Shown: one piece after another, positions 1-64,000 of the stretch
Layout of the letters: every line of letters starts with the position of its first letter
How positions within the stretch are numbered: position 1 is the first letter of the stretch
Position numbers and translations under genes: made by a program
Source: Natronorubrum sulfidifaciens JCM 14089
Lineage (GTDB): Archaea > Halobacteriota > Halobacteria > Halobacteriales > Natrialbaceae
Direction: 5' to 3'
DNA: 64,000 nt
Assembly (NCBI RefSeq): GCF_000337735.1
Contig: NZ_AOHX01000045.1
Coordinates: 17,230-81,229 of the forward strand
Notes under the pieces: model-generated
What the model saw: the letters and a program-made list of their open reading frames with translations, nothing else
Told to the model about the DNA's origin: nothing
Database searches by the model: none

Positions 1-359
1 CCGACGAGGAGATCGAAGCGATCATCGACGACCACGACGGCGTCATCGAGTTCGAGGACATGGAACACGCCGACGACATCCTGCTCGAGCGCGCTGGCGT
101 CTGCGATGCCGAGGACGTCACCGTCGGCGGCATCTTAGACGTTCGCAGCGACGAGAAGCCGACGACGACGACCGTTTCCGTGACGGGGCGGACATTCGAC
201 GGCGAGACGGCGACGAACACGTTCCAACTCGGCGACGAGACGAGCATGGAAGCCAACGTCAACGGCCCGGCGCTGGGGTATCTGCAAACTGGCGTTCGAC
301 GGAACCGGGCCGGCGAGTACGGCGTCTTTGGCCCCGCGGAACTGCTGCCCGGGTTCTAA
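1..359 (+). CDS. C-terminal part of an unidentified protein (5' end outside window)
   Basis: The frame is open from base 3 and ends at a stop at 357-359, so about 118 C-terminal residues are visible. The tail is acidic and ends in a glycine-rich, apparently structured segment (NVNGPALGYLQTG, then GVFGPAELLPGF). It lies 117 bp upstream of bioF on the same strand, so it may share a transcript with the biotin genes. The tail faintly recalls the C-terminus of NAD(P)-dependent saccharopine/homoserine-type dehydrogenases, but I do not recognise it securely and assign no function. Confidence 0.6.
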   Translation, partial: DEEIEAIIDDHDGVIEFEDMEHADDILLERAGVCDAEDVTVGGILDVRSDEKPTTTTVSVTGRTFDGETATNTFQLGDETSMEANVNGPALGYLQTGVRRNRAGEYGVFGPAELLPGF

Positions 360-476
360 CTAACGTGTGCCGAACCGACGGCAAACGGTCCGGAACGGCG
401 GAAGTCGTCTCTTTCGAGACGAGACAGACGAGCGCGGACACAACCCGAATCCAGGCAGAACCGTGAGAGTGAAAGC

Positions 477-1709
477 ATGGCGATGATACCGTTCACCCGA
501 ATGGAAGACCGCGGGTTCGACCTCGAGGCCCGACTCGAGCGGCTCGAGGATGCGACGCTGAAACGATCGTTGTCACCCGTCGACCGGGTCGCCGAGCGGG
601 GCTACTTTGCGGCTCCCGCCGGCGGCGGCCTCCCGGTCCTCGAGTCGGACGAAGCGCTGGTGTTCGCCGCGAACAACTACCTCGGGCTGACGGACGACCA
701 GCGTGTCCAAGATGCGGCTCGGCAGGCCGCTGCGACCGTCGGCACGGGTGCCGGCGCGAGCCGACTCGTCACCGGCGACACGATGGTACACCACGATCTC
801 GAGCGGCTGCTAGCCGAGACGAAAGGAACCGAGCGCGCGCTCGCCTTTTCCTCGGGGTACGCTGCGAACGTCGGCACGATCACGGCCCTCGAGCCGGACG
901 TGATCTTCTCCGACGAACTCAATCACGCGAGCATCATCGATGGCTGTCGTCTCACGAGTGCCGAGACGGTCGTCTACGATCACTGTGATGCCTCGAGCCT
1001 GCGTTCGAAACTCGAGGCGCGAGCGGCCACGGCCGACGGTGCTTCCGAGTCGTGGTTGATCGTCACCGACTCGGTGTTCAGCATGGACGGCACCGTCGCC
1101 CCGCTGACCGAACTCTGCGACCTCGCCGAGGAGTTCGGCGCGTGGGTGATGGTCGACGAAGCCCACGCAACCGGACTCTACGCCAACGGCGGTGGCGTCG
1201 TGCAGGCGGAGGGACTCGAGGATCGAATCCAGATCCAGCTGGGGACGCTTTCGAAAGCGCTCGCGAGCCAGGGCGGCTACGTCGCGGGCAGCGAGGCGCT
1301 GATCGAGTGTCTGGTCAACGACGCTCGCTCGTTCGTCTTCTCGACCGGTCTCGCCCCGCCGGCCGCCGCGGCCGCGAGCGAGGCGCTCCACATCGCCCGC
1401 CACAGCGACGCTCGAGAACGGCTCTGGGAGAACGTCGCCCACCTCCGGGACGGCCTCGAGTCGATGGGCTATACGGTCGTCGGAGACTCACAGATCCTCC
1501 CCGTGCTCGTCGGCGACCGACAGGACGCCCTTGCACTTGCGGACGGACTTCGGGAGCGAGACGTCGTCGCGCCGGCGATTCGGCCACCGACGGTCCCCGA
1601 GGGAACCAGCCGGATTCGAGTTGCGCCGATGGCGACGCACGACCAAGACGACATCGTCACCTGCCTCGAGGCGTTCCGGGCGGCGGGTGAGGACATCGGG
1701 CTAATCTGA
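477..1709 (+). CDS. bioF: 8-amino-7-oxononanoate synthase (BioF)
   Basis: PLP-dependent condensation of pimeloyl thioester with L-alanine, the first step in building the biotin ring. It is a 410-residue fold-type I alpha-oxoamine synthase. Visible motifs are DELNHASIIDG, the PLP-binding DEAHATG (residues 227-233), and GTLSKALAS containing the Schiff-base lysine at about residue 260. The ATG at 477 follows a purine-rich stretch. The ATG at 501 (MEDRGFDL) fits the usual family N-terminus better and may be the true start. The stop lies 3 bp before bioD, so the two are almost certainly cotranscribed. A glycine C-acetyltransferase (Kbl) role is possible for this fold, but the adjacent bioD favours BioF. 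Confidence 0.93.
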   Translation: MAMIPFTRMEDRGFDLEARLERLEDATLKRSLSPVDRVAERGYFAAPAGGGLPVLESDEALVFAANNYLGLTDDQRVQDAARQAAATVGTGAGASRLVTGDTMVHHDLERLLAETKGTERALAFSSGYAANVGTITALEPDVIFSDELNHASIIDGCRLTSAETVVYDHCDASSLRSKLEARAATADGASESWLIVTDSVFSMDGTVAPLTELCDLAEEFGAWVMVDEAHATGLYANGGGVVQAEGLEDRIQIQLGTLSKALASQGGYVAGSEALIECLVNDARSFVFSTGLAPPAAAAASEALHIARHSDARERLWENVAHLRDGLESMGYTVVGDSQILPVLVGDRQDALALADGLRERDVVAPAIRPPTVPEGTSRIRVAPMATHDQDDIVTCLEAFRAAGEDIGLI

Positions 1710-1712
1710 CCG

Positions 1713-2393
1713 ATGAGCGACCCGATCGCCGTCGTCGGCACCGATACCGGCGTCGGCAAGACCGTTGTGACGGCGGGCCTGACGCGCTGGCTGCGCGAGC
1801 GAGGCGTCGACGCGCGGGCGATCAAACCCGCACAGACTGGCTTTCCGCCGGACGACGACGCTGGGTTCGTCACCGAGGCGTGTGGCGACCCCGACGCCGC
1901 GACCTGTTGTCGATACCTCGAGCCGCCGCTCGCGCCGCGCGTGGCCGCCGCACAGACTGGCGAGGAACTGACGTATGGCTCGGTTCTGACGGCCTGTGAG
2001 AACGTGATCGCCGAGACCGAGCGCCCGATCATCGAAGGCATCGGCGGGCTCCGCGTGCCACTCGCTGGCGACCACGAGGTGATCGATCTCGTCGACGATC
2101 TCGAGGCGACGGCGCTCGTCGTCACCCGATCCGGACTCGGCACACTGAATCACACCGCGCTCTCGGTCGAAGCGCTCGAGCGTCGCGGGATCGACGTTGC
2201 CGGAATCGTCTGCAACGAGTACGACGGCGCGACAGTCGCCGAGCGAACCAACCCGGCCGAACTCGAGCGAATGACTGGCCACGACGTCGAAACGGTGCCA
2301 CCGCTCGAGGGCGAGACGCCACAGGCGCTGGCCGACGGCGTCGCTAACGGGCTTTCGGCGGCGTTTTTAAAACAGATCGGACCGGACGACTGA
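1713..2393 (+). CDS. bioD: Dethiobiotin synthetase (BioD)
   Basis: ATP-dependent closure of 7,8-diaminopelargonate with CO2 to dethiobiotin. The 226-residue length is normal for the family. The P-loop GTDTGVGKT is at residues 9-17, followed by the substrate-binding IKPAQTG segment and the EGIGGLRVPL loop. The gene starts 3 bp after bioF. BioA and BioB, needed to complete the pathway, are not visible in this window. It ends convergently against a small zinc-finger gene. Confidence 0.93.
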   Translation: MSDPIAVVGTDTGVGKTVVTAGLTRWLRERGVDARAIKPAQTGFPPDDDAGFVTEACGDPDAATCCRYLEPPLAPRVAAAQTGEELTYGSVLTACENVIAETERPIIEGIGGLRVPLAGDHEVIDLVDDLEATALVVTRSGLGTLNHTALSVEALERRGIDVAGIVCNEYDGATVAERTNPAELERMTGHDVETVPPLEGETPQALADGVANGLSAAFLKQIGPDD

Positions 2394-2399
2394 TGTGAC

Positions 2400-2600
2400 C
2401 TAGTCAGCCGACGGCATCGGCCGCTCCTTGCTGGCTACCCTTGGCCCGCCGTCGATCGAACTGTCGAGTCCAGTCTCGTACAGGTCGATGAACTCGGTGA
2501 CGATTTCGGACTTTCTGTGCTCGACCTCGAGGTGCACGTGGAGGGGCGTCCGTTCGTCGTACGTTGCCGTACAGAGGGGGCAGCGATGTCGGTTGTTCAT
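2400..2600 (-). CDS. Small C2H2 zinc-finger protein
   Basis: About 66 residues, read from the internal ATG at 2600 (MNNRHRCPLC). A longer form of 75 residues would start at 2627. The motif CPLC followed by about a dozen residues and HVHLEVEH is a classic single C2H2 finger, a type common among very small haloarchaeal proteins. The C-terminus is hydrophilic. It is convergent with bioD, with only a few bases between the stops. Function is unknown; nucleic-acid or protein binding is inferred from the finger alone. Confidence 0.7.
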   Translation of the reverse strand: MNNRHRCPLCTATYDERTPLHVHLEVEHRKSEIVTEFIDLYETGLDSSIDGGPRVASKERPMPSAD

Positions 2601-2704
2601 TCGCCACTCACCGGTACGTGTTAACATGGCTCTGCAACGTAATAGTGTTGGTTGTAACTGTCACCGACATGTCCTCGCAGATACCAGTCCGGCACTGCAG
2701 CGAG

Positions 2705-4189
2705 CTACATGAAATCGCTCAGTCCGGCCTGTCCGTCGTCGGTGTCGTCGGCCGCCGGTTCCGAAGCGGTCGTCTCGGCCTCCGACTCCGCGGCTGCCGC
2801 AAGCGTCTCCTGATCGCTCGAGCCGTCTCCAGCGTCCGTTTCGGTTTCGGTGGTGTCAGTGTCGTCGCTCGAGTCGCCGGCATCGAAGAAGGCACCGCCG
2901 GAGTGTTCGACCGTCTCCTCGGCCAGCAACTCCTTGGCGTCCTCGACGACTGACTGGACCTTGTTGGTGTCTTTGCCGCTGCCGGTGACGAAGGAGACTT
3001 CCTTTTCGTCGAGTTCGTAGACGGCGGCCATCTGGACGGTCAGATCGCGGTTTTTGCAGTGGTGGGTCATCGCCGAGAGGAACGGGAGGATCTCCCGCCG
3101 GGCGGTCGCGACGCTCGTCCCTTCGCGTTCGGCGATGCGTTCGGCGATGGCGTCGCGGGTGTTTCGAGTCCCTTTGGTCCGGCCGAGTTTCGACCAGTAG
3201 CTCGGCGGGCCATAGCGAGTCCAGCCCCCTTTCGAGCCGCGCCGAGAGGCGGCGACACCGGCGGTCATGTTGTCGGTCGCGTACCGCCAGTAGGAGTAGT
3301 TCTGGGTCGCCCGAACGCGGCCAAGCCAGCGGTCGGCGTTCGAGAGGAACTCGTAGGCGTCGGCCAGCTCCGCCCCCTCGTAGTCTTTCGGCACGTTGTC
3401 TTCGATCCAGTTCAGCATCTCGTCGGGGTTTTCGTCGACGTCGTAGGACGCTCGGAGCGCGCCTTCGGCGTCCTCCTCTTTGATGAGCGCATCGAGGAAG
3501 TCGAAGATCCCTTGAGTGGTGTCGCGTTCGCTCGTGACGACGTCGTCGACCGTGAGCCGGCTGGTCTCCTCGGCGACTGCCTGCAGGTCGTTGACCGCCG
3601 ACCGCAGGTCGCCGCTGGTCGCGTCAGCGATCTTCTTCAGCGCCTCCGCCTCGAACTCGATCCCCTCACGTCGGCAGATATCCCGCAACACCGGGACGAT
3701 CGATCGCTTCGAGACGTCACGGAACTCGACCGTCTCACAGGCGTTTCGCAGCGACTGGCTCATGTCGTAGAACTCGTTCGCAACGAGCACGATCGGCTGG
3801 TTCGCGTTCTTGACGACCCGTGTGACCTCCCTCGAGCCGCCGTAGTCGGCGTTGCCGTGGAAGTTGTCCGCCTCGTCTAAAATGACGAGCCGGCGACCAG
3901 CGCCGCCCGCAGTAAGCGTCCCGCTCTTTGCGGCCTCACCCGCGATACGTTCGATAACGTCGGCCTGACGATTGTCGCTGGCGTTGAGTTCCATGGCGGG
4001 CCAGCCCAGATCGTTGGCCAGCGCATGTGCCGCGGAGGTCTTCCCGACACCCGGACTGCCGTGGACGATCACCGCCTCTCGGTGGTCGTCCCACGTCCGC
4101 GCCCACTCCTCGAGTTGGTCGCGGGCTTTGTTGTTCCCCCGTACCTCCGACAGCGTCGTCGGACGGTACTTCTCGGTCCAGTCACTCAT
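2705..4189 (-). CDS. rfcL: Replication factor C large subunit (clamp loader)
   Basis: AAA+ ATPase that, with RFC small subunits, loads the PCNA clamp onto primed DNA. It has 494 residues. The N-terminus MSDWTEKYRPTTLSEVRG is diagnostic. Walker A GSPGVGKTS is at residues 44-52 and Walker B LVILDEAD at 101-108. The C-terminal ~100 residues are acidic and low in complexity and end in GQAGLSDFM, which fits a PCNA-interacting (PIP) tail. No intein interrupts the gene. It is divergent from the HTH regulator at 4290. Confidence 0.95.
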   Translation of the reverse strand: MSDWTEKYRPTTLSEVRGNNKARDQLEEWARTWDDHREAVIVHGSPGVGKTSAAHALANDLGWPAMELNASDNRQADVIERIAGEAAKSGTLTAGGAGRRLVILDEADNFHGNADYGGSREVTRVVKNANQPIVLVANEFYDMSQSLRNACETVEFRDVSKRSIVPVLRDICRREGIEFEAEALKKIADATSGDLRSAVNDLQAVAEETSRLTVDDVVTSERDTTQGIFDFLDALIKEEDAEGALRASYDVDENPDEMLNWIEDNVPKDYEGAELADAYEFLSNADRWLGRVRATQNYSYWRYATDNMTAGVAASRRGSKGGWTRYGPPSYWSKLGRTKGTRNTRDAIAERIAEREGTSVATARREILPFLSAMTHHCKNRDLTVQMAAVYELDEKEVSFVTGSGKDTNKVQSVVEDAKELLAEETVEHSGGAFFDAGDSSDDTDTTETETDAGDGSSDQETLAAAAESEAETTASEPAADDTDDGQAGLSDFM

Positions 4190-4289
4190 TGTCGGTGGTA
4201 GGTGGAAGGCGCGTTTAGTGGTTCCGGAGCGTCACGCTTCGACAACCGATCTTCAGTAGCTACTTGAGTCGACCGGATGACGGGAGCAT

Positions 4290-5000
4290 ATGAGCGGCCG
4301 TGGGCCAAAACGGGAACTCGCAGAGAAAATCGCCGGGGAGATCACACTGAGCGACGACCCCGGGGCGACGCTTCGGAAGTGGCGAACCGATTTCGGCGTC
4401 TCACAGACCGATCTCGCGTCGGAACTCGACATCTCCTCGTCGGTGGTCTCCGACTACGAGAGCGGCCGTCGTGAGAGTCCTGGCATCGGCGTCGTTCGCC
4501 GTCTCGTCAAAGGGTTGCTTGCGATCGACGAGCGACGGGGTGGCGATCGCATCCGGCAGTACGGTCGCGTGCTTTCAGCCGGCTTCGAAAGTGACATCGT
4601 CTACGACCTTCGGGAGTATGCCACGTCGATCCCGCTCGTCACACTCTACGACGACATCGATGCGACCGAGATCACGACCGGCAACACCGACCGCATCAGC
4701 GGCCACACCGTTATCAACAGCATCGAAGCAATCACCCGGCTCTCGAGCGAGGAGTTCTTCCGGCTGTACGGCCAGAGCACGAACCGCGTGCTGGTGTTTA
4801 CGGGCGTCACTCGCGGCGAATCACCGCTGGTTGCCCTGCGCGTCGTCAACCCGACGCCCAACGCCGTGATTCTCCACGGCATCGACGAGGACGAACTGTG
4901 GGACCACGCGGCCGATCTCGCCCGGATCGACGGCTACTCGCTTGCCGTCACGAACACCGAACTTGACGACTTACTCGAGTATCTCGTCAGCTTGGAGTAG
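4290..5000 (+). CDS. XRE-type HTH transcriptional regulator
   Basis: A 236-residue protein with an N-terminal helix-turn-helix (about residues 28-75; DFGVSQTDLASELDISSSVV, then SDYESGRR). A ~150-residue C-terminal domain probably senses a ligand or mediates dimerisation (GHTVINSIEAITRL and LVFTGVTRGESPLVALRVV are recognisable). Single-domain XRE regulators lack this second part; the layout is common among conserved haloarchaeal regulators whose targets are not known. It is divergent from rfcL, with a small membrane-protein gene 28 bp downstream. Confidence 0.82.
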   Translation: MSGRGPKRELAEKIAGEITLSDDPGATLRKWRTDFGVSQTDLASELDISSSVVSDYESGRRESPGIGVVRRLVKGLLAIDERRGGDRIRQYGRVLSAGFESDIVYDLREYATSIPLVTLYDDIDATEITTGNTDRISGHTVINSIEAITRLSSEEFFRLYGQSTNRVLVFTGVTRGESPLVALRVVNPTPNAVILHGIDEDELWDHAADLARIDGYSLAVTNTELDDLLEYLVSLE

Positions 5001-5028
5001 AACGAGTCGACGAACGGAGGACCACGAT

Positions 5029-5208
5029 ATGCTCGATCGAACGGAACGGCTGACTGTCGCGCTGACAGTGATTTTCGTCGGAACGTTAGCAGCGACGGTG
5101 TACGCAGACAGTCCAGCGGTATGGCTCGGCTGGGCAACGGCGATGGTACTGCTCGCCGGCAGTGCGCTCGTTCTCGCGAACCGTGCTGAGCCGCCGCCGG
5201 AGGATTGA
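5029..5208 (+). CDS. Small membrane protein, 59 residues
   Basis: Starts at ATG 5029, preceded at 8-nt spacing by a good Shine-Dalgarno (ggagg, 5016-5020), which fixes the start. Two hydrophobic segments (LTVALTVIFVGTLAATV and AVWLGWATAMVLLAGSALVL) are joined by a short loop, with an acidic C-terminus (EPPPED). It follows the HTH regulator closely and may be cotranscribed. Function unknown. Confidence 0.65.
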   Translation: MLDRTERLTVALTVIFVGTLAATVYADSPAVWLGWATAMVLLAGSALVLANRAEPPPED

Positions 5209-5276
5209 GACGGATGCTGTCGGCACTGCCCGCCACACACCGACCTCGTTACCCGTGATCGGAACGCCAGCCCGTC

Positions 5277-5660
5277 TCAGGCGATCTGGTCTTCGTACTC
5301 CGCGGCACTCAGGAGGGCATCGAGTTCGTCGAGGTCGTCGGCCTCGAGTTCGAGCATCCAGCCCTCACCGAACGGATCGTCGTTGACGAGTTCGGGAGCG
5401 TTGAACAGTTCCTCGTTGACCGCCTTTACGTCGCCGCTGACGGGCGCATACAGGTCCGAGACGGCTTTGATCGACTCGATAACGCCGAGGTCGCCGTCCT
5501 GCTCGAGGTGGTCGCCCTCGTCGGGCAGTTCGACGAAGACGACGTCACCGAGTTCGTCCTGTGCGAAGTCGGTGATGCCAACGCGAACGACGCCGTTTTC
5601 CTCGAGTGCCCACTCGTGCGATTCTAGATACCGTCTGTCGTCGGGAATGTCGAAGCTCAT
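5277..5660 (-). CDS. gcvH: Glycine cleavage system H protein
   Basis: Lipoyl carrier that shuttles the aminomethyl group between P, T and L proteins. It has 127 residues, the normal length. The lipoyl attachment site is [12 protein letters not shown], with the modified lysine at residue 65. Its ATG overlaps the gcvT stop by one base (TAATG), which indicates translational coupling. No gcvP follows; the next gene is convergent. Confidence 0.95.
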
Positions 5661-6781
5661 TATACTGTGTCGATGAAGGGTATCGTTTCAACTCTTGCTT
5701 TTTTCGACTGGCCGCGGACGACGACCTGCAAGGTCGTCCCCGGCTCTGCGTAGTCGGCTGGAACGTAGCCGAGGCCGATCGGTTGGCCCAGCGACGGACT
5801 CATCGTCCCGCTGGTCACGGTGCCGACGACCCGGCCGTCGGTGTTCGTGATATCGTAGCCGTGTCGTGGAACGCCGCGGTCGATCAGCTGGACGCCGACC
5901 AACTGCTCCTCGACGCCGTCGTCGTGGACCTGCTCGAGGGCATCCCGGCCGACGAACTCGGTCTCGAGGGCGACGGTAAAGCCGATGCCGGCCTCGTAAG
6001 GCGTTCGTGGATTCGACTCGAGGTCGAAATCCTGCCCGGCGAGCAGGAAGCCGGCTTCGATCCGCAGCGTGTCTCGAGCGCCGAGTCCGCAGGGCTGACA
6101 CTCGATGAGTGACCAGATGTACTCGGCTTCCGACCACGGGACGAGCAGTTCGAAGCCGTCTTCGCCGGTGTAGCCGGTGCGGGCGATCCAGCAGGTTACG
6201 TCGTCGATGGTCGCATACTGGGCCCCAAAGCGGTCCAGTTCGGCGACGGCCTCGTCGGTGAGGTCGTCGACGAGCGCTGGCGCGTTCGGTCCCTGCACGG
6301 CGAACATGGCGTACTCGTCGGTTCGGTTGTCGATCGTTGCCTCGAGGTCCCACTCGTTTCGGTAGCTGATCCAGCGTTCGTGTGTTTCCTCGTCGGTGCC
6401 TGCGTTCGGAACGAAGAGATACGTCGGCTTGCCGTCGCTGCCACTCGACGCCGTCGCAGGCTCGTCCGGCAGCCGGTAGACGACGGTGTCGTCGATGATG
6501 ATCCCCTCCTCGTTGGTGATCGCAGCGTACTGGGAGTCGCCGACTTCGAGTCGGGTGACGTCGTTCGAGGTGAGCCGTTGCATGAGTTCGGTCGCGTCCG
6601 GCCCGGTGACGTGAATCTGACCCATATGCGAGACGTCGAAGATGCCGACGTCCTCACGAACGGCCGCGTGTTCGGTCTGGATCGAATCGAACTCGACCGG
6701 CATATCCCAGCCGCCAAACTCCGTAAACTTCGCTCCGCGCTCGTCGTGCGCCCCACGTAACGGCGGCGTCTGAAGCGGCAT
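5660..6781 (-). CDS. gcvT: Glycine cleavage system aminomethyltransferase (T protein)
   Basis: Transfers the methylene group from lipoylated H protein to tetrahydrofolate and releases ammonia. The 373-residue reading from ATG 6781 ([12 protein letters not shown]) fits the family; a 22-residue upstream extension has no family character. Motifs include [24 protein letters not shown], the folate-binding [13 protein letters not shown], and [14 protein letters not shown]. It is translationally coupled to gcvH. Confidence 0.95.
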
Positions 6782-6900
6782 ACTCGAGACGACACGCCCG
6801 GAGTAGTAATGTCTTTTCGTCGGTCGACCGGCGGTGTGGCCGGTCACACCTCGCGTCGCGTTTCGTCACATCTATCTCGCGGCCGTGGAAACGCCAGTAC

Positions 6901-7377
6901 ATGTTCGACCACGTTCGCGCCCGGCTCGCCCGCCTCGTCGGTCCCGACACCGACCGCGAGACCGAGCCGACAGTGGGCCTGTTCGTCGACGGGCCGAACG
7001 TCTTTCGCGAGGAGTTCGACGTCGACCTCGATGACCTGCGAGATGTCGCCCGAAACCTCGGCCACGTCGGCGTCATCCGGCTCTATCTCGACGAACACGC
7101 CACACCCGGGCTCATTCAGGCCGCCGAAGCCCGCGGCTTCGAAGTGATCATCACCAGCGGCGACGTCGACGTCAAACTCGCCGTCGATTCGACCGCTCTC
7201 GCCGGCGACGGCACACTCGACCGACTCGCGATCGTCTCTCGAGATACGGATTTCAAGCCCGTCCTCGAGCACGCGGGCACCCTCGGCGTCGAAACGATCG
7301 CCATCGCCCCGGGCGAGTACGGCCGCTCGGACGCGCTGCGAAACGCGGCCGACGAGGCGATCACGCTCGAGTCTTGA
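6901..7377 (+). CDS. NYN-domain protein (TIGR00288/LabA-like PIN-fold)
   Basis: A 158-residue protein with the features of the NYN/PIN-like nuclease fold. FVDGPNVFREEF supplies the first acidic cluster, followed by IITSGDVDVKLAVDS and IVSRDTDFKPVLEHAG, which carries the conserved D-x-D pair. Families of this type are predicted metal-dependent RNases, and the archaeal members form TIGR00288. It is divergent from gcvT. Substrate unknown; the RNase role is family inference. Confidence 0.85.
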   Translation: MFDHVRARLARLVGPDTDRETEPTVGLFVDGPNVFREEFDVDLDDLRDVARNLGHVGVIRLYLDEHATPGLIQAAEARGFEVIITSGDVDVKLAVDSTALAGDGTLDRLAIVSRDTDFKPVLEHAGTLGVETIAIAPGEYGRSDALRNAADEAITLES

Positions 7378-7572
7378 GGTGGGTACTGTCACACCCTCTG
7401 GTGCGCATCGGTTCTGATATTGACTCGGCAAGTAGAGGGGACGCATGTACCAACGAAAGCGACCGTCTATCTGAATTTTAGCAAAAATAACGTGCGAGAA
7501 CAGTGAACAAGATCTCACTATATCCAGATCAAATCAGTAAAAATATTCATAAATTAGCCGACGACATGTATT

Positions 7573-7974
7573 ATGGGCTCTGAAAGTTACTCTCCGGGAC
7601 CAGTCGTTCGATCTCTTGGGGCCGTTGCCTCTCGCACGAATAAATGGTGGTATCTTCCAGTACTGGCTGGTGCTAGTTCCCTGCTTTTGACGCTTGTAAC
7701 ACCTCTCACTGCACCACAGACGGATGATGCAATTTTGGTGTTCGCCTTTTTGACGGTTCTTCCCACCACACTTCTTTCAATTCCCGCCATCATATTTGAT
7801 ATACTCAATAAGTTTGAGGAGACTCTGCCTCCTGGAATTTTTCTTTATCCACTTGGGCTGATTATGGCTCTGTTTACAAGTACTATGTTTATCATTCCAA
7901 CAGTTTGTATTTATATCCTCATCTGGGTATGGCCCGGCAAGAACTGTAAACCGAGATTATCGGCTTGTAGATAG
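7573..7974 (+). CDS. Orphan membrane protein in an AT-rich patch
   Basis: A 133-residue protein with about four hydrophobic segments (WWYLPVLAGASSLLLTLV, ILVFAFLTVLPTTLLSIPAI, and GIFLYPLGLIMALF running into FIIPTVCIYILIWVW). Base composition and codon use are clearly more AT-rich than neighbouring genes, which suggests recent acquisition. TATA-like sequence (about 7540-7560) precedes the start. No family is recognised. Confidence 0.55.
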   Translation: MGSESYSPGPVVRSLGAVASRTNKWWYLPVLAGASSLLLTLVTPLTAPQTDDAILVFAFLTVLPTTLLSIPAIIFDILNKFEETLPPGIFLYPLGLIMALFTSTMFIIPTVCIYILIWVWPGKNCKPRLSACR

Positions 7975-8194
7975 CATCACCGACTTTTAACCTGCCAAGT
8001 ACACTCTCTGACTGATTAATTCGCGATATCTCAGCCGAGAAAATAGAATGGGTTTGCTGCACACATTCTCTGTATTCATCATGTCTCTTTGTAAATGTGA
8101 TCTGATTGGTACACCTCTCATCGGTCAGCGCGTACCCGCAGTGAACGCATACCTCGAGTACAGACACATCTACGTGATCAGCTCTCGAGGCCAC
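7919..8194 (-). CDS. Possible small CxxC protein
   Basis: A 91-residue frame with CVHCGYALTDERC, which looks like half of a zinc ribbon, near its N-terminus. The remainder is unremarkable. It overlaps the 3' end of the opposite-strand membrane protein and lies in the AT-rich patch, so it could be a decayed fragment or a chance frame. Function unknown. Confidence 0.3.
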   Translation of the reverse strand: MASRADHVDVSVLEVCVHCGYALTDERCTNQITFTKRHDEYRECVQQTHSIFSAEISRINQSESVLGRLKVGDAIYKPIISVYSSCRAIPR

Positions 8195-8282
8195 CGAAAA
8201 GCAGGCTTGAAGTCACGCTCGTCCCACAGCCGAAGCGTCCGAAGTCGGTGACTTTTCCCTCACGGCACACACAGTAGCGGCT

Positions 8283-9131
8283 ATGATCGACGAGACGCCG
8301 GTGCTCGACAACCACCTTCATCTCGATCCGGACCACCATCGCGGTATCGACGCCGTCCGGGACTTCGCCCGCGTCGGCGGCACCCACCTGCTCGTGGTGA
8401 ACAAACCCTCGTGGCATCTCGGTGTCGAAGCCGAGACGGGCGAGGACTTCCGCGCCGTCTTCGAGCGCACCATCGAGGTCGTCGAAGCGGCCTCGAGCGA
8501 ACTCGAGGGACGAGCCTGGCCCGTTCTCGGCATCCACCCCGGACTCATTTCGCGCCTGGTCGATGACCGCGGCTTCAGTCCTGACGAGGCGCGTGACCTG
8601 ATGCAGGCCGGGATCGACGTCGCGGCCGAGTACGTCGACGCGGGCGAGGCGCTGGCGCTGAAATCCGGCCGGCCCCACTACGAGGTCGACGACGCTGTCT
8701 GGACGGCCTCAAACGCCGTCATGCGCCGCGCGTTCGAGCGCGCGAGCGAACTCGGGTGTGCTGTCCAACTCCACGCCGAGGGAAGCGAGGAGATGACCGA
8801 GGTCACAGAGTGGGCCGAAGACGTCGGCCTCCCGGCACACAAGGTCGTCAAACACTACGCGGGCGGGCGACTCGAGGGGCCGATTCCGAGCGTGATCTGT
8901 GACAAAGACGAACTCGAGACGGCGGCCGAACGCGGCGAGCCCTTTTTGATGGAGACCGACTACATCGACGACCCGGACCGGCCGGGAGCCGTGTTAGGAC
9001 CGAAGACGGTGCCGCGGCGAGTGCAGTGGTTCCTCGAGAACGGCCATGAGGACGCCGTCCGAAACGCCCACGTCGAAACACCCGCGCTCGTCTACGGTAT
9101 TGATACGGTAAACACCCTCGAGCAGGCCTAA
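8283..9131 (+). CDS. TatD-related metal-dependent hydrolase
   Basis: A 282-residue amidohydrolase-superfamily protein. VLDNHLHLDPDH supplies the HxH metal ligands near the N-terminus. VLGIHPGL, LHAEGSEEM and METDYIDDP supply further expected metal-ligand positions for a TIM-barrel hydrolase. Haloarchaeal proteins of this type are annotated as TatD-related. The substrate cannot be read from sequence. It is followed on the same strand by the DUF2150 gene. Confidence 0.85.
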   Translation: MIDETPVLDNHLHLDPDHHRGIDAVRDFARVGGTHLLVVNKPSWHLGVEAETGEDFRAVFERTIEVVEAASSELEGRAWPVLGIHPGLISRLVDDRGFSPDEARDLMQAGIDVAAEYVDAGEALALKSGRPHYEVDDAVWTASNAVMRRAFERASELGCAVQLHAEGSEEMTEVTEWAEDVGLPAHKVVKHYAGGRLEGPIPSVICDKDELETAAERGEPFLMETDYIDDPDRPGAVLGPKTVPRRVQWFLENGHEDAVRNAHVETPALVYGIDTVNTLEQA

Positions 9132-9206
9132 AACCCACGATACGGGTTCGTTCGGATCGACGCACAGTAGAGAAAGGCATTTCAAGCGGCCGGTGTAGGG
9201 TTCTGT

Positions 9207-9785
9207 ATGAGCAATCCCCCGACCGAGTTCTACTCGGAGGAACGCTGGCAGAACTGGATCGACCGCATCAAAGACGAAGAGCTCGATCCGGAAGACGAGG
9301 ACTCGGCCCGCCTGCTGTTGAATCTGCAGGACGACACGGCGATCGCGATCGCAAAGATCGTCGCCGCCTACGACGATGGGACCCTCGAGCAAGAGGAAGC
9401 GCTCGCGGAGATCGGTGACGTTCGCGAGATCGTCCTCGATGAAGTCGATATCGAAGACGAGGAGAAACTGATCCTCGTCGACGGCGTCCAGACGAGTCTC
9501 GTCTGTGTCTTCTTCGCCGCCGAGGAGTTCATCGCCGGTGGCCCCGCAGACGAAGGCAGTGTCGGCGACTACCTCGGCGCGGCGGCCGACGCCGAAGCCG
9601 AAGAGGACCTCGATGCGGCACTCGGTTACGCCGCACAGGCAGGCACGCTCGTCATCGACGGCGAGGAACTCGACATATCCATGGCCGAAGACCTCGAGTA
9701 CGGCCTCGTCACGGAGTGGATCAACGGGCTCGACAGCCTCCAGAGCGCGATGAGCGATCCGGAAGTCGTCGAAGAAGACGAGTAA
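9207..9785 (+). CDS. DUF2150 family protein
   Basis: A 192-residue, very acidic, soluble protein. The N-terminus (FYSEERWQNWIDRIKDEELD) and the LLLNLQDDTAIAIAKIVAAY segment are typical of DUF2150, found in haloarchaea and some methanogens. Function is unknown. It lies 75 bp after the TatD-like gene and may be cotranscribed with it. Confidence 0.85.
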   Translation: MSNPPTEFYSEERWQNWIDRIKDEELDPEDEDSARLLLNLQDDTAIAIAKIVAAYDDGTLEQEEALAEIGDVREIVLDEVDIEDEEKLILVDGVQTSLVCVFFAAEEFIAGGPADEGSVGDYLGAAADAEAEEDLDAALGYAAQAGTLVIDGEELDISMAEDLEYGLVTEWINGLDSLQSAMSDPEVVEEDE

Positions 9786-10206
9786 GAGTATTCGAACGCA
9801 CACCTCGTCGCGGCTGTATTCTACGCGGTTTCACAGGTGACTCAGACGGATTGCTGTCCCGATCGCCGACCCGTGGCTGACGATCGGCGGTCAGTAACTC
9901 CAGTCAACCGTCTCACACAGCACCAGCGACAGTCGATTCTGGTCTCGGCAATACTCGCTGCTTCTTTCCGACGCCGGCCGCGGGCGCGTCCCGCCGCCGG
10001 AGTGACCGTCTTGTGACCACCTCTCATATCTCTCGTGATGAAACGGTGCTTTCCAACTTCGTCTGAAACAGCGATACACCGGCAGTACAGGCGTTTGTAC
10101 AGCGTCGATCACAGCAGTTCGATGGGCTCGTCTCGAGTTGTGCAACCGAGAGATAGTTTCAAGCCACCGTCGCAGCTTGCGACAGACGTTTCCGCTCCCC
10201 CAAAGC
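9786..10206. other. Intergenic region without a convincing gene
   Basis: About 420 bp between the DUF2150 gene and the CysD-like gene. Short frames on both strands have shadow-type composition. It holds a degenerate copy of the palindromic repeat (9846-9905), and the promoter of the next gene lies just beyond its end. I see nothing else. Confidence 0.5.
9846..9905. repeat. Degenerate copy of dispersed palindromic repeat (copy A)
   Basis: The segment begins acggattgctgt and contains cgatcggcggtcagt. Both match blocks in the better copies at 11331-11409 and 63423-63503, in the same order. The 3' inverted terminus is eroded. Confidence 0.5.
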
Positions 10207-10207
10207 G

Positions 10208-10213
10208 TTTAAA
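10208..10213 (+). promoter_or_regulatory. TATA box for the CysD-like gene
   Basis: TTTAAA ends 27 nt before the ATG at 10241, inside an AT-rich stretch. No Shine-Dalgarno is present. This is the spacing expected for a leaderless haloarchaeal transcript. Confidence 0.7.
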
Positions 10214-10240
10214 TGTGGTAATTATATCTAATTACACCCT

Positions 10241-11212
10241 ATGACAGCGAACTTCCCCGAGTACGTCGACGTCGACTACGACGATGGCGCTGGTGAGGAC
10301 CCTGAAGACTACGCACACGTCCACGACCGGATCGAGAAAGCGATCGAAGTGACCCGACAGGGACTCGAGCAGTACGAGAACCCGGCCGTGATGTGGACCG
10401 GCGGCAAGGACTCGACGCTCGTCCTCTACTTCGTCAAAGAGGTCGCCGAGCGCTTCGATCTCGAAGTGCCGCCAGCGATTTTCATCGACCACTACCAGCA
10501 CTTCGACGAGATCCACGACTTCGTCGACCACTGGGCTGACGAGTGGGATCTCGAGGTTATCTACGCGCGCAACGAGGACATCGGCGACTACGTCGACGAG
10601 CACGGCCTCGAGCCCGGCGACGACATCGAGATTTCGGAACTCTCCGAGCACAACCAACACCACGTCGAGAACATCCTCGAGTACGAGGAGGACACGTTCC
10701 CGTTCTTGCTCGACACCTACGTCGGCAACCACCTGCTGAAGACGGTCGCGCTGAACAACGCGCTCGAGGAGTACGACGTCGACGGCGTCATCTCCGGCGT
10801 CCGCTGGGACGAACAGGAAGCCCGTGCCGACGAGACGTTCTTCTCGCCGCGTCACGATCCCGACATCTACCCGCCCCACGACCGCGTCCAACCCATTCTG
10901 CAGTTCGACGAGGCCGCCGTCTGGGAAGCCTTCTGGAACTTCGTTGTGCCGGACACCGTCGCCGAGTTCCCCGACGACGGCTACGTCCCACAAAGCGACA
11001 CCGACCTGCCGAACGACTTGAGCCAAGACGACATCCCCGTCTCGCCCAAATACTTCGCCGGCTTCCGCTCGCTCGGCAGCGAGATCAGCACCGAAAAGAG
11101 CGACGAGGACCCTGCCTGGCTACAGGACCTCGAGGGGACGACCGAGCGTGCGGGCCGCGCCCAGGACAAAGAGGACCTGATGGAGCGCCTGCGCGACCTC
11201 GGCTACATGTAA
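10241..11212 (+). CDS. CysD-like PP-loop ATP pyrophosphatase (PAPS-reductase superfamily), cysteine-free
   Basis: A 323-residue protein with a PP-loop (MWTGGKDSTLVLYF, residues about 51-64) that binds ATP in this superfamily. The C-terminal block YFAGFRSLGSEIST, then TTERAGRAQDKED and GYM, resembles the end of CysD (sulfate adenylyltransferase subunit 2, RxLGC...TSERxGRxxD). It does not resemble the redox-active ECGLH tail of CysH. There is no cysteine anywhere in the protein, so a PAPS-reductase mechanism is excluded. No cysN, cysC or sulfite-reductase gene is nearby. Conserved haloarchaeal proteins of this kind are usually labelled PAPS reductase. I infer ATP-dependent adenylation of an unknown substrate. 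Confidence 0.8.
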   Translation: MTANFPEYVDVDYDDGAGEDPEDYAHVHDRIEKAIEVTRQGLEQYENPAVMWTGGKDSTLVLYFVKEVAERFDLEVPPAIFIDHYQHFDEIHDFVDHWADEWDLEVIYARNEDIGDYVDEHGLEPGDDIEISELSEHNQHHVENILEYEEDTFPFLLDTYVGNHLLKTVALNNALEEYDVDGVISGVRWDEQEARADETFFSPRHDPDIYPPHDRVQPILQFDEAAVWEAFWNFVVPDTVAEFPDDGYVPQSDTDLPNDLSQDDIPVSPKYFAGFRSLGSEISTEKSDEDPAWLQDLEGTTERAGRAQDKEDLMERLRDLGYM

Positions 11213-11330
11213 GCGCGGCCAGTTTGCCGTCGCATCGCCGTCTGACCGGTTTTTGCGGGCGTCTCAGACTCGAGCGACAGCGATCGCTCAGTGCTGAGTG
11301 AGGCCACAGAAAGGACTCTCGAACGCATTG

Positions 11331-11409
11331 TACGGTCTGCTGTCACGATGTCCCGCCGATCACCAGTGCGGGCCGGTACTCGGCGGCCAGTGACGACAGC
11401 AGTCCGTAT
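11331..11409. repeat. Dispersed ~80-nt palindromic repeat (copy B)
   Basis: It begins tacggtctgctgtc and ends gacagcagtccgtat. The two ends are near-perfect inverted repeats, and inner blocks (cccgccgatcac / cggcggccagtg) also pair partly. It is very similar along its whole length to 63423-63503. Its right end touches the stop codon of the small membrane protein on the minus strand, so it may form a hairpin at that mRNA's 3' end. Confidence 0.75.
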
Positions 11410-11600
11410 TAGTGCTGTGCGCGGTACTCGCCGTGTTTGACGCCGATTGCGAGCATGATCGCGCCGAAGATCACCATCGACGGCAGTACCATCATCAGAA
11501 TACTATCCGTCGTCATCATGTTCGATCCGATCATGCCACCGACGCCGAGAGCGATCAAGGCGATGAACACGCCTGCTGTCGTCGTAAGGTCAAATTCCAT
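11409..11600 (-). CDS. Small two-TM membrane protein
   Basis: 63 residues from ATG 11600 (MEFDLTTTAG); a start at 11624 would add eight hydrophilic residues. Two hydrophobic segments (TAGVFIALIALGVGGMIGS and ILMMVLPSMVIFGAIMLAI) are followed by a short hydrophilic tail (GVKHGEYRAQH). Proteins of this shape are conserved in haloarchaea without known function. Confidence 0.65.
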   Translation of the reverse strand: MEFDLTTTAGVFIALIALGVGGMIGSNMMTTDSILMMVLPSMVIFGAIMLAIGVKHGEYRAQH

Positions 11601-11688
11601 ACGTGGTCGTTGGGAGCCAGCCACCTAATGATCCCCGGAATCGGCAGTCCGTTCACAATGGTTTGTCAGAGGTGAGAAAAACGAGAAA

Positions 11689-12459
11689 TTATTGCGACGG
11701 CCGGACCAGGTTCGCCAGCGCGGTGACGACACCCAGGAACCAGCCCAGTGGGAACGAGATACCGGTCCACATCGCCGCGTAGGCCGCACCCTCGAGTTCG
11801 AAGTTCCCGCGCAGATACTCGTTGATACCGCCAACGAAGAGGACGTTGTCGAGTACCCAGACGGCGAAGTCGTAGCTGGGCTCCAAGACGACGGCCTCGA
11901 GCGACGGCGTGACGAGTGCGGCGACGACGGGTGGCAAGAACAACGCCGTCATCGCGAAGGGGTAGGCGAGAGCGACTGTGAGCCCGCGACCGCCGAATTT
12001 CGAGCTGGTGGCGGCGAGTGCGGTCGACACCGTCGCGACGCCGCTGGCTGCGGCGACAGCCAACACCGCATCAAACGGAATGTCGACCTGTTCCATATAG
12101 GACATCGCCCCCCAGGCAAGCGTCAACAGGCCCCAGCCGAGCAGGGCGATGCCCGTGACGCCGACGATGCCGAGTCGCGTTCGCGTCGAGTCGAGTTTCG
12201 CCGCGTAGTAGCGGGTGCCGAGGCCGAGTACGGTCAGTGGGTATAGGACCAGCAAGCCGACCAGCCCGAGAAGGCTCCAGCCCCGGTAGGCGATGCGCTG
12301 GGGGAGCGTCTCGGGTTGCCATTTCCCCATGACGGAGTGGCCGCGGCCACGTTGGCGTGGAAAGACGAGTTCCATCCAGGCACCGTGTAACCGCTGGACG
12401 TCGGTTTTGATCGCCCCGACGACCCCACCGCCGCCACGTTGTCGTGAGCGGGTGGACAT
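11689..12459 (-). CDS. Polytopic membrane protein of unknown function
   Basis: A 256-residue protein. A basic N-terminal ~65 residues (RSRQRGGGG; GKWQPETLPQRIAYRG) precede about five or six hydrophobic segments, including LLGLVGLLVLYPLTVLGLG, LGIVGVTGIALLGWGLL, VLAVAAASGVATVSTALAAT, VALAYPFAMTALFLPPVVAAL and ISFPLGWFLGVVTALANLV. No catalytic motif is visible and no family is recognised. It runs in the same direction as the small membrane gene 88 bp downstream. Confidence 0.7.
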   Translation of the reverse strand: MSTRSRQRGGGGVVGAIKTDVQRLHGAWMELVFPRQRGRGHSVMGKWQPETLPQRIAYRGWSLLGLVGLLVLYPLTVLGLGTRYYAAKLDSTRTRLGIVGVTGIALLGWGLLTLAWGAMSYMEQVDIPFDAVLAVAAASGVATVSTALAATSSKFGGRGLTVALAYPFAMTALFLPPVVAALVTPSLEAVVLEPSYDFAVWVLDNVLFVGGINEYLRGNFELEGAAYAAMWTGISFPLGWFLGVVTALANLVRPSQ

Positions 12460-12568
12460 ACGCGAGCCAAAAAGCCGGCGTACCGTAAACGTTCCTGCTT
12501 TTCTGGAGTTTAAATAGGTCAGTTCAGTGTCACAAACCGTGGCTGCCGCCAGCCATTGAACGATTGTG

Positions 12569-13411
12569 TCAGTTCCACGGCGCGAAGTCGGGATCGACTT
12601 TCCGACTCCGCTCTTCGATGCTGTCGATCGCGTCGACGTCTTCCTCGTCTAGCTCGAGTGCCAACGACGCCCAGTTGTCCCGGATATGTGCTTCGCTGGT
12701 CGCTTTCGGAATCGCGGTGATGCCTTTCTCGCGAAGCCAGGCGAGACTGACCTGGGCCTCGCTCGCGTCGTGTTTGGCCGCAATCTCCTGCATCACGGGC
12801 TGGTCGAACACCTGTCCGCGGGCCAGCGGGGAGTAGGCGACCAGTTCGACGTCGTGTTGTTCGCACGTTTCCTGAAGCTCCTCCTGGGGCAACATCGGGT
12901 GCAGTTCGACCTGATTCGCCAGAATCGGGACGTCACAGGTTTCGATGGCTTCCTCGAGTTGCTCGGGTTCGAAGTTACTCACGCCGACGTTCTTGATCAG
13001 GCCCTCGTCGTACAGCTCCGAGAACGCCTCGAGCGTGTCTTCGGGGTCGTACGTTCGGGCTGGCCAGTGGACGTACAGCAGGTCGACGTACTCGACGCCG
13101 AGTCGGTCGAGGCTCTCGCGAGCCGTCTCGAGGACGTCCTCGGACTCGAGGTTCGAGATCCAGATCTTGGTCGCGAGGAAGATGTCGTCGCGGTCGACAT
13201 CGGCGGCCGCGATCCCCTCGCCGACGGCGGCCTCGTTCTCGTAGATCTGGGCGGTGTCGATGTGTCGATACCCCGTCTCGAGGGCCGTTCGGACGCTTTC
13301 GGCACACTGCTCGGGGTCTTCGTTCTGCCACGTGCCGAGGCCGAGCATCGGCATCCCGTCTGTGGTTGGACACGATTCGGGAGCGACAGTGTCGGCGGTT
13401 TCTGGTTCCAT
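12569..13411 (-). CDS. Aldo/keto reductase
   Basis: NAD(P)H-dependent oxidoreductase of 280 residues read from ATG 13411 (MEPETADTV); a longer frame to 13558 lacks family similarity. AKR tetrad positions are visible: Asp and Tyr in GYRHIDTAQIYENE, Lys in IFLATKIW and His in YVHWP. IKNVGVSNF and the C-terminal IPKATSEAHIRDN cofactor-phosphate region are also present. The physiological carbonyl substrate is not evident. A second member of the family lies at 39721. Confidence 0.93.
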   Translation of the reverse strand: MEPETADTVAPESCPTTDGMPMLGLGTWQNEDPEQCAESVRTALETGYRHIDTAQIYENEAAVGEGIAAADVDRDDIFLATKIWISNLESEDVLETARESLDRLGVEYVDLLYVHWPARTYDPEDTLEAFSELYDEGLIKNVGVSNFEPEQLEEAIETCDVPILANQVELHPMLPQEELQETCEQHDVELVAYSPLARGQVFDQPVMQEIAAKHDASEAQVSLAWLREKGITAIPKATSEAHIRDNWASLALELDEEDVDAIDSIEERSRKVDPDFAPWN

Positions 13412-13503
13412 ACATGAGTGAAGAGCCAGCGTGCGAAAATGGGTTTGGGTTGCGGCTAGTGGTTCGGTTTCCATTCGTGGTGGCCGCAGATCGACGCACG
13501 AGC

Positions 13504-14223
13504 ATGGCCGAGACGGAGCGCTCAATACAGTCGCTACCGTTAGCAAAACCAGTGGCACGAGACCTCGTTGGCGTTCTGTTAGCCGATCCGTTCGTCGTGA
13601 TGAACACGGTTGGACTGGTCGCGTTCGCGCTGGTCGGCGCGAGCAAAGCGATCAGAGAGGAGTTCGATCTGTTCGGAATCGCCGTCGTCGGACTTGCGAC
13701 GGCGTTTGCCGGCGGCGTCACGCGGGATCTGCTCGTGAACCGCATTCCGTTGGCGCTTCGGTCACTGGGCGAGATCAGTCTTGGCCTGCTCGGCGTCTGT
13801 CTGGCGATCGGCCTCTACCACGCCCTCGAGTCGCCGGACGATCATCCGATCACGCTGGTTTCCGACGCCGTCGGGCTCGCTGCGTTCACGACGGCTGGCG
13901 CGATTGTCGCGACCGAAACCGGTGTCTCGAGCTTCGGCGTCGTCGCGATCGCGACGATCAACGCCGTCGGCGGCGGGGCACTCGCGGACATCCTCCTCGA
14001 TCGAGCCCCGTTCATCCTGTTCGAGGACTTCTATGCGAGCTGTGCGGTGTTAGGAGGGACCAGCTACTGGGTGGTCGTGTCTCTCGGCGCGACGAGCAGC
14101 ACCGCCGCGGCGATGTGTGCGGCCGTCACGGTCGGAACGCGGTTGGTCGCTGTCACCTACGGCTGGCGGCTTCCGACGGCTCAGACGCTCGAGTCGGTCG
14201 GTGGCGGCGTAGGCAAGCAGTAA
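13504..14223 (+). CDS. TRIC/UPF0126-family membrane protein
   Basis: A 239-residue protein from ATG 13504. It has two repeats of three transmembrane segments with the UPF0126 signatures GLVAFALVGASKAIREEFDLFG, AGGVTRDLLVNRIPL and, in the second repeat, NAVGGGALADILLDRAPF. The family includes prokaryotic TRIC-type trimeric cation channels, so potassium-channel activity is plausible. It is divergent from the aldo/keto reductase. Confidence 0.85.
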   Translation: MAETERSIQSLPLAKPVARDLVGVLLADPFVVMNTVGLVAFALVGASKAIREEFDLFGIAVVGLATAFAGGVTRDLLVNRIPLALRSLGEISLGLLGVCLAIGLYHALESPDDHPITLVSDAVGLAAFTTAGAIVATETGVSSFGVVAIATINAVGGGALADILLDRAPFILFEDFYASCAVLGGTSYWVVVSLGATSSTAAAMCAAVTVGTRLVAVTYGWRLPTAQTLESVGGGVGKQ

Positions 14224-14296
14224 TCGACAGTAGTGCCTCGAGCGACGAAGACGACCGGAACGATTATCACCGTTCGGTTGACACATTCACCTACCG

Positions 14297-14551
14297 ATGG
14301 CACGCGAGACGGACACGGATACCGAGTCGGGCGGCGAGACCGAACACGCAGTCGCTCGAAGCGCAGTTCGGGACGCGATCTTCGATGCGATCGGCACCGT
14401 CGTGCTGCTCGGCTTTTCGCTCGTGTTCCTGTTTGTCGGCGTTCGCGGACTCGTCGTCGGCTCGTCGCTTCCACTCAGCGCCGCGTTCATCGCTGCCAGC
14501 CTGCTCGTGGCCGGGGCAGCGCTGGATCTCGTGCCGCCGTTTCGCGGGTGA
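14297..14551 (+). CDS. Small two-TM membrane protein
   Basis: 84 residues. An acidic N-terminus (ETDTDTESGGETE) precedes two hydrophobic segments (TVVLLGFSLVFLFVGVRGLV and AAFIAASLLVAGAALDLV). It follows the TRIC-like gene by 73 bp on the same strand and converges on the PAC2 gene. Function unknown. Confidence 0.6.
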   Translation: MARETDTDTESGGETEHAVARSAVRDAIFDAIGTVVLLGFSLVFLFVGVRGLVVGSSLPLSAAFIAASLLVAGAALDLVPPFRG

Positions 14552-14581
14552 ATGGCCCAGTCGGCTCCGAAGACGGGCCTG

Positions 14582-15322
14582 CTACTGATACATCCGGAGC
14601 GGTTGGGCCTGCGAACTCTCTTCCTGCGCGACCGCTTGCATCTGCTGGGCGAACTGTTCGCGTTGTTCTTTGATCTCCGCGGCTCGCTCGAGCAGGTCGT
14701 CCGTGTCGATCGAGACGTCAGCGATCGGCGCGACGGCGTCCTCTAACAGCACGCTCGCGGCTTCGGGATCGGGGAACTGAGGGCTACACTCGACGACGAG
14801 GCCGTAGCTGTCGTATTCGTGGTGGGCTGCACGGTTGAGCAACGCTCCCGTCGGCCCGGTGATGACGCCGTCTTCGGGCGGGGGTGAGATGTCGTGGGCC
14901 TCGAGGGTCTCGCTGACGGTGCCGGTCGCGATCCCGTACAGATCCGGCTCAGTCTCACGTTTTGTAGGGAAGCCGCTGAGATAGAGCGGCGTCGCGTCGT
15001 GGTCGCCGACCCAGCGTGTCACGCAGTCGGCGACGTTGTTGACCGCAGCCGAAACGATCGGCACGTCGCTCTGGAGAGCCAGCAGGTCGTGTTCGTCGCT
15101 GACGTAGAGTCTGACTGGTGGCCGAGCGGTTCGGTCGCCGCTGCGATAGACGCCGATCCGAGGAAGTCCCTCACAGTCGACGCTCGCGTAGTAGCGCATC
15201 TCGAGTTGGTCGATGAGGTGGTCGGTCGCGATTTTGCCGACGAGGCCGATGCCGGGAAATCCTTCGACGAGCGTCGGCGTCTCGAGGTCCGGTTCCGGTC
15301 CCTGAGAGCACAGTCCAGTCAT
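14582..15322 (-). CDS. PAC2 family protein (proteasome-assembly-chaperone-like)
   Basis: 246 residues from ATG 15322 (MTGLCSQGPEP). PAC2-family hallmarks are LVEGFPGIGLVGKIATDHLI at the N-terminus, YLSGFPTKRE, and GPTGALL in the second half. The C-terminus is a short coiled-coil-like, Gln/Glu-rich stretch. In eukaryotes PAC2 helps assemble 20S proteasomes; the role of archaeal homologues is not established. Confidence 0.88.
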   Translation of the reverse strand: MTGLCSQGPEPDLETPTLVEGFPGIGLVGKIATDHLIDQLEMRYYASVDCEGLPRIGVYRSGDRTARPPVRLYVSDEHDLLALQSDVPIVSAAVNNVADCVTRWVGDHDATPLYLSGFPTKRETEPDLYGIATGTVSETLEAHDISPPPEDGVITGPTGALLNRAAHHEYDSYGLVVECSPQFPDPEAASVLLEDAVAPIADVSIDTDDLLERAAEIKEQREQFAQQMQAVAQEESSQAQPLRMYQ

Positions 15323-15460
15323 ACCTAGAGAGTCGCACGCAGTTCGCATAAAGACGATGCCGAGCGGCTCGGATCGCGGCGACAACCGCGAGCGGAATTG
15401 CGGGCCGGCTTCCACGTGCCTTCGAAACCCACAAACGCTGGGCGCTCGAATTTCAGTTCA

Positions 15461-16372
15461 ATGGAGCCATTCGAGCGGTATCGACCGATCATCGACGATT
15501 TCGACGCGTTTCTCGCCGCGTGCGAACGGCCACTCGGCAACGCCGCCCGCATCAATACGATCAAAGGGTCCGTCGAGCGGACGCTCGAGGCCCTCGATGA
15601 GGAGGGGGTCGCCTACGAACAGGCCGACTGGAACCCGCGCGTGGTTCGCCTCGAGACGGACTCGCCGGGCTCGACGTGGACATCGTTTCACGGGCTGACT
15701 CACGGACAAGAGGAGGTGTCGGCGGTGCCGCCGGTCGTCCTCGACCCGCAACCGGGAGAGCGCGTCTGGGATAGCTGTGCCGCACCGGGCGGGAAGGCGA
15801 CCCAGCTCGCCGCACTGATGGACGACCGCGGGACCGTGGTCGCAAACGACAACAACCTCGGCCGAATCTCGGCGCTGCGGTTCAACGCCGAGCGACTCGG
15901 CGCGACGAGTCTCGCCGTGACCAACGCCGACGCCCGGACCTACTCGCTCAAGCGCTTTCCGTTCGACGAGTTCGATCGAGCGCTCGTCGACGCCCCCTGT
16001 TCGTGTGAGGGGACGATCCGGAAGAATCCCGACGCGCTCGACAACTGGAACGAAGGCCACATCAGCTCCGTCTCGGGCATCCAGAAAGGCATCCTCCGGC
16101 GGGCTGTCCAAGCCACACGCGAGGGTGGCACCGTCGTCTACTCGACGTGTACGTTCGCGCCCGAGGAGAACGAGGCCGTCGTCCAGCACGCCCTCGAGAA
16201 CGAGGCCTGTCGCGTCGTCGACTTCGACCTCGGCCTCAAGCACTCCTCGGGACTGTCCGAGTGGGACGACGAGACGTTCGACGACTCACTCGAGCGCGCC
16301 GCCCGTATCTACCCACACCAGAACGACACCGGCGGCTTTTTCGTCGCGAAGTTGGAGGTGACCGCCGAATGA
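15461..16372 (+). CDS. RsmB/NOP2/Sun-family RNA m5C methyltransferase
   Basis: A 303-residue SAM-dependent cytosine-5 RNA methyltransferase. The SAM motif DSCAAPGGKATQLA, DAPCSCEGTIRKNP with the conserved PC catalytic cysteine, and YSTCTFAPEENE with the second cysteine are all present. The start at 15461 (MEPFERY) is the first ATG with family similarity. The protein lacks a PUA-type RNA-binding domain of its own. The stop overlaps the next gene's start (ATGA), so the two are translationally coupled. Target (tRNA or rRNA) is not determined. Confidence 0.92.
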   Translation: MEPFERYRPIIDDFDAFLAACERPLGNAARINTIKGSVERTLEALDEEGVAYEQADWNPRVVRLETDSPGSTWTSFHGLTHGQEEVSAVPPVVLDPQPGERVWDSCAAPGGKATQLAALMDDRGTVVANDNNLGRISALRFNAERLGATSLAVTNADARTYSLKRFPFDEFDRALVDAPCSCEGTIRKNPDALDNWNEGHISSVSGIQKGILRRAVQATREGGTVVYSTCTFAPEENEAVVQHALENEACRVVDFDLGLKHSSGLSEWDDETFDDSLERAARIYPHQNDTGGFFVAKLEVTAE

Positions 16373-16875
16373 GCGACAACGACGGGCAGCGCTTCGATCG
16401 ACTCCCCGAAACGGATACAGAGCGAACCGTCGAGGGTCGGGCCAGCCGTAAGGAAGTGATCGACTACTTCGAGGACCGCTTTGGCATCCCGCCGGAAACG
16501 TTCGCCGACTACACGTTCTGGGAGAAAGGAGCCGGCAAGATCTGGATCTACGCAGGTGAGGCACCGACGCCGATCGAGATCGAAGCGATTGGGATGACCT
16601 GCCTCCGGACGCGACAGGAACACTGGAAGCCGACGACGGACTTCGTCCAGCGCTTCGGCCAGTTCGCCACCGACTGCGTGATCGAACTCGAGCGCGAACA
16701 GGCACGGGCGTTCGCGGCTGGCGAGGATCAGGACCTCGAGTGGTGGGACGGCGACTGGGGATATCTCATCGCTGCACACGAACTTGCAGGCGACCTCGAG
16801 CCGCTTGGGATCGGTCTCTACGTCCACGGTGAACTGCGCTCGATGGTGCCGAAAGGCCGCCAGCGAGACATCTGA
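16369..16875 (+). CDS. Probable RNA-binding partner of the m5C methyltransferase
   Basis: 168 residues, starting in the ATGA overlap with the methyltransferase stop. The C-terminal part (DWGYLIAAHELAG, then GIGLYVHGELRSMVPKGRQRDI) resembles the PUA-like end of RsmF/NIP7-type proteins, where G-x-x-KG loops contact RNA. The N-terminal half (FEDRFGIPPETFADYTFWEKG) is characteristic of a conserved haloarchaeal family. I infer that it supplies RNA binding in trans. Confidence 0.7.
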   Translation: MSDNDGQRFDRLPETDTERTVEGRASRKEVIDYFEDRFGIPPETFADYTFWEKGAGKIWIYAGEAPTPIEIEAIGMTCLRTRQEHWKPTTDFVQRFGQFATDCVIELEREQARAFAAGEDQDLEWWDGDWGYLIAAHELAGDLEPLGIGLYVHGELRSMVPKGRQRDI

Positions 16876-16947
16876 ACGGTCGCCGCTCGAATATCGTCGT
16901 TGCCGCTTTTTCCTGCCGTTCGTGCCGACACGAGAACAGTCGAATCG

Positions 16948-18468
16948 CTATCGCTCACGGATCGTCCCGCCGGCCAGCCCCTCCCACTCGACGCGATAGC
17001 CCAGTTCGGCGAGGGTCGCACTCGAGTCCCCGATACCAACAGCCGCAAACACGTCCTCGGCCTCCGAAAGCGCCATCCCGGCCTCGAGGTCGGCAGCGAG
17101 CGACTCGAGCACGGCTGGCTGAACGAGCGTCCGCCCGACCTGCTCGTGGTCGGGAAACGAGACGTCTGCGAGGGCGTCTTCGCTGACGCCGTGGCGCTCG
17201 GCTAGCGACTCGAGTGAGACGACGTCGTCGTCCGGTTGCAGTTGTGCAGGGAGCGTGGCCGCACTTTCGGCGACGAGCTGGCGTTCGTACTCCCGGAGCA
17301 CGTCGGCGACGGCTTTCAGCCGAACCGTCCCCGAGTAGGGAATCGCCCGGAAGTCGCGGGCGGCGATCTCCGCGCCGACGCCGAGCGACTCGTCGACGGC
17401 GACGATCAGTTCGACGTCCTCGAGATCGGCGAGTTGGGCGAGTTTTTTCTCGACGTACTCGGGCGTCCAGAAACCCATGATCTCGAAGTAGACGCGGAAG
17501 TCACTGTGTTGGTAGTCAAAGGCGAAATCGGGGATCATCACCCGCGTCCCCGTCGCGAGCGGTTCGGGTTCGCGCACGAGGTCCCACTCGAGGTCGAGGT
17601 TCGAAAACCGACCAGCGAAGTCGGCCTCGACACCGCTGTCGAACGAGACATCCGCGACGGGGTCGGCGTCGGGAGCGCGGACGGGGTCGACATGGGACAG
17701 CGAGAGCGTGCGTTCGGTCCCGCGGTCGTCGATCGTCGCCTCGAGCGACCACTCGTCGGCGTTCGTCACCGTCCGCAAGAGGCGGGCGAAACGAGTACCG
17801 TACCGACGGCTCGCCCGGAAGAGGTGGGTGGGGCCGGTGACGATCACCTCGCGTTCGGCGATACCAGCGTGTTCGTCCTCGAGGCGGCGAATCTCGTACA
17901 TCAGCCGGAGGCGTTTGATCGCCGAAATCAGCGCCTTCGGATCGCTCGAGCGAACCCGCAGTTCGGTCGCATCGAACAGTGCTGTCTGAGAGAGCGAGAG
18001 GTTGTACTGGGCGACGAGTTCGTCGGGGTCCCACGGCGAATCGAACGCAGTGAGCACCTGTCGTGCCTCGAGGTCGGCGTAGAGCGCTCGCTCGAGGACG
18101 TCCGCGGACAGTGACAGCGACTCGCCAGCCCGAACGAGCGCCATCGTCCGGTCGTCCTCGCTGACGACGCCGACCGCTTCGGCGGCCTCGAACGCAGCCC
18201 GGCGGGCACGTTCGGGCTCGATTGCGGCGTCCGTTTCGAACGTCGCCTCGCGCTCGAGGAGGGCCGCGAACCCGCGGACGAGTTTGAAATCCGACGCGTC
18301 GGCCTCGAGGTCGGCGAGTGCGTCCTCGAGGTCGGCTCGTGGGGTGCCGACGTGGCCCTGATACGTGCCGATCACGCGGGCCGCCAACGGCCGGTGTTCC
18401 CGGCCGGCAAACTGGGGGTGGTAGCCGCCACCGGCCCTCGAGACGCGAAGCAGGTCCTTCGTCAGCAT
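16948..18468 (-). CDS. bax1: Bax1 nuclease (DUF790), partner of XPB
   Basis: A 506-residue DUF790 protein. The N-terminus MLTKDLLRVSRAGGGYHPQF is typical. A nuclease-like core follows: IPDFAFDYQHSDFRVYFEIMGFWTPEYVEKKL, where the D, the E in FEIMGFW and the K in EYVEKKL match a PD-(D/E)xK-type site, then ELIVAVDESL. Bax1 binds archaeal XPB and gives it a structure-specific endonuclease, a bubble-cutting activity analogous to XPG. The two genes are normally adjacent; here XPB lies 5.8 kb away on the same strand. Confidence 0.88.
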   Translation of the reverse strand: MLTKDLLRVSRAGGGYHPQFAGREHRPLAARVIGTYQGHVGTPRADLEDALADLEADASDFKLVRGFAALLEREATFETDAAIEPERARRAAFEAAEAVGVVSEDDRTMALVRAGESLSLSADVLERALYADLEARQVLTAFDSPWDPDELVAQYNLSLSQTALFDATELRVRSSDPKALISAIKRLRLMYEIRRLEDEHAGIAEREVIVTGPTHLFRASRRYGTRFARLLRTVTNADEWSLEATIDDRGTERTLSLSHVDPVRAPDADPVADVSFDSGVEADFAGRFSNLDLEWDLVREPEPLATGTRVMIPDFAFDYQHSDFRVYFEIMGFWTPEYVEKKLAQLADLEDVELIVAVDESLGVGAEIAARDFRAIPYSGTVRLKAVADVLREYERQLVAESAATLPAQLQPDDDVVSLESLAERHGVSEDALADVSFPDHEQVGRTLVQPAVLESLAADLEAGMALSEAEDVFAAVGIGDSSATLAELGYRVEWEGLAGGTIRER

Positions 18469-18600
18469 GGCGAGCAGTCAGTTCGGGAGGGCCAAAAGTG
18501 CCCCGTTGCCGGGATGAGGACGAGTCAGAAATCCAGTTCGGAATCGGACCACGACGGGTGTGACAGAAGGACGAAAAGCGGAGAAAGATGGAACTGGCGC

Positions 18601-20073
18601 TTAGTCGTCAGCCGGATCGACACGCTGTGGGGTCGGTTCGGGAACGTCGGCGACGCCAGCGCCGTCTGCTGCGGTCACGAGTGTGACGCCGACGATGACG
18701 GCAAGACAGAGCGGCCAGACGAGGATTGGGAACAGATCGGGGAACAGATAGAGGTTCCCGATCGAGGTGAGAAGTCCGGTGACGATGCCGGCGAGGACGG
18801 CTTCACCGGTCGTTCGCTCCCAGAACAGCAAGAACAACAGCGGCAGGCCGAACGTCGCGCCGAGGCCGACGTAGGCGAACTCGATAATCTCGAAGATCGT
18901 ACCGGGTCGGAGGAACGCGAGCACGATCCCGCCGATGGCCAGCACGCCGATCACGCCACGACCGAGCAGGATGAGTTCGGTGTCGCTCGCTTTGGGGTCG
19001 ATCTGTTCCTCGTAGAACCGGGTCAGGTCCGATGAGGCCACGAGGAGCATCGAGTCGGACGTCGAGAGGATCGCAGAGATGATCGCAGCCAGCAGGATAC
19101 CGGCGATGACCGCCGGGAAGAAGTCGACGATCGCGACCATGGCGACGCTTTCGGGGTCCTCGACGGAGCCGTAGATGATGCGGCCAGCCATCCCGATAAG
19201 CAGCGGGACGGTCAGACGCAGCGACTGAAAAGCGACAGAGATGACGGCTGCGCCGCTCAAATGGCGTTCGGAGCGGATCGCCTGCAGGCGCATCAGCGAG
19301 TGGGGTTGGCCGATCGTCCCGAACGCGAAGGTCACCCACGCAAGCGTTGCGATGAGCATCGCTTGCCCGGCGAGGCCAGCGTTGAGATCGAGCAACGCGG
19401 CGTCGTCAACCGCCGCGGCCTCGGAGAGAAACACCGACCAGCCGCCGACCTCCATGATCATGAGCACGGGTAACGTCACCGCCGCGACGAAGATGAGAAC
19501 TCCCTGAAAGACGTCCGTCCAGATGGAGGCGTTGAAGCCGCCAAGGGTCGTGTAGAGCCCAACGACGACACCGCCGACGGCGACCGCAGCGAGATAATCG
19601 ATTCCGACGCCGGTATCCATCGCCTCGCCGACTGCGATGATCTGGGCACCGATATACGCACCCATGAAGACGAGAATCGACAGCGTTGCGACGACCCGAA
19701 TGTAGAAACTGAGCCGTTCGTCTTCGACGGCAAGCGAGAGGTGATCAGCGATCGTGATGCTCCCGAGGCTCTCGGACTGGCGGCGGAACCGCGAGCCGAC
19801 GTAGCGGTACATGAAGACGATGATGAAGATCATCGTCACCGAAAACCAGAGCCCGTTGAGCCCCACGGTAAAGCCGACGCCGACCCACGCGAAGAACGTC
19901 CAGCCGCTTGCGACCGAGGACACTTCGGAGATTGCAACCGGCCACGTCCCGACATCTCGGTCTGCAATCAGGTACTCCGAGAGCCGCTGGGTGTCGGTGG
20001 TGAAATAGAAGTAGAGTCCGATCGCGAGCAGGATCAACAGGTAGACACCGAACGTCAGTTGCAGCGTCGCCAT
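18601..20073 (-). CDS. Sodium/solute symporter (SSS family)
   Basis: 490 residues from ATG 20073, which has a good Shine-Dalgarno (gaggcg) about 8 nt upstream; this rules out the 67-residue longer frame. About 13 hydrophobic segments are present. Family signatures are SEYLIADRDVGTWPVAISEV near the N-terminus, SVASGWTFFAWVG, and ISAILSTSDSMLLVASSDLTR. Solute unknown; SSS proteins carry sugars, amino acids, acetate or similar with sodium. A small membrane-peptide gene lies immediately upstream in the same operon. Confidence 0.9.
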   Translation of the reverse strand: MATLQLTFGVYLLILLAIGLYFYFTTDTQRLSEYLIADRDVGTWPVAISEVSSVASGWTFFAWVGVGFTVGLNGLWFSVTMIFIIVFMYRYVGSRFRRQSESLGSITIADHLSLAVEDERLSFYIRVVATLSILVFMGAYIGAQIIAVGEAMDTGVGIDYLAAVAVGGVVVGLYTTLGGFNASIWTDVFQGVLIFVAAVTLPVLMIMEVGGWSVFLSEAAAVDDAALLDLNAGLAGQAMLIATLAWVTFAFGTIGQPHSLMRLQAIRSERHLSGAAVISVAFQSLRLTVPLLIGMAGRIIYGSVEDPESVAMVAIVDFFPAVIAGILLAAIISAILSTSDSMLLVASSDLTRFYEEQIDPKASDTELILLGRGVIGVLAIGGIVLAFLRPGTIFEIIEFAYVGLGATFGLPLLFLLFWERTTGEAVLAGIVTGLLTSIGNLYLFPDLFPILVWPLCLAVIVGVTLVTAADGAGVADVPEPTPQRVDPADD

Positions 20074-20075
20074 CG

Positions 20076-20210
20076 TTATCGCCTCCCCAGAACGGAGACG
20101 TAGCCGTCGTTCTGCGTGTGATCGATCCAGTACAGTACGAGCGTGATGACCGGGACGAGGAGCATCAACACCAGCGCGAGTGCGCTCCCGGTTGGCAACC
20201 CAGATAGCAT
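20076..20210 (-). CDS. Tiny membrane companion of the symporter, 44 residues
   Basis: The frame runs from ATG 20210 (or 20216, two residues longer) to TAA 20076-20078, two bases before the symporter ATG. The 20210 start is supported by gaggg placed about 7 nt upstream. The peptide has one strong transmembrane helix (SALALVLMLLVPVITLVLYW) and a polar tail (IDHTQNDGYVSVLGRR). Several SSS transporters have a small subunit encoded directly upstream (DUF3311- or DUF997-like); this one is shorter but occupies the same position. Confidence 0.6.
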   Translation of the reverse strand: MLSGLPTGSALALVLMLLVPVITLVLYWIDHTQNDGYVSVLGRR

Positions 20211-20447
20211 GCCCATCCCTCACAGCCATTTCACTATATACGTACCGACTCGAGAGCGTCGCTGTGGACCGCATACATCACACTGCGGCGGCTGGCACGG
20301 CTGGAGACACGACGATCGCACGCCCTCGAGTGGCGAGAACGGCAACGGGGTAGCACAGCCACGCCGTGGAATTAAGTCCGTTTTCGTGGAGTCCGTGACC
20401 GTGCTGTCCCATCACGAACGCGATCCCGATCGCCATCACGGCCGGGG

Positions 20448-21419
20448 GTGGGCGGTCCCGTGACCGACCTCGGCTACCACGCCTCTCACGAACAGTTCGC
20501 GCCGAGTGCCCTCCTCGAGTACGTCCAACTCGCCGACGAGCACGGGTTCGACCACGCCCTTGCGTCGGATCACTTCCATCCCTGGAGCGAACAGCAGGGC
20601 GAATCCGGGTTCGTCTGGTCGTGGCTTGGCTCGGCACTCGAGGCGACCGACCTGACCTTCGGGACGGTCAACGCACCTGGCTACCGGTACCATCCCGCGA
20701 TCGTCGCCCAGGGCGCGGCAACGCTGCGCGAACTGTATCCCGAACGGTTCTGGCTCGCCGTCGGCAGCGGCCAACTACTGAACGAAGGCATCACGGGCAC
20801 CGACTGGCCGGTCAAGCGCGAACGAAACGCCCGCCTCGAGGAGTGTGCCGACGTCATGCGGCGACTGTTCGAGGGCGAGGAGGTGACCCACCATGGCCGC
20901 GTCGACGTCGAACAGGCAAAACTCTATTCCCGCCCCGAGACCGCGCCGCCGCTGATCGGGGCCGCGCTTTCAGAGGAGACGGCGGCGTGGCTCGCCGAGT
21001 GGGCTGACGGCATGATCACGGTCGCCACCCCCGACCACGAGGCCGACGCCGCCCGCGTCGAGGCTTTCCGCGAAACAGCACCCGAGAAACCCGTCTATCT
21101 CAAGGCCCAACACTCCTACGCCGAAAGCGACGCAGACGCACTCGAGGGTGCCCACGAGCAGTGGGGGACGAACTGCATCCCGGGTCCCGTGACCCAAGAG
21201 CTTCGGACGCCCGAACAGTACGACGAACTCGCCGACCAGATCACCGCCGAGGAGGTCGAGGAAAACGTCCGCGTCTCCGGGGATCTCGAGGAGCACATCG
21301 CGTGGCTCGAGGCTGACGTCGAACTCGACGTCGACAGGGTGTTCGTCCACAACGTGAATACGAACCAGGAAGCGTTCCTCGAAGCGTTCGGCGACGACGT
21401 ATTGCCATCGTTCCAGTAG
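20448..21419 (+). CDS. F420-dependent LLM-class oxidoreductase (TIGR03557-like)
   Basis: A 323-residue TIM-barrel enzyme of the luciferase-like F420 family. GYHASHEQFAPSALLEYVQL, ALASDHFHPWSEQQG, FWLAVGSGQLLNEGITG and WPVKRERNARLEE match the glucose-6-phosphate-dehydrogenase-like TIGR03557 group. The substrate in haloarchaea is unknown. The ATG at 20448 is used; GTG at 20460 (VTDLGYH) is equally possible. It sits on the strand opposite the surrounding symporter and catalase genes. Confidence 0.88.
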   Translation: MGGPVTDLGYHASHEQFAPSALLEYVQLADEHGFDHALASDHFHPWSEQQGESGFVWSWLGSALEATDLTFGTVNAPGYRYHPAIVAQGAATLRELYPERFWLAVGSGQLLNEGITGTDWPVKRERNARLEECADVMRRLFEGEEVTHHGRVDVEQAKLYSRPETAPPLIGAALSEETAAWLAEWADGMITVATPDHEADAARVEAFRETAPEKPVYLKAQHSYAESDADALEGAHEQWGTNCIPGPVTQELRTPEQYDELADQITAEEVEENVRVSGDLEEHIAWLEADVELDVDRVFVHNVNTNQEAFLEAFGDDVLPSFQ

Positions 21420-21515
21420 CGGACCGAACGGTGGCGTCAGTCGATCCGAGCAGGGAAGCAGGTGCCAGCGTGACCGCGCGACGACCGCTGGTCAATCGTC
21501 ACCCGCAAGCGACGA

Positions 21516-23864
21516 CTACGCTGGCACTCCTTCGGGACTGCGTCCCCAGTGGCGATGCTCGGCGATCGCGTCGATGAACGCTGCCGCGAACGCCTCGAGG
21601 TCGTCGTTCCGACAGGTAACGACGCCAGCGTCTGACTCGAGGTCGCCCTCGTCGGCGATCTCGGTGTCCGGCAGGTCGACCGCCTCGAACAGCTCCGTTC
21701 CCTCGCCGACTGCGGCGATCGGCTTGTAGTGTTTGAACGCCTCGGCGACGAACTGTTTCGGATCGCCTTGCTGGCACAACGCATCGACGCTCTCACTGCC
21801 ACCGGGGACGACGATCGCGTCGAACGAGACCGAGGCCGCCGCGACGTGGTGTTTGTCGGGGTCGACCGTGCCGCCGTCGGCTCCTGACTTCTCGCCGAGA
21901 ACTTTCGAGACGACCTTGACTCGAGCACCGTCCTCCTCTAAGGCAGACCGGAGCGTCGAGACGTGCTCATCGTCGAACCCGTCGTCGATCAGCATCGCGA
22001 TCTTGCGGGTCTCGATCGTGTCCGGGGTCCGGTTTTCCATGCTGAGCGAGGGATCTTCCCTGTCGTGGGTCGGCATCTCCTCGCCGGGTTCGTCGGGCGG
22101 GTCGACGCCGATCCCCTCGGCAACGCGTTTGGCGAACTCGTGGTCGACGTTATTGAACAGATCGTAGACCATCCGCTCGCGGATCTCCATGCGGTCGACC
22201 TTGCCGAGTTCGAAGTGAGCGGCGTCGACGATGTTCTGCTGTTCGGGCTCGGACATGCTATTCCAGAACAGCCGCGCCTGCGTGAAGTGGTCCTCGAAGC
22301 TGTCGCTGCGGTTGCGGATCTTCTCCCCGGAAATCTTCTCGGCGAAGTGCTCGTAGCCGCCTTCCTCCTCGGGGACCTCCTGTGGGTCGTCGTCGCCGAT
22401 CGAGTTGGGCTTGTAGGAGGCCGTCCCTTCGTTGATTTCCTGGCGCATAAAGCCGGCGCGCTGGTTGTTGTGCCGTTCAGCGATGGGTCGATTGATCGGA
22501 ATCTCGTCCCAGTTGGCGCTGCCGAAGCGGTTGAGCTGGGTGTCCTGGTAGGAGAACAGCCGGCCCTGCAACAGGGGGTCGTTCGAGAAGTCGATCCCTG
22601 GGACGACGTTGCCGGGGTGGAACGCGACCTGTTCGGTCTCGGCGAAGAAGTTGTCCGGCGTCTCGTTTAACACCATCTTGCCGATCGGTCGGACCGGCAC
22701 CTCGGTCTCGGGGACGATCTTGGTCGGATCGAGGACATCGAAGTCGAACGCCTCGGCCTGTTCCTCGTCGAAGATCTGGACACCCAGTTCCCACTCGGGG
22801 TCGTACCCCTCCTCGATGACGTCGTAGAGACCTTTCCGGTTAAAATCCGAGTCCTTACCCCAGAGCTTCGTCGTCTCGTCCCAGACGAGCTGGTGGGTAC
22901 CGAGTTCGGGCGTCCAGTGGAACTTGACGAACACCGACTCGCCGTCGTCGTTGACCAGCCGGAAAGTGTGGACGCCGAATCCTTGCATCATCCGGTAGGC
23001 CCGCGGGAGGGCCCGTCCCGAGAGCACCCACATGAGCATGTGCGTCGTCTCGGGCTTCAACGAGGCGAAGTCCCAGAAGGTATCGTGGGCCGCCGACGCT
23101 TGGGGCATCCCGTCGTCGGGTTCGGGTTTGATCGCGTGGACGAGGTCCGGGAACTCCATCGCGTCTTGAATGAAAAACGGCGGCATGTTGTTCCCGACGA
23201 GATCCCAGTTACCCTCTTTCGTGTAGAACTTCGTCGCGAAGCCGCGGACGTCCCGGACGGTGTCGGACGATCCCCGCGAGCCCACGACCGTCGAGAACCG
23301 CACGAAGACGGGCGTCTTCTGGTCGGGATTCGTCAGCACCTTCGCTTTCGTCAGCTCCTCTATGTCGTCGTACTCGTCGCCGAGGTCGGGATCTTCGTAG
23401 GGCTGGAAGTACCCGTGCGCGCCGGTGCCGCGGGCGTGGACCACCCGTTCCGGGATCGACTCGTGGTCGAACTGGGTCATCTTCTCCCGGAAATGGAAGT
23501 CCTCCATGATTGTCGGCCCGCGTTCGCCCGCTTTCAAGGAGTTGTCCGTATCACTCACTTTGACACCGTGGTCAGTCGTCAACTTCTCGCCCTCGGAGTT
23601 CTCGCGGACCTCGTCGAGTTGCGCTTGCTTGCTATTCTCGGCGCTTTCACCCTCCTGGTCGTCGCTGGTACCCGCCTGCGACTCCGAGTCGGATCGTGAC
23701 CCACCACCGTCTCCGCCGTCGGCTCGCTCCTGTCGTTCCGGATCGTCAGCTATCGCTTCCCGCTCCGGTTGGTCATCTCTCGCATCGGGTTGATTCGCGT
23801 TATTATCGGTTGATTTCGGCTGCTCGTCGTTTCGGTCGTCTGTGTTTGAGTCGTTTGCTACCAT
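21516..23864 (-). CDS. katE: Large-subunit (clade 2) catalase with C-terminal DJ-1-like domain
   Basis: Haem catalase of 782 residues. The distal-histidine motif VVHARGTGAHGYF, the core RFSTVVGSRGSSDTVRD with GFATKFYTKEGNWDLVGNN, and the haem-ligand tyrosine in RLFSYQDTQLNRFG are intact. The last ~170 residues form a class I glutamine-amidotransferase/DJ-1-like domain (IAMLIDDGFDD; IVVPGGSESVD), as in E. coli HPII. Before the catalase core lies an unusually long, disordered Asp/Glu/Gln-rich extension of ~120 residues. The protein destroys hydrogen peroxide. It interrupts the usual XPB-Bax1 neighbourhood. Confidence 0.94.
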   Translation of the reverse strand: MVANDSNTDDRNDEQPKSTDNNANQPDARDDQPEREAIADDPERQERADGGDGGGSRSDSESQAGTSDDQEGESAENSKQAQLDEVRENSEGEKLTTDHGVKVSDTDNSLKAGERGPTIMEDFHFREKMTQFDHESIPERVVHARGTGAHGYFQPYEDPDLGDEYDDIEELTKAKVLTNPDQKTPVFVRFSTVVGSRGSSDTVRDVRGFATKFYTKEGNWDLVGNNMPPFFIQDAMEFPDLVHAIKPEPDDGMPQASAAHDTFWDFASLKPETTHMLMWVLSGRALPRAYRMMQGFGVHTFRLVNDDGESVFVKFHWTPELGTHQLVWDETTKLWGKDSDFNRKGLYDVIEEGYDPEWELGVQIFDEEQAEAFDFDVLDPTKIVPETEVPVRPIGKMVLNETPDNFFAETEQVAFHPGNVVPGIDFSNDPLLQGRLFSYQDTQLNRFGSANWDEIPINRPIAERHNNQRAGFMRQEINEGTASYKPNSIGDDDPQEVPEEEGGYEHFAEKISGEKIRNRSDSFEDHFTQARLFWNSMSEPEQQNIVDAAHFELGKVDRMEIRERMVYDLFNNVDHEFAKRVAEGIGVDPPDEPGEEMPTHDREDPSLSMENRTPDTIETRKIAMLIDDGFDDEHVSTLRSALEEDGARVKVVSKVLGEKSGADGGTVDPDKHHVAAASVSFDAIVVPGGSESVDALCQQGDPKQFVAEAFKHYKPIAAVGEGTELFEAVDLPDTEIADEGDLESDAGVVTCRNDDLEAFAAAFIDAIAEHRHWGRSPEGVPA

Positions 23865-24314
23865 AATTGAAATCCGTGGGGCCGCATGTCGTCGTTCGAG
23901 AGCAGGTTCGATCCGCTGTCCGCGTCTCGAGAGCCATCGACGCTCGCGAAAGGGTACGCGACCGGCCTACTGCAGTATCCAGAACGAGTAGTGTAAGGGC
24001 CAGCCCATCCATAGCAAGGCAAGTTGCACGGTCGGGGTGTGCCGTCGACGGGGGTGTGCGATAACGGACCCATCGTAGACGTCCAAGCGGGCAGTCGCTA
24101 TTGGCGTTCGAGGAAGGCCGAGAACGCGCTGTTCATGGCGATGGTGCACTCGAAGGAGTGATCATAGCTCGAGACTCGAACGGGAGACGAGAGCTCGATC
24201 GACGAAGGGAGGAAACCGGATCCAACCTGTCGGTGATCGTCCCGGAGGAGTGTCGACGACCAGCGCCGACACCGAAGGTGAACGCCCGTCGTGCGAGCCA
24301 TCGAGCGTCGAAGC
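23865..24314. other. Intergenic region without a convincing gene
   Basis: 450 bp between the start of the catalase gene and the stop of the XPB gene. Frames on both strands have no family character. The part next to the catalase start must hold its promoter, but I see no clear TATA box. Confidence 0.4.
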
Positions 24315-25760
24315 TTACAGCGAGTCGTCGCGTCGCCGCTCGGCGACTCGTTTCTCGCCCGTATTTTCGGAGACGACCTCGTAGAGAATCGCTCGCGTGC
24401 CGTCTTTTTTCGGCCGAAGAATCCGTCCGAGTCGCTGAACGAACTCCCGTTCGCTCCCGCTGCCCGAGAGCACGACTGCCACCGATGCGTCGGGAACGTC
24501 GACCCCCTCATCGAGGACGTTCGAGGTCGCGATGCGCGTGTAGGTCCCCTCGCGGAATCGCTCGAGGATTTCGCGACGCTCTCCAGCGCCGGTCTGGTGG
24601 GTGACCGTCGGGATCAGAAACCGCTCGCTGACGTCGTAGGCGAGGTCGTTGTGGGCCGTAAAGACGATCGTCCGCTCCCCGCGGTGATCGTCGAGGATGT
24701 CGGCAAGGGCCTCGAGTTTGGCCTCGCTTCCGAGCATGATCTCGCGTGCGCGCTGGCGCGCGAGCAGCGCGTTGCGGGCCTCGGGGTCGTTTCCGGATCG
24801 TTTGACGAGTTCCTGATAGTCCGAGCCGCTTCGCATCTGGATGTTCGAGCGTGCGAGGTAGTCCGTAAAGACGCGCTGGTTTCGCTCGTATTCTTCGCGT
24901 TCTGCGGGCGTGAGTGTCACCTCGAGGCGCTTCAGATCGTAGGCCGCGAGGTGGTCGCCGGCCAGTTCGTCGATGTCGACGCGGGAAACGAGCGGCCCGA
25001 CGACGTCCTCGATCACGTCGTGCGCCCCGTCGGGGCGTTCGAAGGTGGCAGTAAGCCCTAGTCGTGCAGGCGCAGCGAGCAGCCGTGCAATCTCGCGGTA
25101 CCCCTCGCCGCCGAGATGGTGAACCTCGTCGAAGACGACGACGCCGAACCGATCGCCCACGGCGTCGGCTTTCAGGTACGCCGAGTCGTACGTCGAGACC
25201 GTAATCGCCTCTCTGCGTTGCTCGCCACCGCCGAACCGCCCGATCTCGCAGTCGAACTCCCGCTCGAGTTCTCGGTGCCACTGCTCGAGCAAGTCGATCG
25301 TCGGGACGACCACGAGCGTCGGCACGGCGAGTCGCTCGATCGCCTTGATGGCGATGACAGTCTTCCCGCTGCCGGTCGGGAGTTCGAGAACGCCCGCCGG
25401 TGCACGCGCGAGCGAGTCACTACCGGTGCTGTCGGTCCAGCGATCCGTCTCGAGCCACGCCTCGAGGGCCTCCTGTTGGTACTCGCGGAGTTCGTACGCC
25501 GACTCGAGCGCCGGCAGCGACTCGAGATCGAGGACGTGGTCGTCGATTCGAACGTGCTCGGCCTCGAGCGCGCGTCGAAGGGCAGCGTAGCGAAACGCTG
25601 GCACCCGCCAGCCGTCGGTGCGGGGATCGGCCTCGAGGCCGGGGACCGACTCACGAACCGCGGCCAGCGCGTCGGACTCGAGGCCGTCGATTCGAACAGT
25701 GCCATCTTCGTACCGGAGCGCCGGTGGCGCATCTGTGGGGTCGTCTTGGGGCCGCCTCAC
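24315..25760 (-). CDS. xpb: XPB/Rad25-family DNA repair helicase
   Basis: Superfamily 2 helicase of about 481 residues if translation starts at GTG 25760. An upstream ATG at 25880 would add 40 Arg-rich residues with no family match and would lie under the grpE promoter. Motifs: N-terminal damage-recognition-like region (GWRVPAFRYAALRRAL), motif I ELPTGSGKTV, motif II DEVHH, motif III LTATFERPDG, an RED-like segment, motif V SNVLDEGVDVP and motif VI QRLGRILRPK. It unwinds damaged DNA, with Bax1 as its nuclease partner. It is divergent from grpE. Confidence 0.9.
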   Translation of the reverse strand: MRRPQDDPTDAPPALRYEDGTVRIDGLESDALAAVRESVPGLEADPRTDGWRVPAFRYAALRRALEAEHVRIDDHVLDLESLPALESAYELREYQQEALEAWLETDRWTDSTGSDSLARAPAGVLELPTGSGKTVIAIKAIERLAVPTLVVVPTIDLLEQWHRELEREFDCEIGRFGGGEQRREAITVSTYDSAYLKADAVGDRFGVVVFDEVHHLGGEGYREIARLLAAPARLGLTATFERPDGAHDVIEDVVGPLVSRVDIDELAGDHLAAYDLKRLEVTLTPAEREEYERNQRVFTDYLARSNIQMRSGSDYQELVKRSGNDPEARNALLARQRAREIMLGSEAKLEALADILDDHRGERTIVFTAHNDLAYDVSERFLIPTVTHQTGAGERREILERFREGTYTRIATSNVLDEGVDVPDASVAVVLSGSGSEREFVQRLGRILRPKKDGTRAILYEVVSENTGEKRVAERRRDDSL

Positions 25761-25893
25761 GACCGACGTTCCGGGTGGGAGCGACAAATACGGTCTGGTG
25801 TCTCGAGCGCCTCGAGCGACGGTGCCGTCGGGGTACTTGCTCGAGCGTCGCGGACGGGACCTCCGTCGTGGCCAGCGCACCGTACCTCAACCC

Positions 25894-25901
25894 TTTTATT
25901 A
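25894..25901 (+). promoter_or_regulatory. TATA box for grpE
   Basis: TTTTATTA ends 21 nt before the grpE ATG at 25923 and no Shine-Dalgarno is visible, so the transcript is probably leaderless or nearly so. The box lies just outside the divergent XPB gene. Confidence 0.6.
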
Positions 25902-25922
25902 CCGCTGTTCGTTGACTGGCAC

Positions 25923-26834
25923 ATGAGCGAAGACGAGGGCACGAACGCGACGGCCCAGGGTGTCCCGTCCGAGGAGCAATCCGACGACGGCGAGACGGCC
26001 GACGTCGAGTCCGACGCGGCCGGCGACGCCGACTCGCCCGATACGGACACACCAGCCGAGGACGAACCACAAGCCGAACCGGCCGCTTCAGACGACGAGC
26101 CAGCTATCACCCCGGAAACGAGCGACGACATCCAGGAACTTCTAGAGGAGATCAGCGAGCACGACGACGACCTCGCCCACCAGGTCAGCGCTATCGTCGA
26201 GGATGCTCGTGAAGTAAACGCCACCGCCACCGACCAGCGCGCGGAACTCGAGGATCTCTCCGAGCGCGTCGCAGAACAGGCAGAAACCATCGGCGAGTTA
26301 CAAGACGACCTCGAGGCAGCCGAAGCCGAAGTCGACGACCTCAAGGGTCGGCTCAAGCGCAAACAGGCCGACTTCCAGAACTACAAGAAACGCGCGAAAA
26401 AGCGCCAACAGCAGATCAAAGACCGCGCCACCGAGGACCTCGTCGAACGACTACTCGGCGTCCGCGACAACATGAAACGCGCCTTAGCGGAGGAAAGCGG
26501 TGACGCCGACAGCCTCCGTGATGGCGTCGAGATGACGCTTCGCGAGTTCGACCGCGTGCTCGAGGACGAGAACGTCTCGGAGATCGATCCCGAACCGGGC
26601 ACTGAGAGCGACCCACAGCGCCACGAAGTCATGATGCGCGTCGACAGCGCGCTGCCCGAAGGGACCATCGCCGACGTCTACACACCCGGCTACGAGATGG
26701 GCGAGAAAGTGATCCAGAACGCACAAGTGACGGTCTCGAACGGCGAACTCGAGGGCGACGCGGACGACGACTCCTCGGCGGCGGCCGACAGCGACGATAG
26801 CGACGAGGCCGCAGCCGAAGAAACGGCTGAGTGA
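25923..26834 (+). CDS. grpE: GrpE nucleotide-exchange factor
   Basis: Releases ADP from DnaK. 303 residues from ATG 25923, longer than bacterial GrpE because of a ~75-residue acidic N-terminal tail and an acidic C-terminal tail. The long coiled coil (about residues 95-155; LEDLSERVAEQAETIGELQD), ADFQNYKKRAKKRQQQ, LLGVRDNMKRAL and the C-terminal wing (VYTPGYEMGEKVIQNAQVTV) are all present. First gene of the grpE-dnaK-dnaJ cluster. Confidence 0.95.
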   Translation: MSEDEGTNATAQGVPSEEQSDDGETADVESDAAGDADSPDTDTPAEDEPQAEPAASDDEPAITPETSDDIQELLEEISEHDDDLAHQVSAIVEDAREVNATATDQRAELEDLSERVAEQAETIGELQDDLEAAEAEVDDLKGRLKRKQADFQNYKKRAKKRQQQIKDRATEDLVERLLGVRDNMKRALAEESGDADSLRDGVEMTLREFDRVLEDENVSEIDPEPGTESDPQRHEVMMRVDSALPEGTIADVYTPGYEMGEKVIQNAQVTVSNGELEGDADDDSSAAADSDDSDEAAAEETAE

Positions 26835-26966
26835 CGGACGCTACCGCCGATTGACAGTTCTGACCTGATTTTCACGCGATTTCGATTTGCCTGTGTTACC
26901 CCCTCGAGAGTGGCGTCTATCGCCGATTCGGTCTATTTTATTCGGCTCACGAAACGCCCTAGTAAG

Positions 26967-26974
26967 CTTTAAAA
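26967..26974 (+). promoter_or_regulatory. TATA box for dnaK
   Basis: CTTTAAAA ends 26 nt before the dnaK ATG at 27001, following an AT-rich stretch. dnaK therefore has its own promoter separate from grpE, which ends 166 bp upstream. Confidence 0.7.
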
Positions 26975-27000
26975 CAAAGTGCGCACAATAGCCCCCCACG

Positions 27001-28914
27001 ATGGCGAGCAACAAAATTCTCGGAATTGACCTTGGGACGACGAACAGCGCGTTCGCGGTGATGGAAGGTGGCGACCCGGAGATCATCGTCAACGCCGAAG
27101 GTGAGCGGACGACGCCCTCCGTCGTCGCGTTTACCGACGACGACGAGCGACTCGTCGGCAAGCCGGCGAAAAATCAGGCGATCCAGAACCCCGAAAAGAC
27201 GATCGCCTCGATCAAACGCCACATCGGCGAAGACGACTACACCGTCGAGATCGAGGATGAGGAGTATACGCCGGAGCAGATCTCGGCGATGATCCTTCAG
27301 AAGATCAAACGCGACGCTGAAGAGTATCTCGGCGACGAAGTAGAGAAGGCTGTCATCACCGTTCCCGCGTACTTCTCGGATCGACAGCGTCAGGCGACCA
27401 AAGACGCCGGCGAGATCGCCGGCTTCGAGGTCGAGCGCATCATCAACGAGCCAACCGCCGCGTCGATGGCCTACGGCCTCGACGACGACTCCGACCAGAC
27501 CGTGCTCGTCTACGACCTCGGTGGTGGCACGTTCGACGTCTCGATTCTCGACCTCGGCGGCGGCGTCTACGAAGTCGTCGCAACGAACGGTGACAACGAC
27601 CTCGGTGGCGACGACTGGGACGAGGCGATCATCGACTGGCTTGCAGAGGAGTTCGAAGCCGAACACGGGATGGACCTCCGCGAGGACCGACAGGCCCTCC
27701 AGCGGCTCAAAGACGCCGCCGAAGAGGCCAAGATCGAACTCTCCTCGCGCAAGGAGACCGAGATCAACCTGCCGTTTATTACGGCCACCGACGACGGCCC
27801 GATCCACTTGGAGGAGTCCATGACTCGCGCCAAGTTCGAGTCGCTGACCAGCGACCTGATCGAGCGCACCGTCGAGCCGACCGAGCAGGCACTCGAGGAC
27901 GCCGGCTACAGCAAAGACGACATCGACGAGGTCCTGCTGGTCGGTGGCTCGACCCGGATGCCACAGGTCGGTGAGAAGGTCGAAGAGCTCACCGGCAAGG
28001 AGCCTCAGAAGAACGTCAACCCCGACGAGGCCGTCTCGCTGGGCGCGGCGATTCAGGGTGGCGTTCTCGGCGGCGAGGTCGACGACATCGTGTTGCTCGA
28101 CGTCACGCCGCTCTCGCTGGGGATCGAGGTCAAAGGTGGCCTCTTCGAGCGGCTCATCGAGAAGAACACGACGATTCCGACCGAAGAGTCGAAGATCTTC
28201 ACGACCGCGGCGGACAACCAGACCTCCGTGCAGGTCCGTGTCTTCCAGGGCGAGCGCGAACTCGCACAGAAAAACGAGATGCTCGGCGAGTTCCACCTGA
28301 CCGACATCCCGCCAGCGCCGGCAGGCACCCCACAGATCGAGGTCACGTTCTCCATTGACGAAAACGGCATCGTCAACGTGAGCGCAGAGGACAAAGGCAC
28401 CGGCGCAAGCGAGGAGATCACCATCGAGGGTGGTGCCGGACTCTCCGACTCCGAGATCGAAGAGATGCAGGCCGAAGCCGAGAAACACGCCGAAGAGGAC
28501 AAACAGAAACGCGAGCGCATCGAGGCCCGCAACACGGCCGAAGCGACGATCCAGCGCGCCGAGACGCTGCTCGAGGAGAACGAAGAGGAAGTCGACGACG
28601 ACCTGCGTGGTGACATCGAGGCAGCCGTCGAGGAACTCGAGGAAACGATCGACGACAGCGATGCGGACGCCGAAGACATCGAAGCTGCGACCGAGAGCCT
28701 GAGCAAAGAGCTTCAGGAGATCGGCAAGCAGATCTACCAGCAACAGGCTGGTGCCGCAGGCGCTGGCGGTGCAGCGGGCGCTGGCGCAGGCGCAGGTGCC
28801 GGCATGGGCGGCATGGGCGGCGGTCCAAACCCCGGCCCAGGCGGCGCAGCAGGTGACGAGGGCGAGGAGTTCGTTGACGCGGACTTCGAAGACGTCGACG
28901 ACGAGGACGAGTAA
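27001..28914 (+). CDS. dnaK: Chaperone DnaK (Hsp70)
   Basis: ATP-dependent chaperone of 637 residues. The nucleotide-binding domain shows [32 protein letters not shown] and [12 protein letters not shown]. The interdomain linker region reads [20 protein letters not shown] substrate-binding domain and helical lid follow. The C-terminus is a Gly/Ala/Met-rich spacer ([20 protein letters not shown]) and an acidic tail ending DVDDEDE. It works with the adjacent grpE and dnaJ products. Confidence 0.97.
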
Positions 28915-28935
28915 CGCGAGTCCGAGTCGTCGGCT

Positions 28936-28962
28936 CGGAAGGTGAGCGAAGTGAGCCTTCCG
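28936..28962. repeat. Hairpin repeat downstream of dnaK (1)
   Basis: CGGAAGG and CCTTCCG form a 7-bp stem around a TGAGCGAAGTGAG loop. The loop core GAGCGAAG is shared with the second hairpin seven bases on. It starts 22 nt after the dnaK stop, so it may stabilise or end the transcript. Confidence 0.6.
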
Positions 28963-28968
28963 TAGTTT

Positions 28969-28995
28969 CGAAACGTGAGCGAAGCGAACGTTTCG
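28969..28995. repeat. Hairpin repeat downstream of dnaK (2)
   Basis: CGAAACGT and ACGTTTCG form a perfect 8-bp stem around GAGCGAAGCGA. The GAGCGAAGCGA core is a recurrent intergenic hairpin element of haloarchaeal genomes. Its tandem placement with the preceding hairpin suggests a REP-like array in the dnaK-dnaJ gap (28915-29258), which otherwise holds only T-tracts and no gene. Confidence 0.6.
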
Positions 28996-29258
28996 AAGTG
29001 GACAAAGACGACGACGAGTAAGTCGTTTTCTTCAGCCGGTCAGACTACATCTGACTATTTATTGACCCGGTGAACGAACAGTAACTACGGCGGTGTTGCC
29101 GCTGCGGTCGAGACGAAAGCTACTGCACCCGCAAGCGACCAGCGAGAGCGAGCGGCCTTTTTGAGCGAAGTTTTTTCGCAGGCGAACCGCTTGCGCAAAA
29201 ACGTCGGTGCTGGAACGTTCGTTTCAAGTGGCTCAACCGAGTATCGGTGTGACAACGA

Positions 29259-30422
29259 ATGAGCGAGGACTTCTATGACGTGCTCGGTGTGAGTTCCGAC
29301 GCGTCGGCTGAGGAGATCAAACAGGCGTACCGGACGAAGGCTACGGAGTATCATCCGGACGTCAGCGACGACCCTGACGCCGAGGAGAAATTCAAGAAGA
29401 TCCAGAAGGCAAAGCAGGTGCTGACCGACGAGGAAAAACGCCAAGCCTACGACCGAATGGGTCACGACCGCTACGAGCAAGCCGAAAAGCACGGCTTCGA
29501 CGCCAGCGACGCCGGTGCCGGCGGGATGGGTGGTGGCCCGTTCGGTGGCATGGGCGGCGGTGGCGGCATGGGTGGCGGCGGACTCGGCGACATCTTCGAA
29601 CAGGTCTTCGGCGGCGGTGGCGGCCGCGGTCGGCGTCGACCACGGAAGGGCCGGGATCTCCGAACCGAACTCGAGATCGATCTCGAGCAGGCGTTCGAGG
29701 GGGCCGAAAAGCAGTTTACGGTCGAGCGACCCGAAGCGTGTGAGGTCTGTGACGGTGCGGGCCATCCCGCGGACGCGGACGCCGAGACCTGTTCGGAGTG
29801 TCAGGGCCGAGGACAGGTGACGCAGGTCCAGCAGACGCCGCTGGGGCGGGTCCAGCAGACGACGACGTGTCCCCACTGTGAGGGAGAGGGGACGCTGTAC
29901 TCCGAGACCTGCGACGAGTGTCGCGGCGAGGGCTACGTCCGCAGCGAGGCGACGCTGACCGTCGAGGTTCCGCCGGGCATTCAGGACGGCCAGACGCTCC
30001 GGATGGAGGGCGAAGGCGCGCCCAGCCCCGAGGGCGGCCGTCGTGGCGACCTGCTGATCGACGTCTCGGTTCGCGAGCACGAGGCGTTCGAACGCGAGGG
30101 CGACGACCTTCGACACCGACTCGCCGTCTCGTTCCCACAGGCGACCTTCGGCGACACCGTCACGGTGCCGACGCTCGACGGCTCCGTCGAATTCGACATC
30201 CCCAAAGGAACCCAGAGTGGGGAAACCTTCCGCCTCGAGGGGAAGGGGATGCCACGACTCCGCGGCCGCGGGCAGGGTGACCTCTACGTGAAAGTCCAGA
30301 TCGTCACCCCCGAGAATCTGAACGACGAACAGCGCGACGCCCTCGAGGCGTTCGCCGAGGCCGGCGGCGACGAGATCGACGTCAAGGAAGGCTTCTTCGA
30401 GAAGATCAAACGCGCGTTCTAG
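29259..30422 (+). CDS. dnaJ: Chaperone DnaJ (Hsp40)
   Basis: Class A J-protein of 387 residues. The J domain has the HPD motif (EYHPDVSDD). A Gly/Met-rich linker (about residues 85-125) follows. Four CxxCxGxG-type zinc-finger repeats (CEVCDGAG, CSECQGRG, CPHCEGEG, CDECRGEG) come next, then two beta-barrel domains ending in FFEKIKRAF. It stimulates DnaK ATPase and delivers clients. The 344-bp gap from dnaK suggests its own promoter. Confidence 0.97.
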   Translation: MSEDFYDVLGVSSDASAEEIKQAYRTKATEYHPDVSDDPDAEEKFKKIQKAKQVLTDEEKRQAYDRMGHDRYEQAEKHGFDASDAGAGGMGGGPFGGMGGGGGMGGGGLGDIFEQVFGGGGGRGRRRPRKGRDLRTELEIDLEQAFEGAEKQFTVERPEACEVCDGAGHPADADAETCSECQGRGQVTQVQQTPLGRVQQTTTCPHCEGEGTLYSETCDECRGEGYVRSEATLTVEVPPGIQDGQTLRMEGEGAPSPEGGRRGDLLIDVSVREHEAFEREGDDLRHRLAVSFPQATFGDTVTVPTLDGSVEFDIPKGTQSGETFRLEGKGMPRLRGRGQGDLYVKVQIVTPENLNDEQRDALEAFAEAGGDEIDVKEGFFEKIKRAF

Positions 30423-30604
30423 CCGATCGTCACAGCTAGTCGTGTGACGACGGCTGTGGCAGCGTTGTCGGTTCTTCGCCCCGTGTGGTGTTCCCAATGG
30501 AGCTGTTGTGAGTGGGCCGAGAAACACACGTCCGAAATTCCGAGTGTCGTGGTATCATCCAACATTGATTATGTCCGGTGCGGGTGTACTCGTACGGGAG
30601 CTCC

Positions 30605-31204
30605 ATGTCAGCACAACAGATCCTGCTCCTCGCCGGCGACTACGTCGAGGACTACGAGGTAATGGTCCCGTTTCAGGCGCTCGAGATGGTCGGCCACGAT
30701 GTCCATGCGGTCTGCCCGGAGAAAGCAGCCGGCGACACGTGTCCGACGGCCGTCCACGACTTCGAGGGTGACCAGACGTACACCGAAAAGCCGGGGCATA
30801 ACTTCGAGTTGAACCACGACTTCGACGCCGTCGACCCCGCCGAGTACGACGCGCTGGTCGTTCCCGGCGGCCGTGCGCCCGAGTATCTCCGAACATACGA
30901 TGAGGTCCTCGAGATCGTCCAGCACTTCTTCGAGGAAGACAAACCCGTCGCGGCGGTCTGTCACGGTGTCCAGATCCTCGCCGCCGCGGACGTCCTCGAG
31001 GGACGCACCTGTACCGGCTATCCGGCGCTCGAGGCCGACGTTCGCGGCGCTGGCGGCGACTGGACGGGAGAGGTGACTCGCGACGGAAATCTGGTGACGG
31101 GACAGGCGTGGCCGGACCACCCCGAGTGGCTCGCGGAGTTCTTGGCGTGTCTCGGCACCGAAATCGACCACCCCGACACTGCCCCTGCAGCCGCGGACGA
31201 TTGA
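30605..31204 (+). CDS. DJ-1/PfpI-family protein
   Basis: 199 residues from ATG 30605 ([18 protein letters not shown]). The conserved nucleophile lies in [11 protein letters not shown], with the preceding [13 protein letters not shown] and the acidic residue in GDYVEDYE. Family members are reported as proteases, glyoxalase III or chaperones; none can be chosen from sequence. This is a second DJ-1-type domain in the window besides the catalase C-terminus. Confidence 0.9.
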
Positions 31205-31281
31205 CACTGACTCGAGCAGTCGGCGACCAGTGCGAACGCGCCGTCGTATGACGGGCTGCTGTCGGCCTCGAGTCGGCGCGC

Positions 31282-31287
31282 TTTTTT
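31282..31287 (+). terminator. Possible T-tract terminator
   Basis: A run of six T (gcgcTTTTTTcgg) lies 78 nt after the DJ-1-like gene stop and 24 nt before the next start. Archaeal RNA polymerase terminates at such tracts, but the sequence could equally belong to the promoter of the next gene. Confidence 0.3.
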
Positions 31288-31310
31288 CGGCCGGGAACTG
31301 AGTACGCGGT

Positions 31311-32057
31311 ATGACCGCCGTGACTGTCGACGAGCTCCTCACGCGTGAACTCCGGGACGATCGCACGGCACTCGTCGATGCGACGGGCCGGGAGTTCGAC
31401 CACCACTGGCTGTGTACGACGTCCTGGAAAGCCGGGAACTTCCTTCGACACTCGGGCGTTCGCAAGGACGTTACCGTCGGGATCGTCGGGGAAAACCCGC
31501 TTGCGTTGCTCGCCTTCTTCGGCACCTCGCTACTCGAGGGAACCACGCGGTTCGACCCGCCAACCGACCTCACGGATGCTGACGAATTCCGAGCGCTCGT
31601 GGCTCCGGTCGACGACCTCGAAGCCGGGATCTACGACCTTCCGCGTGGTGCCCAGCGGGTGGGCTACGGGTCGAAACCGAACGAACCCGATATCCACCAC
31701 TTCGATGCAGGCGTCTGGAGCGAGAACCCCTCGTTCCCACCGCTGGATATCGACCCCGAGACGACGATCCTGACCGACGGCGATCGGACGATCAGTCACG
31801 AGATGGCACTCGAGACCGCGAGCGAACTGATCGACGAGTACGGTATCGAGGCCGGCGACCGCGTCGTCGTTCGCGAACCGCTGTCGGACCCTCGAGCCAC
31901 GGTTGCGGGCGTCCTCACGCCGCTGCTCGCCGAGGGCGTGATCGTGCTCACAGATGACGACGCCGAGACAGAGGCCACAGACGGCGCATATGCGGTCTCG
32001 AGCGAGTCAGTTCCCGAGTCGACTCGGATCGAACTCGAGGACGTCTCGCTTCCCTGA
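31311..32057 (+). CDS. Truncated AMP-ligase-like protein (acyl-CoA synthetase N-domain)
   Basis: 248 residues. The beginning (VDELLTRELRDDRTALVDATGREFDHHWL and VTVGIVGENPLALLAFFGTSLLEG) resembles the N-terminal subdomain of AMP-forming acyl-CoA synthetases. A second part (HEMALETASELIDEYGIEAGDRVVVREP) resembles the segment after the core. The TSGTTG-x-PK phosphate loop and the C-terminal catalytic lysine domain are absent, so it cannot form an acyl-adenylate by the normal route. The frame is clean and full of preferred codons, which suggests a maintained protein, not a fresh deletion. Confidence 0.6.
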   Translation: MTAVTVDELLTRELRDDRTALVDATGREFDHHWLCTTSWKAGNFLRHSGVRKDVTVGIVGENPLALLAFFGTSLLEGTTRFDPPTDLTDADEFRALVAPVDDLEAGIYDLPRGAQRVGYGSKPNEPDIHHFDAGVWSENPSFPPLDIDPETTILTDGDRTISHEMALETASELIDEYGIEAGDRVVVREPLSDPRATVAGVLTPLLAEGVIVLTDDDAETEATDGAYAVSSESVPESTRIELEDVSLP

Positions 32058-32136
32058 TCAGTGTCGCCGCGGCAGTCTCGAGGCTGGACAACCGCGAGAA
32101 CGAACCGTTTTTGCCGCGATTTCTCCAACCGTCTCC

Positions 32137-32325
32137 ATGGAGGCCGCGGAGGGTCGAAATCCGACCGATACGGAGTTCCGCGGCGGGCTGTTCAACGACG
32201 GCATTCTGAGTTCGCTCGGCTCTATCTTCTCTGCGTTTCCGATTACGTCGTTCTCACAGAACGTCGGTATCGCCAACTTCACCGGCGTGATGAGCCGCCA
32301 CATCGTCGGCCCCAGTGACGATTAA
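32137..32325 (+). pseudogene. Remnant of an NCS2 (uracil/xanthine) permease
   Basis: The 62-codon frame encodes GRNPTDTEFRGGLFNDG, FSAFPITSFSQNVGIANFTG and VMSRHIV. These match the well-conserved middle of NCS2 uracil/xanthine permeases, including the SFSQNVG signature of the substrate site. The remaining ~400 residues of a permease are missing on both sides, although a few preceding codons (FAAISPTVSMEAAE) might still belong to it. It is almost certainly a non-functional fragment left by deletion. Confidence 0.75.
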
Positions 32326-32413
32326 CGCGCCGGAGACGGCGTCCGGTCCGTCTTCGTGACCATCAGCTGTTCGTGCAAAATCGTTTATTTCGCTCATCGT
32401 TGTCGACCGTGAT

Positions 32414-32986
32414 ATGCCAGACGTTGCGATCGTCGGCGGCGGTCCCGCCGGACTGAGTGCTGCACTGTTCACCGCGAAAAACGGCCTCGAGACCGTCGTC
32501 TTCGACACCGACGAGACGTGGATGCACAAAGCCCACCTGTTCAACTATCCGGGTATCCGGAGCATCAGCGGCAGCGAGTTCATGGCACTCACACGCGGAC
32601 AGGTCAGGGATCGCGGCGCGGAGGTCTACACGGACGACGCCGTCACCGGTATCGAAGCCGGTGCGGACGGCTTCGACGTCGAAACCGAATCCGACAGTCA
32701 CACGGCCGAGTACGTCGTGCTCGCGACGGGCGGGGATCGGTCGATCGCCGACGACCTCGAGTGTGCGTTCGACGATGAGGGAACCGTCGACGTGGGTCTC
32801 GACATGGAGACGAGCGTCGAGAACCTGTACGCGACGGGGGCGATGGTCCGAGCCGAAAAGTGGCAGGCTATCATCGCTGCGGGCGACGGTGCCTCGGCGG
32901 CCCTGCACATTCTAAGCAAGGAACGAGGCGAGCACTTCCACGACTTCGATACGCCAGCCGACGTGCCGACCCTCGAGTCCGAGTGA
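32414..32986 (+). CDS. Single-domain FAD-binding oxidoreductase (thioredoxin-reductase-like)
   Basis: 190 residues. The FAD dinucleotide fold VAIVGGGPAGLSAALFTAKNG, YVVLATGG, and the C-terminal second FAD motif YATGAMVRAEKWQAIIAAGDGASAAL are those of the TrxB group. The NAD(P)H-binding domain and the redox CxxC present in thioredoxin reductase are both absent. Such half-size flavoproteins recur in haloarchaea; their electron donor and acceptor are unknown. Confidence 0.82.
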   Translation: MPDVAIVGGGPAGLSAALFTAKNGLETVVFDTDETWMHKAHLFNYPGIRSISGSEFMALTRGQVRDRGAEVYTDDAVTGIEAGADGFDVETESDSHTAEYVVLATGGDRSIADDLECAFDDEGTVDVGLDMETSVENLYATGAMVRAEKWQAIIAAGDGASAALHILSKERGEHFHDFDTPADVPTLESE

Positions 32987-33132
32987 CTCAGTGGCTCGAG
33001 CGGCGAGTGACCGTCACAGACAGGGCGTTCCGACTGTGCTCCGGACGGTCCGCCACCGTTCGCGTGAGACACACAGTGTGCTGTCGGTCAGCTAGAAAAG
33101 GCTATAGGTCGAGAGCAAATACCACCCCAGCG

Positions 33133-33792
33133 ATGCAGTACGACGCGGTCCTGTTTGACTTCGATGGGGTCGTGGTTGAGACGCCCTCGTCCCAGCGGAT
33201 GTACGACGCACTCAGCCGAGCATACGAGAACCTCGGACGGTCGGGTCCAGCAGCAGCGACGCTTCAGGAACTCATGCAGGGTGATTTCGAGTCGATCGCC
33301 GACCGCTGTCGTCACCTCGAGATCGATACCGACCGGTTCTGTACACAGGCGGTGCGCGAACTGGTCCGTGCACAGCTGAGCGAGGTCGAACGCGGGCTTC
33401 GTGGGGCCTACGACGATGTGAGCGTGGTTCGATCGCTCGAGTATCCCCTCGGGATCGTCAGCGACAACCACCCGACCGTCGTCACGAGGCTCCTCGACCG
33501 ATTCGGCCTGCAGTCGGTGTTCGAGACCGTCTACGGCTGTCCGTTGACGCCGGATGGACTCGCTCGGCGCAAGCCCGAGCCGACGAACATCACCCACGCG
33601 ATGGACTCCCTCGAGGCCGAATCGGCGCTGTACGTCGGTGACCGAGAGATCGACGTTCAAGCCGCCCACAACGCGGGGATCGATTCGGCGCTGCTCACAC
33701 GCTCGAGTGAGTCCGCGACCGACGACGCACTCGCCGTCGAGCCAACACATCGGCTCTCATCGCTCACACAACTCCCGACAGTTCTCGAGTGA
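33133..33792 (+). CDS. HAD-superfamily hydrolase (phosphoglycolate-phosphatase-like)
   Basis: 219 residues from ATG 33133 (MQYDAVLFDFDGVV). HAD motif I is DFDGVVVE, with the nucleophile and acid aspartates. Motif II is LGIVSDN, motif III is the Lys in RRKPEPTNI, and motif IV is YVGDREIDVQAAHNAG. A helical cap lies between motifs I and II, the subclass I layout typical of small-molecule phosphatases. Substrate unknown. Confidence 0.9.
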   Translation: MQYDAVLFDFDGVVVETPSSQRMYDALSRAYENLGRSGPAAATLQELMQGDFESIADRCRHLEIDTDRFCTQAVRELVRAQLSEVERGLRGAYDDVSVVRSLEYPLGIVSDNHPTVVTRLLDRFGLQSVFETVYGCPLTPDGLARRKPEPTNITHAMDSLEAESALYVGDREIDVQAAHNAGIDSALLTRSSESATDDALAVEPTHRLSSLTQLPTVLE

Positions 33793-33919
33793 GAGCCTCG
33801 CTCGAGAACCCATTTTCGCCGCCCTCGATGAGCGTGGCATGCCCCTCAAGTGGGTGCTGGGCGTCGACGAGGGCGAGATGTGTCATAGTACAGTTCCAGA
33901 CCACTGTCCCGTTTGACAT

Positions 33920-35303
33920 CCTCCCCGGCGTGAACAGTAGACGCCGAACCTAATTCACGATGCTGCTGCTGGTGAGGGTGTCTATGGTGAAGACAACCGA
34001 AGCAAAACAGGTCTGTCGTGCCGCATCAACCCTTGTCTATCCAGAACTCGACTTTGATATCAAGTTGTGTGGAAAGTACACGAGAGAGGACTTTCTCGAA
34101 GTCCTTTCTCGGATCGCTTTTGATCAAGAGTTCGCCAATACAGGCGGGAAAACGCACCAGTTAGACCACAACGAACCAGTTGACATCACGTCAACGGCTC
34201 GCAACTCGCTCGCAAAGTCACTTCTCTACCATCTTCGGAATCTGGAAGCGGACGCCATCGACGAGCAGTTCGATGGCGTCCGCGATGATCTCTTCGAGGT
34301 CCTTCGGAAACGTCGACTGTTGCCCAGCTGTGTCGACGTCGCGATCGATCTTCACGAATGGCGGTTCTACGGTACAGCCGACACAGATCACGTTCTCACC
34401 ACCTACCCGGATCAAGGAACGACTCGAACGTACTGTTTTGCGACTCTCTGTATTGTGACTCCTGGGACACGATTTACGCTTGCTGTGCTTCCACTCGAAG
34501 AGAACGGCTTTCGCGCCAAGCGCGAAGCCGTTCGAACGCTGCTGGAGACCGCCCAGCAGTACATCTCACTCAGGCACGTCTATCTCGACCGTGGCTTCTA
34601 CCAGGTCCACGTTGTCGCTGAATTGGAACAGCTCGGTGTCGATTACATCGTTCGTGCGCGTCCGAGCAAAGGAATGAAAGACCGTCTCAGCGCCGGCGCT
34701 GAGACGGTTGTCGACGACTATCTCATGCAGCGCAAGCGGAAACCGACCGCATCGGCTCCTGTAATGATCTTTGTAGTCCCTCATCGCTCAGAAGAGGACG
34801 AGCACGTGTGGTTTGTCACAAACCTCGAGATCGCACCTGAGGCCGCTCGAGCGTACGCGGCGGCGTTCCGCCGCCGCTGGGGAATTGAGACCTCTTATCG
34901 CCAAATCGGAGACTTTCTTCCGAGAACGTCGTCGCCGACGTTCTCGGTGCGACTGTTCTACTTTCTGTTCGCAGTTGCGCTGTACAATCTCTGGGTTCTG
35001 GCGAACGTTCTCGTTACAGAGGGAGCGATTCCAGGAAAACCACCAATCTCGACGAGGATCTTCCGTGAATTCGTGCTCCTGACCGACTACGGATAGACCG
35101 CTCTCTGAGTCGACCGAGCAGATCGGTCAGGAAGAAGCAAAGCGAGTGACAACGCTTCGGAGCGCCGCTGTACGGCGCTCCTTCGCTTCTTTGATCGTGA
35201 CGCTTCAGCTATCGCATGCTGGTGCCACCAACCACCGCAACGAATCAAAGAGTTTTAGATTATTTGAAGAGTTGCTTCGGCAACTACTGTAAACGGCGAG
35301 GTT
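33920..35303 (+). mobile_element. ISH3-like insertion sequence, about 1.38 kb
   Basis: An intact DDE transposase is bracketed by similar inverted ends. On the left, 33920-33950 contains acagtagacgccgaacc. On the right, 35274-35302 read on the minus strand contains acagtagttgccgaagc; both ends begin with a cct-rich block. The length fits ISH3-family elements. No convincing target duplication was found, so the exact outer limits are uncertain by several bases. Confidence 0.6.
33984..35096 (+). CDS. DDE transposase, ISH3/IS4-superfamily type
   Basis: 370 residues from ATG 33984 (MVKTTEAKQV); an upstream ATG at 33960 would add eight residues. The catalytic triad is recognisable as D in DVAIDLHEWRFYG, D in VYLDRGFYQ and E in GIETSYRQIGDF, with the YRQ pattern usual after the glutamate. 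The frame is intact, so the element is potentially active. Base composition is somewhat less GC-rich than in the neighbours. Confidence 0.88.
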   Translation: MVKTTEAKQVCRAASTLVYPELDFDIKLCGKYTREDFLEVLSRIAFDQEFANTGGKTHQLDHNEPVDITSTARNSLAKSLLYHLRNLEADAIDEQFDGVRDDLFEVLRKRRLLPSCVDVAIDLHEWRFYGTADTDHVLTTYPDQGTTRTYCFATLCIVTPGTRFTLAVLPLEENGFRAKREAVRTLLETAQQYISLRHVYLDRGFYQVHVVAELEQLGVDYIVRARPSKGMKDRLSAGAETVVDDYLMQRKRKPTASAPVMIFVVPHRSEEDEHVWFVTNLEIAPEAARAYAAAFRRRWGIETSYRQIGDFLPRTSSPTFSVRLFYFLFAVALYNLWVLANVLVTEGAIPGKPPISTRIFREFVLLTDYG

Positions 35304-35398
35304 TTGCGCCTGCTCATCCCATAAACGCGTGGTCGTGATCGAATCCGACACGCAAGCGTTCGCAGACGTGTGCAAATCAAACATGATCGAAAGAAATA

Positions 35399-35406
35399 CT
35401 TATTAG
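35399..35406 (+). promoter_or_regulatory. TATA-like box before the PAP2 gene
   Basis: CTTATTAG ends about 20 nt before ATG 35427 in an AT-rich stretch just outside the insertion sequence. A second candidate (gttaatag, 35411-35418) is closer to the start. Confidence 0.45.
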
Positions 35407-35426
35407 AAAAGTTAATAGTTGTCTGA

Positions 35427-36341
35427 ATGTGGTTCGATCCTGCTGTCATCGAAGCCGTCCGTGACGCTGTGCCGACGTGGCTCGGAATCATCATGGTCGT
35501 GCTCTCGTATCTCGGGAGTGTCTATCTGATCGCACCCGCGATGATCGCTGCCTACTGGACCAACCGCGATCGTGTAGCGCCGTGGCTTGGCGGCGTTATC
35601 GGCTGTTACGGGCTGATGTCGCTCACCAAATCGTATCATACCGCGACACGTCCGACCGTCGACCCACCAGTCAGCGCCGACGCCTTCCCCACGTGGTTCG
35701 TCCCGTGGTACGAGCACGCGGCCCATATTTCCACAACGAGTTTTCCCAGCGGCCACACGATGGCTGCCACGATTATCGTCGGCATGATCGCTCTCGAGTT
35801 ACCGAGAAGCACCCTTCGAAACCGAGCGCTCGTCGGAATCACGCTCATCGGCTGGGTTGGGTTCACACGGGTCGGACTCGGTGTGCACTATCCCGGCGAC
35901 GTGGCCGGCGGATTTATCTACGGCGTTGGCTTTCTCGGAAGCTACTATCTGCTCAGAAACGTCGTCTCGCGACGATTACCGGTCGATGAGACGACGGCGA
36001 CGTTCGCGATTGGATTGAGTTTCGGCGTGCTTGCCACGGTGTTCGTCGGGAGTCGAAACTCGCTGATCGTCTTCGGCGGCGGGCTTGGCGGACTACTCGC
36101 TTGGTACTCCGCACCGACGATTTCAGAGGCGATGCGACACGCCACCCTGCGGGTGTTGCTCCCGACTCTTGGAGCCGTTCTCGCCGTCGGGGTCTGGCTC
36201 GTGGCAGGTGAAGTCAGCAATGGAGTGGTCGTCGTCTGGTCTGCACTGTCTCTCGCAGTCGTCGTCCTCGTTCCATGGTCCGTGCCGACACGTCGTTGCT
36301 GGTTGTCGGCAAAACGGTACAGCCGGCGACTTGCGAGATGA
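35427..36341 (+). CDS. PAP2-family membrane phosphatase
   Basis: 304 residues with about eight hydrophobic segments. The three phosphatase motifs are present: KSYHTATRP (KxxxxxxRP), TSFPSGHT (PSGH), and TRVGLGVHYPGD (a T-R variant of SRxxxxxHxxxD). It probably dephosphorylates a membrane lipid or prenyl phosphate on the outer face. The gene starts about 120 bp past the insertion sequence. Confidence 0.92.
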   Translation: MWFDPAVIEAVRDAVPTWLGIIMVVLSYLGSVYLIAPAMIAAYWTNRDRVAPWLGGVIGCYGLMSLTKSYHTATRPTVDPPVSADAFPTWFVPWYEHAAHISTTSFPSGHTMAATIIVGMIALELPRSTLRNRALVGITLIGWVGFTRVGLGVHYPGDVAGGFIYGVGFLGSYYLLRNVVSRRLPVDETTATFAIGLSFGVLATVFVGSRNSLIVFGGGLGGLLAWYSAPTISEAMRHATLRVLLPTLGAVLAVGVWLVAGEVSNGVVVVWSALSLAVVVLVPWSVPTRRCWLSAKRYSRRLAR

Positions 36342-36414
36342 AAACCGCCTCGAGTCTCCAGCAATGGCCAGTCCTCACAAATATTTTTTGCCGTACGGTC
36401 CGTTTTTCTAGTGT

Positions 36415-36999
36415 ATGTACGTGCGGGACGCGAAAAACAGAGAGGAAGTCTGGCTGCTCGACCATATCGAGGCGATGGGGCTCGACGAGACGGCGTTCCG
36501 CTCGCGCGACTACGTCGTCGCCGTCGACGAAGCATCCGGCGAAAAGGCAGGGTTCGGCCGCATTCGCATCCACAGAGTCGACGACGGTGCAGACATCTGT
36601 GAGTTGACCAGCATCGGCGTCTTAGAGGAGTGGCGAACTCAGGGCGTCGGGGCTCACGTCGTCGAACGCCTCGTCGAGTACGCCAGCGACGAGGATTTCG
36701 ACACCGTCTACGCGTTGACCGGCGAAGGCAGCTATCTCGCCCAGTTTGGCTTCCGGCGAATCGACGACGCACGGCTTCCGGAACCGCTCCAACAGCGCCT
36801 GACCGACAAACGCGACGGCGTCGATCCCGAGGCCGTCCCCCTCGAACTCGAGCGCTCCCGGTTCCGGATGCCCGACCGACTCCGGGAGGCGTTCAAGCAC
36901 GCACCCGACGGCCGCGAGGAGTCGGCAGATGTCGAATCACCCGAGGACTTCGGGATCGACCCTGAATCGGCGACGTACAAGTACGACACGGGCCAGTAA
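36415..36999 (+). CDS. GNAT-family N-acetyltransferase
   Basis: 194 residues. The acetyl-CoA-binding motif A is seen in ELTSIGVLEEWRTQGVGAHVVERLVEYA (V-x-x-x-x-R-x-x-G-x-G/A), preceded by the beta strands KAGFGRIRIHRV. An extra ~50-residue polar C-terminal region follows. Acceptor unknown. Four bases separate it from the next small gene, suggesting cotranscription. Confidence 0.88.
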   Translation: MYVRDAKNREEVWLLDHIEAMGLDETAFRSRDYVVAVDEASGEKAGFGRIRIHRVDDGADICELTSIGVLEEWRTQGVGAHVVERLVEYASDEDFDTVYALTGEGSYLAQFGFRRIDDARLPEPLQQRLTDKRDGVDPEAVPLELERSRFRMPDRLREAFKHAPDGREESADVESPEDFGIDPESATYKYDTGQ

Positions 37000-37003
37000 C
37001 ACG

Positions 37004-37312
37004 ATGCCATCGACCGACGAACATACCACGGGCGAAGACGACGACGGCGTCCGCGTCTGGCTCGTCGAGCGGACGTACTCGGACGACGAACTGAACCTGA
37101 TCATCCTGGTGTACGCCACCGAAGACGGCAGCCGCTACCACCGCCGCGAGCGTGCGCTGACGAGTTTCACCGGCCCTGCTCGAGAAACGAAAGCGGGATT
37201 GTGCGTCTCGCCGGATGCCGTGGGCACCGTCGACGACCCCGCGACTCGAGACCGGTATGCGACGGAGGCGCGCAGAATGGCCGCACGACACGACCCGGAC
37301 GACGACGTCTGA
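37004..37312 (+). CDS. Small conserved-looking hypothetical protein
   Basis: 102 residues from ATG 37004, just after the GNAT stop. It has acidic ends and a beta-rich middle (VRVWLVERTYSDDELNLIILVYATEDGSRYHRRERAL), then a helix (DRYATEARRMAARH). No motif or family recognised. The position suggests an operon with the acetyltransferase. Confidence 0.6.
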   Translation: MPSTDEHTTGEDDDGVRVWLVERTYSDDELNLIILVYATEDGSRYHRRERALTSFTGPARETKAGLCVSPDAVGTVDDPATRDRYATEARRMAARHDPDDDV

Positions 37313-37406
37313 GAGGGATTGCTGTCCCTCTGAGTGGCCCGCGACTCGAGGCGACGCCGGGCGCGTTCATCAAACTTCAAGCCCCACCCCATCCACGGTA
37401 ACGATA

Positions 37407-39098
<1,692 letters not shown>

Positions 39099-39219
39099 AC
39101 GGGGCTGTCCTCGAGTCGAAGCAGCTGTTTTTGCGGCGGCGTGTCACAGGTCGGGCACAGGGTAGCGAACATCGGAATCATAATATTATGAGATTCCCTC
39201 CCGTCGAAATAGTTCACTA

Positions 39220-39615
39220 ATGTACACAATTGAACAGACGGAGTTCGGGTTCAAGATTACGTTTGCTGGGAAGATGGACGAACAAGAGCTTCAGGAGTGG
39301 ACCGACGACTCTCGAACGGCGTTACAGGACGCGCCCGACGAGTTCGGCGTTCTCGTCGACATGCGGGAGTTGAACCTGCTCAGCGACGACGAACAGCAGG
39401 TCATGCGGGCGGGACAGCAACACTACCAGGACGCAGGAATGGTTCGCTCGAGCGTGGTGCTCGACTCGGCGATTCTGACGCTGCAGTTTCGCCGCCTCGC
39501 CAAGGAGTCGGGAATCTACGACTGGGAACGGTATCTCAACGCCGGGACGACCGACGACTGGCACCAGCAGGCCGTCGACTGGCTCGTCGACGGCGTCGAT
39601 CCTGATTATCAGTAG
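39220..39615 (+). CDS. SpoIIAA-like (STAS/SEC14-fold) protein
   Basis: 131 residues matching the SpoIIAA-like family. YTIEQTEFGFKITFAGKMDEQEL, FGVLVDMRELNLLSDDE, SSVVLDSAILTLQFRRLAKESG and YDWERYLNAGTTDDW are the recurring blocks. These small alpha/beta proteins may bind lipid or serve as regulatory partners; no partner is evident here. Confidence 0.85.
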   Translation: MYTIEQTEFGFKITFAGKMDEQELQEWTDDSRTALQDAPDEFGVLVDMRELNLLSDDEQQVMRAGQQHYQDAGMVRSSVVLDSAILTLQFRRLAKESGIYDWERYLNAGTTDDWHQQAVDWLVDGVDPDYQ

Positions 39616-39720
39616 CGTGTCCGTTTCGTATGGCGACCACCGCGTCCGGGCCGGCAGCGCGGGCTGTTCTCGAGGCGGTGCTGGATCGGTTTGAAGAGCC
39701 GGGCCAGTGATCGTTGTCGT

Positions 39721-40560
39721 ATGGATTCACGTTCGACGGTGTCGACAGCAACAGTGACGGTTGGCGATACCGAGATTCCGACGCTCGGTTTCGGCACCGC
39801 GCGGATGACCGGCGACGAGTGCCAACGGGCCGTCGAACGGGCCCTCGAGGTCGGCTACCGCCACATCGACACCGCCCAGCTGTACGACAACGAGCGTGCC
39901 GTCGGCGCGGCCGTCGCCGCAAGCGAGGTCGACCGCGACGACGTCTTTATCGTTACCAAAGTCCATCCCGACAACGCCGCTTTCGACGACGTTCTCGAGT
40001 CGACACACGCAAGCCTCGAGCGACTCAGCCTGTCGACCGTCGACCTCCTCTTGCTCCACGCGCCGAGCGAGCAGGCCCCGCTCGAGGAGACGCTGGCGGC
40101 GATGAACGACCTCCAGAACGACGGTCACGTCGACCAGATCGGTGTCAGCAACTTCGACATCGATGGCCTCGAGGCCGCCCGCGAGCACTCCGCAACGCCG
40201 ATCGTCGCGAATCAGGTCAAATACCATCCCTATCATCATCAGGACGAGCTGCTCGAGTACTGTGTCGACCACGGGATCTGTCTCACCGCGTACAGCCCAC
40301 TCGCGGAGGGCGTCGTGCCGGGCGATGATCGACTCGAGGCGGTCGGCGAGCCCTATGACAAGTCAGCAGCACAGGTCGCGCTGCGGTGGCTGCTCCAGCA
40401 ACCGGCCGTCGCAGCGATTCCAAAGGCCGCGAACCGCCGGCACATCGAAGCGAACGCGGACGTCTTCGAGTTCGAGCTGTCGCCCGACGAACTGGCGGCC
40501 GTCGCCGCGGTCGGCGATGGTCGCTGGGACCGACTGGCGACCACGCTCGGGCTTCGGTAA
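39721..40560 (+). CDS. Aldo/keto reductase
   Basis: 279 residues from ATG 39721 (MDSRSTVSTA). AKR tetrad positions are GYRHIDTAQLYDNE (Asp, Tyr), VFIVTKVHPD (Lys) and LLLLHAP (His). VDQIGVSNFD and the cofactor-binding IPKAANRRHIEAN are present. It is paralogous to the gene at 12569-13411 but clearly diverged. Substrate unknown. Confidence 0.93.
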   Translation: MDSRSTVSTATVTVGDTEIPTLGFGTARMTGDECQRAVERALEVGYRHIDTAQLYDNERAVGAAVAASEVDRDDVFIVTKVHPDNAAFDDVLESTHASLERLSLSTVDLLLLHAPSEQAPLEETLAAMNDLQNDGHVDQIGVSNFDIDGLEAAREHSATPIVANQVKYHPYHHQDELLEYCVDHGICLTAYSPLAEGVVPGDDRLEAVGEPYDKSAAQVALRWLLQQPAVAAIPKAANRRHIEANADVFEFELSPDELAAVAAVGDGRWDRLATTLGLR

Positions 40561-40601
40561 CGGCTGAACTCGAGGCGTCGATTCCGCGGTCGGTCGCGAT
40601 C

Positions 40602-40916
40602 TTATCGAAGTCGAACGGCCGTGCCGTAGGCCATCACTTCGGAGCCGCCGTCGGTGATCTGAGAGGTCTCGAGGCGGACGTTGACGACGGCATCGGCACC
40701 CATTCGTTCGGCGTCTGCGACCATGCGGTCGATCGCCTCGTCTCGCGCCTTCGAGAGGAGGTCGGAGTACGCTTTGAGTTCGCCGCCGAAGACGTTGCGA
40801 ATCGACTGGGTGATATCACGGCCGACGTTCCGCGCTTCGACGGTGTTTCCGCGGGCAATTCCGAGCGTCTCGACGATGTCGCGGTTGGGGACTGTTTCGG
40901 TGTTCGTGATCTGCAT
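40602..40916 (-). CDS. YbjQ/UPF0145 family protein
   Basis: 104 residues from ATG 40916 (MQITNTETVPNRDIVE); a frame up to 40997 adds an unrelated N-terminus. Family features are TLGIARGNTVEARNVGRDI, the helix LLSKARDEAIDRMVADAERMGADAVV, and VMAYGTAV. These proteins form pentamers with a possible metal site. Function unknown. Confidence 0.88.
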   Translation of the reverse strand: MQITNTETVPNRDIVETLGIARGNTVEARNVGRDITQSIRNVFGGELKAYSDLLSKARDEAIDRMVADAERMGADAVVNVRLETSQITDGGSEVMAYGTAVRLR

Positions 40917-41017
40917 TCGAATGCGACAGTATGCTCGTCGTGAGTATATACTCGCTGGGCCAGCGTCGGCGATTGATATCACCGCGATATTTGTCACCCC
41001 TCACGAAACGGTCACCC

Positions 41018-41401
41018 ATGCACTTCGATCACGCGGGAATCGCAACCGAAGACGCACGAGAACTCGCAACGCTGTACGAAGACCTGTTCGGCCTCGAGGC
41101 CGTCCACGAAGAGGAGTTCGACGGAATGCGCGTGGTCTTCCTCGAGTGTGGTGAGAGCTACCTCGAGTTGCTCGAACCGCTCGAAGACGGCACAATCGCG
41201 CGCTATCTCGACGCTAACGGGGCTGGCATCCACCACCTCGCGCTCGCGACGGACGACATCGAGGGCGCACTCGAGCGCGCACGCAAGCACGACGTGACGC
41301 TGATCGACGAGGAGCCACGACCCGGTGCGTGGGGCCACGAGGTCGCCTTTTTACATCCAAAAGACACGGGCGGCATTCTGGTCGAGTTCGTCGAGCACTG
41401 A
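41018..41401 (+). CDS. mce: Methylmalonyl-CoA epimerase
   Basis: 127-residue VOC-fold epimerase that interconverts (S)- and (R)-methylmalonyl-CoA. The metal ligands lie in MHFDHAGIATED, GAGIHHLALATDD and the C-terminal GGILVEFVEH; FLECGESYLELLEPL is also typical. Start at ATG 41018. It lies 1.9 kb after the broken mutase gene, as part of the same propionyl/methylmalonyl pathway. Confidence 0.92.
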   Translation: MHFDHAGIATEDARELATLYEDLFGLEAVHEEEFDGMRVVFLECGESYLELLEPLEDGTIARYLDANGAGIHHLALATDDIEGALERARKHDVTLIDEEPRPGAWGHEVAFLHPKDTGGILVEFVEH

Positions 41402-41435
41402 TCGCGGCCGACCGGCGTCACCGACGCGACTCGAG

Positions 41436-41828
41436 TTACCGATCCGGCTCGTCGCGCTCGTCGATGGCCCCGGACCCGACATCGATGCGGTGTGGCTCGC
41501 GCCGCTCGCGTCGTTCGTCGCCGTCGCCGCCGACCGGAATCTTCGTCTGGAGAGCGCTGGCGAACGACTGGACTCGGTCGACCAGCGTCTCGACTTCGTC
41601 CTCGAACTGTTCGACGGAGCGTTCGACGTAGTGGACCCGACCTGATGGAATCCGTCGAACGATATCGTGGCCCTGGTCGTCCTCGTCGGTCTTGATGATC
41701 CAGTGGTCCTGAAAGTAGGCGACGTGTTCGTTCGGCACCGTCTTTTCGACCGTCCCCTCGTCAGGATCGTCGTAGACGATGGTCGCATCGCCGAGTTCGC
41801 GCTCGAGTTCGAGGTCGTCGTCAACCAT
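41436..41828 (-). CDS. Conserved-looking acidic protein of unknown function
   Basis: 130 residues from ATG 41828 (MVDDDLELERELGD); an extension to 41876 is possible. A beta-rich N-terminal half (ATIVYDDPDEGTVEKTVPNEHVAYFQDHWIIK) is followed by a helix (VEQFEDEVETLVDRVQSFASAL) and a charged, disordered tail. No family recognised. Confidence 0.6.
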   Translation of the reverse strand: MVDDDLELERELGDATIVYDDPDEGTVEKTVPNEHVAYFQDHWIIKTDEDDQGHDIVRRIPSGRVHYVERSVEQFEDEVETLVDRVQSFASALQTKIPVGGDGDERRERREPHRIDVGSGAIDERDEPDR

Positions 41829-41910
41829 GCGACTGAGTAGTGGAGGAGCGCGGGAGAAACATGTGCTTGCGAACAACGGGAAACTGCGGGTGAACGCAAA
41901 CGGTGAGCGT

Positions 41911-42579
41911 TCAGCCGAAGTTCTCGATCAGCGCCTCGTCGGAATCGCCACCGGCGTCCTCGAGTGCGTCCGCGACGGCCGTCACGAACGATTCGAAGCC
42001 GAAGGCGTAGAGTTGGCCGTCCGCGTGGTGGGTCTCGATCGCATCGGCCAGTCCGCCGTCATCGTCCACATCGAGAATCACGACGGCTGCGCCCGCATCC
42101 TCGAGGGCCTCGAGCCGATCGACGTGTGCTGGCTCGTCGTCCTGGTAGATGACGACCGCGTTGTGACCTGATTCCTCGGCTGCTTCGGCGATCGACACTG
42201 CAGGACCAACCCCCGGACCGCCGGCGACGGCGACCACGTCCTCGTCACGCTCGTACGTGATCGTCCCGAACGGACCGTCGATGTGGACGGTTTCGCCGCC
42301 CTCGAGGTCGGCGAGCCACGGCGAGAGGTCGCCGTCGGGGTCGATTCCGACCGTGATCTCGAACGTCTCGTCGACGGACGGCGACGAGAGCGTGTAGTGG
42401 CGCATGACGACGTCATCCTCGTCGATCGCTTCGTCTTCCGCAACGTCCCAAGGGATGGCTCGGAGCAAGACGAACTGGCCGGGTGCGGCATCGAACCCTG
42501 CTGGCGTCTCGAGCTCGAGTGCGACGGTGCCGGGGCCGACTTCACGTACTGATTCGACGGAAACTGGCGTCCCTTCCAT
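41911..42579 (-). CDS. Ferredoxin-NADP reductase-like flavoprotein
   Basis: 222 residues from ATG 42579 (MEGTPVSVESV). FNR-fold features: the FAD-binding RHYTLSSPSVDETFEITV (RxYS/T type), the GGETVHIDGPFG turn, and the nucleotide-binding VAVAGGPGVGPAVSIAEAA. There is no iron-sulfur motif. Its electron partner is unknown. It is divergent from the korAB operon; supply of electrons to or from ferredoxin is a guess based only on position. Confidence 0.85.
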   Translation of the reverse strand: MEGTPVSVESVREVGPGTVALELETPAGFDAAPGQFVLLRAIPWDVAEDEAIDEDDVVMRHYTLSSPSVDETFEITVGIDPDGDLSPWLADLEGGETVHIDGPFGTITYERDEDVVAVAGGPGVGPAVSIAEAAEESGHNAVVIYQDDEPAHVDRLEALEDAGAAVVILDVDDDGGLADAIETHHADGQLYAFGFESFVTAVADALEDAGGDSDEALIENFG

Positions 42580-42730
42580 GTCGAATCGGTTCGGTGGGAA
42601 CGTGAAAAGGCGTTCCGTTCGAACCGTCAAAACACACTCGTGTGTGAGTTAATAGCCCACTCTAATGGGCGGTGAATCGGTTGAGGTTTCAGAAGCCTTT
42701 TCATTTACTGGGGAAAAGGTTCTGCATAAC

Positions 42731-44488
42731 ATGGCTGAGGATCTCAACTGGGCGGTCGGAGGTGAAGCCGGTGATGGTATCGACTCCACCGGTAAAATCT
42801 TCGCTCAGGCACTTTCCCGAGCCGGACGGCACGTATTCACGTCGAAAGACTTCGCGTCACGAATCCGCGGTGGCTACACAGCATACAAGATTCGTACCTC
42901 TGTTGATCGAGTTCAAAGCGTCGTCGACCGACTGGACATTCTGGTCGCACTGACACAACGAACCATCGACGAGAATCTCGACGAACTCCACGCTGACAGC
43001 GCCATCATCTACGACGGTGAGCGCTCGTGGGAGGCCGAGATTCCGGAGGAGATGAACGCCGTCGACGTCCCCCTAAAATCACTCGCCGAAGACGCCGGTG
43101 GTGCGATCATGCGCAACATCGTCGCACTCGGTGCCGCATGTGAGATTACCGGCTTCAACGTCGAATACCTCGACGAAGCCTTAGAGAAGCGCTTCGGTGG
43201 CAAGGGCTCGAAGATCGTCGAGAACAACAAAGCGGCCGCCCGCGCAGGCCAGGAATACGTCCAGGAACACTACGATCTGGATCACCTCGGCTACGACCTC
43301 GAGACGACCGACAACGATTACGTCCTCCTCAACGGCAACGAGGCGATCGGGATGGGCGCACTCGCCGCTGGCTGTCGCTTCTACGCCGGCTATCCGATCA
43401 CGCCCGCGACCTCGATCATGGAGTACCTGACGGGGCGTATCGAAGAGTACGGCGGCCACGTCGTCCAAGCCGAAGACGAGCTGTCGGCGATCAACATGGC
43501 CCTCGGTGGTGCCCGCGCTGGTGCTCGCTCGATGACCGCCACGTCCGGTGCCGGGATCGACCTCATGACCGAGACGTTCGGCCTGATCGCGACCAGCGAG
43601 ACGCCGCTTGTGATCACCGACGTTCAGCGATCCGGTCCCTCGACCGGGATGCCAACGAAACAGGAACAGGGCGACCTCAACATGGCGCTGTACGGTGGTC
43701 ACGGCGAGGTCCCACGCTTCGTCGTCGCTCCGACGTCGATCGACGAGTGTTTCTGGAAGACCATCGAGGCGTTCAACCTCGCCGAAAAGTACCAGACGCC
43801 GGTGTTCCTGATCTCCGATCTGGCGATGTCGGTCACCGAACAGACGTTCGCGCCTGAAACGTTCGACATGGACGCTGTCGAGATCGACCGCGGGAAACTC
43901 GTCGACGACGACAGCGTCGACGAGTGGCTCGACGAGCAGGGCCGATTCCGCGCCCACGCCGTCACCGACGACGGTGTCAGCCCACGTGCCATTCCGGGAA
44001 CGATCGACGGTGCCCACATGAGCACGGGACTCGAGCACGACGAACTCGGTCGCCGGACCGAAGACCAGGACGAGCGTGTCCAGCAGGTCGACAAGCGCTC
44101 CCGGAAGGTCGAGACCGCAAAAGAAGACGAAAACTGGGAGTACCGCGAGTTCGGCGACGAAGACGCCGACAACCTTATCCTCTCCTGGGGCTCCAACGAA
44201 GGCGCACTCGCCGAAGCGCTCGACTACCTCGAGGACGACGGGATCGATGTCCGCGTCATCTCGGTGCCGTACATCTTCCCACGACCGGACCTCACCGACG
44301 AGATCGAGGCCGCAGACGACGTGATCGTCGTCGAGTGTAACGCGACCGGACAGTTCGCGGACCTGATCGAACACGACGTGCTTACCCGTGTGAAACGCAT
44401 TAACAAGTACACCGGCGTCCGCTTCAAGGCGGACGAACTCGCCGAACAGATCACCGAGAAACTCTCCGAAGAGGTGCCAGCACAATGA
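42731..44488 (+). CDS. korA: 2-oxoacid:ferredoxin oxidoreductase, alpha subunit (gamma-alpha fusion)
   Basis: 585 residues from ATG 42731 (MAEDLNWAVGG). The N-terminal gamma-type domain (GGEAGDGIDSTGKIFAQALSRAG) is fused to the alpha domain (NGNEAIGMGALAAGCRFYAGYPITPATSIMEYL and VQAEDELSAINMALGGARAGARSMTATSGAG), then a transketolase-C-like end. With KorB it oxidatively decarboxylates 2-oxoacids such as 2-oxoglutarate or pyruvate to acyl-CoA and reduces ferredoxin. The substrate is not certain from sequence. Stop and korB start overlap (ATGA). Confidence 0.94.
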   Translation: MAEDLNWAVGGEAGDGIDSTGKIFAQALSRAGRHVFTSKDFASRIRGGYTAYKIRTSVDRVQSVVDRLDILVALTQRTIDENLDELHADSAIIYDGERSWEAEIPEEMNAVDVPLKSLAEDAGGAIMRNIVALGAACEITGFNVEYLDEALEKRFGGKGSKIVENNKAAARAGQEYVQEHYDLDHLGYDLETTDNDYVLLNGNEAIGMGALAAGCRFYAGYPITPATSIMEYLTGRIEEYGGHVVQAEDELSAINMALGGARAGARSMTATSGAGIDLMTETFGLIATSETPLVITDVQRSGPSTGMPTKQEQGDLNMALYGGHGEVPRFVVAPTSIDECFWKTIEAFNLAEKYQTPVFLISDLAMSVTEQTFAPETFDMDAVEIDRGKLVDDDSVDEWLDEQGRFRAHAVTDDGVSPRAIPGTIDGAHMSTGLEHDELGRRTEDQDERVQQVDKRSRKVETAKEDENWEYREFGDEDADNLILSWGSNEGALAEALDYLEDDGIDVRVISVPYIFPRPDLTDEIEAADDVIVVECNATGQFADLIEHDVLTRVKRINKYTGVRFKADELAEQITEKLSEEVPAQ

Positions 44489-45348
44489 GCTCCGACGTTC
44501 GATTCACAGACTTCAAATCCGACAAGCAGCCGACCTGGTGTCCCGGGTGCGGCGACTTCGGGACGATGAACGGCATGATGAAAGCCCTCGCCGAAACCGG
44601 CAACGACCCCGACAACACGTTCGTGGTCGCCGGAATCGGCTGTTCCGGCAAGATCGGGACCTACATGCACAGCTACGCCCTCCACGGGGTTCACGGCCGT
44701 GCACTCCCCGTCGGAACCGGCGTCAAGATGGCCCGCCCCGATATCGAAGTGATGGTCGCCGGCGGTGACGGTGACGGCTACTCGATCGGTGCCGGCCACT
44801 TCGTCCACGCCGTCCGCCGGAACGTCGACATGACCTACTGTGTCATGGACAACCGGATCTACGGCCTGACCAAAGGACAGGCCTCGCCGACTTCGCGGTC
44901 CGACTTCGAGACCTCGACGACGCCCGAAGGGCCGAAACAGCCGCCAGTCAACCCACTGGCGCTCGCGCTCGCCTCCGGTGCGTCCTTCATCGCACAGTCG
45001 TTTGCCTCCGACGCCCTGCGACACCAGGAGATCGTCCAGAAAGCCGTCGAACACGACGGCTTCGGCTTCGTGAACGTCTTCAGCCCGTGTGTCACGTTCA
45101 ACGACGTCGACACCTACGACTACTTCCGTGACAACCTCGTCGACCTCGAGGACGAGGGCCACGACCCCACCGACTACGAGGCCGCCAAGGAAGTCATCCT
45201 CGACAGCGACAAGGAGTATCAGGGGATCATGTATCAGGACGAAAACTCCGTCCCATACCACGAACAACACGGCGTCACCGAGGACATGTCCGAGATTCCG
45301 GACGGCGCGCCCGACGACGCGATGGATCTCGTCCGCGAGTTCTACTAA
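44485..45348 (+). CDS. korB: 2-oxoacid:ferredoxin oxidoreductase, beta subunit
   Basis: 287 residues. It carries the TPP site: GGDGDGYSIGAGHFVHAVRRN, with DNRIYGLTKGQASPTS. The N-terminal CPGCGDFG (residues 19-26) supplies cysteines for the single [4Fe-4S] cluster used by short beta subunits, together with the Cys in IGCSG and a later Cys near SPCVTFND. The start overlaps the korA stop by four bases. Confidence 0.95.
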   Translation: MSSDVRFTDFKSDKQPTWCPGCGDFGTMNGMMKALAETGNDPDNTFVVAGIGCSGKIGTYMHSYALHGVHGRALPVGTGVKMARPDIEVMVAGGDGDGYSIGAGHFVHAVRRNVDMTYCVMDNRIYGLTKGQASPTSRSDFETSTTPEGPKQPPVNPLALALASGASFIAQSFASDALRHQEIVQKAVEHDGFGFVNVFSPCVTFNDVDTYDYFRDNLVDLEDEGHDPTDYEAAKEVILDSDKEYQGIMYQDENSVPYHEQHGVTEDMSEIPDGAPDDAMDLVREFY

Positions 45349-45374
45349 CTCGCCTTCGACGCCTCAACGATCGA

Positions 45375-45380
45375 TTTTTT
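45375..45380 (+). terminator. Possible T-tract terminator after korB
   Basis: A run of six T (tcgaTTTTTTcgc) lies 26 nt beyond the korB stop, before the convergent lipoprotein gene. It fits an archaeal intrinsic terminator but is supported only by the tract. Confidence 0.4.
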
Positions 45381-45473
45381 CGCTGCACTCTCGAGTCGAG
45401 TCGCAACGACTGAGACGAGAGACAACGAGCGACAGACACAACAGTCGGCAGACGATTCGCAACTCGAGACCGC

Positions 45474-46127
45474 TCAGACGGGGTGTTCGACCGACTCCAT
45501 CAGCACCTCGGTGTTGGCTGACTCCTCGGCCAGCGGCGCGGGGTAGCTGCCCAACAAGACGATGATGTCGTCGTCGTGGCTGAACGACGAGAGGACGATT
45601 TCGACGTCGATCGGTTCGCCCTCGAGGTCACTTTCACCCTCGAAGACGTCGACGTCGCGGCTCTCATCGAGAATCTCGAGGGAGAACGACTCCTGGTGTG
45701 AGATGTCCTCGATCGAACGGTCGCCTTCGAGTTCGTTCAGGAACTCCTCGAGGAGGTCCTCGTTGTCCATGTCCGCGATCGGATTCAGTGAGTAGCCGAG
45801 CACTGAGAAGTCCGGAATGGAGACGGCAGCGAAGACGCTGCCTTCGTGGGTGTGGCCCTGATACTCGATCTCTTTTGCATACACCGAGGTCCAGACCGTC
45901 GCCCGAACGTCGCGTTCGACGCCGACGTCGATCGTTTCCTCGAGTGATTGGTCCGTGATTTCGCGTTCGCCGTAGCCGGTTTCGGCGAGTGCGTCGTCGG
46001 TCGGGGCGACCCGCTGGGCCTCGAGTTCGAGCGGCCCGGCACCGCGAACGAAATCGAGACAGCCAGCGGTCAACGCGAGGGTTCCGGTCGCGCCGGCCGC
46101 GAGAAGGCGTCGTCGAGAGTACGTCAT
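45474..46127 (-). CDS. Tat-exported lipoprotein, DUF6517-like
   Basis: 217 residues from ATG 46127. The N-terminus MTYSRRRLLAAGATG is a twin-arginine signal, followed by LALTAGC, a haloarchaeal lipobox with Cys as anchor. The mature part (ETGYGEREITDQSLEETIDVGVERDVRATVWTSVYAKEI) fits the haloarchaeal DUF6517 family. It is probably a membrane-anchored extracellular protein of unknown role. Confidence 0.82.
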   Translation of the reverse strand: MTYSRRRLLAAGATGTLALTAGCLDFVRGAGPLELEAQRVAPTDDALAETGYGEREITDQSLEETIDVGVERDVRATVWTSVYAKEIEYQGHTHEGSVFAAVSIPDFSVLGYSLNPIADMDNEDLLEEFLNELEGDRSIEDISHQESFSLEILDESRDVDVFEGESDLEGEPIDVEIVLSSFSHDDDIIVLLGSYPAPLAEESANTEVLMESVEHPV

Positions 46128-46266
46128 TACCAGAGTACTGCGCTGGCGGCCGTATAGTGGTTTCGTCACGTTCTGTTCTGTAGACAAGAGTGTCACAGGG
46201 TGCGATCGATCGGGATCGACCGGCCACACATCAAGAGTTATCGGGGTCGACACCCCCGGTTTAGGC

Positions 46267-47388
46267 ATGACCGAGTTCGCACATCGAGTCGAGCAGGTAT
46301 CGATCAGCGGCATTCGGAAAGTGTTCGAGGCCGCAGGCGACGACGCGATCAACCTCGGCATCGGCCAACCGGACTTTCCGACGCCCGCTCACGCCCGCCG
46401 TGGCGCGATCGAGGCGATCGAATCGGGCCTGACCGACGCCTACACCTCGAACAAGGGGACACGCAGCCTCCGCGAGGCGATTTCAGCGAAGTACGACCGT
46501 GACTACGGCCTCGAGGTCGATCCCGAAGACGTGATCGCAACCTCGGGCGGCAGCGAGGCGCTGCATCTCGTCCTGCAGGCCCACGTCGATCCGGGTCAAG
46601 AAGTGATCTTCCCCGATCCGGGCTTCGTCTCGTATGACGCCCTGACGAAGATTGCCGGTGGGACGCCCAAACCCGTCGGGCTGCGTGAGGATCTGACGCT
46701 CGATCCTGCCACTGTCGAGGAGGCCATTACGGACGACACCGCTGTTTTCGTCGTCAACAGCCCCGCCAACCCGACCGGCGCAGTCCAGAGCGAGGAGGAT
46801 ATGCGCGAGTTCGCTCGTATCGCCGACGAGCACGACGTGCTCTGTCTCTCGGATGAGGTGTACGAACACATCGTCTTCGAGGGCACACACCACCCGCCGA
46901 TGCAGTTCGCCGAGACTGACAACGTCGTCACCGTCAGCGCCTGCTCGAAAACCTACTCGATGACCGGCTGGCGACTCGGCTGGGTCGTCGGCTCGAATCG
47001 CCGCATCGAGCGCATGCTGCGAGTTCACCAGTACGGACAGGCCTGTGCCTCCGCGCCCGCACAGTACGCCGCCGAAGCCGCGCTGACGGGACCACAGGAC
47101 CCCGTCGACGAGATGGTTGTGGCGTTCGAGGAGCGTCGCGACGTCGTGCTCGATGGCCTCGAGGATGCCGGCCTCGAGGTTCCGAAACCCGAAGGCGCGT
47201 TCTACGTCATGCCGAAAGTGCCAGAGGGCTGGTGTGAAGAAGTGCTCGACCGGGGTGTCGTCGTCGTGCCCGGCGACGCTTTCGGTGCGAACGGAGAAGG
47301 CTACGCTCGACTCTCGTATGCGACGGGGCTGGACGAACTGAAAGAGGCACTCGAGATCATCGACGAAGCGACACAGGCCGTGCGCTAG
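46267..47388 (+). CDS. Class I/II PLP aminotransferase (aspartate aminotransferase-like)
   Basis: 373 residues, fold-type I. INLGIGQPDFPTP, YTSNKGTRSLREAIS, NSPANPTGAV and the lysine motif SACSKTYSMTGWRLGW (Schiff-base Lys at residue 228) are intact, as is the C-terminal substrate-carboxylate Arg region YARLSYATG. It is probably an aspartate or aromatic aminotransferase of the AspC/PatA type; the exact amino acid cannot be told. Confidence 0.92.
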   Translation: MTEFAHRVEQVSISGIRKVFEAAGDDAINLGIGQPDFPTPAHARRGAIEAIESGLTDAYTSNKGTRSLREAISAKYDRDYGLEVDPEDVIATSGGSEALHLVLQAHVDPGQEVIFPDPGFVSYDALTKIAGGTPKPVGLREDLTLDPATVEEAITDDTAVFVVNSPANPTGAVQSEEDMREFARIADEHDVLCLSDEVYEHIVFEGTHHPPMQFAETDNVVTVSACSKTYSMTGWRLGWVVGSNRRIERMLRVHQYGQACASAPAQYAAEAALTGPQDPVDEMVVAFEERRDVVLDGLEDAGLEVPKPEGAFYVMPKVPEGWCEEVLDRGVVVVPGDAFGANGEGYARLSYATGLDELKEALEIIDEATQAVR

Positions 47389-47447
47389 ACTCGGGGACGA
47401 CCGAACCGGGTGGCGGTTTTAAGCGAATCGCACAACTCGAGTGAAAC

Positions 47448-47597
47448 ATGGCCGAGAGCCTCATCGAATCGCTGGTGTTCGCGCTCGCGCTGATCGCGGG
47501 GCTCGTCACCCTCTCGCTTCCCTGGCTCGCAATCGACTGGTGGACCGCAAACCGATCGGCTGCAGATCACGACGACGATGAGTCAGACGACAGGTGA
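47448..47597 (+). CDS. Small membrane protein, 49 residues
   Basis: ATG 47448 to TGA 47595-47597. A single hydrophobic stretch (LVFALALIAGLVTLSLPWLAI) is preceded by MAESLIES and followed by a polar, acidic tail (ADHDDDESDDR). A TATA-like gttttaag (47415-47422) lies about 25 nt upstream of the start, which supports independent leaderless transcription. Function unknown. Confidence 0.5.
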   Translation: MAESLIESLVFALALIAGLVTLSLPWLAIDWWTANRSAADHDDDESDDR

Positions 47598-47662
47598 AAT
47601 ATGCCCGGCGAGAGGTGTGGAACTGTACGCTTATACGGTTCTGTGGCGTGTGCTCGAACGTC

Positions 47663-48628
47663 ATGCGAGCTGTACGCCTTCACGAACACGGTGACGCGGA
47701 TGTACTGCAGGTAGACGAGGTCGATCAACCCGAGCCCGACAGTGACGAGTTGCTCGTCGAGGTGGCTGCTGCGGGGGTCAACCCCGTCGACACCTACTTC
47801 CGGGATGGCTCCTACGAGCCGGTTTCGGTCCCCTTCACACCGGGCGTCGACATTGCCGGCGTCGTCGCGGAAACCGGCGCGGCCGTCACGGGGTTCGAAG
47901 AAGGCGACCGCGTCTTCGGCACCGGCATCGGCAACGCCTCCGCACAGGGCGCGTACGCCGAGTACGCGACGATTCCGACGGATCGCGTCGTTCACCTCCC
48001 CGACGACGCGGACTTGACTGAGGCCGGCGCGGCGGGCGTCGTCGCCGTCACCGCCTGGCGCGCGCTGGTCGACCACGCCGCCCTCGACCCCGCCGAGTAC
48101 TGTCTGGTCCACGGTGGCTCCGGCGGCGTCGGCCACGCCGCCGTCCAGATCGGGGCTGCAGTCAGCGCCCGCGTCATCACCACCGCGTCCGAGGACTACC
48201 ACGACGACCTCGAGGGCCTCGGTGCCGAAACCGTCCTCGACTACGCGCGCGACGACCTCGCTGAGGCCACGCTCGAGGCCAGCGACGGCGGCGTCGACGT
48301 GATCCTCGACCACCGGCTGGACGACTACCTCCAGTTCGACGCGGACGTCGCCGCGACGGGCGCTCGCGTCGTCGGCATCGGCGAGAACAGTCCCGATCCG
48401 GCGTTTACGAACGACGGGGCCGCCCGCTCGAAAGACGTCAGCTACCAGTTCATGAGTATGTTCAACACGCCGGATCTGCGCGTCCCGCTGCGTGGCGTGG
48501 CCCATCTCATGGCGACGGACGCGCTGTCGATCGAGATTGCCCGAAGCTACGACCTCGAGGAGGCTGGGCAGGCCCAAGACGATGTGATGACCGAGAGCAG
48601 CCTCGGGAAACTCGTCATCGAACCCTGA
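47663..48628 (+). CDS. NADPH:quinone oxidoreductase-like (zinc-independent MDR)
   Basis: 321 residues from ATG 47663 (MRAVRLHEHGDADVLQV). It is a medium-chain dehydrogenase/reductase of the QOR type: AAAGVNPVDTYFRDG without zinc-binding cysteines, TPGVDIAGVV, and the nucleotide fold LVHGGSGGVGHAAVQIGAA. Reduces quinones or enoyl/enone compounds with NADPH in related enzymes; substrate here unknown. Confidence 0.9.
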   Translation: MRAVRLHEHGDADVLQVDEVDQPEPDSDELLVEVAAAGVNPVDTYFRDGSYEPVSVPFTPGVDIAGVVAETGAAVTGFEEGDRVFGTGIGNASAQGAYAEYATIPTDRVVHLPDDADLTEAGAAGVVAVTAWRALVDHAALDPAEYCLVHGGSGGVGHAAVQIGAAVSARVITTASEDYHDDLEGLGAETVLDYARDDLAEATLEASDGGVDVILDHRLDDYLQFDADVAATGARVVGIGENSPDPAFTNDGAARSKDVSYQFMSMFNTPDLRVPLRGVAHLMATDALSIEIARSYDLEEAGQAQDDVMTESSLGKLVIEP

Positions 48629-48753
48629 GACGGCGACGACTGCACACCGGCGTCGAGCCACTCGAGGGAGTCGAATCTCGATCGAGAGCCACCAGACGAT
48701 CCAGAAATCCGACTCATCCATACCGCTAAGCCAACGGCAGTCGTGGCTGTCCT

Positions 48754-49011
48754 ATGGGACAAGCTGTCAAGCTCAATGGCCTCGAGACGGTGCTCGAGGA
48801 CCTCGACTACCCGATCACACAGACCGCAGCCGTCGATCAGTGTGACGACGTGACGCTGATCCTCGCCGAGGGAGAGGTAAACCTCGGCGAGACCGTTGCT
48901 GACTCGGGCGGCGACACGTTCGAGTCGATGGACGATCTGGAAACGGAGGTGTTCAACTTACTGCCCCGAAACGCCGTCGGGGAACCCTACCAGTCCGAAG
49001 GGGAAGGATAG
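48754..49011 (+). CDS. DUF5789 family protein
   Basis: 85 residues. It matches the small haloarchaeal DUF5789 family in its whole length, ending in the near-invariant LLPRNAVGEPYQSEGEG; the LETVLEDLDYPIT start is also typical. Probable small single-domain regulator or adaptor; function unknown. Confidence 0.85.
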   Translation: MGQAVKLNGLETVLEDLDYPITQTAAVDQCDDVTLILAEGEVNLGETVADSGGDTFESMDDLETEVFNLLPRNAVGEPYQSEGEG

Positions 49012-49035
49012 TGATAGCGACGGCGCGCGAGACCG

Positions 49036-50118
49036 TTACGCCAGTTCGCTGACCGCGTGCATCGTCGTCTCCTTTTCGGCGTCGGACATCCCGTCGACGA
49101 AACCGATGCGGACGGCGTCGACACCCTCGAGGGCAGCGTAGTCTGTGACCCACTCGCGGACCTCGTCGGGCGTGCCCGCCGGAGCCAGTTCGTCGAGCAC
49201 TTCGTCCGGCAGGGCGGCGGCCATCGCGTCGGTATCGCGCTCGCCCCAGGCGTCTCGGATCTCGGAAACGACTTCGGGATAGCCCTGCTCGGCGACCGAA
49301 TCGCCGTAGTAGGGGCCGTAGGCACCGAGCATGAACGCGATCGTCGAGCGGGCTTTCTCGCGTGCCGCCTCGCGATCCTCGCTTGCGATACCACGAACGA
49401 TCGGGGCGACACGCAGGTCCTCAAGCGACTTCTCCGCGAGGTCGGCCCCGCGAGCGAGATCCTCGAGGCGTTCCTCGAGGCCGTCTCTCGTGAACATCTG
49501 TGGGGCCCAGCCGTCGCCGAAGCGGCCGGCCATCTCGGTCGCCTTCGGCCCGAGGGTAGCGAGGTCGATCGGCGGCGGACTCTCGGGGACGTCGCGTTCG
49601 TAGTTGAGCCCGGCGATGTCGAAGATCTCGCCTTCGTAGGCCGGCGAGCCGGTTTCGTAGACCGCACGGATGATCTCGACGGCTTCGCGGGTGCGTCGCA
49701 GCGGGCGCTCGAAGGCCTTGCCGTGCCAGCGCTCGGTGATCGCGGGCGAACTCGGGCCGAGTCCCAGTCTGAAGCGGCCGTCGGAGGCGTCGTGCAGCGT
49801 CAGCGCCGTCTGAGCGAGCATGGCGGGCGAGCGCCCGAACGGCGAGATGACGTCGTTGGAGATACCGAGTTCGTCGGTGCGATCGGCCGCGAGCGTCAGC
49901 GGCGGCACGATGTTCCAGCCGGTCGTCTCGCCGACGGTGAGCCGGTCGAAGCCCAGCTCCTCGGCCTGAACAGCCCGATCAGCGACGTCCTGTGGGGTCT
50001 CGTAGTCGTTGAGACTCACCAGCAGATCCAGTTCGGCGTTCACGCGTGCTCCCTCCGCGGCGACTGTCGGTTCGTGTGACTGTTGTGCATCATCAGCTAC
50101 CGCGTCAGCCACTCCCAT
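49036..50118 (-). CDS. F420-dependent LLM-class oxidoreductase (TIGR04024-like)
   Basis: 360 residues; the first ~25 lack family character, and GTG at about 50043 (VNAELDLLVSLNDYETP) may be the real start. LLM-fold features: AEELGFDRLTVGETTGWN, ISPFGRSPAMLAQTALTL, GRFRLGLGPSSPAITERWHG. The architecture is that of methylenetetrahydromethanopterin-reductase-like enzymes specific to haloarchaea. Substrate unknown. Confidence 0.88.
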   Translation of the reverse strand: MGVADAVADDAQQSHEPTVAAEGARVNAELDLLVSLNDYETPQDVADRAVQAEELGFDRLTVGETTGWNIVPPLTLAADRTDELGISNDVISPFGRSPAMLAQTALTLHDASDGRFRLGLGPSSPAITERWHGKAFERPLRRTREAVEIIRAVYETGSPAYEGEIFDIAGLNYERDVPESPPPIDLATLGPKATEMAGRFGDGWAPQMFTRDGLEERLEDLARGADLAEKSLEDLRVAPIVRGIASEDREAAREKARSTIAFMLGAYGPYYGDSVAEQGYPEVVSEIRDAWGERDTDAMAAALPDEVLDELAPAGTPDEVREWVTDYAALEGVDAVRIGFVDGMSDAEKETTMHAVSELA

Positions 50119-50152
50119 AAAGTATTGTCACTCCGTCTCGAGAAGCGCGCCG

Positions 50153-50593
50153 TCACTGCTCGTCGGCCGGAGACTCGAGGATCGCCCGACAGATCCGCTT
50201 TGCCGACTCGAGGTGGGCGTCTGCGTCCTCGTGGCCAGTGTCGTCGATCTCCGAGAGCAGTTCCCGAACCGTTGCGACGCGCTCGCGAACCGTCGCGTCC
50301 TCGAGGTCGCTCGTCGCGGCGTCGGCGGCGATTGCTTCGGCTTCGCCGAGCCAGCGACTCGCGGTCCGGTTGACGGGAACGTCGGCAGTCGCCTCGAGTC
50401 GGTGGGAGAGTTGGCGGACCTGCACAGCGATCCCTCGCTCGCTGTCGTCGGCTGCCGCTGGGGACGAGTCGTCGGTCACTGACGGGAGTACGACGGCGAG
50501 TCCCGTAACTGTTGGCTGACGGCCGGCGATCAGTCGTGGCTCGTCGCCGCCAACGACGGTCAACTCCTGACTCGGTTCGTTCGATGGTGGCAT
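50153..50593 (-). CDS. Hypothetical acidic protein
   Basis: 146 residues from ATG 50593 (MPPSNEPSQELTV). A beta-rich first third (LTVVGGDEPRLIAGRQPTVTGLAVVL) is followed by helices rich in Asp/Glu (WLGEAEAIAADAATSDLEDATVRERVATVRELL). No family recognised. It is divergent from the glcD-like gene with 57 bp between the starts, so the two share a promoter region. Confidence 0.6.
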   Translation of the reverse strand: MPPSNEPSQELTVVGGDEPRLIAGRQPTVTGLAVVLPSVTDDSSPAAADDSERGIAVQVRQLSHRLEATADVPVNRTASRWLGEAEAIAADAATSDLEDATVRERVATVRELLSEIDDTGHEDADAHLESAKRICRAILESPADEQ

Positions 50594-50650
50594 CTCGAGT
50601 ACGAGCAGGCTGGTGAAAACGTTGATACCGAACGCCGCCAACGTGGGCGT

Positions 50651-52090
50651 ATGACACACGATTGTTCGTTTCTCGAGGCCCTCGACCTCGAGGACGACCA
50701 GTTATCCGTCGCCGAGAGCCGGCGCGAGTCTCATGCTGCCGACTGGGGTGCACAACAGCGCGGAGAGGGCGTCCGGCCCGACGCGGTCGTCTGGCCCGAG
50801 TCCACGGCCGACGTGTCGGCCGTTCTCGCGGCAGCGACCGACCGCGGCGTTCCAGTCACGCCCTACGCCGCGGGGACCGGGCTCGAGGGCAACGCCGTGC
50901 CCGCCGACGGCGGAATCAGCCTCGATCTAACCCGAATGGACGACGTCGTTGAGTACCGGCCCGACGACTTCCAGATCGACGTCGGCCCCGGAGTCATCGG
51001 CTCGGCCGTCGACGAGTACGTCGCCCCCGATGGCCTCTTTTTCCCGCCGCTTCCCTCCTCGGGCGACATCTCCACGGTCGGCGGCATGATCGCGACCGAC
51101 GCCAGCGGGATGACGACTGTCAGATACGGCGAGGTCGCCGACTGGGTGCTCGGCCTCGAGGCCGTGTTGGCCGACGGCACCGTTATCGAGACGGGGTCGC
51201 GGGCGGTCAAGACCTCGAGCGGCTACAACCTGACCGAACTCATTGTCGGCAGCGAGGGCACACTCGCGGTCGTCACCGAGGCGACGCTGGAGCTCGCGGG
51301 GCGACCCGAGCAGGTCCGCGGCGGACGAGCCATCTTCGAGACGCTCGACGACGCCGCCGAAGCCGTCTTCCACACCGTCCGGACGGCCGTCGACGTTGCC
51401 CGGATCGAACTCGTCGACGGGTTGAGCGCCCGGATGGCCAACGCGTATCTCGACGCCGACCTGCCGGACGCACCGATGGTCTTTCTCGAGTTCCACGCCA
51501 ACCACGGCGTCGACGAGGAGATCGCGCTCTGTCGAACGATCTTCGAGGACCACGACGTCGCCCGCTTCGAGATGAGCGACGACGACGCCGAGATGGATGC
51601 CCTCTGGCGCGCCCGCCGGGAACTGGCCTACGCGGTTGCGAGCTACGATCCCGACCTCGAGACGCTCCATCCCGGCGACGTCACGGTGCCGATCAGTTCC
51701 TACCCCGAGATCGTCCACGAAGCGAAACGCCTCGGCGAGGAGTACGACCTGCTCGTCCCCTGTTTCGGCCACGCGGGCGACGGCAACCTGCATTACACCG
51801 TCCTCGTCGATCCCGACGATTCGGCGATGGTCGAGTGTGGCGAGGAACTCTACGCGGCGGTTGTCGAACAGGCGCTCGAGTTGGGCGGCACAGCGACCGG
51901 CGAACACGGTATCGGACAGGGAAAACGCGAGTATCTCGAGGCCGAACACGGCACTGGCGCGGTCGAAACGATGCGCACGGTCAAGCGCGCCCTCGATCCG
52001 ACGGGAACGCTGAATCCGGGGAAGATCTTCCCCGAGACGGCGTCAGGTGCGCGGGTTCGTGCGGGCGGTGCGCTTGAGACGGAAGAGTAA
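50651..52090 (+). CDS. FAD-linked 2-hydroxyacid dehydrogenase (GlcD/D-lactate dehydrogenase-like)
   Basis: 479 residues. N-terminal VAO-type FAD domain: PDAVVWPESTADVSAVLA, VTPYAAGTGLEGNAVP, FFPPLPSSGDISTVGGMIATDASG and LTELIVGSEGTLAVVTEATL. The C-terminal FAD-oxidase domain has CFGHAGDGNLHYTVL and TATGEHGIGQGKR with metal/substrate histidines. It oxidises a D-2-hydroxyacid (glycolate, D-lactate or an aromatic equivalent) to the 2-oxoacid. A decayed second copy lies at 54221-54470. The TPP decarboxylase 3.7 kb downstream could use its product. Confidence 0.92.
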   Translation: MTHDCSFLEALDLEDDQLSVAESRRESHAADWGAQQRGEGVRPDAVVWPESTADVSAVLAAATDRGVPVTPYAAGTGLEGNAVPADGGISLDLTRMDDVVEYRPDDFQIDVGPGVIGSAVDEYVAPDGLFFPPLPSSGDISTVGGMIATDASGMTTVRYGEVADWVLGLEAVLADGTVIETGSRAVKTSSGYNLTELIVGSEGTLAVVTEATLELAGRPEQVRGGRAIFETLDDAAEAVFHTVRTAVDVARIELVDGLSARMANAYLDADLPDAPMVFLEFHANHGVDEEIALCRTIFEDHDVARFEMSDDDAEMDALWRARRELAYAVASYDPDLETLHPGDVTVPISSYPEIVHEAKRLGEEYDLLVPCFGHAGDGNLHYTVLVDPDDSAMVECGEELYAAVVEQALELGGTATGEHGIGQGKREYLEAEHGTGAVETMRTVKRALDPTGTLNPGKIFPETASGARVRAGGALETEE

Positions 52091-52109
52091 AGCAGACGGC
52101 GATCTATGC

Positions 52110-53960
52110 TTATTCGGTATTGTCGAGTAAACCGTGTTTCAAGAGATAGCCAACGCCGCCAAGTCCAGCAAGAGCACCCACGACGCCAAAGCCCGGGCTG
52201 CCGTCATCGTCTGAAACGTCATTTGTCTCATCGTCCATCCCCGTTTCGTCACCTGTTGTGTTATCTGCCTCTGAGTCTACATCTATCTCGCCCTCGATTC
52301 CCGTTTCGTCGTCTTCTGTGTGATTGACTACCGAGTCTGTGTCTGTCTCGTCGTTGTCTTTTTCATCTTCGGCGGAAACATCGTCTGTTTCGGTAACAGT
52401 AACTCTATCTGTAAACTCTCTTTCACTCCCATTTTCTAGAATGACGGTTAGTGTGATCAGTTGTTCTCCTGCATCCTCGTAGGTGTATGTAACAGTCTCC
52501 CCGACTGCAGTGTCTCCAGTCCCGAATTCCCACAGGTAGTTAGTAATATCGCTGGTACCACCTGTTGAACTCGAAGCGTTCAACTCAACCGTATCACCGA
52601 CTGTCGGATTCTTTGGAGTTAATTCGAACTCTGGTGTTGCTCTGATCGTCTGGCCAAACTCACTCACATCTTTACCCTCGAGACTCCGCCTGTGAAACGC
52701 TACAACGTCGTCGATTGCTGGTTGTGGAGTATGACCCGCATCCTCATAGACGCGGAACTGTGCTTCGACTCCCGCCTCCTGGTATGCTTCCTGACACCGG
52801 GGGAACCGTTCTTCGATCATGTCGTCGCCGTATACTTCTAGTGCGATTTGTCGAAGTTCGTCGTCGGTCCACGCATCACTGTATGGAATCGTGTCGTTGT
52901 TGTCTTCTGCACCCATGTAGAGGAATTGATTTACCTCGTCAAGTGCGTCCAAATCAACCGGCTCGTCCGTCAGTTCTGCAACATCTGCAATTCCAACGTG
53001 ATACGGCAGTGTATGTCCCTCAGCCTCCTCCAGCGGGAGTATAGCCATCCCGTTGAGCCCACCAGCGGTCACTGACAGAACTCGATCAGGATGGAGCATC
53101 GTGAACCGATCGACAAAATTCCCCGATGCAGAAAAGCCATTAAGCATGATCCCATCGGCGACTGGGTATCCTTGATCTGTAAGTCGATCCTGTGCATGCT
53201 CTACCATGCTGAGTAACTGGAGATCAACTCGCTCTAGTGGTCCGGACTCAAGTGAAAGCGTAGTATCGTCGAGTTGATGCACGTAGTGGTTTCCATCAAC
53301 TGGCTCCGCTCTCGGACGCGGGAACACGGGAACAATGAACGGGGCAAGGAGTTCACCAGCAATTTGTCTGCCAAATCCACCAGAGATAGTCCGCTCACCA
53401 GCTTTCCGGTGCTCTTCAAACTCATCGCTGACTGTTCCTGTGTTGGTTGGCTCGACCAGCAGCGATTTCGGCTCCTCGTCTTCGAACGTATCTGGTGCGT
53501 AGAGATAGTACGGATAATTAAATCCCGCATTGGGATTGGCATCAATCAGTTGTGGCTCCACACCATTGATCCGCTCTGGAAGATTATCACCGACACTGAC
53601 CAGCGCGTCATCGCGTTCGAGCCGGGAGCCGCCCGAGGCCGGATACGCCCTTGCTGATAGGGTCTGTGATTCAGTGATCTGATCAGTCAGCGTGATTGTA
53701 ACATCTGTAGCCACACCGGCGTCAAGGTTGGTTCTCCCGATAGAGTTATTCTCATCCCGAATAGACACGAATATATCTTTATTCGTTGCTACCTCTGCAA
53801 TAACAACTGATCTTCCGTTAGACTCTTGATCCTCAAACGTGATTGAAACATCCGGTTCGCTTCCACGGACATGACCGCTTCCTGCACCGATGGCTGCCAC
53901 CCCTGCGAGACAACCGCCAGTCGTTTTTAATAATGTTCGCCGTTCAGTAAACATATTCAT
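52110..53960 (-). CDS. Secreted, surface-anchored PKD-domain esterase
   Basis: 616 residues. A Tat-type signal (MNMFTERRTLLKTTGG, then an Ala/Gly-rich h-region) precedes an alpha/beta hydrolase domain with nucleophile elbow LNGFSASGNF and a plausible catalytic His in YEDAGHTPQP. A PKD domain follows (about 455-535; NPTVGDTVELNASSSTGG, YTYEDAGEQLITLTV), then a Thr/Asp/Glu-rich linker. The end, GSPGFGVVGALAGLGGVGYLL, is a PGF-CTERM-like sorting signal for archaeosortase. Codon use is more AT-rich than in the flanking genes, suggesting transfer. Confidence 0.85.
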   Translation of the reverse strand: MNMFTERRTLLKTTGGCLAGVAAIGAGSGHVRGSEPDVSITFEDQESNGRSVVIAEVATNKDIFVSIRDENNSIGRTNLDAGVATDVTITLTDQITESQTLSARAYPASGGSRLERDDALVSVGDNLPERINGVEPQLIDANPNAGFNYPYYLYAPDTFEDEEPKSLLVEPTNTGTVSDEFEEHRKAGERTISGGFGRQIAGELLAPFIVPVFPRPRAEPVDGNHYVHQLDDTTLSLESGPLERVDLQLLSMVEHAQDRLTDQGYPVADGIMLNGFSASGNFVDRFTMLHPDRVLSVTAGGLNGMAILPLEEAEGHTLPYHVGIADVAELTDEPVDLDALDEVNQFLYMGAEDNNDTIPYSDAWTDDELRQIALEVYGDDMIEERFPRCQEAYQEAGVEAQFRVYEDAGHTPQPAIDDVVAFHRRSLEGKDVSEFGQTIRATPEFELTPKNPTVGDTVELNASSSTGGTSDITNYLWEFGTGDTAVGETVTYTYEDAGEQLITLTVILENGSEREFTDRVTVTETDDVSAEDEKDNDETDTDSVVNHTEDDETGIEGEIDVDSEADNTTGDETGMDDETNDVSDDDGSPGFGVVGALAGLGGVGYLLKHGLLDNTE

Positions 53961-54088
53961 CTGTTATCAGCCACATAGAACGAACCCTATTTATAATATG
54001 TGGCCGAAATGACCTGTGGTGTATGTGGTATTTATTTTCTAACTAGTTCCTTCTTCTCACTTAAACATCATTTATCCACACATAATAG
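53961..54088. other. AT-rich intergenic stretch
   Basis: About 130 bp of AT-rich sequence upstream of the PKD-esterase start. It probably holds that gene's promoter (rich in TTTATAAT and TTTATTTTC-like blocks) and marks the edge of the acquired segment. No gene is visible. Confidence 0.4.
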
Positions 54089-54220
54089 CTAAAAATAGTC
54101 CATCGGTTCTTCAGTAACGAATTTAGCGGCCTCGAGTGGATTGTGGACCAACACGTCGAGCACGTCGACGCCCTCGCGAGTCAGTGTGTTCTCGATCATC
54201 CCTTCGATTTCGTCTGGCGA
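54089..54220 (-). pseudogene. C-terminal fragment of a second TPP-dependent decarboxylase
   Basis: Read on the minus strand, the fragment encodes SPDEIEGMIENTLTREGVDVL, then DVLVHNPLEAAKFVTEEP and a stop at 54089-54091. The first part matches the end of the intact decarboxylase (55812-57503: SPDGIERALEDALAREGVDV, then LDVLVHD). The fragment has its own longer tail, so it comes from a paralogue and is not a recent copy. Its 5' side is cut off at about 54220, where glcD-like sequence on the other strand begins. Confidence 0.8.
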
Positions 54221-54470
54221 CCTCCGAGGATCACGACGTTACCCCCTTCGAGATGAGCGACGATGATGCCGAGATGGATGCCCTCTGGCAAGCGCGCCGA
54301 AAACTAGCCTACGCGGTGCCAGCTACGATCCTTTCCCTCGAGCCGCTCCATCCCGGCGACGTAATCAAGCGCGCGCTCGACCCGACGGGAACGCTGAATC
54401 CGGGGAAGATCTTCCCGAATGGGGCAAGCAGGTTCGTATGGGCGGTGCGCTCGAGACGAAAGACGAGTAG
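54221..54470 (+). pseudogene. Decayed 3' fragment of a second glcD-like gene
   Basis: The fragment is collinear with the intact glcD-like gene. DHDV, then FEMSDDDAEMDALWQARRKL and HPGDV match 51547-51684. After an internal deletion of about 300 bp, IKRALDPTGTLNPGKIFP matches 51983-52034. The end (gggcggtgcgctcgagacg) matches the glcD terminus but is out of frame. It has no 5' half and cannot be functional. It abuts the decarboxylase fragment at about 54220. Confidence 0.88.
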
Positions 54471-54532
54471 CCCTCGTGCAGTCACCGGCAGTCTTTAGAA
54501 GAATTAAACGATCCCTCTGAGTAACTGACGCT

Positions 54533-55777
54533 GTGGACGACAACGATCGCTCTATCGTCGGGTTCGTCATGGTCGGACATGCGATGGTGCACACCTACGA
54601 ACTCTCGATTCCGATCCTGATGACGATCTGGCTGCTCGAGTTTTCGACTACTGCGGCGATGTTGGGTGTCGCGGCGACGGTCGGCTACGGGCTGTTCGGC
54701 ATCGGTGCGCTACCGGGCGGCCTGCTGGTCGATCGGTTCGGCTCGCGGACGTTGATCAGCGCCTGTCTGGCGGGGATGGGCTTATCGTTTCTGGCCTTGA
54801 GTCTTGCCTCCGGTGTCGTCGGGGTCACGATCGCGCTGGCGCTGTGGGGAATCGCCGCGAGCATCTATCATCCCGCAGGGCTGACGCTCATCAGCAACGG
54901 CGTCGAGGAACGCGGTCGAGGGTTCGCCTATCACGGGATGGCCGGCAACGTCGGCATCGCTGGCGGCCCGCTGCTCACGGCGGTGTTGTTGCTTGCGTTC
55001 GACTGGCGGGTCGCAGCAGCGATTCTCGCCGTGCCGGCGCTACTCGCTGCCGTCATTGGCATGCGAATCCAGTTCGATCCGACTGCGGCGGTCGAGGTAA
55101 CCGACGGCGGACGAACCCGAGAGATTCCGACATCGCTCGCCGAGTTCGGCAGCGAGACGCGACGGCTGTTCACCCTCGGCTTTCTGCTGGTGTTCGTCGT
55201 CGTCGCGTTCAACGGCCTGTACTATCGGGGCGTCCTGACGTTCCTCCCGGACCTGCTCGGCGATTTCCTCACAGCAGCCGTCGGCGACGTCCGGCCTGGT
55301 TTCTTCGATCCAGATAGCCCAGTCGCCGCGGAGTTCGACCTGTCGCAGTATCTCTACGCCGCGCTGTTGTCGGTCGGCATCGGCGGGCAGTATCTGGGCG
55401 GTCGGCTCACGGATGCGATCGAACCCGACCGCGGACTGATCATCATGCTGTCGCTGCTTACCGTCATCGCGCTGCTGTTCGTCCCCGCGGCACAAGCGGG
55501 ACTGTGGGGACTGTTGGTTATCAGTTTCATCCTCGGCTTCGTCCTATTTGCGATGCAGCCGCTCACGCAGGCGACGATCGCGAAATACTCGAGGCCGGAA
55601 TCCAGAGGGTTCTCGTTCGGCTACACCTACCTCGCGATCTTCGGCATTGGGGCCCTCGGTGCGGCGATCGTCGGGACGACGCTCACCTACGCCTCCGTCT
55701 CGGCCCTGTTCGTCGTGCTCGCGTCCTTCTCAGCGCTTGGAGGCCTGTTCGCGGTCGCGCTCGTGACGCGCTCGTAG
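54533..55777 (+). CDS. MFS transporter
   Basis: 414 residues with about 12 hydrophobic segments, read from GTG 54533 (no upstream ATG in frame). The A-like motif between helices 2 and 3 is GGLLVDRFGSRTLIS, and the second half has GGRLTDAIEPDRGL. It sits between the decayed glcD/decarboxylase fragments and the intact decarboxylase, so uptake of their substrate is a reasonable inference; the actual solute is unknown. Confidence 0.88.
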   Translation: MDDNDRSIVGFVMVGHAMVHTYELSIPILMTIWLLEFSTTAAMLGVAATVGYGLFGIGALPGGLLVDRFGSRTLISACLAGMGLSFLALSLASGVVGVTIALALWGIAASIYHPAGLTLISNGVEERGRGFAYHGMAGNVGIAGGPLLTAVLLLAFDWRVAAAILAVPALLAAVIGMRIQFDPTAAVEVTDGGRTREIPTSLAEFGSETRRLFTLGFLLVFVVVAFNGLYYRGVLTFLPDLLGDFLTAAVGDVRPGFFDPDSPVAAEFDLSQYLYAALLSVGIGGQYLGGRLTDAIEPDRGLIIMLSLLTVIALLFVPAAQAGLWGLLVISFILGFVLFAMQPLTQATIAKYSRPESRGFSFGYTYLAIFGIGALGAAIVGTTLTYASVSALFVVLASFSALGGLFAVALVTRS

Positions 55778-55811
55778 GCGTTCGAGCCCCGGGTTTTGGC
55801 GCAACCTCGAG

Positions 55812-57503
55812 TCAGTCGTGAACTAACACGTCGAGTACGTCGACGCCCTCGCGGGCCAGCGCGTCCTCGAGCGCTCTCTCGATCCCGTCGGGCGATTCCA
55901 CGCGCTCGGCGCGGGCCCCGTGGCTCTGGGCGTTCTGGACGAAGTCGACGGCTGGCTCGAAGTCGATGCCGGTGAACGCGTAGTCGTCCTCCGTGCCGCC
56001 CATGAGTTTCAGCGTGTTGTCCTTCAGGATGCGGTAGTTGCGGTTGTCCGAGATGACAACTGTGAGATCGACCCCATGGCGGGCCGCGCTGTAGATCGCG
56101 TGGGGGTAGTAGAGATAGGAGCCGTCGCCGATGAAGCCGACGACGTCGCGCGGGTCGTCGCGCTGGCTTTCGGCGATGGCTGCACCCACGGACGCAGGGA
56201 GCCCGTAGCCGAGGCCGCCGCCCTTGTTCGAGATGTACTGCTCGGGCGCGAGGTCCCAGCGGGCAAGCATCGCGTACTTCGAGGTGATCCCTTCATCGAC
56301 GACGTACGCATCGCCGGCCACGCGCTCCATCGCATCGACGAGTTCGGCTTTCGACGCTCGAGGGTCGTCTTCGGCGTCGCCCGTCCCCATCTCGGACAGC
56401 TTCGGCTCGGCCATCGCCTTGACCGCGTCGACATGCTCGAGGCGTTCCTCGACGGTCGCGTCGGAAATGCGTTCTCGGACGCGCTCGAGCAGCCCTTGGA
56501 GGATCAAGCCGGGATCACCCACGATGGCTGCGTCGGCGGGCTGGTTCTTGCCGACCTGCCAGTCGTCGTCGCTGAGATGGATACAGGTCGTCTCCGAGTC
56601 GACCAGCGCCTCCTCGTGGCGTGTCAGCGTCGTGTTTGTCGAACAGCCGGCGAAGACGACCGTATCGGTGTCGAGCAACGTCCGGGCGAGGTCTTCGTTC
56701 GGCGGGATGTAGGAGACCCACTGGTCGTGGTCGGTGGGGAAATCCACCTCGGAGGAGAGAATCTCGCCGTGGACGCGAGCGCCGGTCGCCTCCGCGAGGT
56801 CGACTGCCGCAGCGACGGCATCTGCGCCCGACCGCGCGACGTGGTCACCGACGACCAGCACCGGGTTCTCGGCCTCGGCCAGCAGGTCGGCGGCACGCTC
56901 GAGTTGGGCTGGATCGCCGCCGCCGGCGTTTGGAATCGGACCGAGCCGTTCGGGTTCGGCGTCGGTTTCGGCGAGCATGACGTCGAGCGGAAGGCCGAGA
57001 AAGACAGGCCCGGTCGGCGGCGTCATCGCGACGCGAAACGCCCGCCGGAGCATCGTCGGCAACGCGGCGACGTCCAACACCTCGTCGGACCACTTGCAGA
57101 ACTGCTCGGCCATCCCGACGAGTTCGCCGCTCAGAATGGGCTCCTCGTGGCGGAAGTCGGTGCTGTGGTTGCCCGCGGTGACGACCAGCGGCGCGCCGGT
57201 GATCTTGGCAGCATAGAGGTTGCCGAGGCCGTGAGCCAGCCCCGGCGCGATATGGAGGTTCGCCACGCCGACGGGCGTGATCGACTCGTCATGATGGGCG
57301 TGATACCGTCGTGTCTGAGCGTAGCCCGATGCCATCCCGACAGCGATGTCTTCGTGCAATCCGAGGATGTACTCGAGGTCGCTCGTCCCGATCGATTCGA
57401 TGATCGGCAACTCCGTCGTCCCCGGGTTGCCAAAGACGTAGTCGACGCCGTAGGACTCGAGTGCGTCGGCGAAAAGATCGGCACCGGTGTAGCCTGCAGT
57501 CAT
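55812..57503 (-). CDS. TPP-dependent decarboxylase (benzoylformate-decarboxylase/acetolactate-synthase family)
   Basis: 563 residues with the three domains of the family. N-terminal PYR domain: VDYVFGNPGTTELPI and LGLHEDIAVGMASGYAQ, with the catalytic Glu in LHED. Central domain: PVLVVGDHVARSGADAV. C-terminal PP domain: GGLGYGLPASVGAAIAE and FIGDGSYLYYPHAIYSAARH, with Mg/TPP-binding VVISDNRNYRILK (GDG-x-NxxN-like). It decarboxylates a 2-oxoacid; an aromatic oxoacid such as benzoylformate is the usual label. It is divergent from ubiA across a gap with a strong inverted repeat. Confidence 0.9.
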   Translation of the reverse strand: MTAGYTGADLFADALESYGVDYVFGNPGTTELPIIESIGTSDLEYILGLHEDIAVGMASGYAQTRRYHAHHDESITPVGVANLHIAPGLAHGLGNLYAAKITGAPLVVTAGNHSTDFRHEEPILSGELVGMAEQFCKWSDEVLDVAALPTMLRRAFRVAMTPPTGPVFLGLPLDVMLAETDAEPERLGPIPNAGGGDPAQLERAADLLAEAENPVLVVGDHVARSGADAVAAAVDLAEATGARVHGEILSSEVDFPTDHDQWVSYIPPNEDLARTLLDTDTVVFAGCSTNTTLTRHEEALVDSETTCIHLSDDDWQVGKNQPADAAIVGDPGLILQGLLERVRERISDATVEERLEHVDAVKAMAEPKLSEMGTGDAEDDPRASKAELVDAMERVAGDAYVVDEGITSKYAMLARWDLAPEQYISNKGGGLGYGLPASVGAAIAESQRDDPRDVVGFIGDGSYLYYPHAIYSAARHGVDLTVVISDNRNYRILKDNTLKLMGGTEDDYAFTGIDFEPAVDFVQNAQSHGARAERVESPDGIERALEDALAREGVDVLDVLVHD

Positions 57504-57564
57504 GTCTTACTGTGGTACGTACCCCCACATCAACCTGTGCGTTTCGGAGAACGACCCACCACGT

Positions 57565-57595
57565 CGCCCGGTTGCACCGAGTGGTGCGCCGGGCG
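57565..57595. promoter_or_regulatory. Near-perfect inverted repeat against the ubiA promoter
   Basis: cgcccggttgcacc (57565-57578) and ggtgcgccgggcg (57583-57595) pair almost completely around gagt. The right arm ends 3 nt before the ubiA TATA box. The repeat lies in the shared upstream region of ubiA and the decarboxylase, so it is a strong operator candidate. Confidence 0.6.
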
Positions 57596-57598
57596 GGG

Positions 57599-57606
57599 TA
57601 TTATAT
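57599..57606 (+). promoter_or_regulatory. TATA box for the UbiA-like gene
   Basis: TATTATAT ends 23 nt before ATG 57630 and no Shine-Dalgarno is present, consistent with a leaderless transcript. Confidence 0.7.
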
Positions 57607-57629
57607 CGCCGTTCGTTGTCGCTCGAGGC

Positions 57630-58490
57630 ATGGCCCTCGCGAGAGCCGACCGCGGTATCGACGCGACCGCGCGGGCGTTCTGGTCGCAGGTCCACCCCGT
57701 CTTCATGACGCCGCCGCTTGCAGCGTCGCTGTTCGGGGCGATTCTGGCGGGGAGCCTCGAGACAACGCTCGCAGTGATCCACGTCGTCGCGATGTTCGCG
57801 GCGGTCTACACCGCCCACGTCAAAGACGGCTACGTCGACTTCTACGTTCGTGGCGAGGACGACGACCATCCGCTGACCGAACGGGGCTGTCGGGTCGCAC
57901 TCGCGCTCTCGACGGCACTCTTTGCGCTGTGTTGTCTCCTCCTGTTCGTCTTCGTCGACTGGCTTGCCGTCGCACTGGTGGTGCCGACGTGGGTGATCGC
58001 CTACCACCACGCCCCTCAGCTTGATATGAACCCCGTGACGGCGACGGTGGGGTACCCGCTTGGGATCTCCCTCTCCCTGCTCGGTGGGTTCTACGTCCAA
58101 GCCGAGACGTTCGCCGCCGTCCCGCTCGGTTTCGCGCTCGTCTTTCTCGTGCTCCTCTCGGGGATCAAAGTCATCGACGATACACAGGACTACGCGTACG
58201 ACCGCTCGATCGAGAAACGAACCGTCGCCGTCCTCATCGGCCCACAGCGGGCATACACGCTCGCCTACGGCCTGATGATGACGGCCCTGCTCGTCGTGGT
58301 CGGCTTCGCCGTGACTCGAGTCTTCCCACCGACGGCCGTACTCGCAGCGCTTGCGTTCGCCGCGGTCGGGATCGTCGCCCGTCGCGCCGAGCCGGAACTG
58401 GCCACGATGTTGCTGATCCGCGGGTCGTACGTCTTCCTCGCGGTGCTCGTCGCTGCCGTCTGGTTCGAGCCGCTTTCGGGCGTGTTCTGA
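57630..58490 (+). CDS. UbiA-like prenyltransferase
   Basis: 286 residues with about eight or nine hydrophobic segments, from ATG 57630 behind a clear TATA box. Two Asp-rich loops replace the canonical NDxxDxxxD pair: KDGYVDFYVRGEDDDHP after the second helix and DDTQDYAYDRSIEKRT after the sixth. The second fits the prenyl-diphosphate site well; the first is altered. UbiA enzymes attach prenyl chains to lipid or quinone precursors; the acceptor is unknown. Confidence 0.8.
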   Translation: MALARADRGIDATARAFWSQVHPVFMTPPLAASLFGAILAGSLETTLAVIHVVAMFAAVYTAHVKDGYVDFYVRGEDDDHPLTERGCRVALALSTALFALCCLLLFVFVDWLAVALVVPTWVIAYHHAPQLDMNPVTATVGYPLGISLSLLGGFYVQAETFAAVPLGFALVFLVLLSGIKVIDDTQDYAYDRSIEKRTVAVLIGPQRAYTLAYGLMMTALLVVVGFAVTRVFPPTAVLAALAFAAVGIVARRAEPELATMLLIRGSYVFLAVLVAAVWFEPLSGVF

Positions 58491-58614
58491 ACGAGGGTCA
58501 TACTGTCAGACAGCAGTCAGTGAGACGTCGGTCGCGGATTCGCGGCCGTCTCCGGGGGTGACGGCCGCAGTAGTGCGACCGATCTTCGAATCGTTCTGTC
58601 CGACAGTATCAGTT

Positions 58615-60378
58615 CTAGCCTCGATCTGCAACCGGGAGCGTGACGGTCACGACGTTCCCCCGTGGCTCGTTCGTGTTGAACGTCAACATCCCCCCGGAGC
58701 GTTTGACAACCCAGTGAACGACCCACAGCCCCAGTCCGGAGCCGTGATAGAGCGGGTCGATCGAGCGTGTTCCAGTGAGGACATCGATCTCCATCTCCGG
58801 AATCCGTGGCCCGGTATCACCAACGTGAATCCGAGCCGTTCGGTCGTCGCATTCGACGGCGACCTCGAGAACCGGCTGCTCACAGTCGTTGTGAACGACC
58901 GCGTTCTCGAGCAGTTCGATGAGCGCCGCCTCGAGCTCCGGGACGGCGACGACGAGACACGTTTCGGGCAGCGCCCGGGTGATCTCGACGGCCGGATACT
59001 GGGCTGCAACCAAGTCGATGGCTCCCTCGAGTGTCCCGACTAGCTCACGTGCCCGGCGCTCGTGTGGCCCCGAGAGGACGTCGACGATCGTCTGTTTCTT
59101 ATCGATCGTCTCGAGTAACTCGTCGATCGTCTCGATCATCACTGCCGCCTGTTCGTCGCGGTCGCCGTCGCCGTCACGGATCGCCTCGGCATAGCCTCTG
59201 ACGATCGCCATATCGTTTCGGACGTTGTGCCTGAGCAGGTGATTGATGACCTGAAGCTGGCGTTCGCGCTCCTTTCGTTCGGTGATGTCGACTTCGATGC
59301 CGATCATCCGAACGGGCTCACCACTCGCGTCGGTGAGAATCGTCGCCCGCGAGGCAAGCCAATGGACCGTTTCATCCGGTCGCACGATCCTGAACTCGAG
59401 CGAGAAACGCTCTGCTCGTTCGAGTGCGTCCGCGGCTGCTCGATCGACAGTAGGCCTGTCCTCTGGATGGACGTACTCGAGAAAATCGCGGTACGTCCCC
59501 TCGAACGTTCCCGGCTCGAGCCCGAACAGCCGCTCTAGATTCTCGTCCCAGAGCAACTCACCAGTCTCGATGTCCCACGCCCAGATGCCAGCGTCGGCAC
59601 CCTCGAGCGCGAGCTCGAGGCGCTGTCTGCTCTCGCGGCGCTCGAGATAGAACTCGAGAAAAGACAACAGTGTATCGACCAGCGCCACCTCCTCGTCGAG
59701 GAACGGTTCGCTGTCGCCGACAGGACGCACACCGATCGCGGCGACCTCGAGTGCGATCGGCGTCCCATCGTCGGTCTGGGTTCGGACGGAGATCGATTCC
59801 GCAGCCGGGTCAAACCCCTCGGTCGTGACCTGATGTGTGCTGACAGTTACCCGCGCAGCAGTTGCCTCCGGCCGTGTGAACGACGACGGAAGGAAGGTGA
59901 CGAACTGCTCTAAAACGTCCTCGAGAGACTGGGTGGCGTCCTCGAGCAGGTGGGCCGTCAGCTGGACGGCGGTGAACTCCTTGGTTCGCTCGGCAAGCGC
60001 TCGCTCCGTGTGGTGTTTCTCGGCCGCGTTTCGGATCGTTCTGACCAGCAGTTCGTCCCACCCGGGCAGTTGTTTCGAGAGGTAGCCGGTGATCCCGGCG
60101 TCGATTGCTTCGGCGAGCACCGCCTCCGAGGGCGCGTTCGAGAGCAGAATCAGTGACACGCTCGGCGCACGCTCCCGAACCCGCCGGAGAAACTCGAGAT
60201 CGCCGTCGTCCGGCGCAGGGAGATCGACCACGATACAGTCGATCGACTCGGTTGCCAACGTCTCAAGTGCGCCCTCACCCGACGGTGTCTCGTGAATCGT
60301 GACGGCTGCGAGGGCGCGCTCGAGCGTCGCCGCGGACTCGAGATGGTCGGACTGGTCGGCGACGTAGAGAACGTCCAT
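58615..60378 (-). CDS. Hybrid sensor histidine kinase (REC-GAF-like-PAS-HisKA-HATPase)
   Basis: 587 residues from ATG 60378 (MDVLYVADQSDHLE). An N-terminal receiver domain has a phospho-acceptor Asp in CIVVDLPAP and a conserved Lys in GYLSKQLPG. A bridging GAF-like region is followed by a PAS domain (about 265-385; WAWDIETGELLWDENLERLFG, VDITERKERE). The dimerisation box NHLLRHNVRNDM has the phospho-His. An ATPase domain follows (LLENAVVHN, GSGLGLWVVHWVV). No membrane segment, so it senses a cytoplasmic cue. The REC-PAS-kinase order is frequent in haloarchaea. Confidence 0.9.
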   Translation of the reverse strand: MDVLYVADQSDHLESAATLERALAAVTIHETPSGEGALETLATESIDCIVVDLPAPDDGDLEFLRRVRERAPSVSLILLSNAPSEAVLAEAIDAGITGYLSKQLPGWDELLVRTIRNAAEKHHTERALAERTKEFTAVQLTAHLLEDATQSLEDVLEQFVTFLPSSFTRPEATAARVTVSTHQVTTEGFDPAAESISVRTQTDDGTPIALEVAAIGVRPVGDSEPFLDEEVALVDTLLSFLEFYLERRESRQRLELALEGADAGIWAWDIETGELLWDENLERLFGLEPGTFEGTYRDFLEYVHPEDRPTVDRAAADALERAERFSLEFRIVRPDETVHWLASRATILTDASGEPVRMIGIEVDITERKERERQLQVINHLLRHNVRNDMAIVRGYAEAIRDGDGDRDEQAAVMIETIDELLETIDKKQTIVDVLSGPHERRARELVGTLEGAIDLVAAQYPAVEITRALPETCLVVAVPELEAALIELLENAVVHNDCEQPVLEVAVECDDRTARIHVGDTGPRIPEMEIDVLTGTRSIDPLYHGSGLGLWVVHWVVKRSGGMLTFNTNEPRGNVVTVTLPVADRG

Positions 60379-60504
60379 TGCCTGACGAATGTGTTGCAGG
60401 CTTATCAATCGGTTGCAACGTCATGAACGCCGGTATGTAGCCGAACTGGGTACGCGACGTAGGAGTTGTTGGTGAGGAAAACTCGACGTATCAAAACGAG
60501 AATA

Positions 60505-61683
60505 TCAGTTAGTACTGACGATCTTGATGACGTCACCTTCCTCGAGTTCGTACTCTTCCCCAACCTCTCGACTCGACTTCGCGTTGACGGCGTGGAGATA
60601 GCCGTCGCCGATGTCGGAGTGGACGGTGTAGGCGAGGTCGACTGGCGTCGAGCCGTCGGGCAGGAGGAAGGCGTCGGGAAGAACGTTGCCGCTGCCGTCG
60701 GACCACTTCGAGGCGTCCTCGACCGGATAGGCGGTGATGTGCTCGAGCAGATCGTAAACGGCGTAATCGAGCGCCGACTGGACGCCGGTGCCGTCCCACG
60801 CGGCCATCGTCTCGGCGAGCCCCTCGAGGGCCTCGCGCTGGGCGTCAGAGACGTCGTCGCCGATCGCGAGCGTCTCGTCGCCGGGGTCGTAGTCGACGAG
60901 GCCGTTTTCTGCGGCCCGGCGGAGCGCGAGTTCGCCCTCCGCGGTGGTCGGGATCACGGGTTTGTCGAGTTCGAGCAGTTTCTCGACGTTCTCTTGGGGG
61001 GCGACGTCGATCTTGTTCGCCGCGACGACGATCGGTTTGGTGCGCTGGCGGACGTCGCGGGCGAGCGCCTCGCGGTGGTGGTCTTCCCACTGGATGGGGT
61101 CGTCGGGGTAGTCGAGATCCCGCAAGACCATGGCGATCTGAGTCGGCGAGGCACCGAAGCCCGAAAGCATGTCCGCCAGCACGTCGTCGATGTCGAAATC
61201 GGGCGAGCGGGATTTTCGCTCGACGGACTCCCAGTTGTTCTCGACGATGCCCGCCAGCCAGAGGTCCATCTCCTCTTCAACGAAGTCGATGTCCTCGAGT
61301 GGGTCGTGTGCGCCGATATCGACGGGTTCGCCCTTCTCGTTGGTGCCGCCGGAGGCGTCGATGACGTTGACGATCACGTCGGCGTTCGTGAGTTCGTCCA
61401 AGAACTGGTTACCAAGTCCCTTCCCCTCGTGGGCACCGGGGACGAGCCCGGCGACGTCTAACAGTTCGATGGGGACGTAGCGCTTGCCATCCTCGCAGTT
61501 GTCGGCGTTACAGCGTTCCTCGCGCTCGAGGCAGGGGCACTCGGTTCGAACGTAGCTGACGCCCCGGTTGGCGTCGATGGTGGTAAAGGGGTAGTTGGCG
61601 ACGTCCACCTCCGCCATCGTCGCCGCGGTGTAGAACGTGGACTTGCCGGCGTTTGGTTTTCCGGCAAGCGCGATCGAAAGCAT
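60505..61683 (-). CDS. YchF/Ygr210-type OBG-family GTPase
   Basis: 392 residues from ATG 61683 (MLSIALAGKPNAGKST). G1 GKPNAGKST, G3-like LLDVAGLVPGAHEGKGLGNQFL and G4 VAANKID are clear, with a Cys-containing insertion (CPCLEREERCNADNC) typical of the Ygr210 subfamily. The C-terminal TGS domain reads SGNVLPDAFLLPDGSTPVDLAYTVHSDIGDG. The family binds ribosomes and hydrolyses ATP or GTP. Essential-looking housekeeping gene. Confidence 0.93.
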   Translation of the reverse strand: MLSIALAGKPNAGKSTFYTAATMAEVDVANYPFTTIDANRGVSYVRTECPCLEREERCNADNCEDGKRYVPIELLDVAGLVPGAHEGKGLGNQFLDELTNADVIVNVIDASGGTNEKGEPVDIGAHDPLEDIDFVEEEMDLWLAGIVENNWESVERKSRSPDFDIDDVLADMLSGFGASPTQIAMVLRDLDYPDDPIQWEDHHREALARDVRQRTKPIVVAANKIDVAPQENVEKLLELDKPVIPTTAEGELALRRAAENGLVDYDPGDETLAIGDDVSDAQREALEGLAETMAAWDGTGVQSALDYAVYDLLEHITAYPVEDASKWSDGSGNVLPDAFLLPDGSTPVDLAYTVHSDIGDGYLHAVNAKSSREVGEEYELEEGDVIKIVSTN

Positions 61684-61906
61684 GCCTCCCCATAGCATCG
61701 TCCGTTCAAACTGTCTTTCGATTCCCGCGCTCGAGACTGCGTCTGCACTCTCTCTCGAGCCGGGTCAAAGAGGACCGCCTCGAGCCACGATGACTTAATA
61801 GCCGAACAGATGCAGCCGGACGGATTTTCAGCCCCAGTTCGTTCCATCGAGTGCGCGAGATGACAGCACAAACTCGATCGCACCGACGTCTCTCGGTCAC
61901 CGAACC

Positions 61907-62362
61907 ATGAGTGGAACGGTGGTGGTTGCTGGCTGTCTCCTCGTCGTGACGGTCGTCGTCGGTTTGGTGGCTCACGAGTGTGCACACGCGGTGGTGTTGA
62001 CCCTCGCCCGCGTCGAGTACACCGTGACCTACGCGCCCGGGCGATCCGACGGCATCGTCGGGCTCGTGACGAGCTGTCCGTGGGCTGCCGTCCACCCACA
62101 CCCAACCGGCCACGAGTCGGCGACAGTCCTCCGTGTTGCGGCGCTCGCGCCACTCGCCCTCGCGGTCCCCATCTTCGGGCTGGGGTTCAGTGGACTCCTC
62201 CCGGTCGAGTCACCGCTCCTGACGGCGATTGGGATCGGCTGGCTCGCCTGTGCGATTCCCAGCCCGCAAGACTTCTCGGTTGCCTTCTACGCACATCGGG
62301 CCCTCGAGGCCGTCCCGACCGATGGGTCGGACACGGTGACACCCGTTTCCCGCGCCGATTGA
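61907..62362 (+). CDS. Small membrane protein with HExxH motif (metallopeptidase-like)
   Basis: 151 residues with about four hydrophobic segments. The first one contains VGLVAHECAHAVVLTLA, an HExxH zinc motif inside a membrane helix as in site-2-protease (M50)-like families. A later segment (CAIPSPQDFSVAFYAH) carries an Asp that could be the third ligand. Short for a protease; it may be a minimal intramembrane peptidase or an inactive relative. It is divergent from the GTPase. Confidence 0.65.
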   Translation: MSGTVVVAGCLLVVTVVVGLVAHECAHAVVLTLARVEYTVTYAPGRSDGIVGLVTSCPWAAVHPHPTGHESATVLRVAALAPLALAVPIFGLGFSGLLPVESPLLTAIGIGWLACAIPSPQDFSVAFYAHRALEAVPTDGSDTVTPVSRAD

Positions 62363-62452
62363 CGGTCGTCGCACCGTCACCGTACACGAGTTGGCCTCGA
62401 GGCCGTCCGCCGAATAGGCGCACAGTATCACAGCCATCGAGCCGTCACAGAA

Positions 62453-63025
62453 TCAACGCCACCGCACGGAGTAGGCGTGGACAGTCGTCACTGCTGCAAT
62501 GAGACCAGTGATGCTCGCCGCTGCGATGGCCCACGGAATCGAGACGAGTCCAGTCGCGATCGCCGTAAGAAGTAGCCCACAGCCACCCACTGCGGTCGCA
62601 TACCGCCGTGGCCACGGGTCGTGTTCGGTCGTCGCCTCGAGCCCGGTCAGGTACGGAACGAGCTGTGCAGCAAGCGGTGTCGCCTCGATCGTCCCCCGAT
62701 CCTTGTCGTAGTCGATGACGTCATGGGTGTCGAGTTTCGGGAGATGGGTCTGGTACAACGAGATGTACACCCGCTGGCGCTCACTCGAGGTCAGGTTCTC
62801 CACGGTCGTCTCCGCCTCCCAGGCCGCGATCTGCTCGGCAAGCGCACGCAACTGCACCGGCCCATCGGCGCGGTGAAGATAGCGGAGTACGTCGCGCCGC
62901 CGCCGGGTCTGTAAGAGGTGGTACACGTCGTCCGGTTCGAGAGGAGATGGAACGCCAGCAGTCTCGGCGTCCCGAGGCACGTGCCGGACAGCATGGTCGT
63001 CGGTTCGAGACGCGAGACTCACCAT
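62453..63025 (-). CDS. DUF7344 winged-helix protein with C-terminal membrane anchor
   Basis: 190 residues. The DUF7344 wHTH spans about residues 30-125: DDVYHLLQTRRRRDVLRYLH, RQRVYISLYQTHLPKLDTHD and VIDYDKDRGTIEA. Two hydrophobic segments follow (AVGGCGLLLTAIATGLVSI and WAIAAASITGLIAAVTTVHA). It is a predicted membrane-tethered transcription regulator, common in multiple copies in haloarchaea. Targets unknown. Confidence 0.88.
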   Translation of the reverse strand: MVSLASRTDDHAVRHVPRDAETAGVPSPLEPDDVYHLLQTRRRRDVLRYLHRADGPVQLRALAEQIAAWEAETTVENLTSSERQRVYISLYQTHLPKLDTHDVIDYDKDRGTIEATPLAAQLVPYLTGLEATTEHDPWPRRYATAVGGCGLLLTAIATGLVSIPWAIAAASITGLIAAVTTVHAYSVRWR

Positions 63026-63422
63026 TATCGATACTAGCCGAGCAGAGAACAGTTAAGTGTCTTGTCCCATGGGAGACGATAGCAGACAGTCATCGGTGGT
63101 TCGAAAGCAGGGGTGGGTCGCAGAAAGCGACCTGTGATGTATGCTGCCATGGCCACACAGCCACGAGTGGCCACAGTGAGTGAGCACGAGTGAGCGACTG
63201 GGCGTCTCGTTGCGCCCGGTATGCATCGCGGGGTCGGCGATCACGCCGACATACTGTATTCTGTTCTGTCCAATAATAAAGCTAACTCTTGCGGTATATT
63301 CGACTTATTTTCGCTCTAAACTTCATTTTCACCCAATATAATCCAGTAGGGACTTCATAAGTACGATTTTAGGCCAATCATCAGGCGAAAACTGCGGCTC
63401 TGTGAGCTATCGTAGCCACTGA
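63026..63422. other. Intergenic region, AT-rich, no gene seen
   Basis: About 400 bp upstream of the DUF7344 gene, including a conspicuously AT-rich stretch (63265-63380). A TATA-like block (63049-63055, minus strand) could serve the DUF7344 gene. No frame with family character is visible. Confidence 0.4.
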
Positions 63423-63503
63423 TACGGTCTGCTGTACCGATGTCCCGCCGATCACGGGTGGCGGGGTCGGTGAGCGGCGGTCAGTGCCGACAGCAGTCCG
63501 TAT
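63423..63503. repeat. Dispersed ~80-nt palindromic repeat (copy C)
   Basis: It begins tacggtctgctgtacc and ends cgacagcagtccgtat. It is highly similar throughout to copy B (11331-11409). The two halves are imperfect complements of each other over about 32 bases, so a long hairpin can form. The ~130 bp from here to the end of the Bat-type gene (63504-63634) hold no feature I can support. Confidence 0.75.
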
Positions 63504-63634
63504 GAAACGTAGTTACTCGAGGCCAGGCCAACGGCGAGGTCGGCAGTCGCCGAAGGCGTGAGAAGTGAGACGATGATCGCAGGGAGTTACACGGGGTCAA
63601 GGAGAAAGCCCGCGACTTCGGTCGTGGGTGGATC

Positions 63635-64000
63635 TCAGGGATCGATCGCCGTTGGCTGCATCCGATCGGTCAACTCTGCGCTGACGAGTGCAGAGTGACA
63701 CCGTCGAAGTCGTTCCGAGAGCGCCTGATGTGAAACGTCGAGTTCCGCGGCGAGTTCTTTGAGCGTGATCTTTCGCGGAATATCAAAATAACCGAGTTCG
63801 TGTGCCTTACAGATCGTCTCGTACTGTGTCTGTGTCAGTGGTGTCTGTGCGCTCGCAAAATCGTTCGTGCCGGCGAGTCGCGTGACTTCAACGTCGAAAT
63901 CGTACTGTTCGAACAGTGCATAACACTCCGACAGCGATGCTCGGTCGTGAAAGAGTAGTTTGACCGCCCACGTGCCGTTCTCACCGAACGCTGCCAGAAT
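63635..64000 (-). CDS. C-terminal part of a Bat-type HTH_10 transcription regulator (5' end outside window)
   Basis: 121 residues ending at a stop at 63635-63637; the start lies beyond the window. The HTH_10 domain of bacterio-opsin activators is clear: PLTQTQYETICKAHELGYFD, IPRKITLKELAAELDVSHQA, LSERLRRCHSAL. Proteins of this type pair a sensory GAF/PAS region, presumably upstream here, with this DNA-binding end. Confidence 0.92.
   Translation of the reverse strand: MLAAFGENGTWAVKLLFHDRASLSECYALFEQYDFDVEVTRLAGTNDFASAQTPLTQTQYETICKAHELGYFDIPRKITLKELAAELDVSHQALSERLRRCHSALVSAELTDRMQPTAIDP

Follow-up and report, generated by a model that had tools for sequence, protein, structure and literature searches.

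A probable recombination scar in a convergent dehydrogenase–decarboxylase gene slot of Natronorubrum sulfidifaciens

A pair of gene fragments in the archaeon Natronorubrum sulfidifaciens JCM 14089 (positions 54089–54470 of the window, the whole 64,000-nt stretch of DNA analysed here) is probably a recombination scar, left when a second version of a variable gene slot was stacked in tandem on the first by recombination in the flanking genes, and then eroded. The slot is flanked by an intact glcD-like dehydrogenase gene (GLCD) and an intact decarboxylase gene (DEC), and the fragments are remnants of a second copy of these two genes (GLCD′ and DEC′). The order in the window is GLCD(+), PKD-domain protein(−), DEC′(−), GLCD′(+), MFS transporter(+), DEC(−) (Table 1), so that DEC′(−) and then GLCD′(+) stand between GLCD(+) and DEC(−), in the order and on the strands of the inner junction of a head-to-tail tandem duplication. 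Stacking is supported by the convergent orientation of GLCD and DEC in all 81 loci where both were found, by the variable content of the slot, by a second case in Natronococcus, by the apparently native arrangement of the right unit, and by the divergence of the GLCD 3′ end.

Table 1. Coordinates of the slot, its flanking genes, and the scar in the window.
Feature	Positions	Strand	Domains or evidence
GLCD, intact glcD-like FAD-linked 2-hydroxyacid dehydrogenase, left flank of the slot	50651–52090	+	PF01565, PF02913
PKD-domain protein, secreted, cargo of the left unit	52110–53960	−	DUF7282, PGF-CTERM sorting signal
DEC′, decarboxylase 3′ fragment	54089–54220 (homology 54130–54220)	−	blastn E 3e-14; nhmmer E 8e-12
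Scar junction	54218–54220	.	CGA in both fragments: 3-nt overlap of the two blastn alignments
GLCD′ part 1	54218–54362	+	Intact gene positions 887–1031; 86% nt, E 5e-42
GLCD′ part 2	54363–54474	+	Intact gene positions about 1330–1436, after a ~300-nt deletion; 83–89% nt
MFS transporter, cargo of the right unit	54533–55777	+	PF07690
DEC, intact thiamine-diphosphate decarboxylase, benzoylformate-decarboxylase-like, right flank of the slot	55812–57503	−	PF02776, PF00205, PF02775

A blastn search of positions 54060–54500 against the window gives three significant off-diagonal matches. Two fall inside the intact GLCD (54218–54362 with 51537–51681, 86% nucleotide identity, E 5e-42; 54365–54463 with 51981–52086, 83%, E 1e-24) and one at the 3′ end of the intact DEC (54130–54220 with 55805–55895, 77%, E 3e-14), whereas all remaining matches have E values of at least 0.02. 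The original prediction of back-to-back remains of a second decarboxylase, on the minus strand, and a second glcD-like gene, on the plus strand, was thus right. Searches of the whole genome with the two intact proteins place close extra copies of GLCD and DEC only at these fragments. The 299 nt between the two GLCD matches are absent from GLCD′, which also has a 1-nt deletion, a 1-nt insertion, and more gaps near its 3′ end, its second part retaining a GGALET-like C-terminal end. Mismatches between GLCD′ and the intact copy number 4, 5, and 10 at the three codon positions, against 1, 0, and 6 between the intact GLCD of the window and that of a related genome, G002. This more even distribution indicates relaxed constraint, as for a pseudogene, and both relics are most likely without function. 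A chance open frame of 120 codons with a GTG start (54136–54498, plus strand) crosses DEC′ in antisense and continues along GLCD′, and might be annotated automatically as a gene.

The C-terminal tail of DEC′ had been taken as the mark of a distinct, older decarboxylase. The normal stop codon of DEC, TGA at 55814–55812, corresponds to CCA at 54139–54137 in DEC′, and the flanking CTCGAG is still alignable. The frame of DEC′ continues past the lost stop into noncoding DNA and ends at a chance stop at 54091–54089. The resulting tail of 16 codons (54092–54139) is absent from all 199 related genomes searched, where decarboxylase matches reach the end of the protein and stop at or near the normal place. 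Hence, the tail is read-through after loss of the stop codon in a decayed copy. An older origin is also at odds with the tree of the scar columns, in which GLCD′ lies inside the Natronorubrum thiooxidans/bangense group (100/93).

We collected 128 distinct decarboxylase loci, with their flanks, from haloarchaeal genomes. A GLCD-like gene is found nearby in 81 of them, and the two genes are convergent in all 81, none being divergent or in tandem; in the remaining 47, the sequence examined contains no GLCD, for some because the contig ends. This bears directly on the origin first proposed for the fragments, an ancestral divergent pair of older paralogues whose 5′ halves were both removed by one deletion. 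The orientation of DEC′ and GLCD′ agrees with such a pair, and a single deletion taking both 5′ parts does fit the data. However, with no divergent locus among the 81, with the tail of DEC′ explained by stop loss, and with GLCD′ and the intact gene in a single clade, an ancestral divergent pair is very improbable. The divergent look comes from the tandem order, which puts the left unit's decarboxylase next to the right unit's glcD-like gene.

With the window included, gap lengths between GLCD and DEC run from 39 bp to 7.9 kb, and the gaps contain 128 ORFs at least 90 aa long (some of them spurious), which fall into 60 clusters, 40 of these being singletons. Because both length and content vary, the convergent junction can be described as a variable cargo slot. 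Its contents are mutually unrelated: an MFS transporter and a PKD surface protein in the window, and kinase-like and lipoprotein-like ORFs (judged by eye from sequence) elsewhere. The PKD and MFS genes are present in no other surveyed GLCD–DEC gap. The nearest relatives of the PKD protein, about 50–55% identical, are found in other members of the family, none of them within the surveyed gaps, and across scattered haloarchaea its relatives are only 46–55% identical; a GFSASG motif in this protein suggests an alpha/beta-hydrolase core. In Halorientalis marina (L072, 11696–12072), the final 28 bp of the GLCD match recur twice in the 377-bp DEC–GLCD gap, as tandem repeats with 148-bp spacing.

The MFS gene was considered as a constant part of the module and rejected as such, its 82% relatives in genomes G007 and G008 (N. 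thiooxidans) being situated elsewhere in those genomes. A relic of an MFS 5′ end nevertheless lies directly after GLCD in both G002 and N. thiooxidans, scoring above all 1000 dinucleotide shuffles in each case. As GLCD′ is followed by MFS in the window just as GLCD is followed by the MFS relic in these two genomes, the arrangement of the right unit appears to be native. The DEC protein has its closest relatives in the same two genomes (94–95% identity). In loci L150 (G002) and L040, the relic, just downstream of GLCD, stands before a gene with a twin-arginine-like N-terminus.

When all gaps were searched with profiles of the DEC and GLCD 3′ ends, convincing abutting DEC′(−) and GLCD′(+) fragments were confined to the window, Natronococcus amylolyticus (L061), and, more weakly, another Natronococcus locus (L071). 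In L061 the two matches are adjacent and on the correct strands (nhmmer E 1e-3 for DEC′ and 2e-5 for GLCD′); the scar in L052 is apparently more eroded. Positions 3–1517 of the L061 gap correspond, unbroken and at 89% identity, to the entire L056 gap, where a kinase-like gene lies between GLCD and DEC, plus 57 nt of the L056 DEC 3′ end, and positions 1493–2193 correspond at 91% to the scar, the lipoprotein gene, and the DEC-proximal part of L071. The two halves match different relatives: L061 holds two stacked slot versions and shows how such a state comes about. Weak adjacent matches in L116, L158, L087, and L066 were taken as chance, having high E-values or unmatched parts of the models. Where the DEC profile matches at the extreme end of a gap, it has picked up the final codons of the intact DEC, and the short low-score GLCD or DEC matches seen in many gaps are compositional.

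The flanking genes also carry traces of exchange. Where cargo differs, pairs of relatives lose 3.9% identity at the GLCD 3′ end, and where it is the same, 1.7% (Mann-Whitney p 4e-4, the pairs not being independent). On the DEC side there is no extra boundary divergence, a point against stacking. The GLCD of G002 (3728–5164 in L150) differs from the window gene by 5.6% before, and by 16.6% after, an abrupt switch near position 960 (p 2e-10). A mosaic window GLCD with a donor 3′ end was considered for this pattern and set aside. The G002 gene also drops in identity against N. thiooxidans and the window gene does not, which makes G002 the likelier mosaic. As far as the sequences tell, exchange with breakpoints in GLCD has likely occurred within this group.

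The proposed history would start from GLCD(+) and DEC(−) placed tail to tail on either side of a variable cargo slot. A further slot version, consisting of a GLCD 3′ end, other cargo, and a DEC 3′ end, would have joined the first to give [GLCD–PKD–DEC′] [GLCD′–MFS–DEC]. During or after this joining, the inner DEC and the inner GLCD would have lost their 5′ parts, so that their 3′ ends came to abut, and later GLCD′ would have lost 300 nt while both fragments decayed. The added unit would most likely have come from another cell and paired by homology in GLCD or DEC. Its inner end would then have been joined illegitimately, without long homology; such an event is consistent with the 3-nt overlap at the junction, which is too short as proof, and the end joined by homology could not be placed within the window. 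Either illegitimate joining or unequal crossing-over may have produced the scar.

The most serious rival has the same tandem-scar core but gives the second unit a different source. GLCD–MFS–DEC would have been duplicated within one genome, a deletion would have run across the inner DEC and GLCD, and PKD would later have replaced the left MFS, with no foreign allele involved. The same gene order results, the MFS relics in G002 and N. thiooxidans show MFS to be native beside GLCD, and no single slot with an intact PKD or MFS gene, as expected of the parent alleles of the window, was found among 125 family genomes, which counts against stacking. However, this history needs three events, the intact window copy does not stand out as the closest to GLCD′, and in the window and Natronococcus alike the two units carry different cargo, each Natronococcus half matching a different relative. 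Duplication within one genome is thus unlikely, although for the window it has to be taken seriously.

Somewhat less probable still is a single ancient scar predating the split of Natronorubrum and Natronococcus and partly homogenised with the intact GLCD by gene conversion. The junction architecture is alike in both genera, the internal deletions of GLCD′ overlap, and a joint origin of the window and L061 scars is not rejected by the AU test (p 0.58); placing GLCD′ outside the group of four intact genes is likewise not rejected (p 0.31). Yet the window scar groups with the thiooxidans/bangense GLCD and the L061 scar lies within Natronococcus GLCD (96/88), the deletion ends differ, and no scar was found in the other Natronorubrum species surveyed. 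The tree favours separate events in the two genera, but the stretches compared are short and the L061 branch is long. An assembly artefact comes to mind for a draft genome of 63 contigs, but it is hardly credible, as the fragments differ by 13–23% from the intact copies and so are no mis-joined reads of them, and a similar scar is present in an independent genome.

Tandem stacking of a second slot version, our preferred reading, may tentatively be extended. The GLCD–DEC junction would be a recurrent cargo slot of Halobacteria that uses the homology of its flanks, sometimes stacks incoming alleles rather than swapping them, and gains in each eroded scar a new homology handle for later exchange. 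Such use of a scar is suggested by L061, where kinase-like cargo from an L056-like source extends up to the DEC′ relic and is followed by an L071-like scar and lipoprotein gene.

The original prediction also argued that finding the same pair twice means that the two genes work together. This argument carries little weight, since neighbouring genes are copied together in a single tandem event regardless of what they do; the convergent pairing conserved across Halobacteria is a better one, and does suggest a functional link. The best solved relatives of GLCD are the D-lactate dehydrogenase 8jdc and LctD, and those of DEC are benzoylformate decarboxylases. GLCD scores 355.7 bits against the glycolate oxidase subunit GlcD (TIGR00387, NCBIfam), under the curated cut-off of 567.9, and DEC scores 312.1 bits against benzoylformate decarboxylase NF005485, under the cut-off of 493, so that the two are only glcD-like and benzoylformate-decarboxylase-like. 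The conserved pairing suggests that the intact proteins may act in sequence, a 2-hydroxyacid being oxidised and the resulting 2-oxoacid decarboxylated, and so points to a possible 2-hydroxyacid pathway yet to be characterised. A literature search for this decarboxylase in haloarchaea returned nothing. Beside GLCD (47594–50659) lie a quinone-oxidoreductase-like gene, a luciferase-like monooxygenase gene, and a fast-changing ORF of 168 aa, an arrangement conserved in most Natrialbaceae loci.

The scar is ordinary in kind, and its interest is that it is clear, recurrent, and readable. The tempting reading of a relic divergent operon is corrected: where the 3′ ends of two convergent neighbours abut, they instead record additive recombination. 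Should this hold generally, such scars would make it possible to count stacking versus swapping of accessory genes in haloarchaea. Orphan remnants from successive displacement are known at T6SS effector loci, where they are attributed to homology-facilitated illegitimate recombination (PMC5361080). As in those loci, new cargo lies beside a conserved anchor and the 3′ remnants of the displaced unit are pushed back; unlike in them, the remnants come from two flanking metabolic genes rather than from immunity genes, the host is an archaeon, and there is no apparent selection to keep the remnants. Streptococcus pneumoniae forms merodiploids, with tandem duplications arising upon DNA uptake (PMC3784515). 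There too a region is repeated in tandem with content differing between the copies, but mostly with 100–900 kb between repeats, against a few kb, already eroded, in the present case. Replacement flexible genomic islands, including those of Haloquadratum walsbyi, are exchanged by homologous recombination in their flanks (PMC4033161). The slot resembles them in its conserved flanks with non-homologous content in related genomes (81 convergent loci, 60 ORF clusters) and perhaps in extra substitutions at one boundary, seen on the GLCD side and not on the DEC side. It differs from them in that its alternative contents are not of equivalent function, in being a small slot of one to a few genes of mixed functions rather than a surface-structure cluster, and in the additive stacking that leaves a scar.
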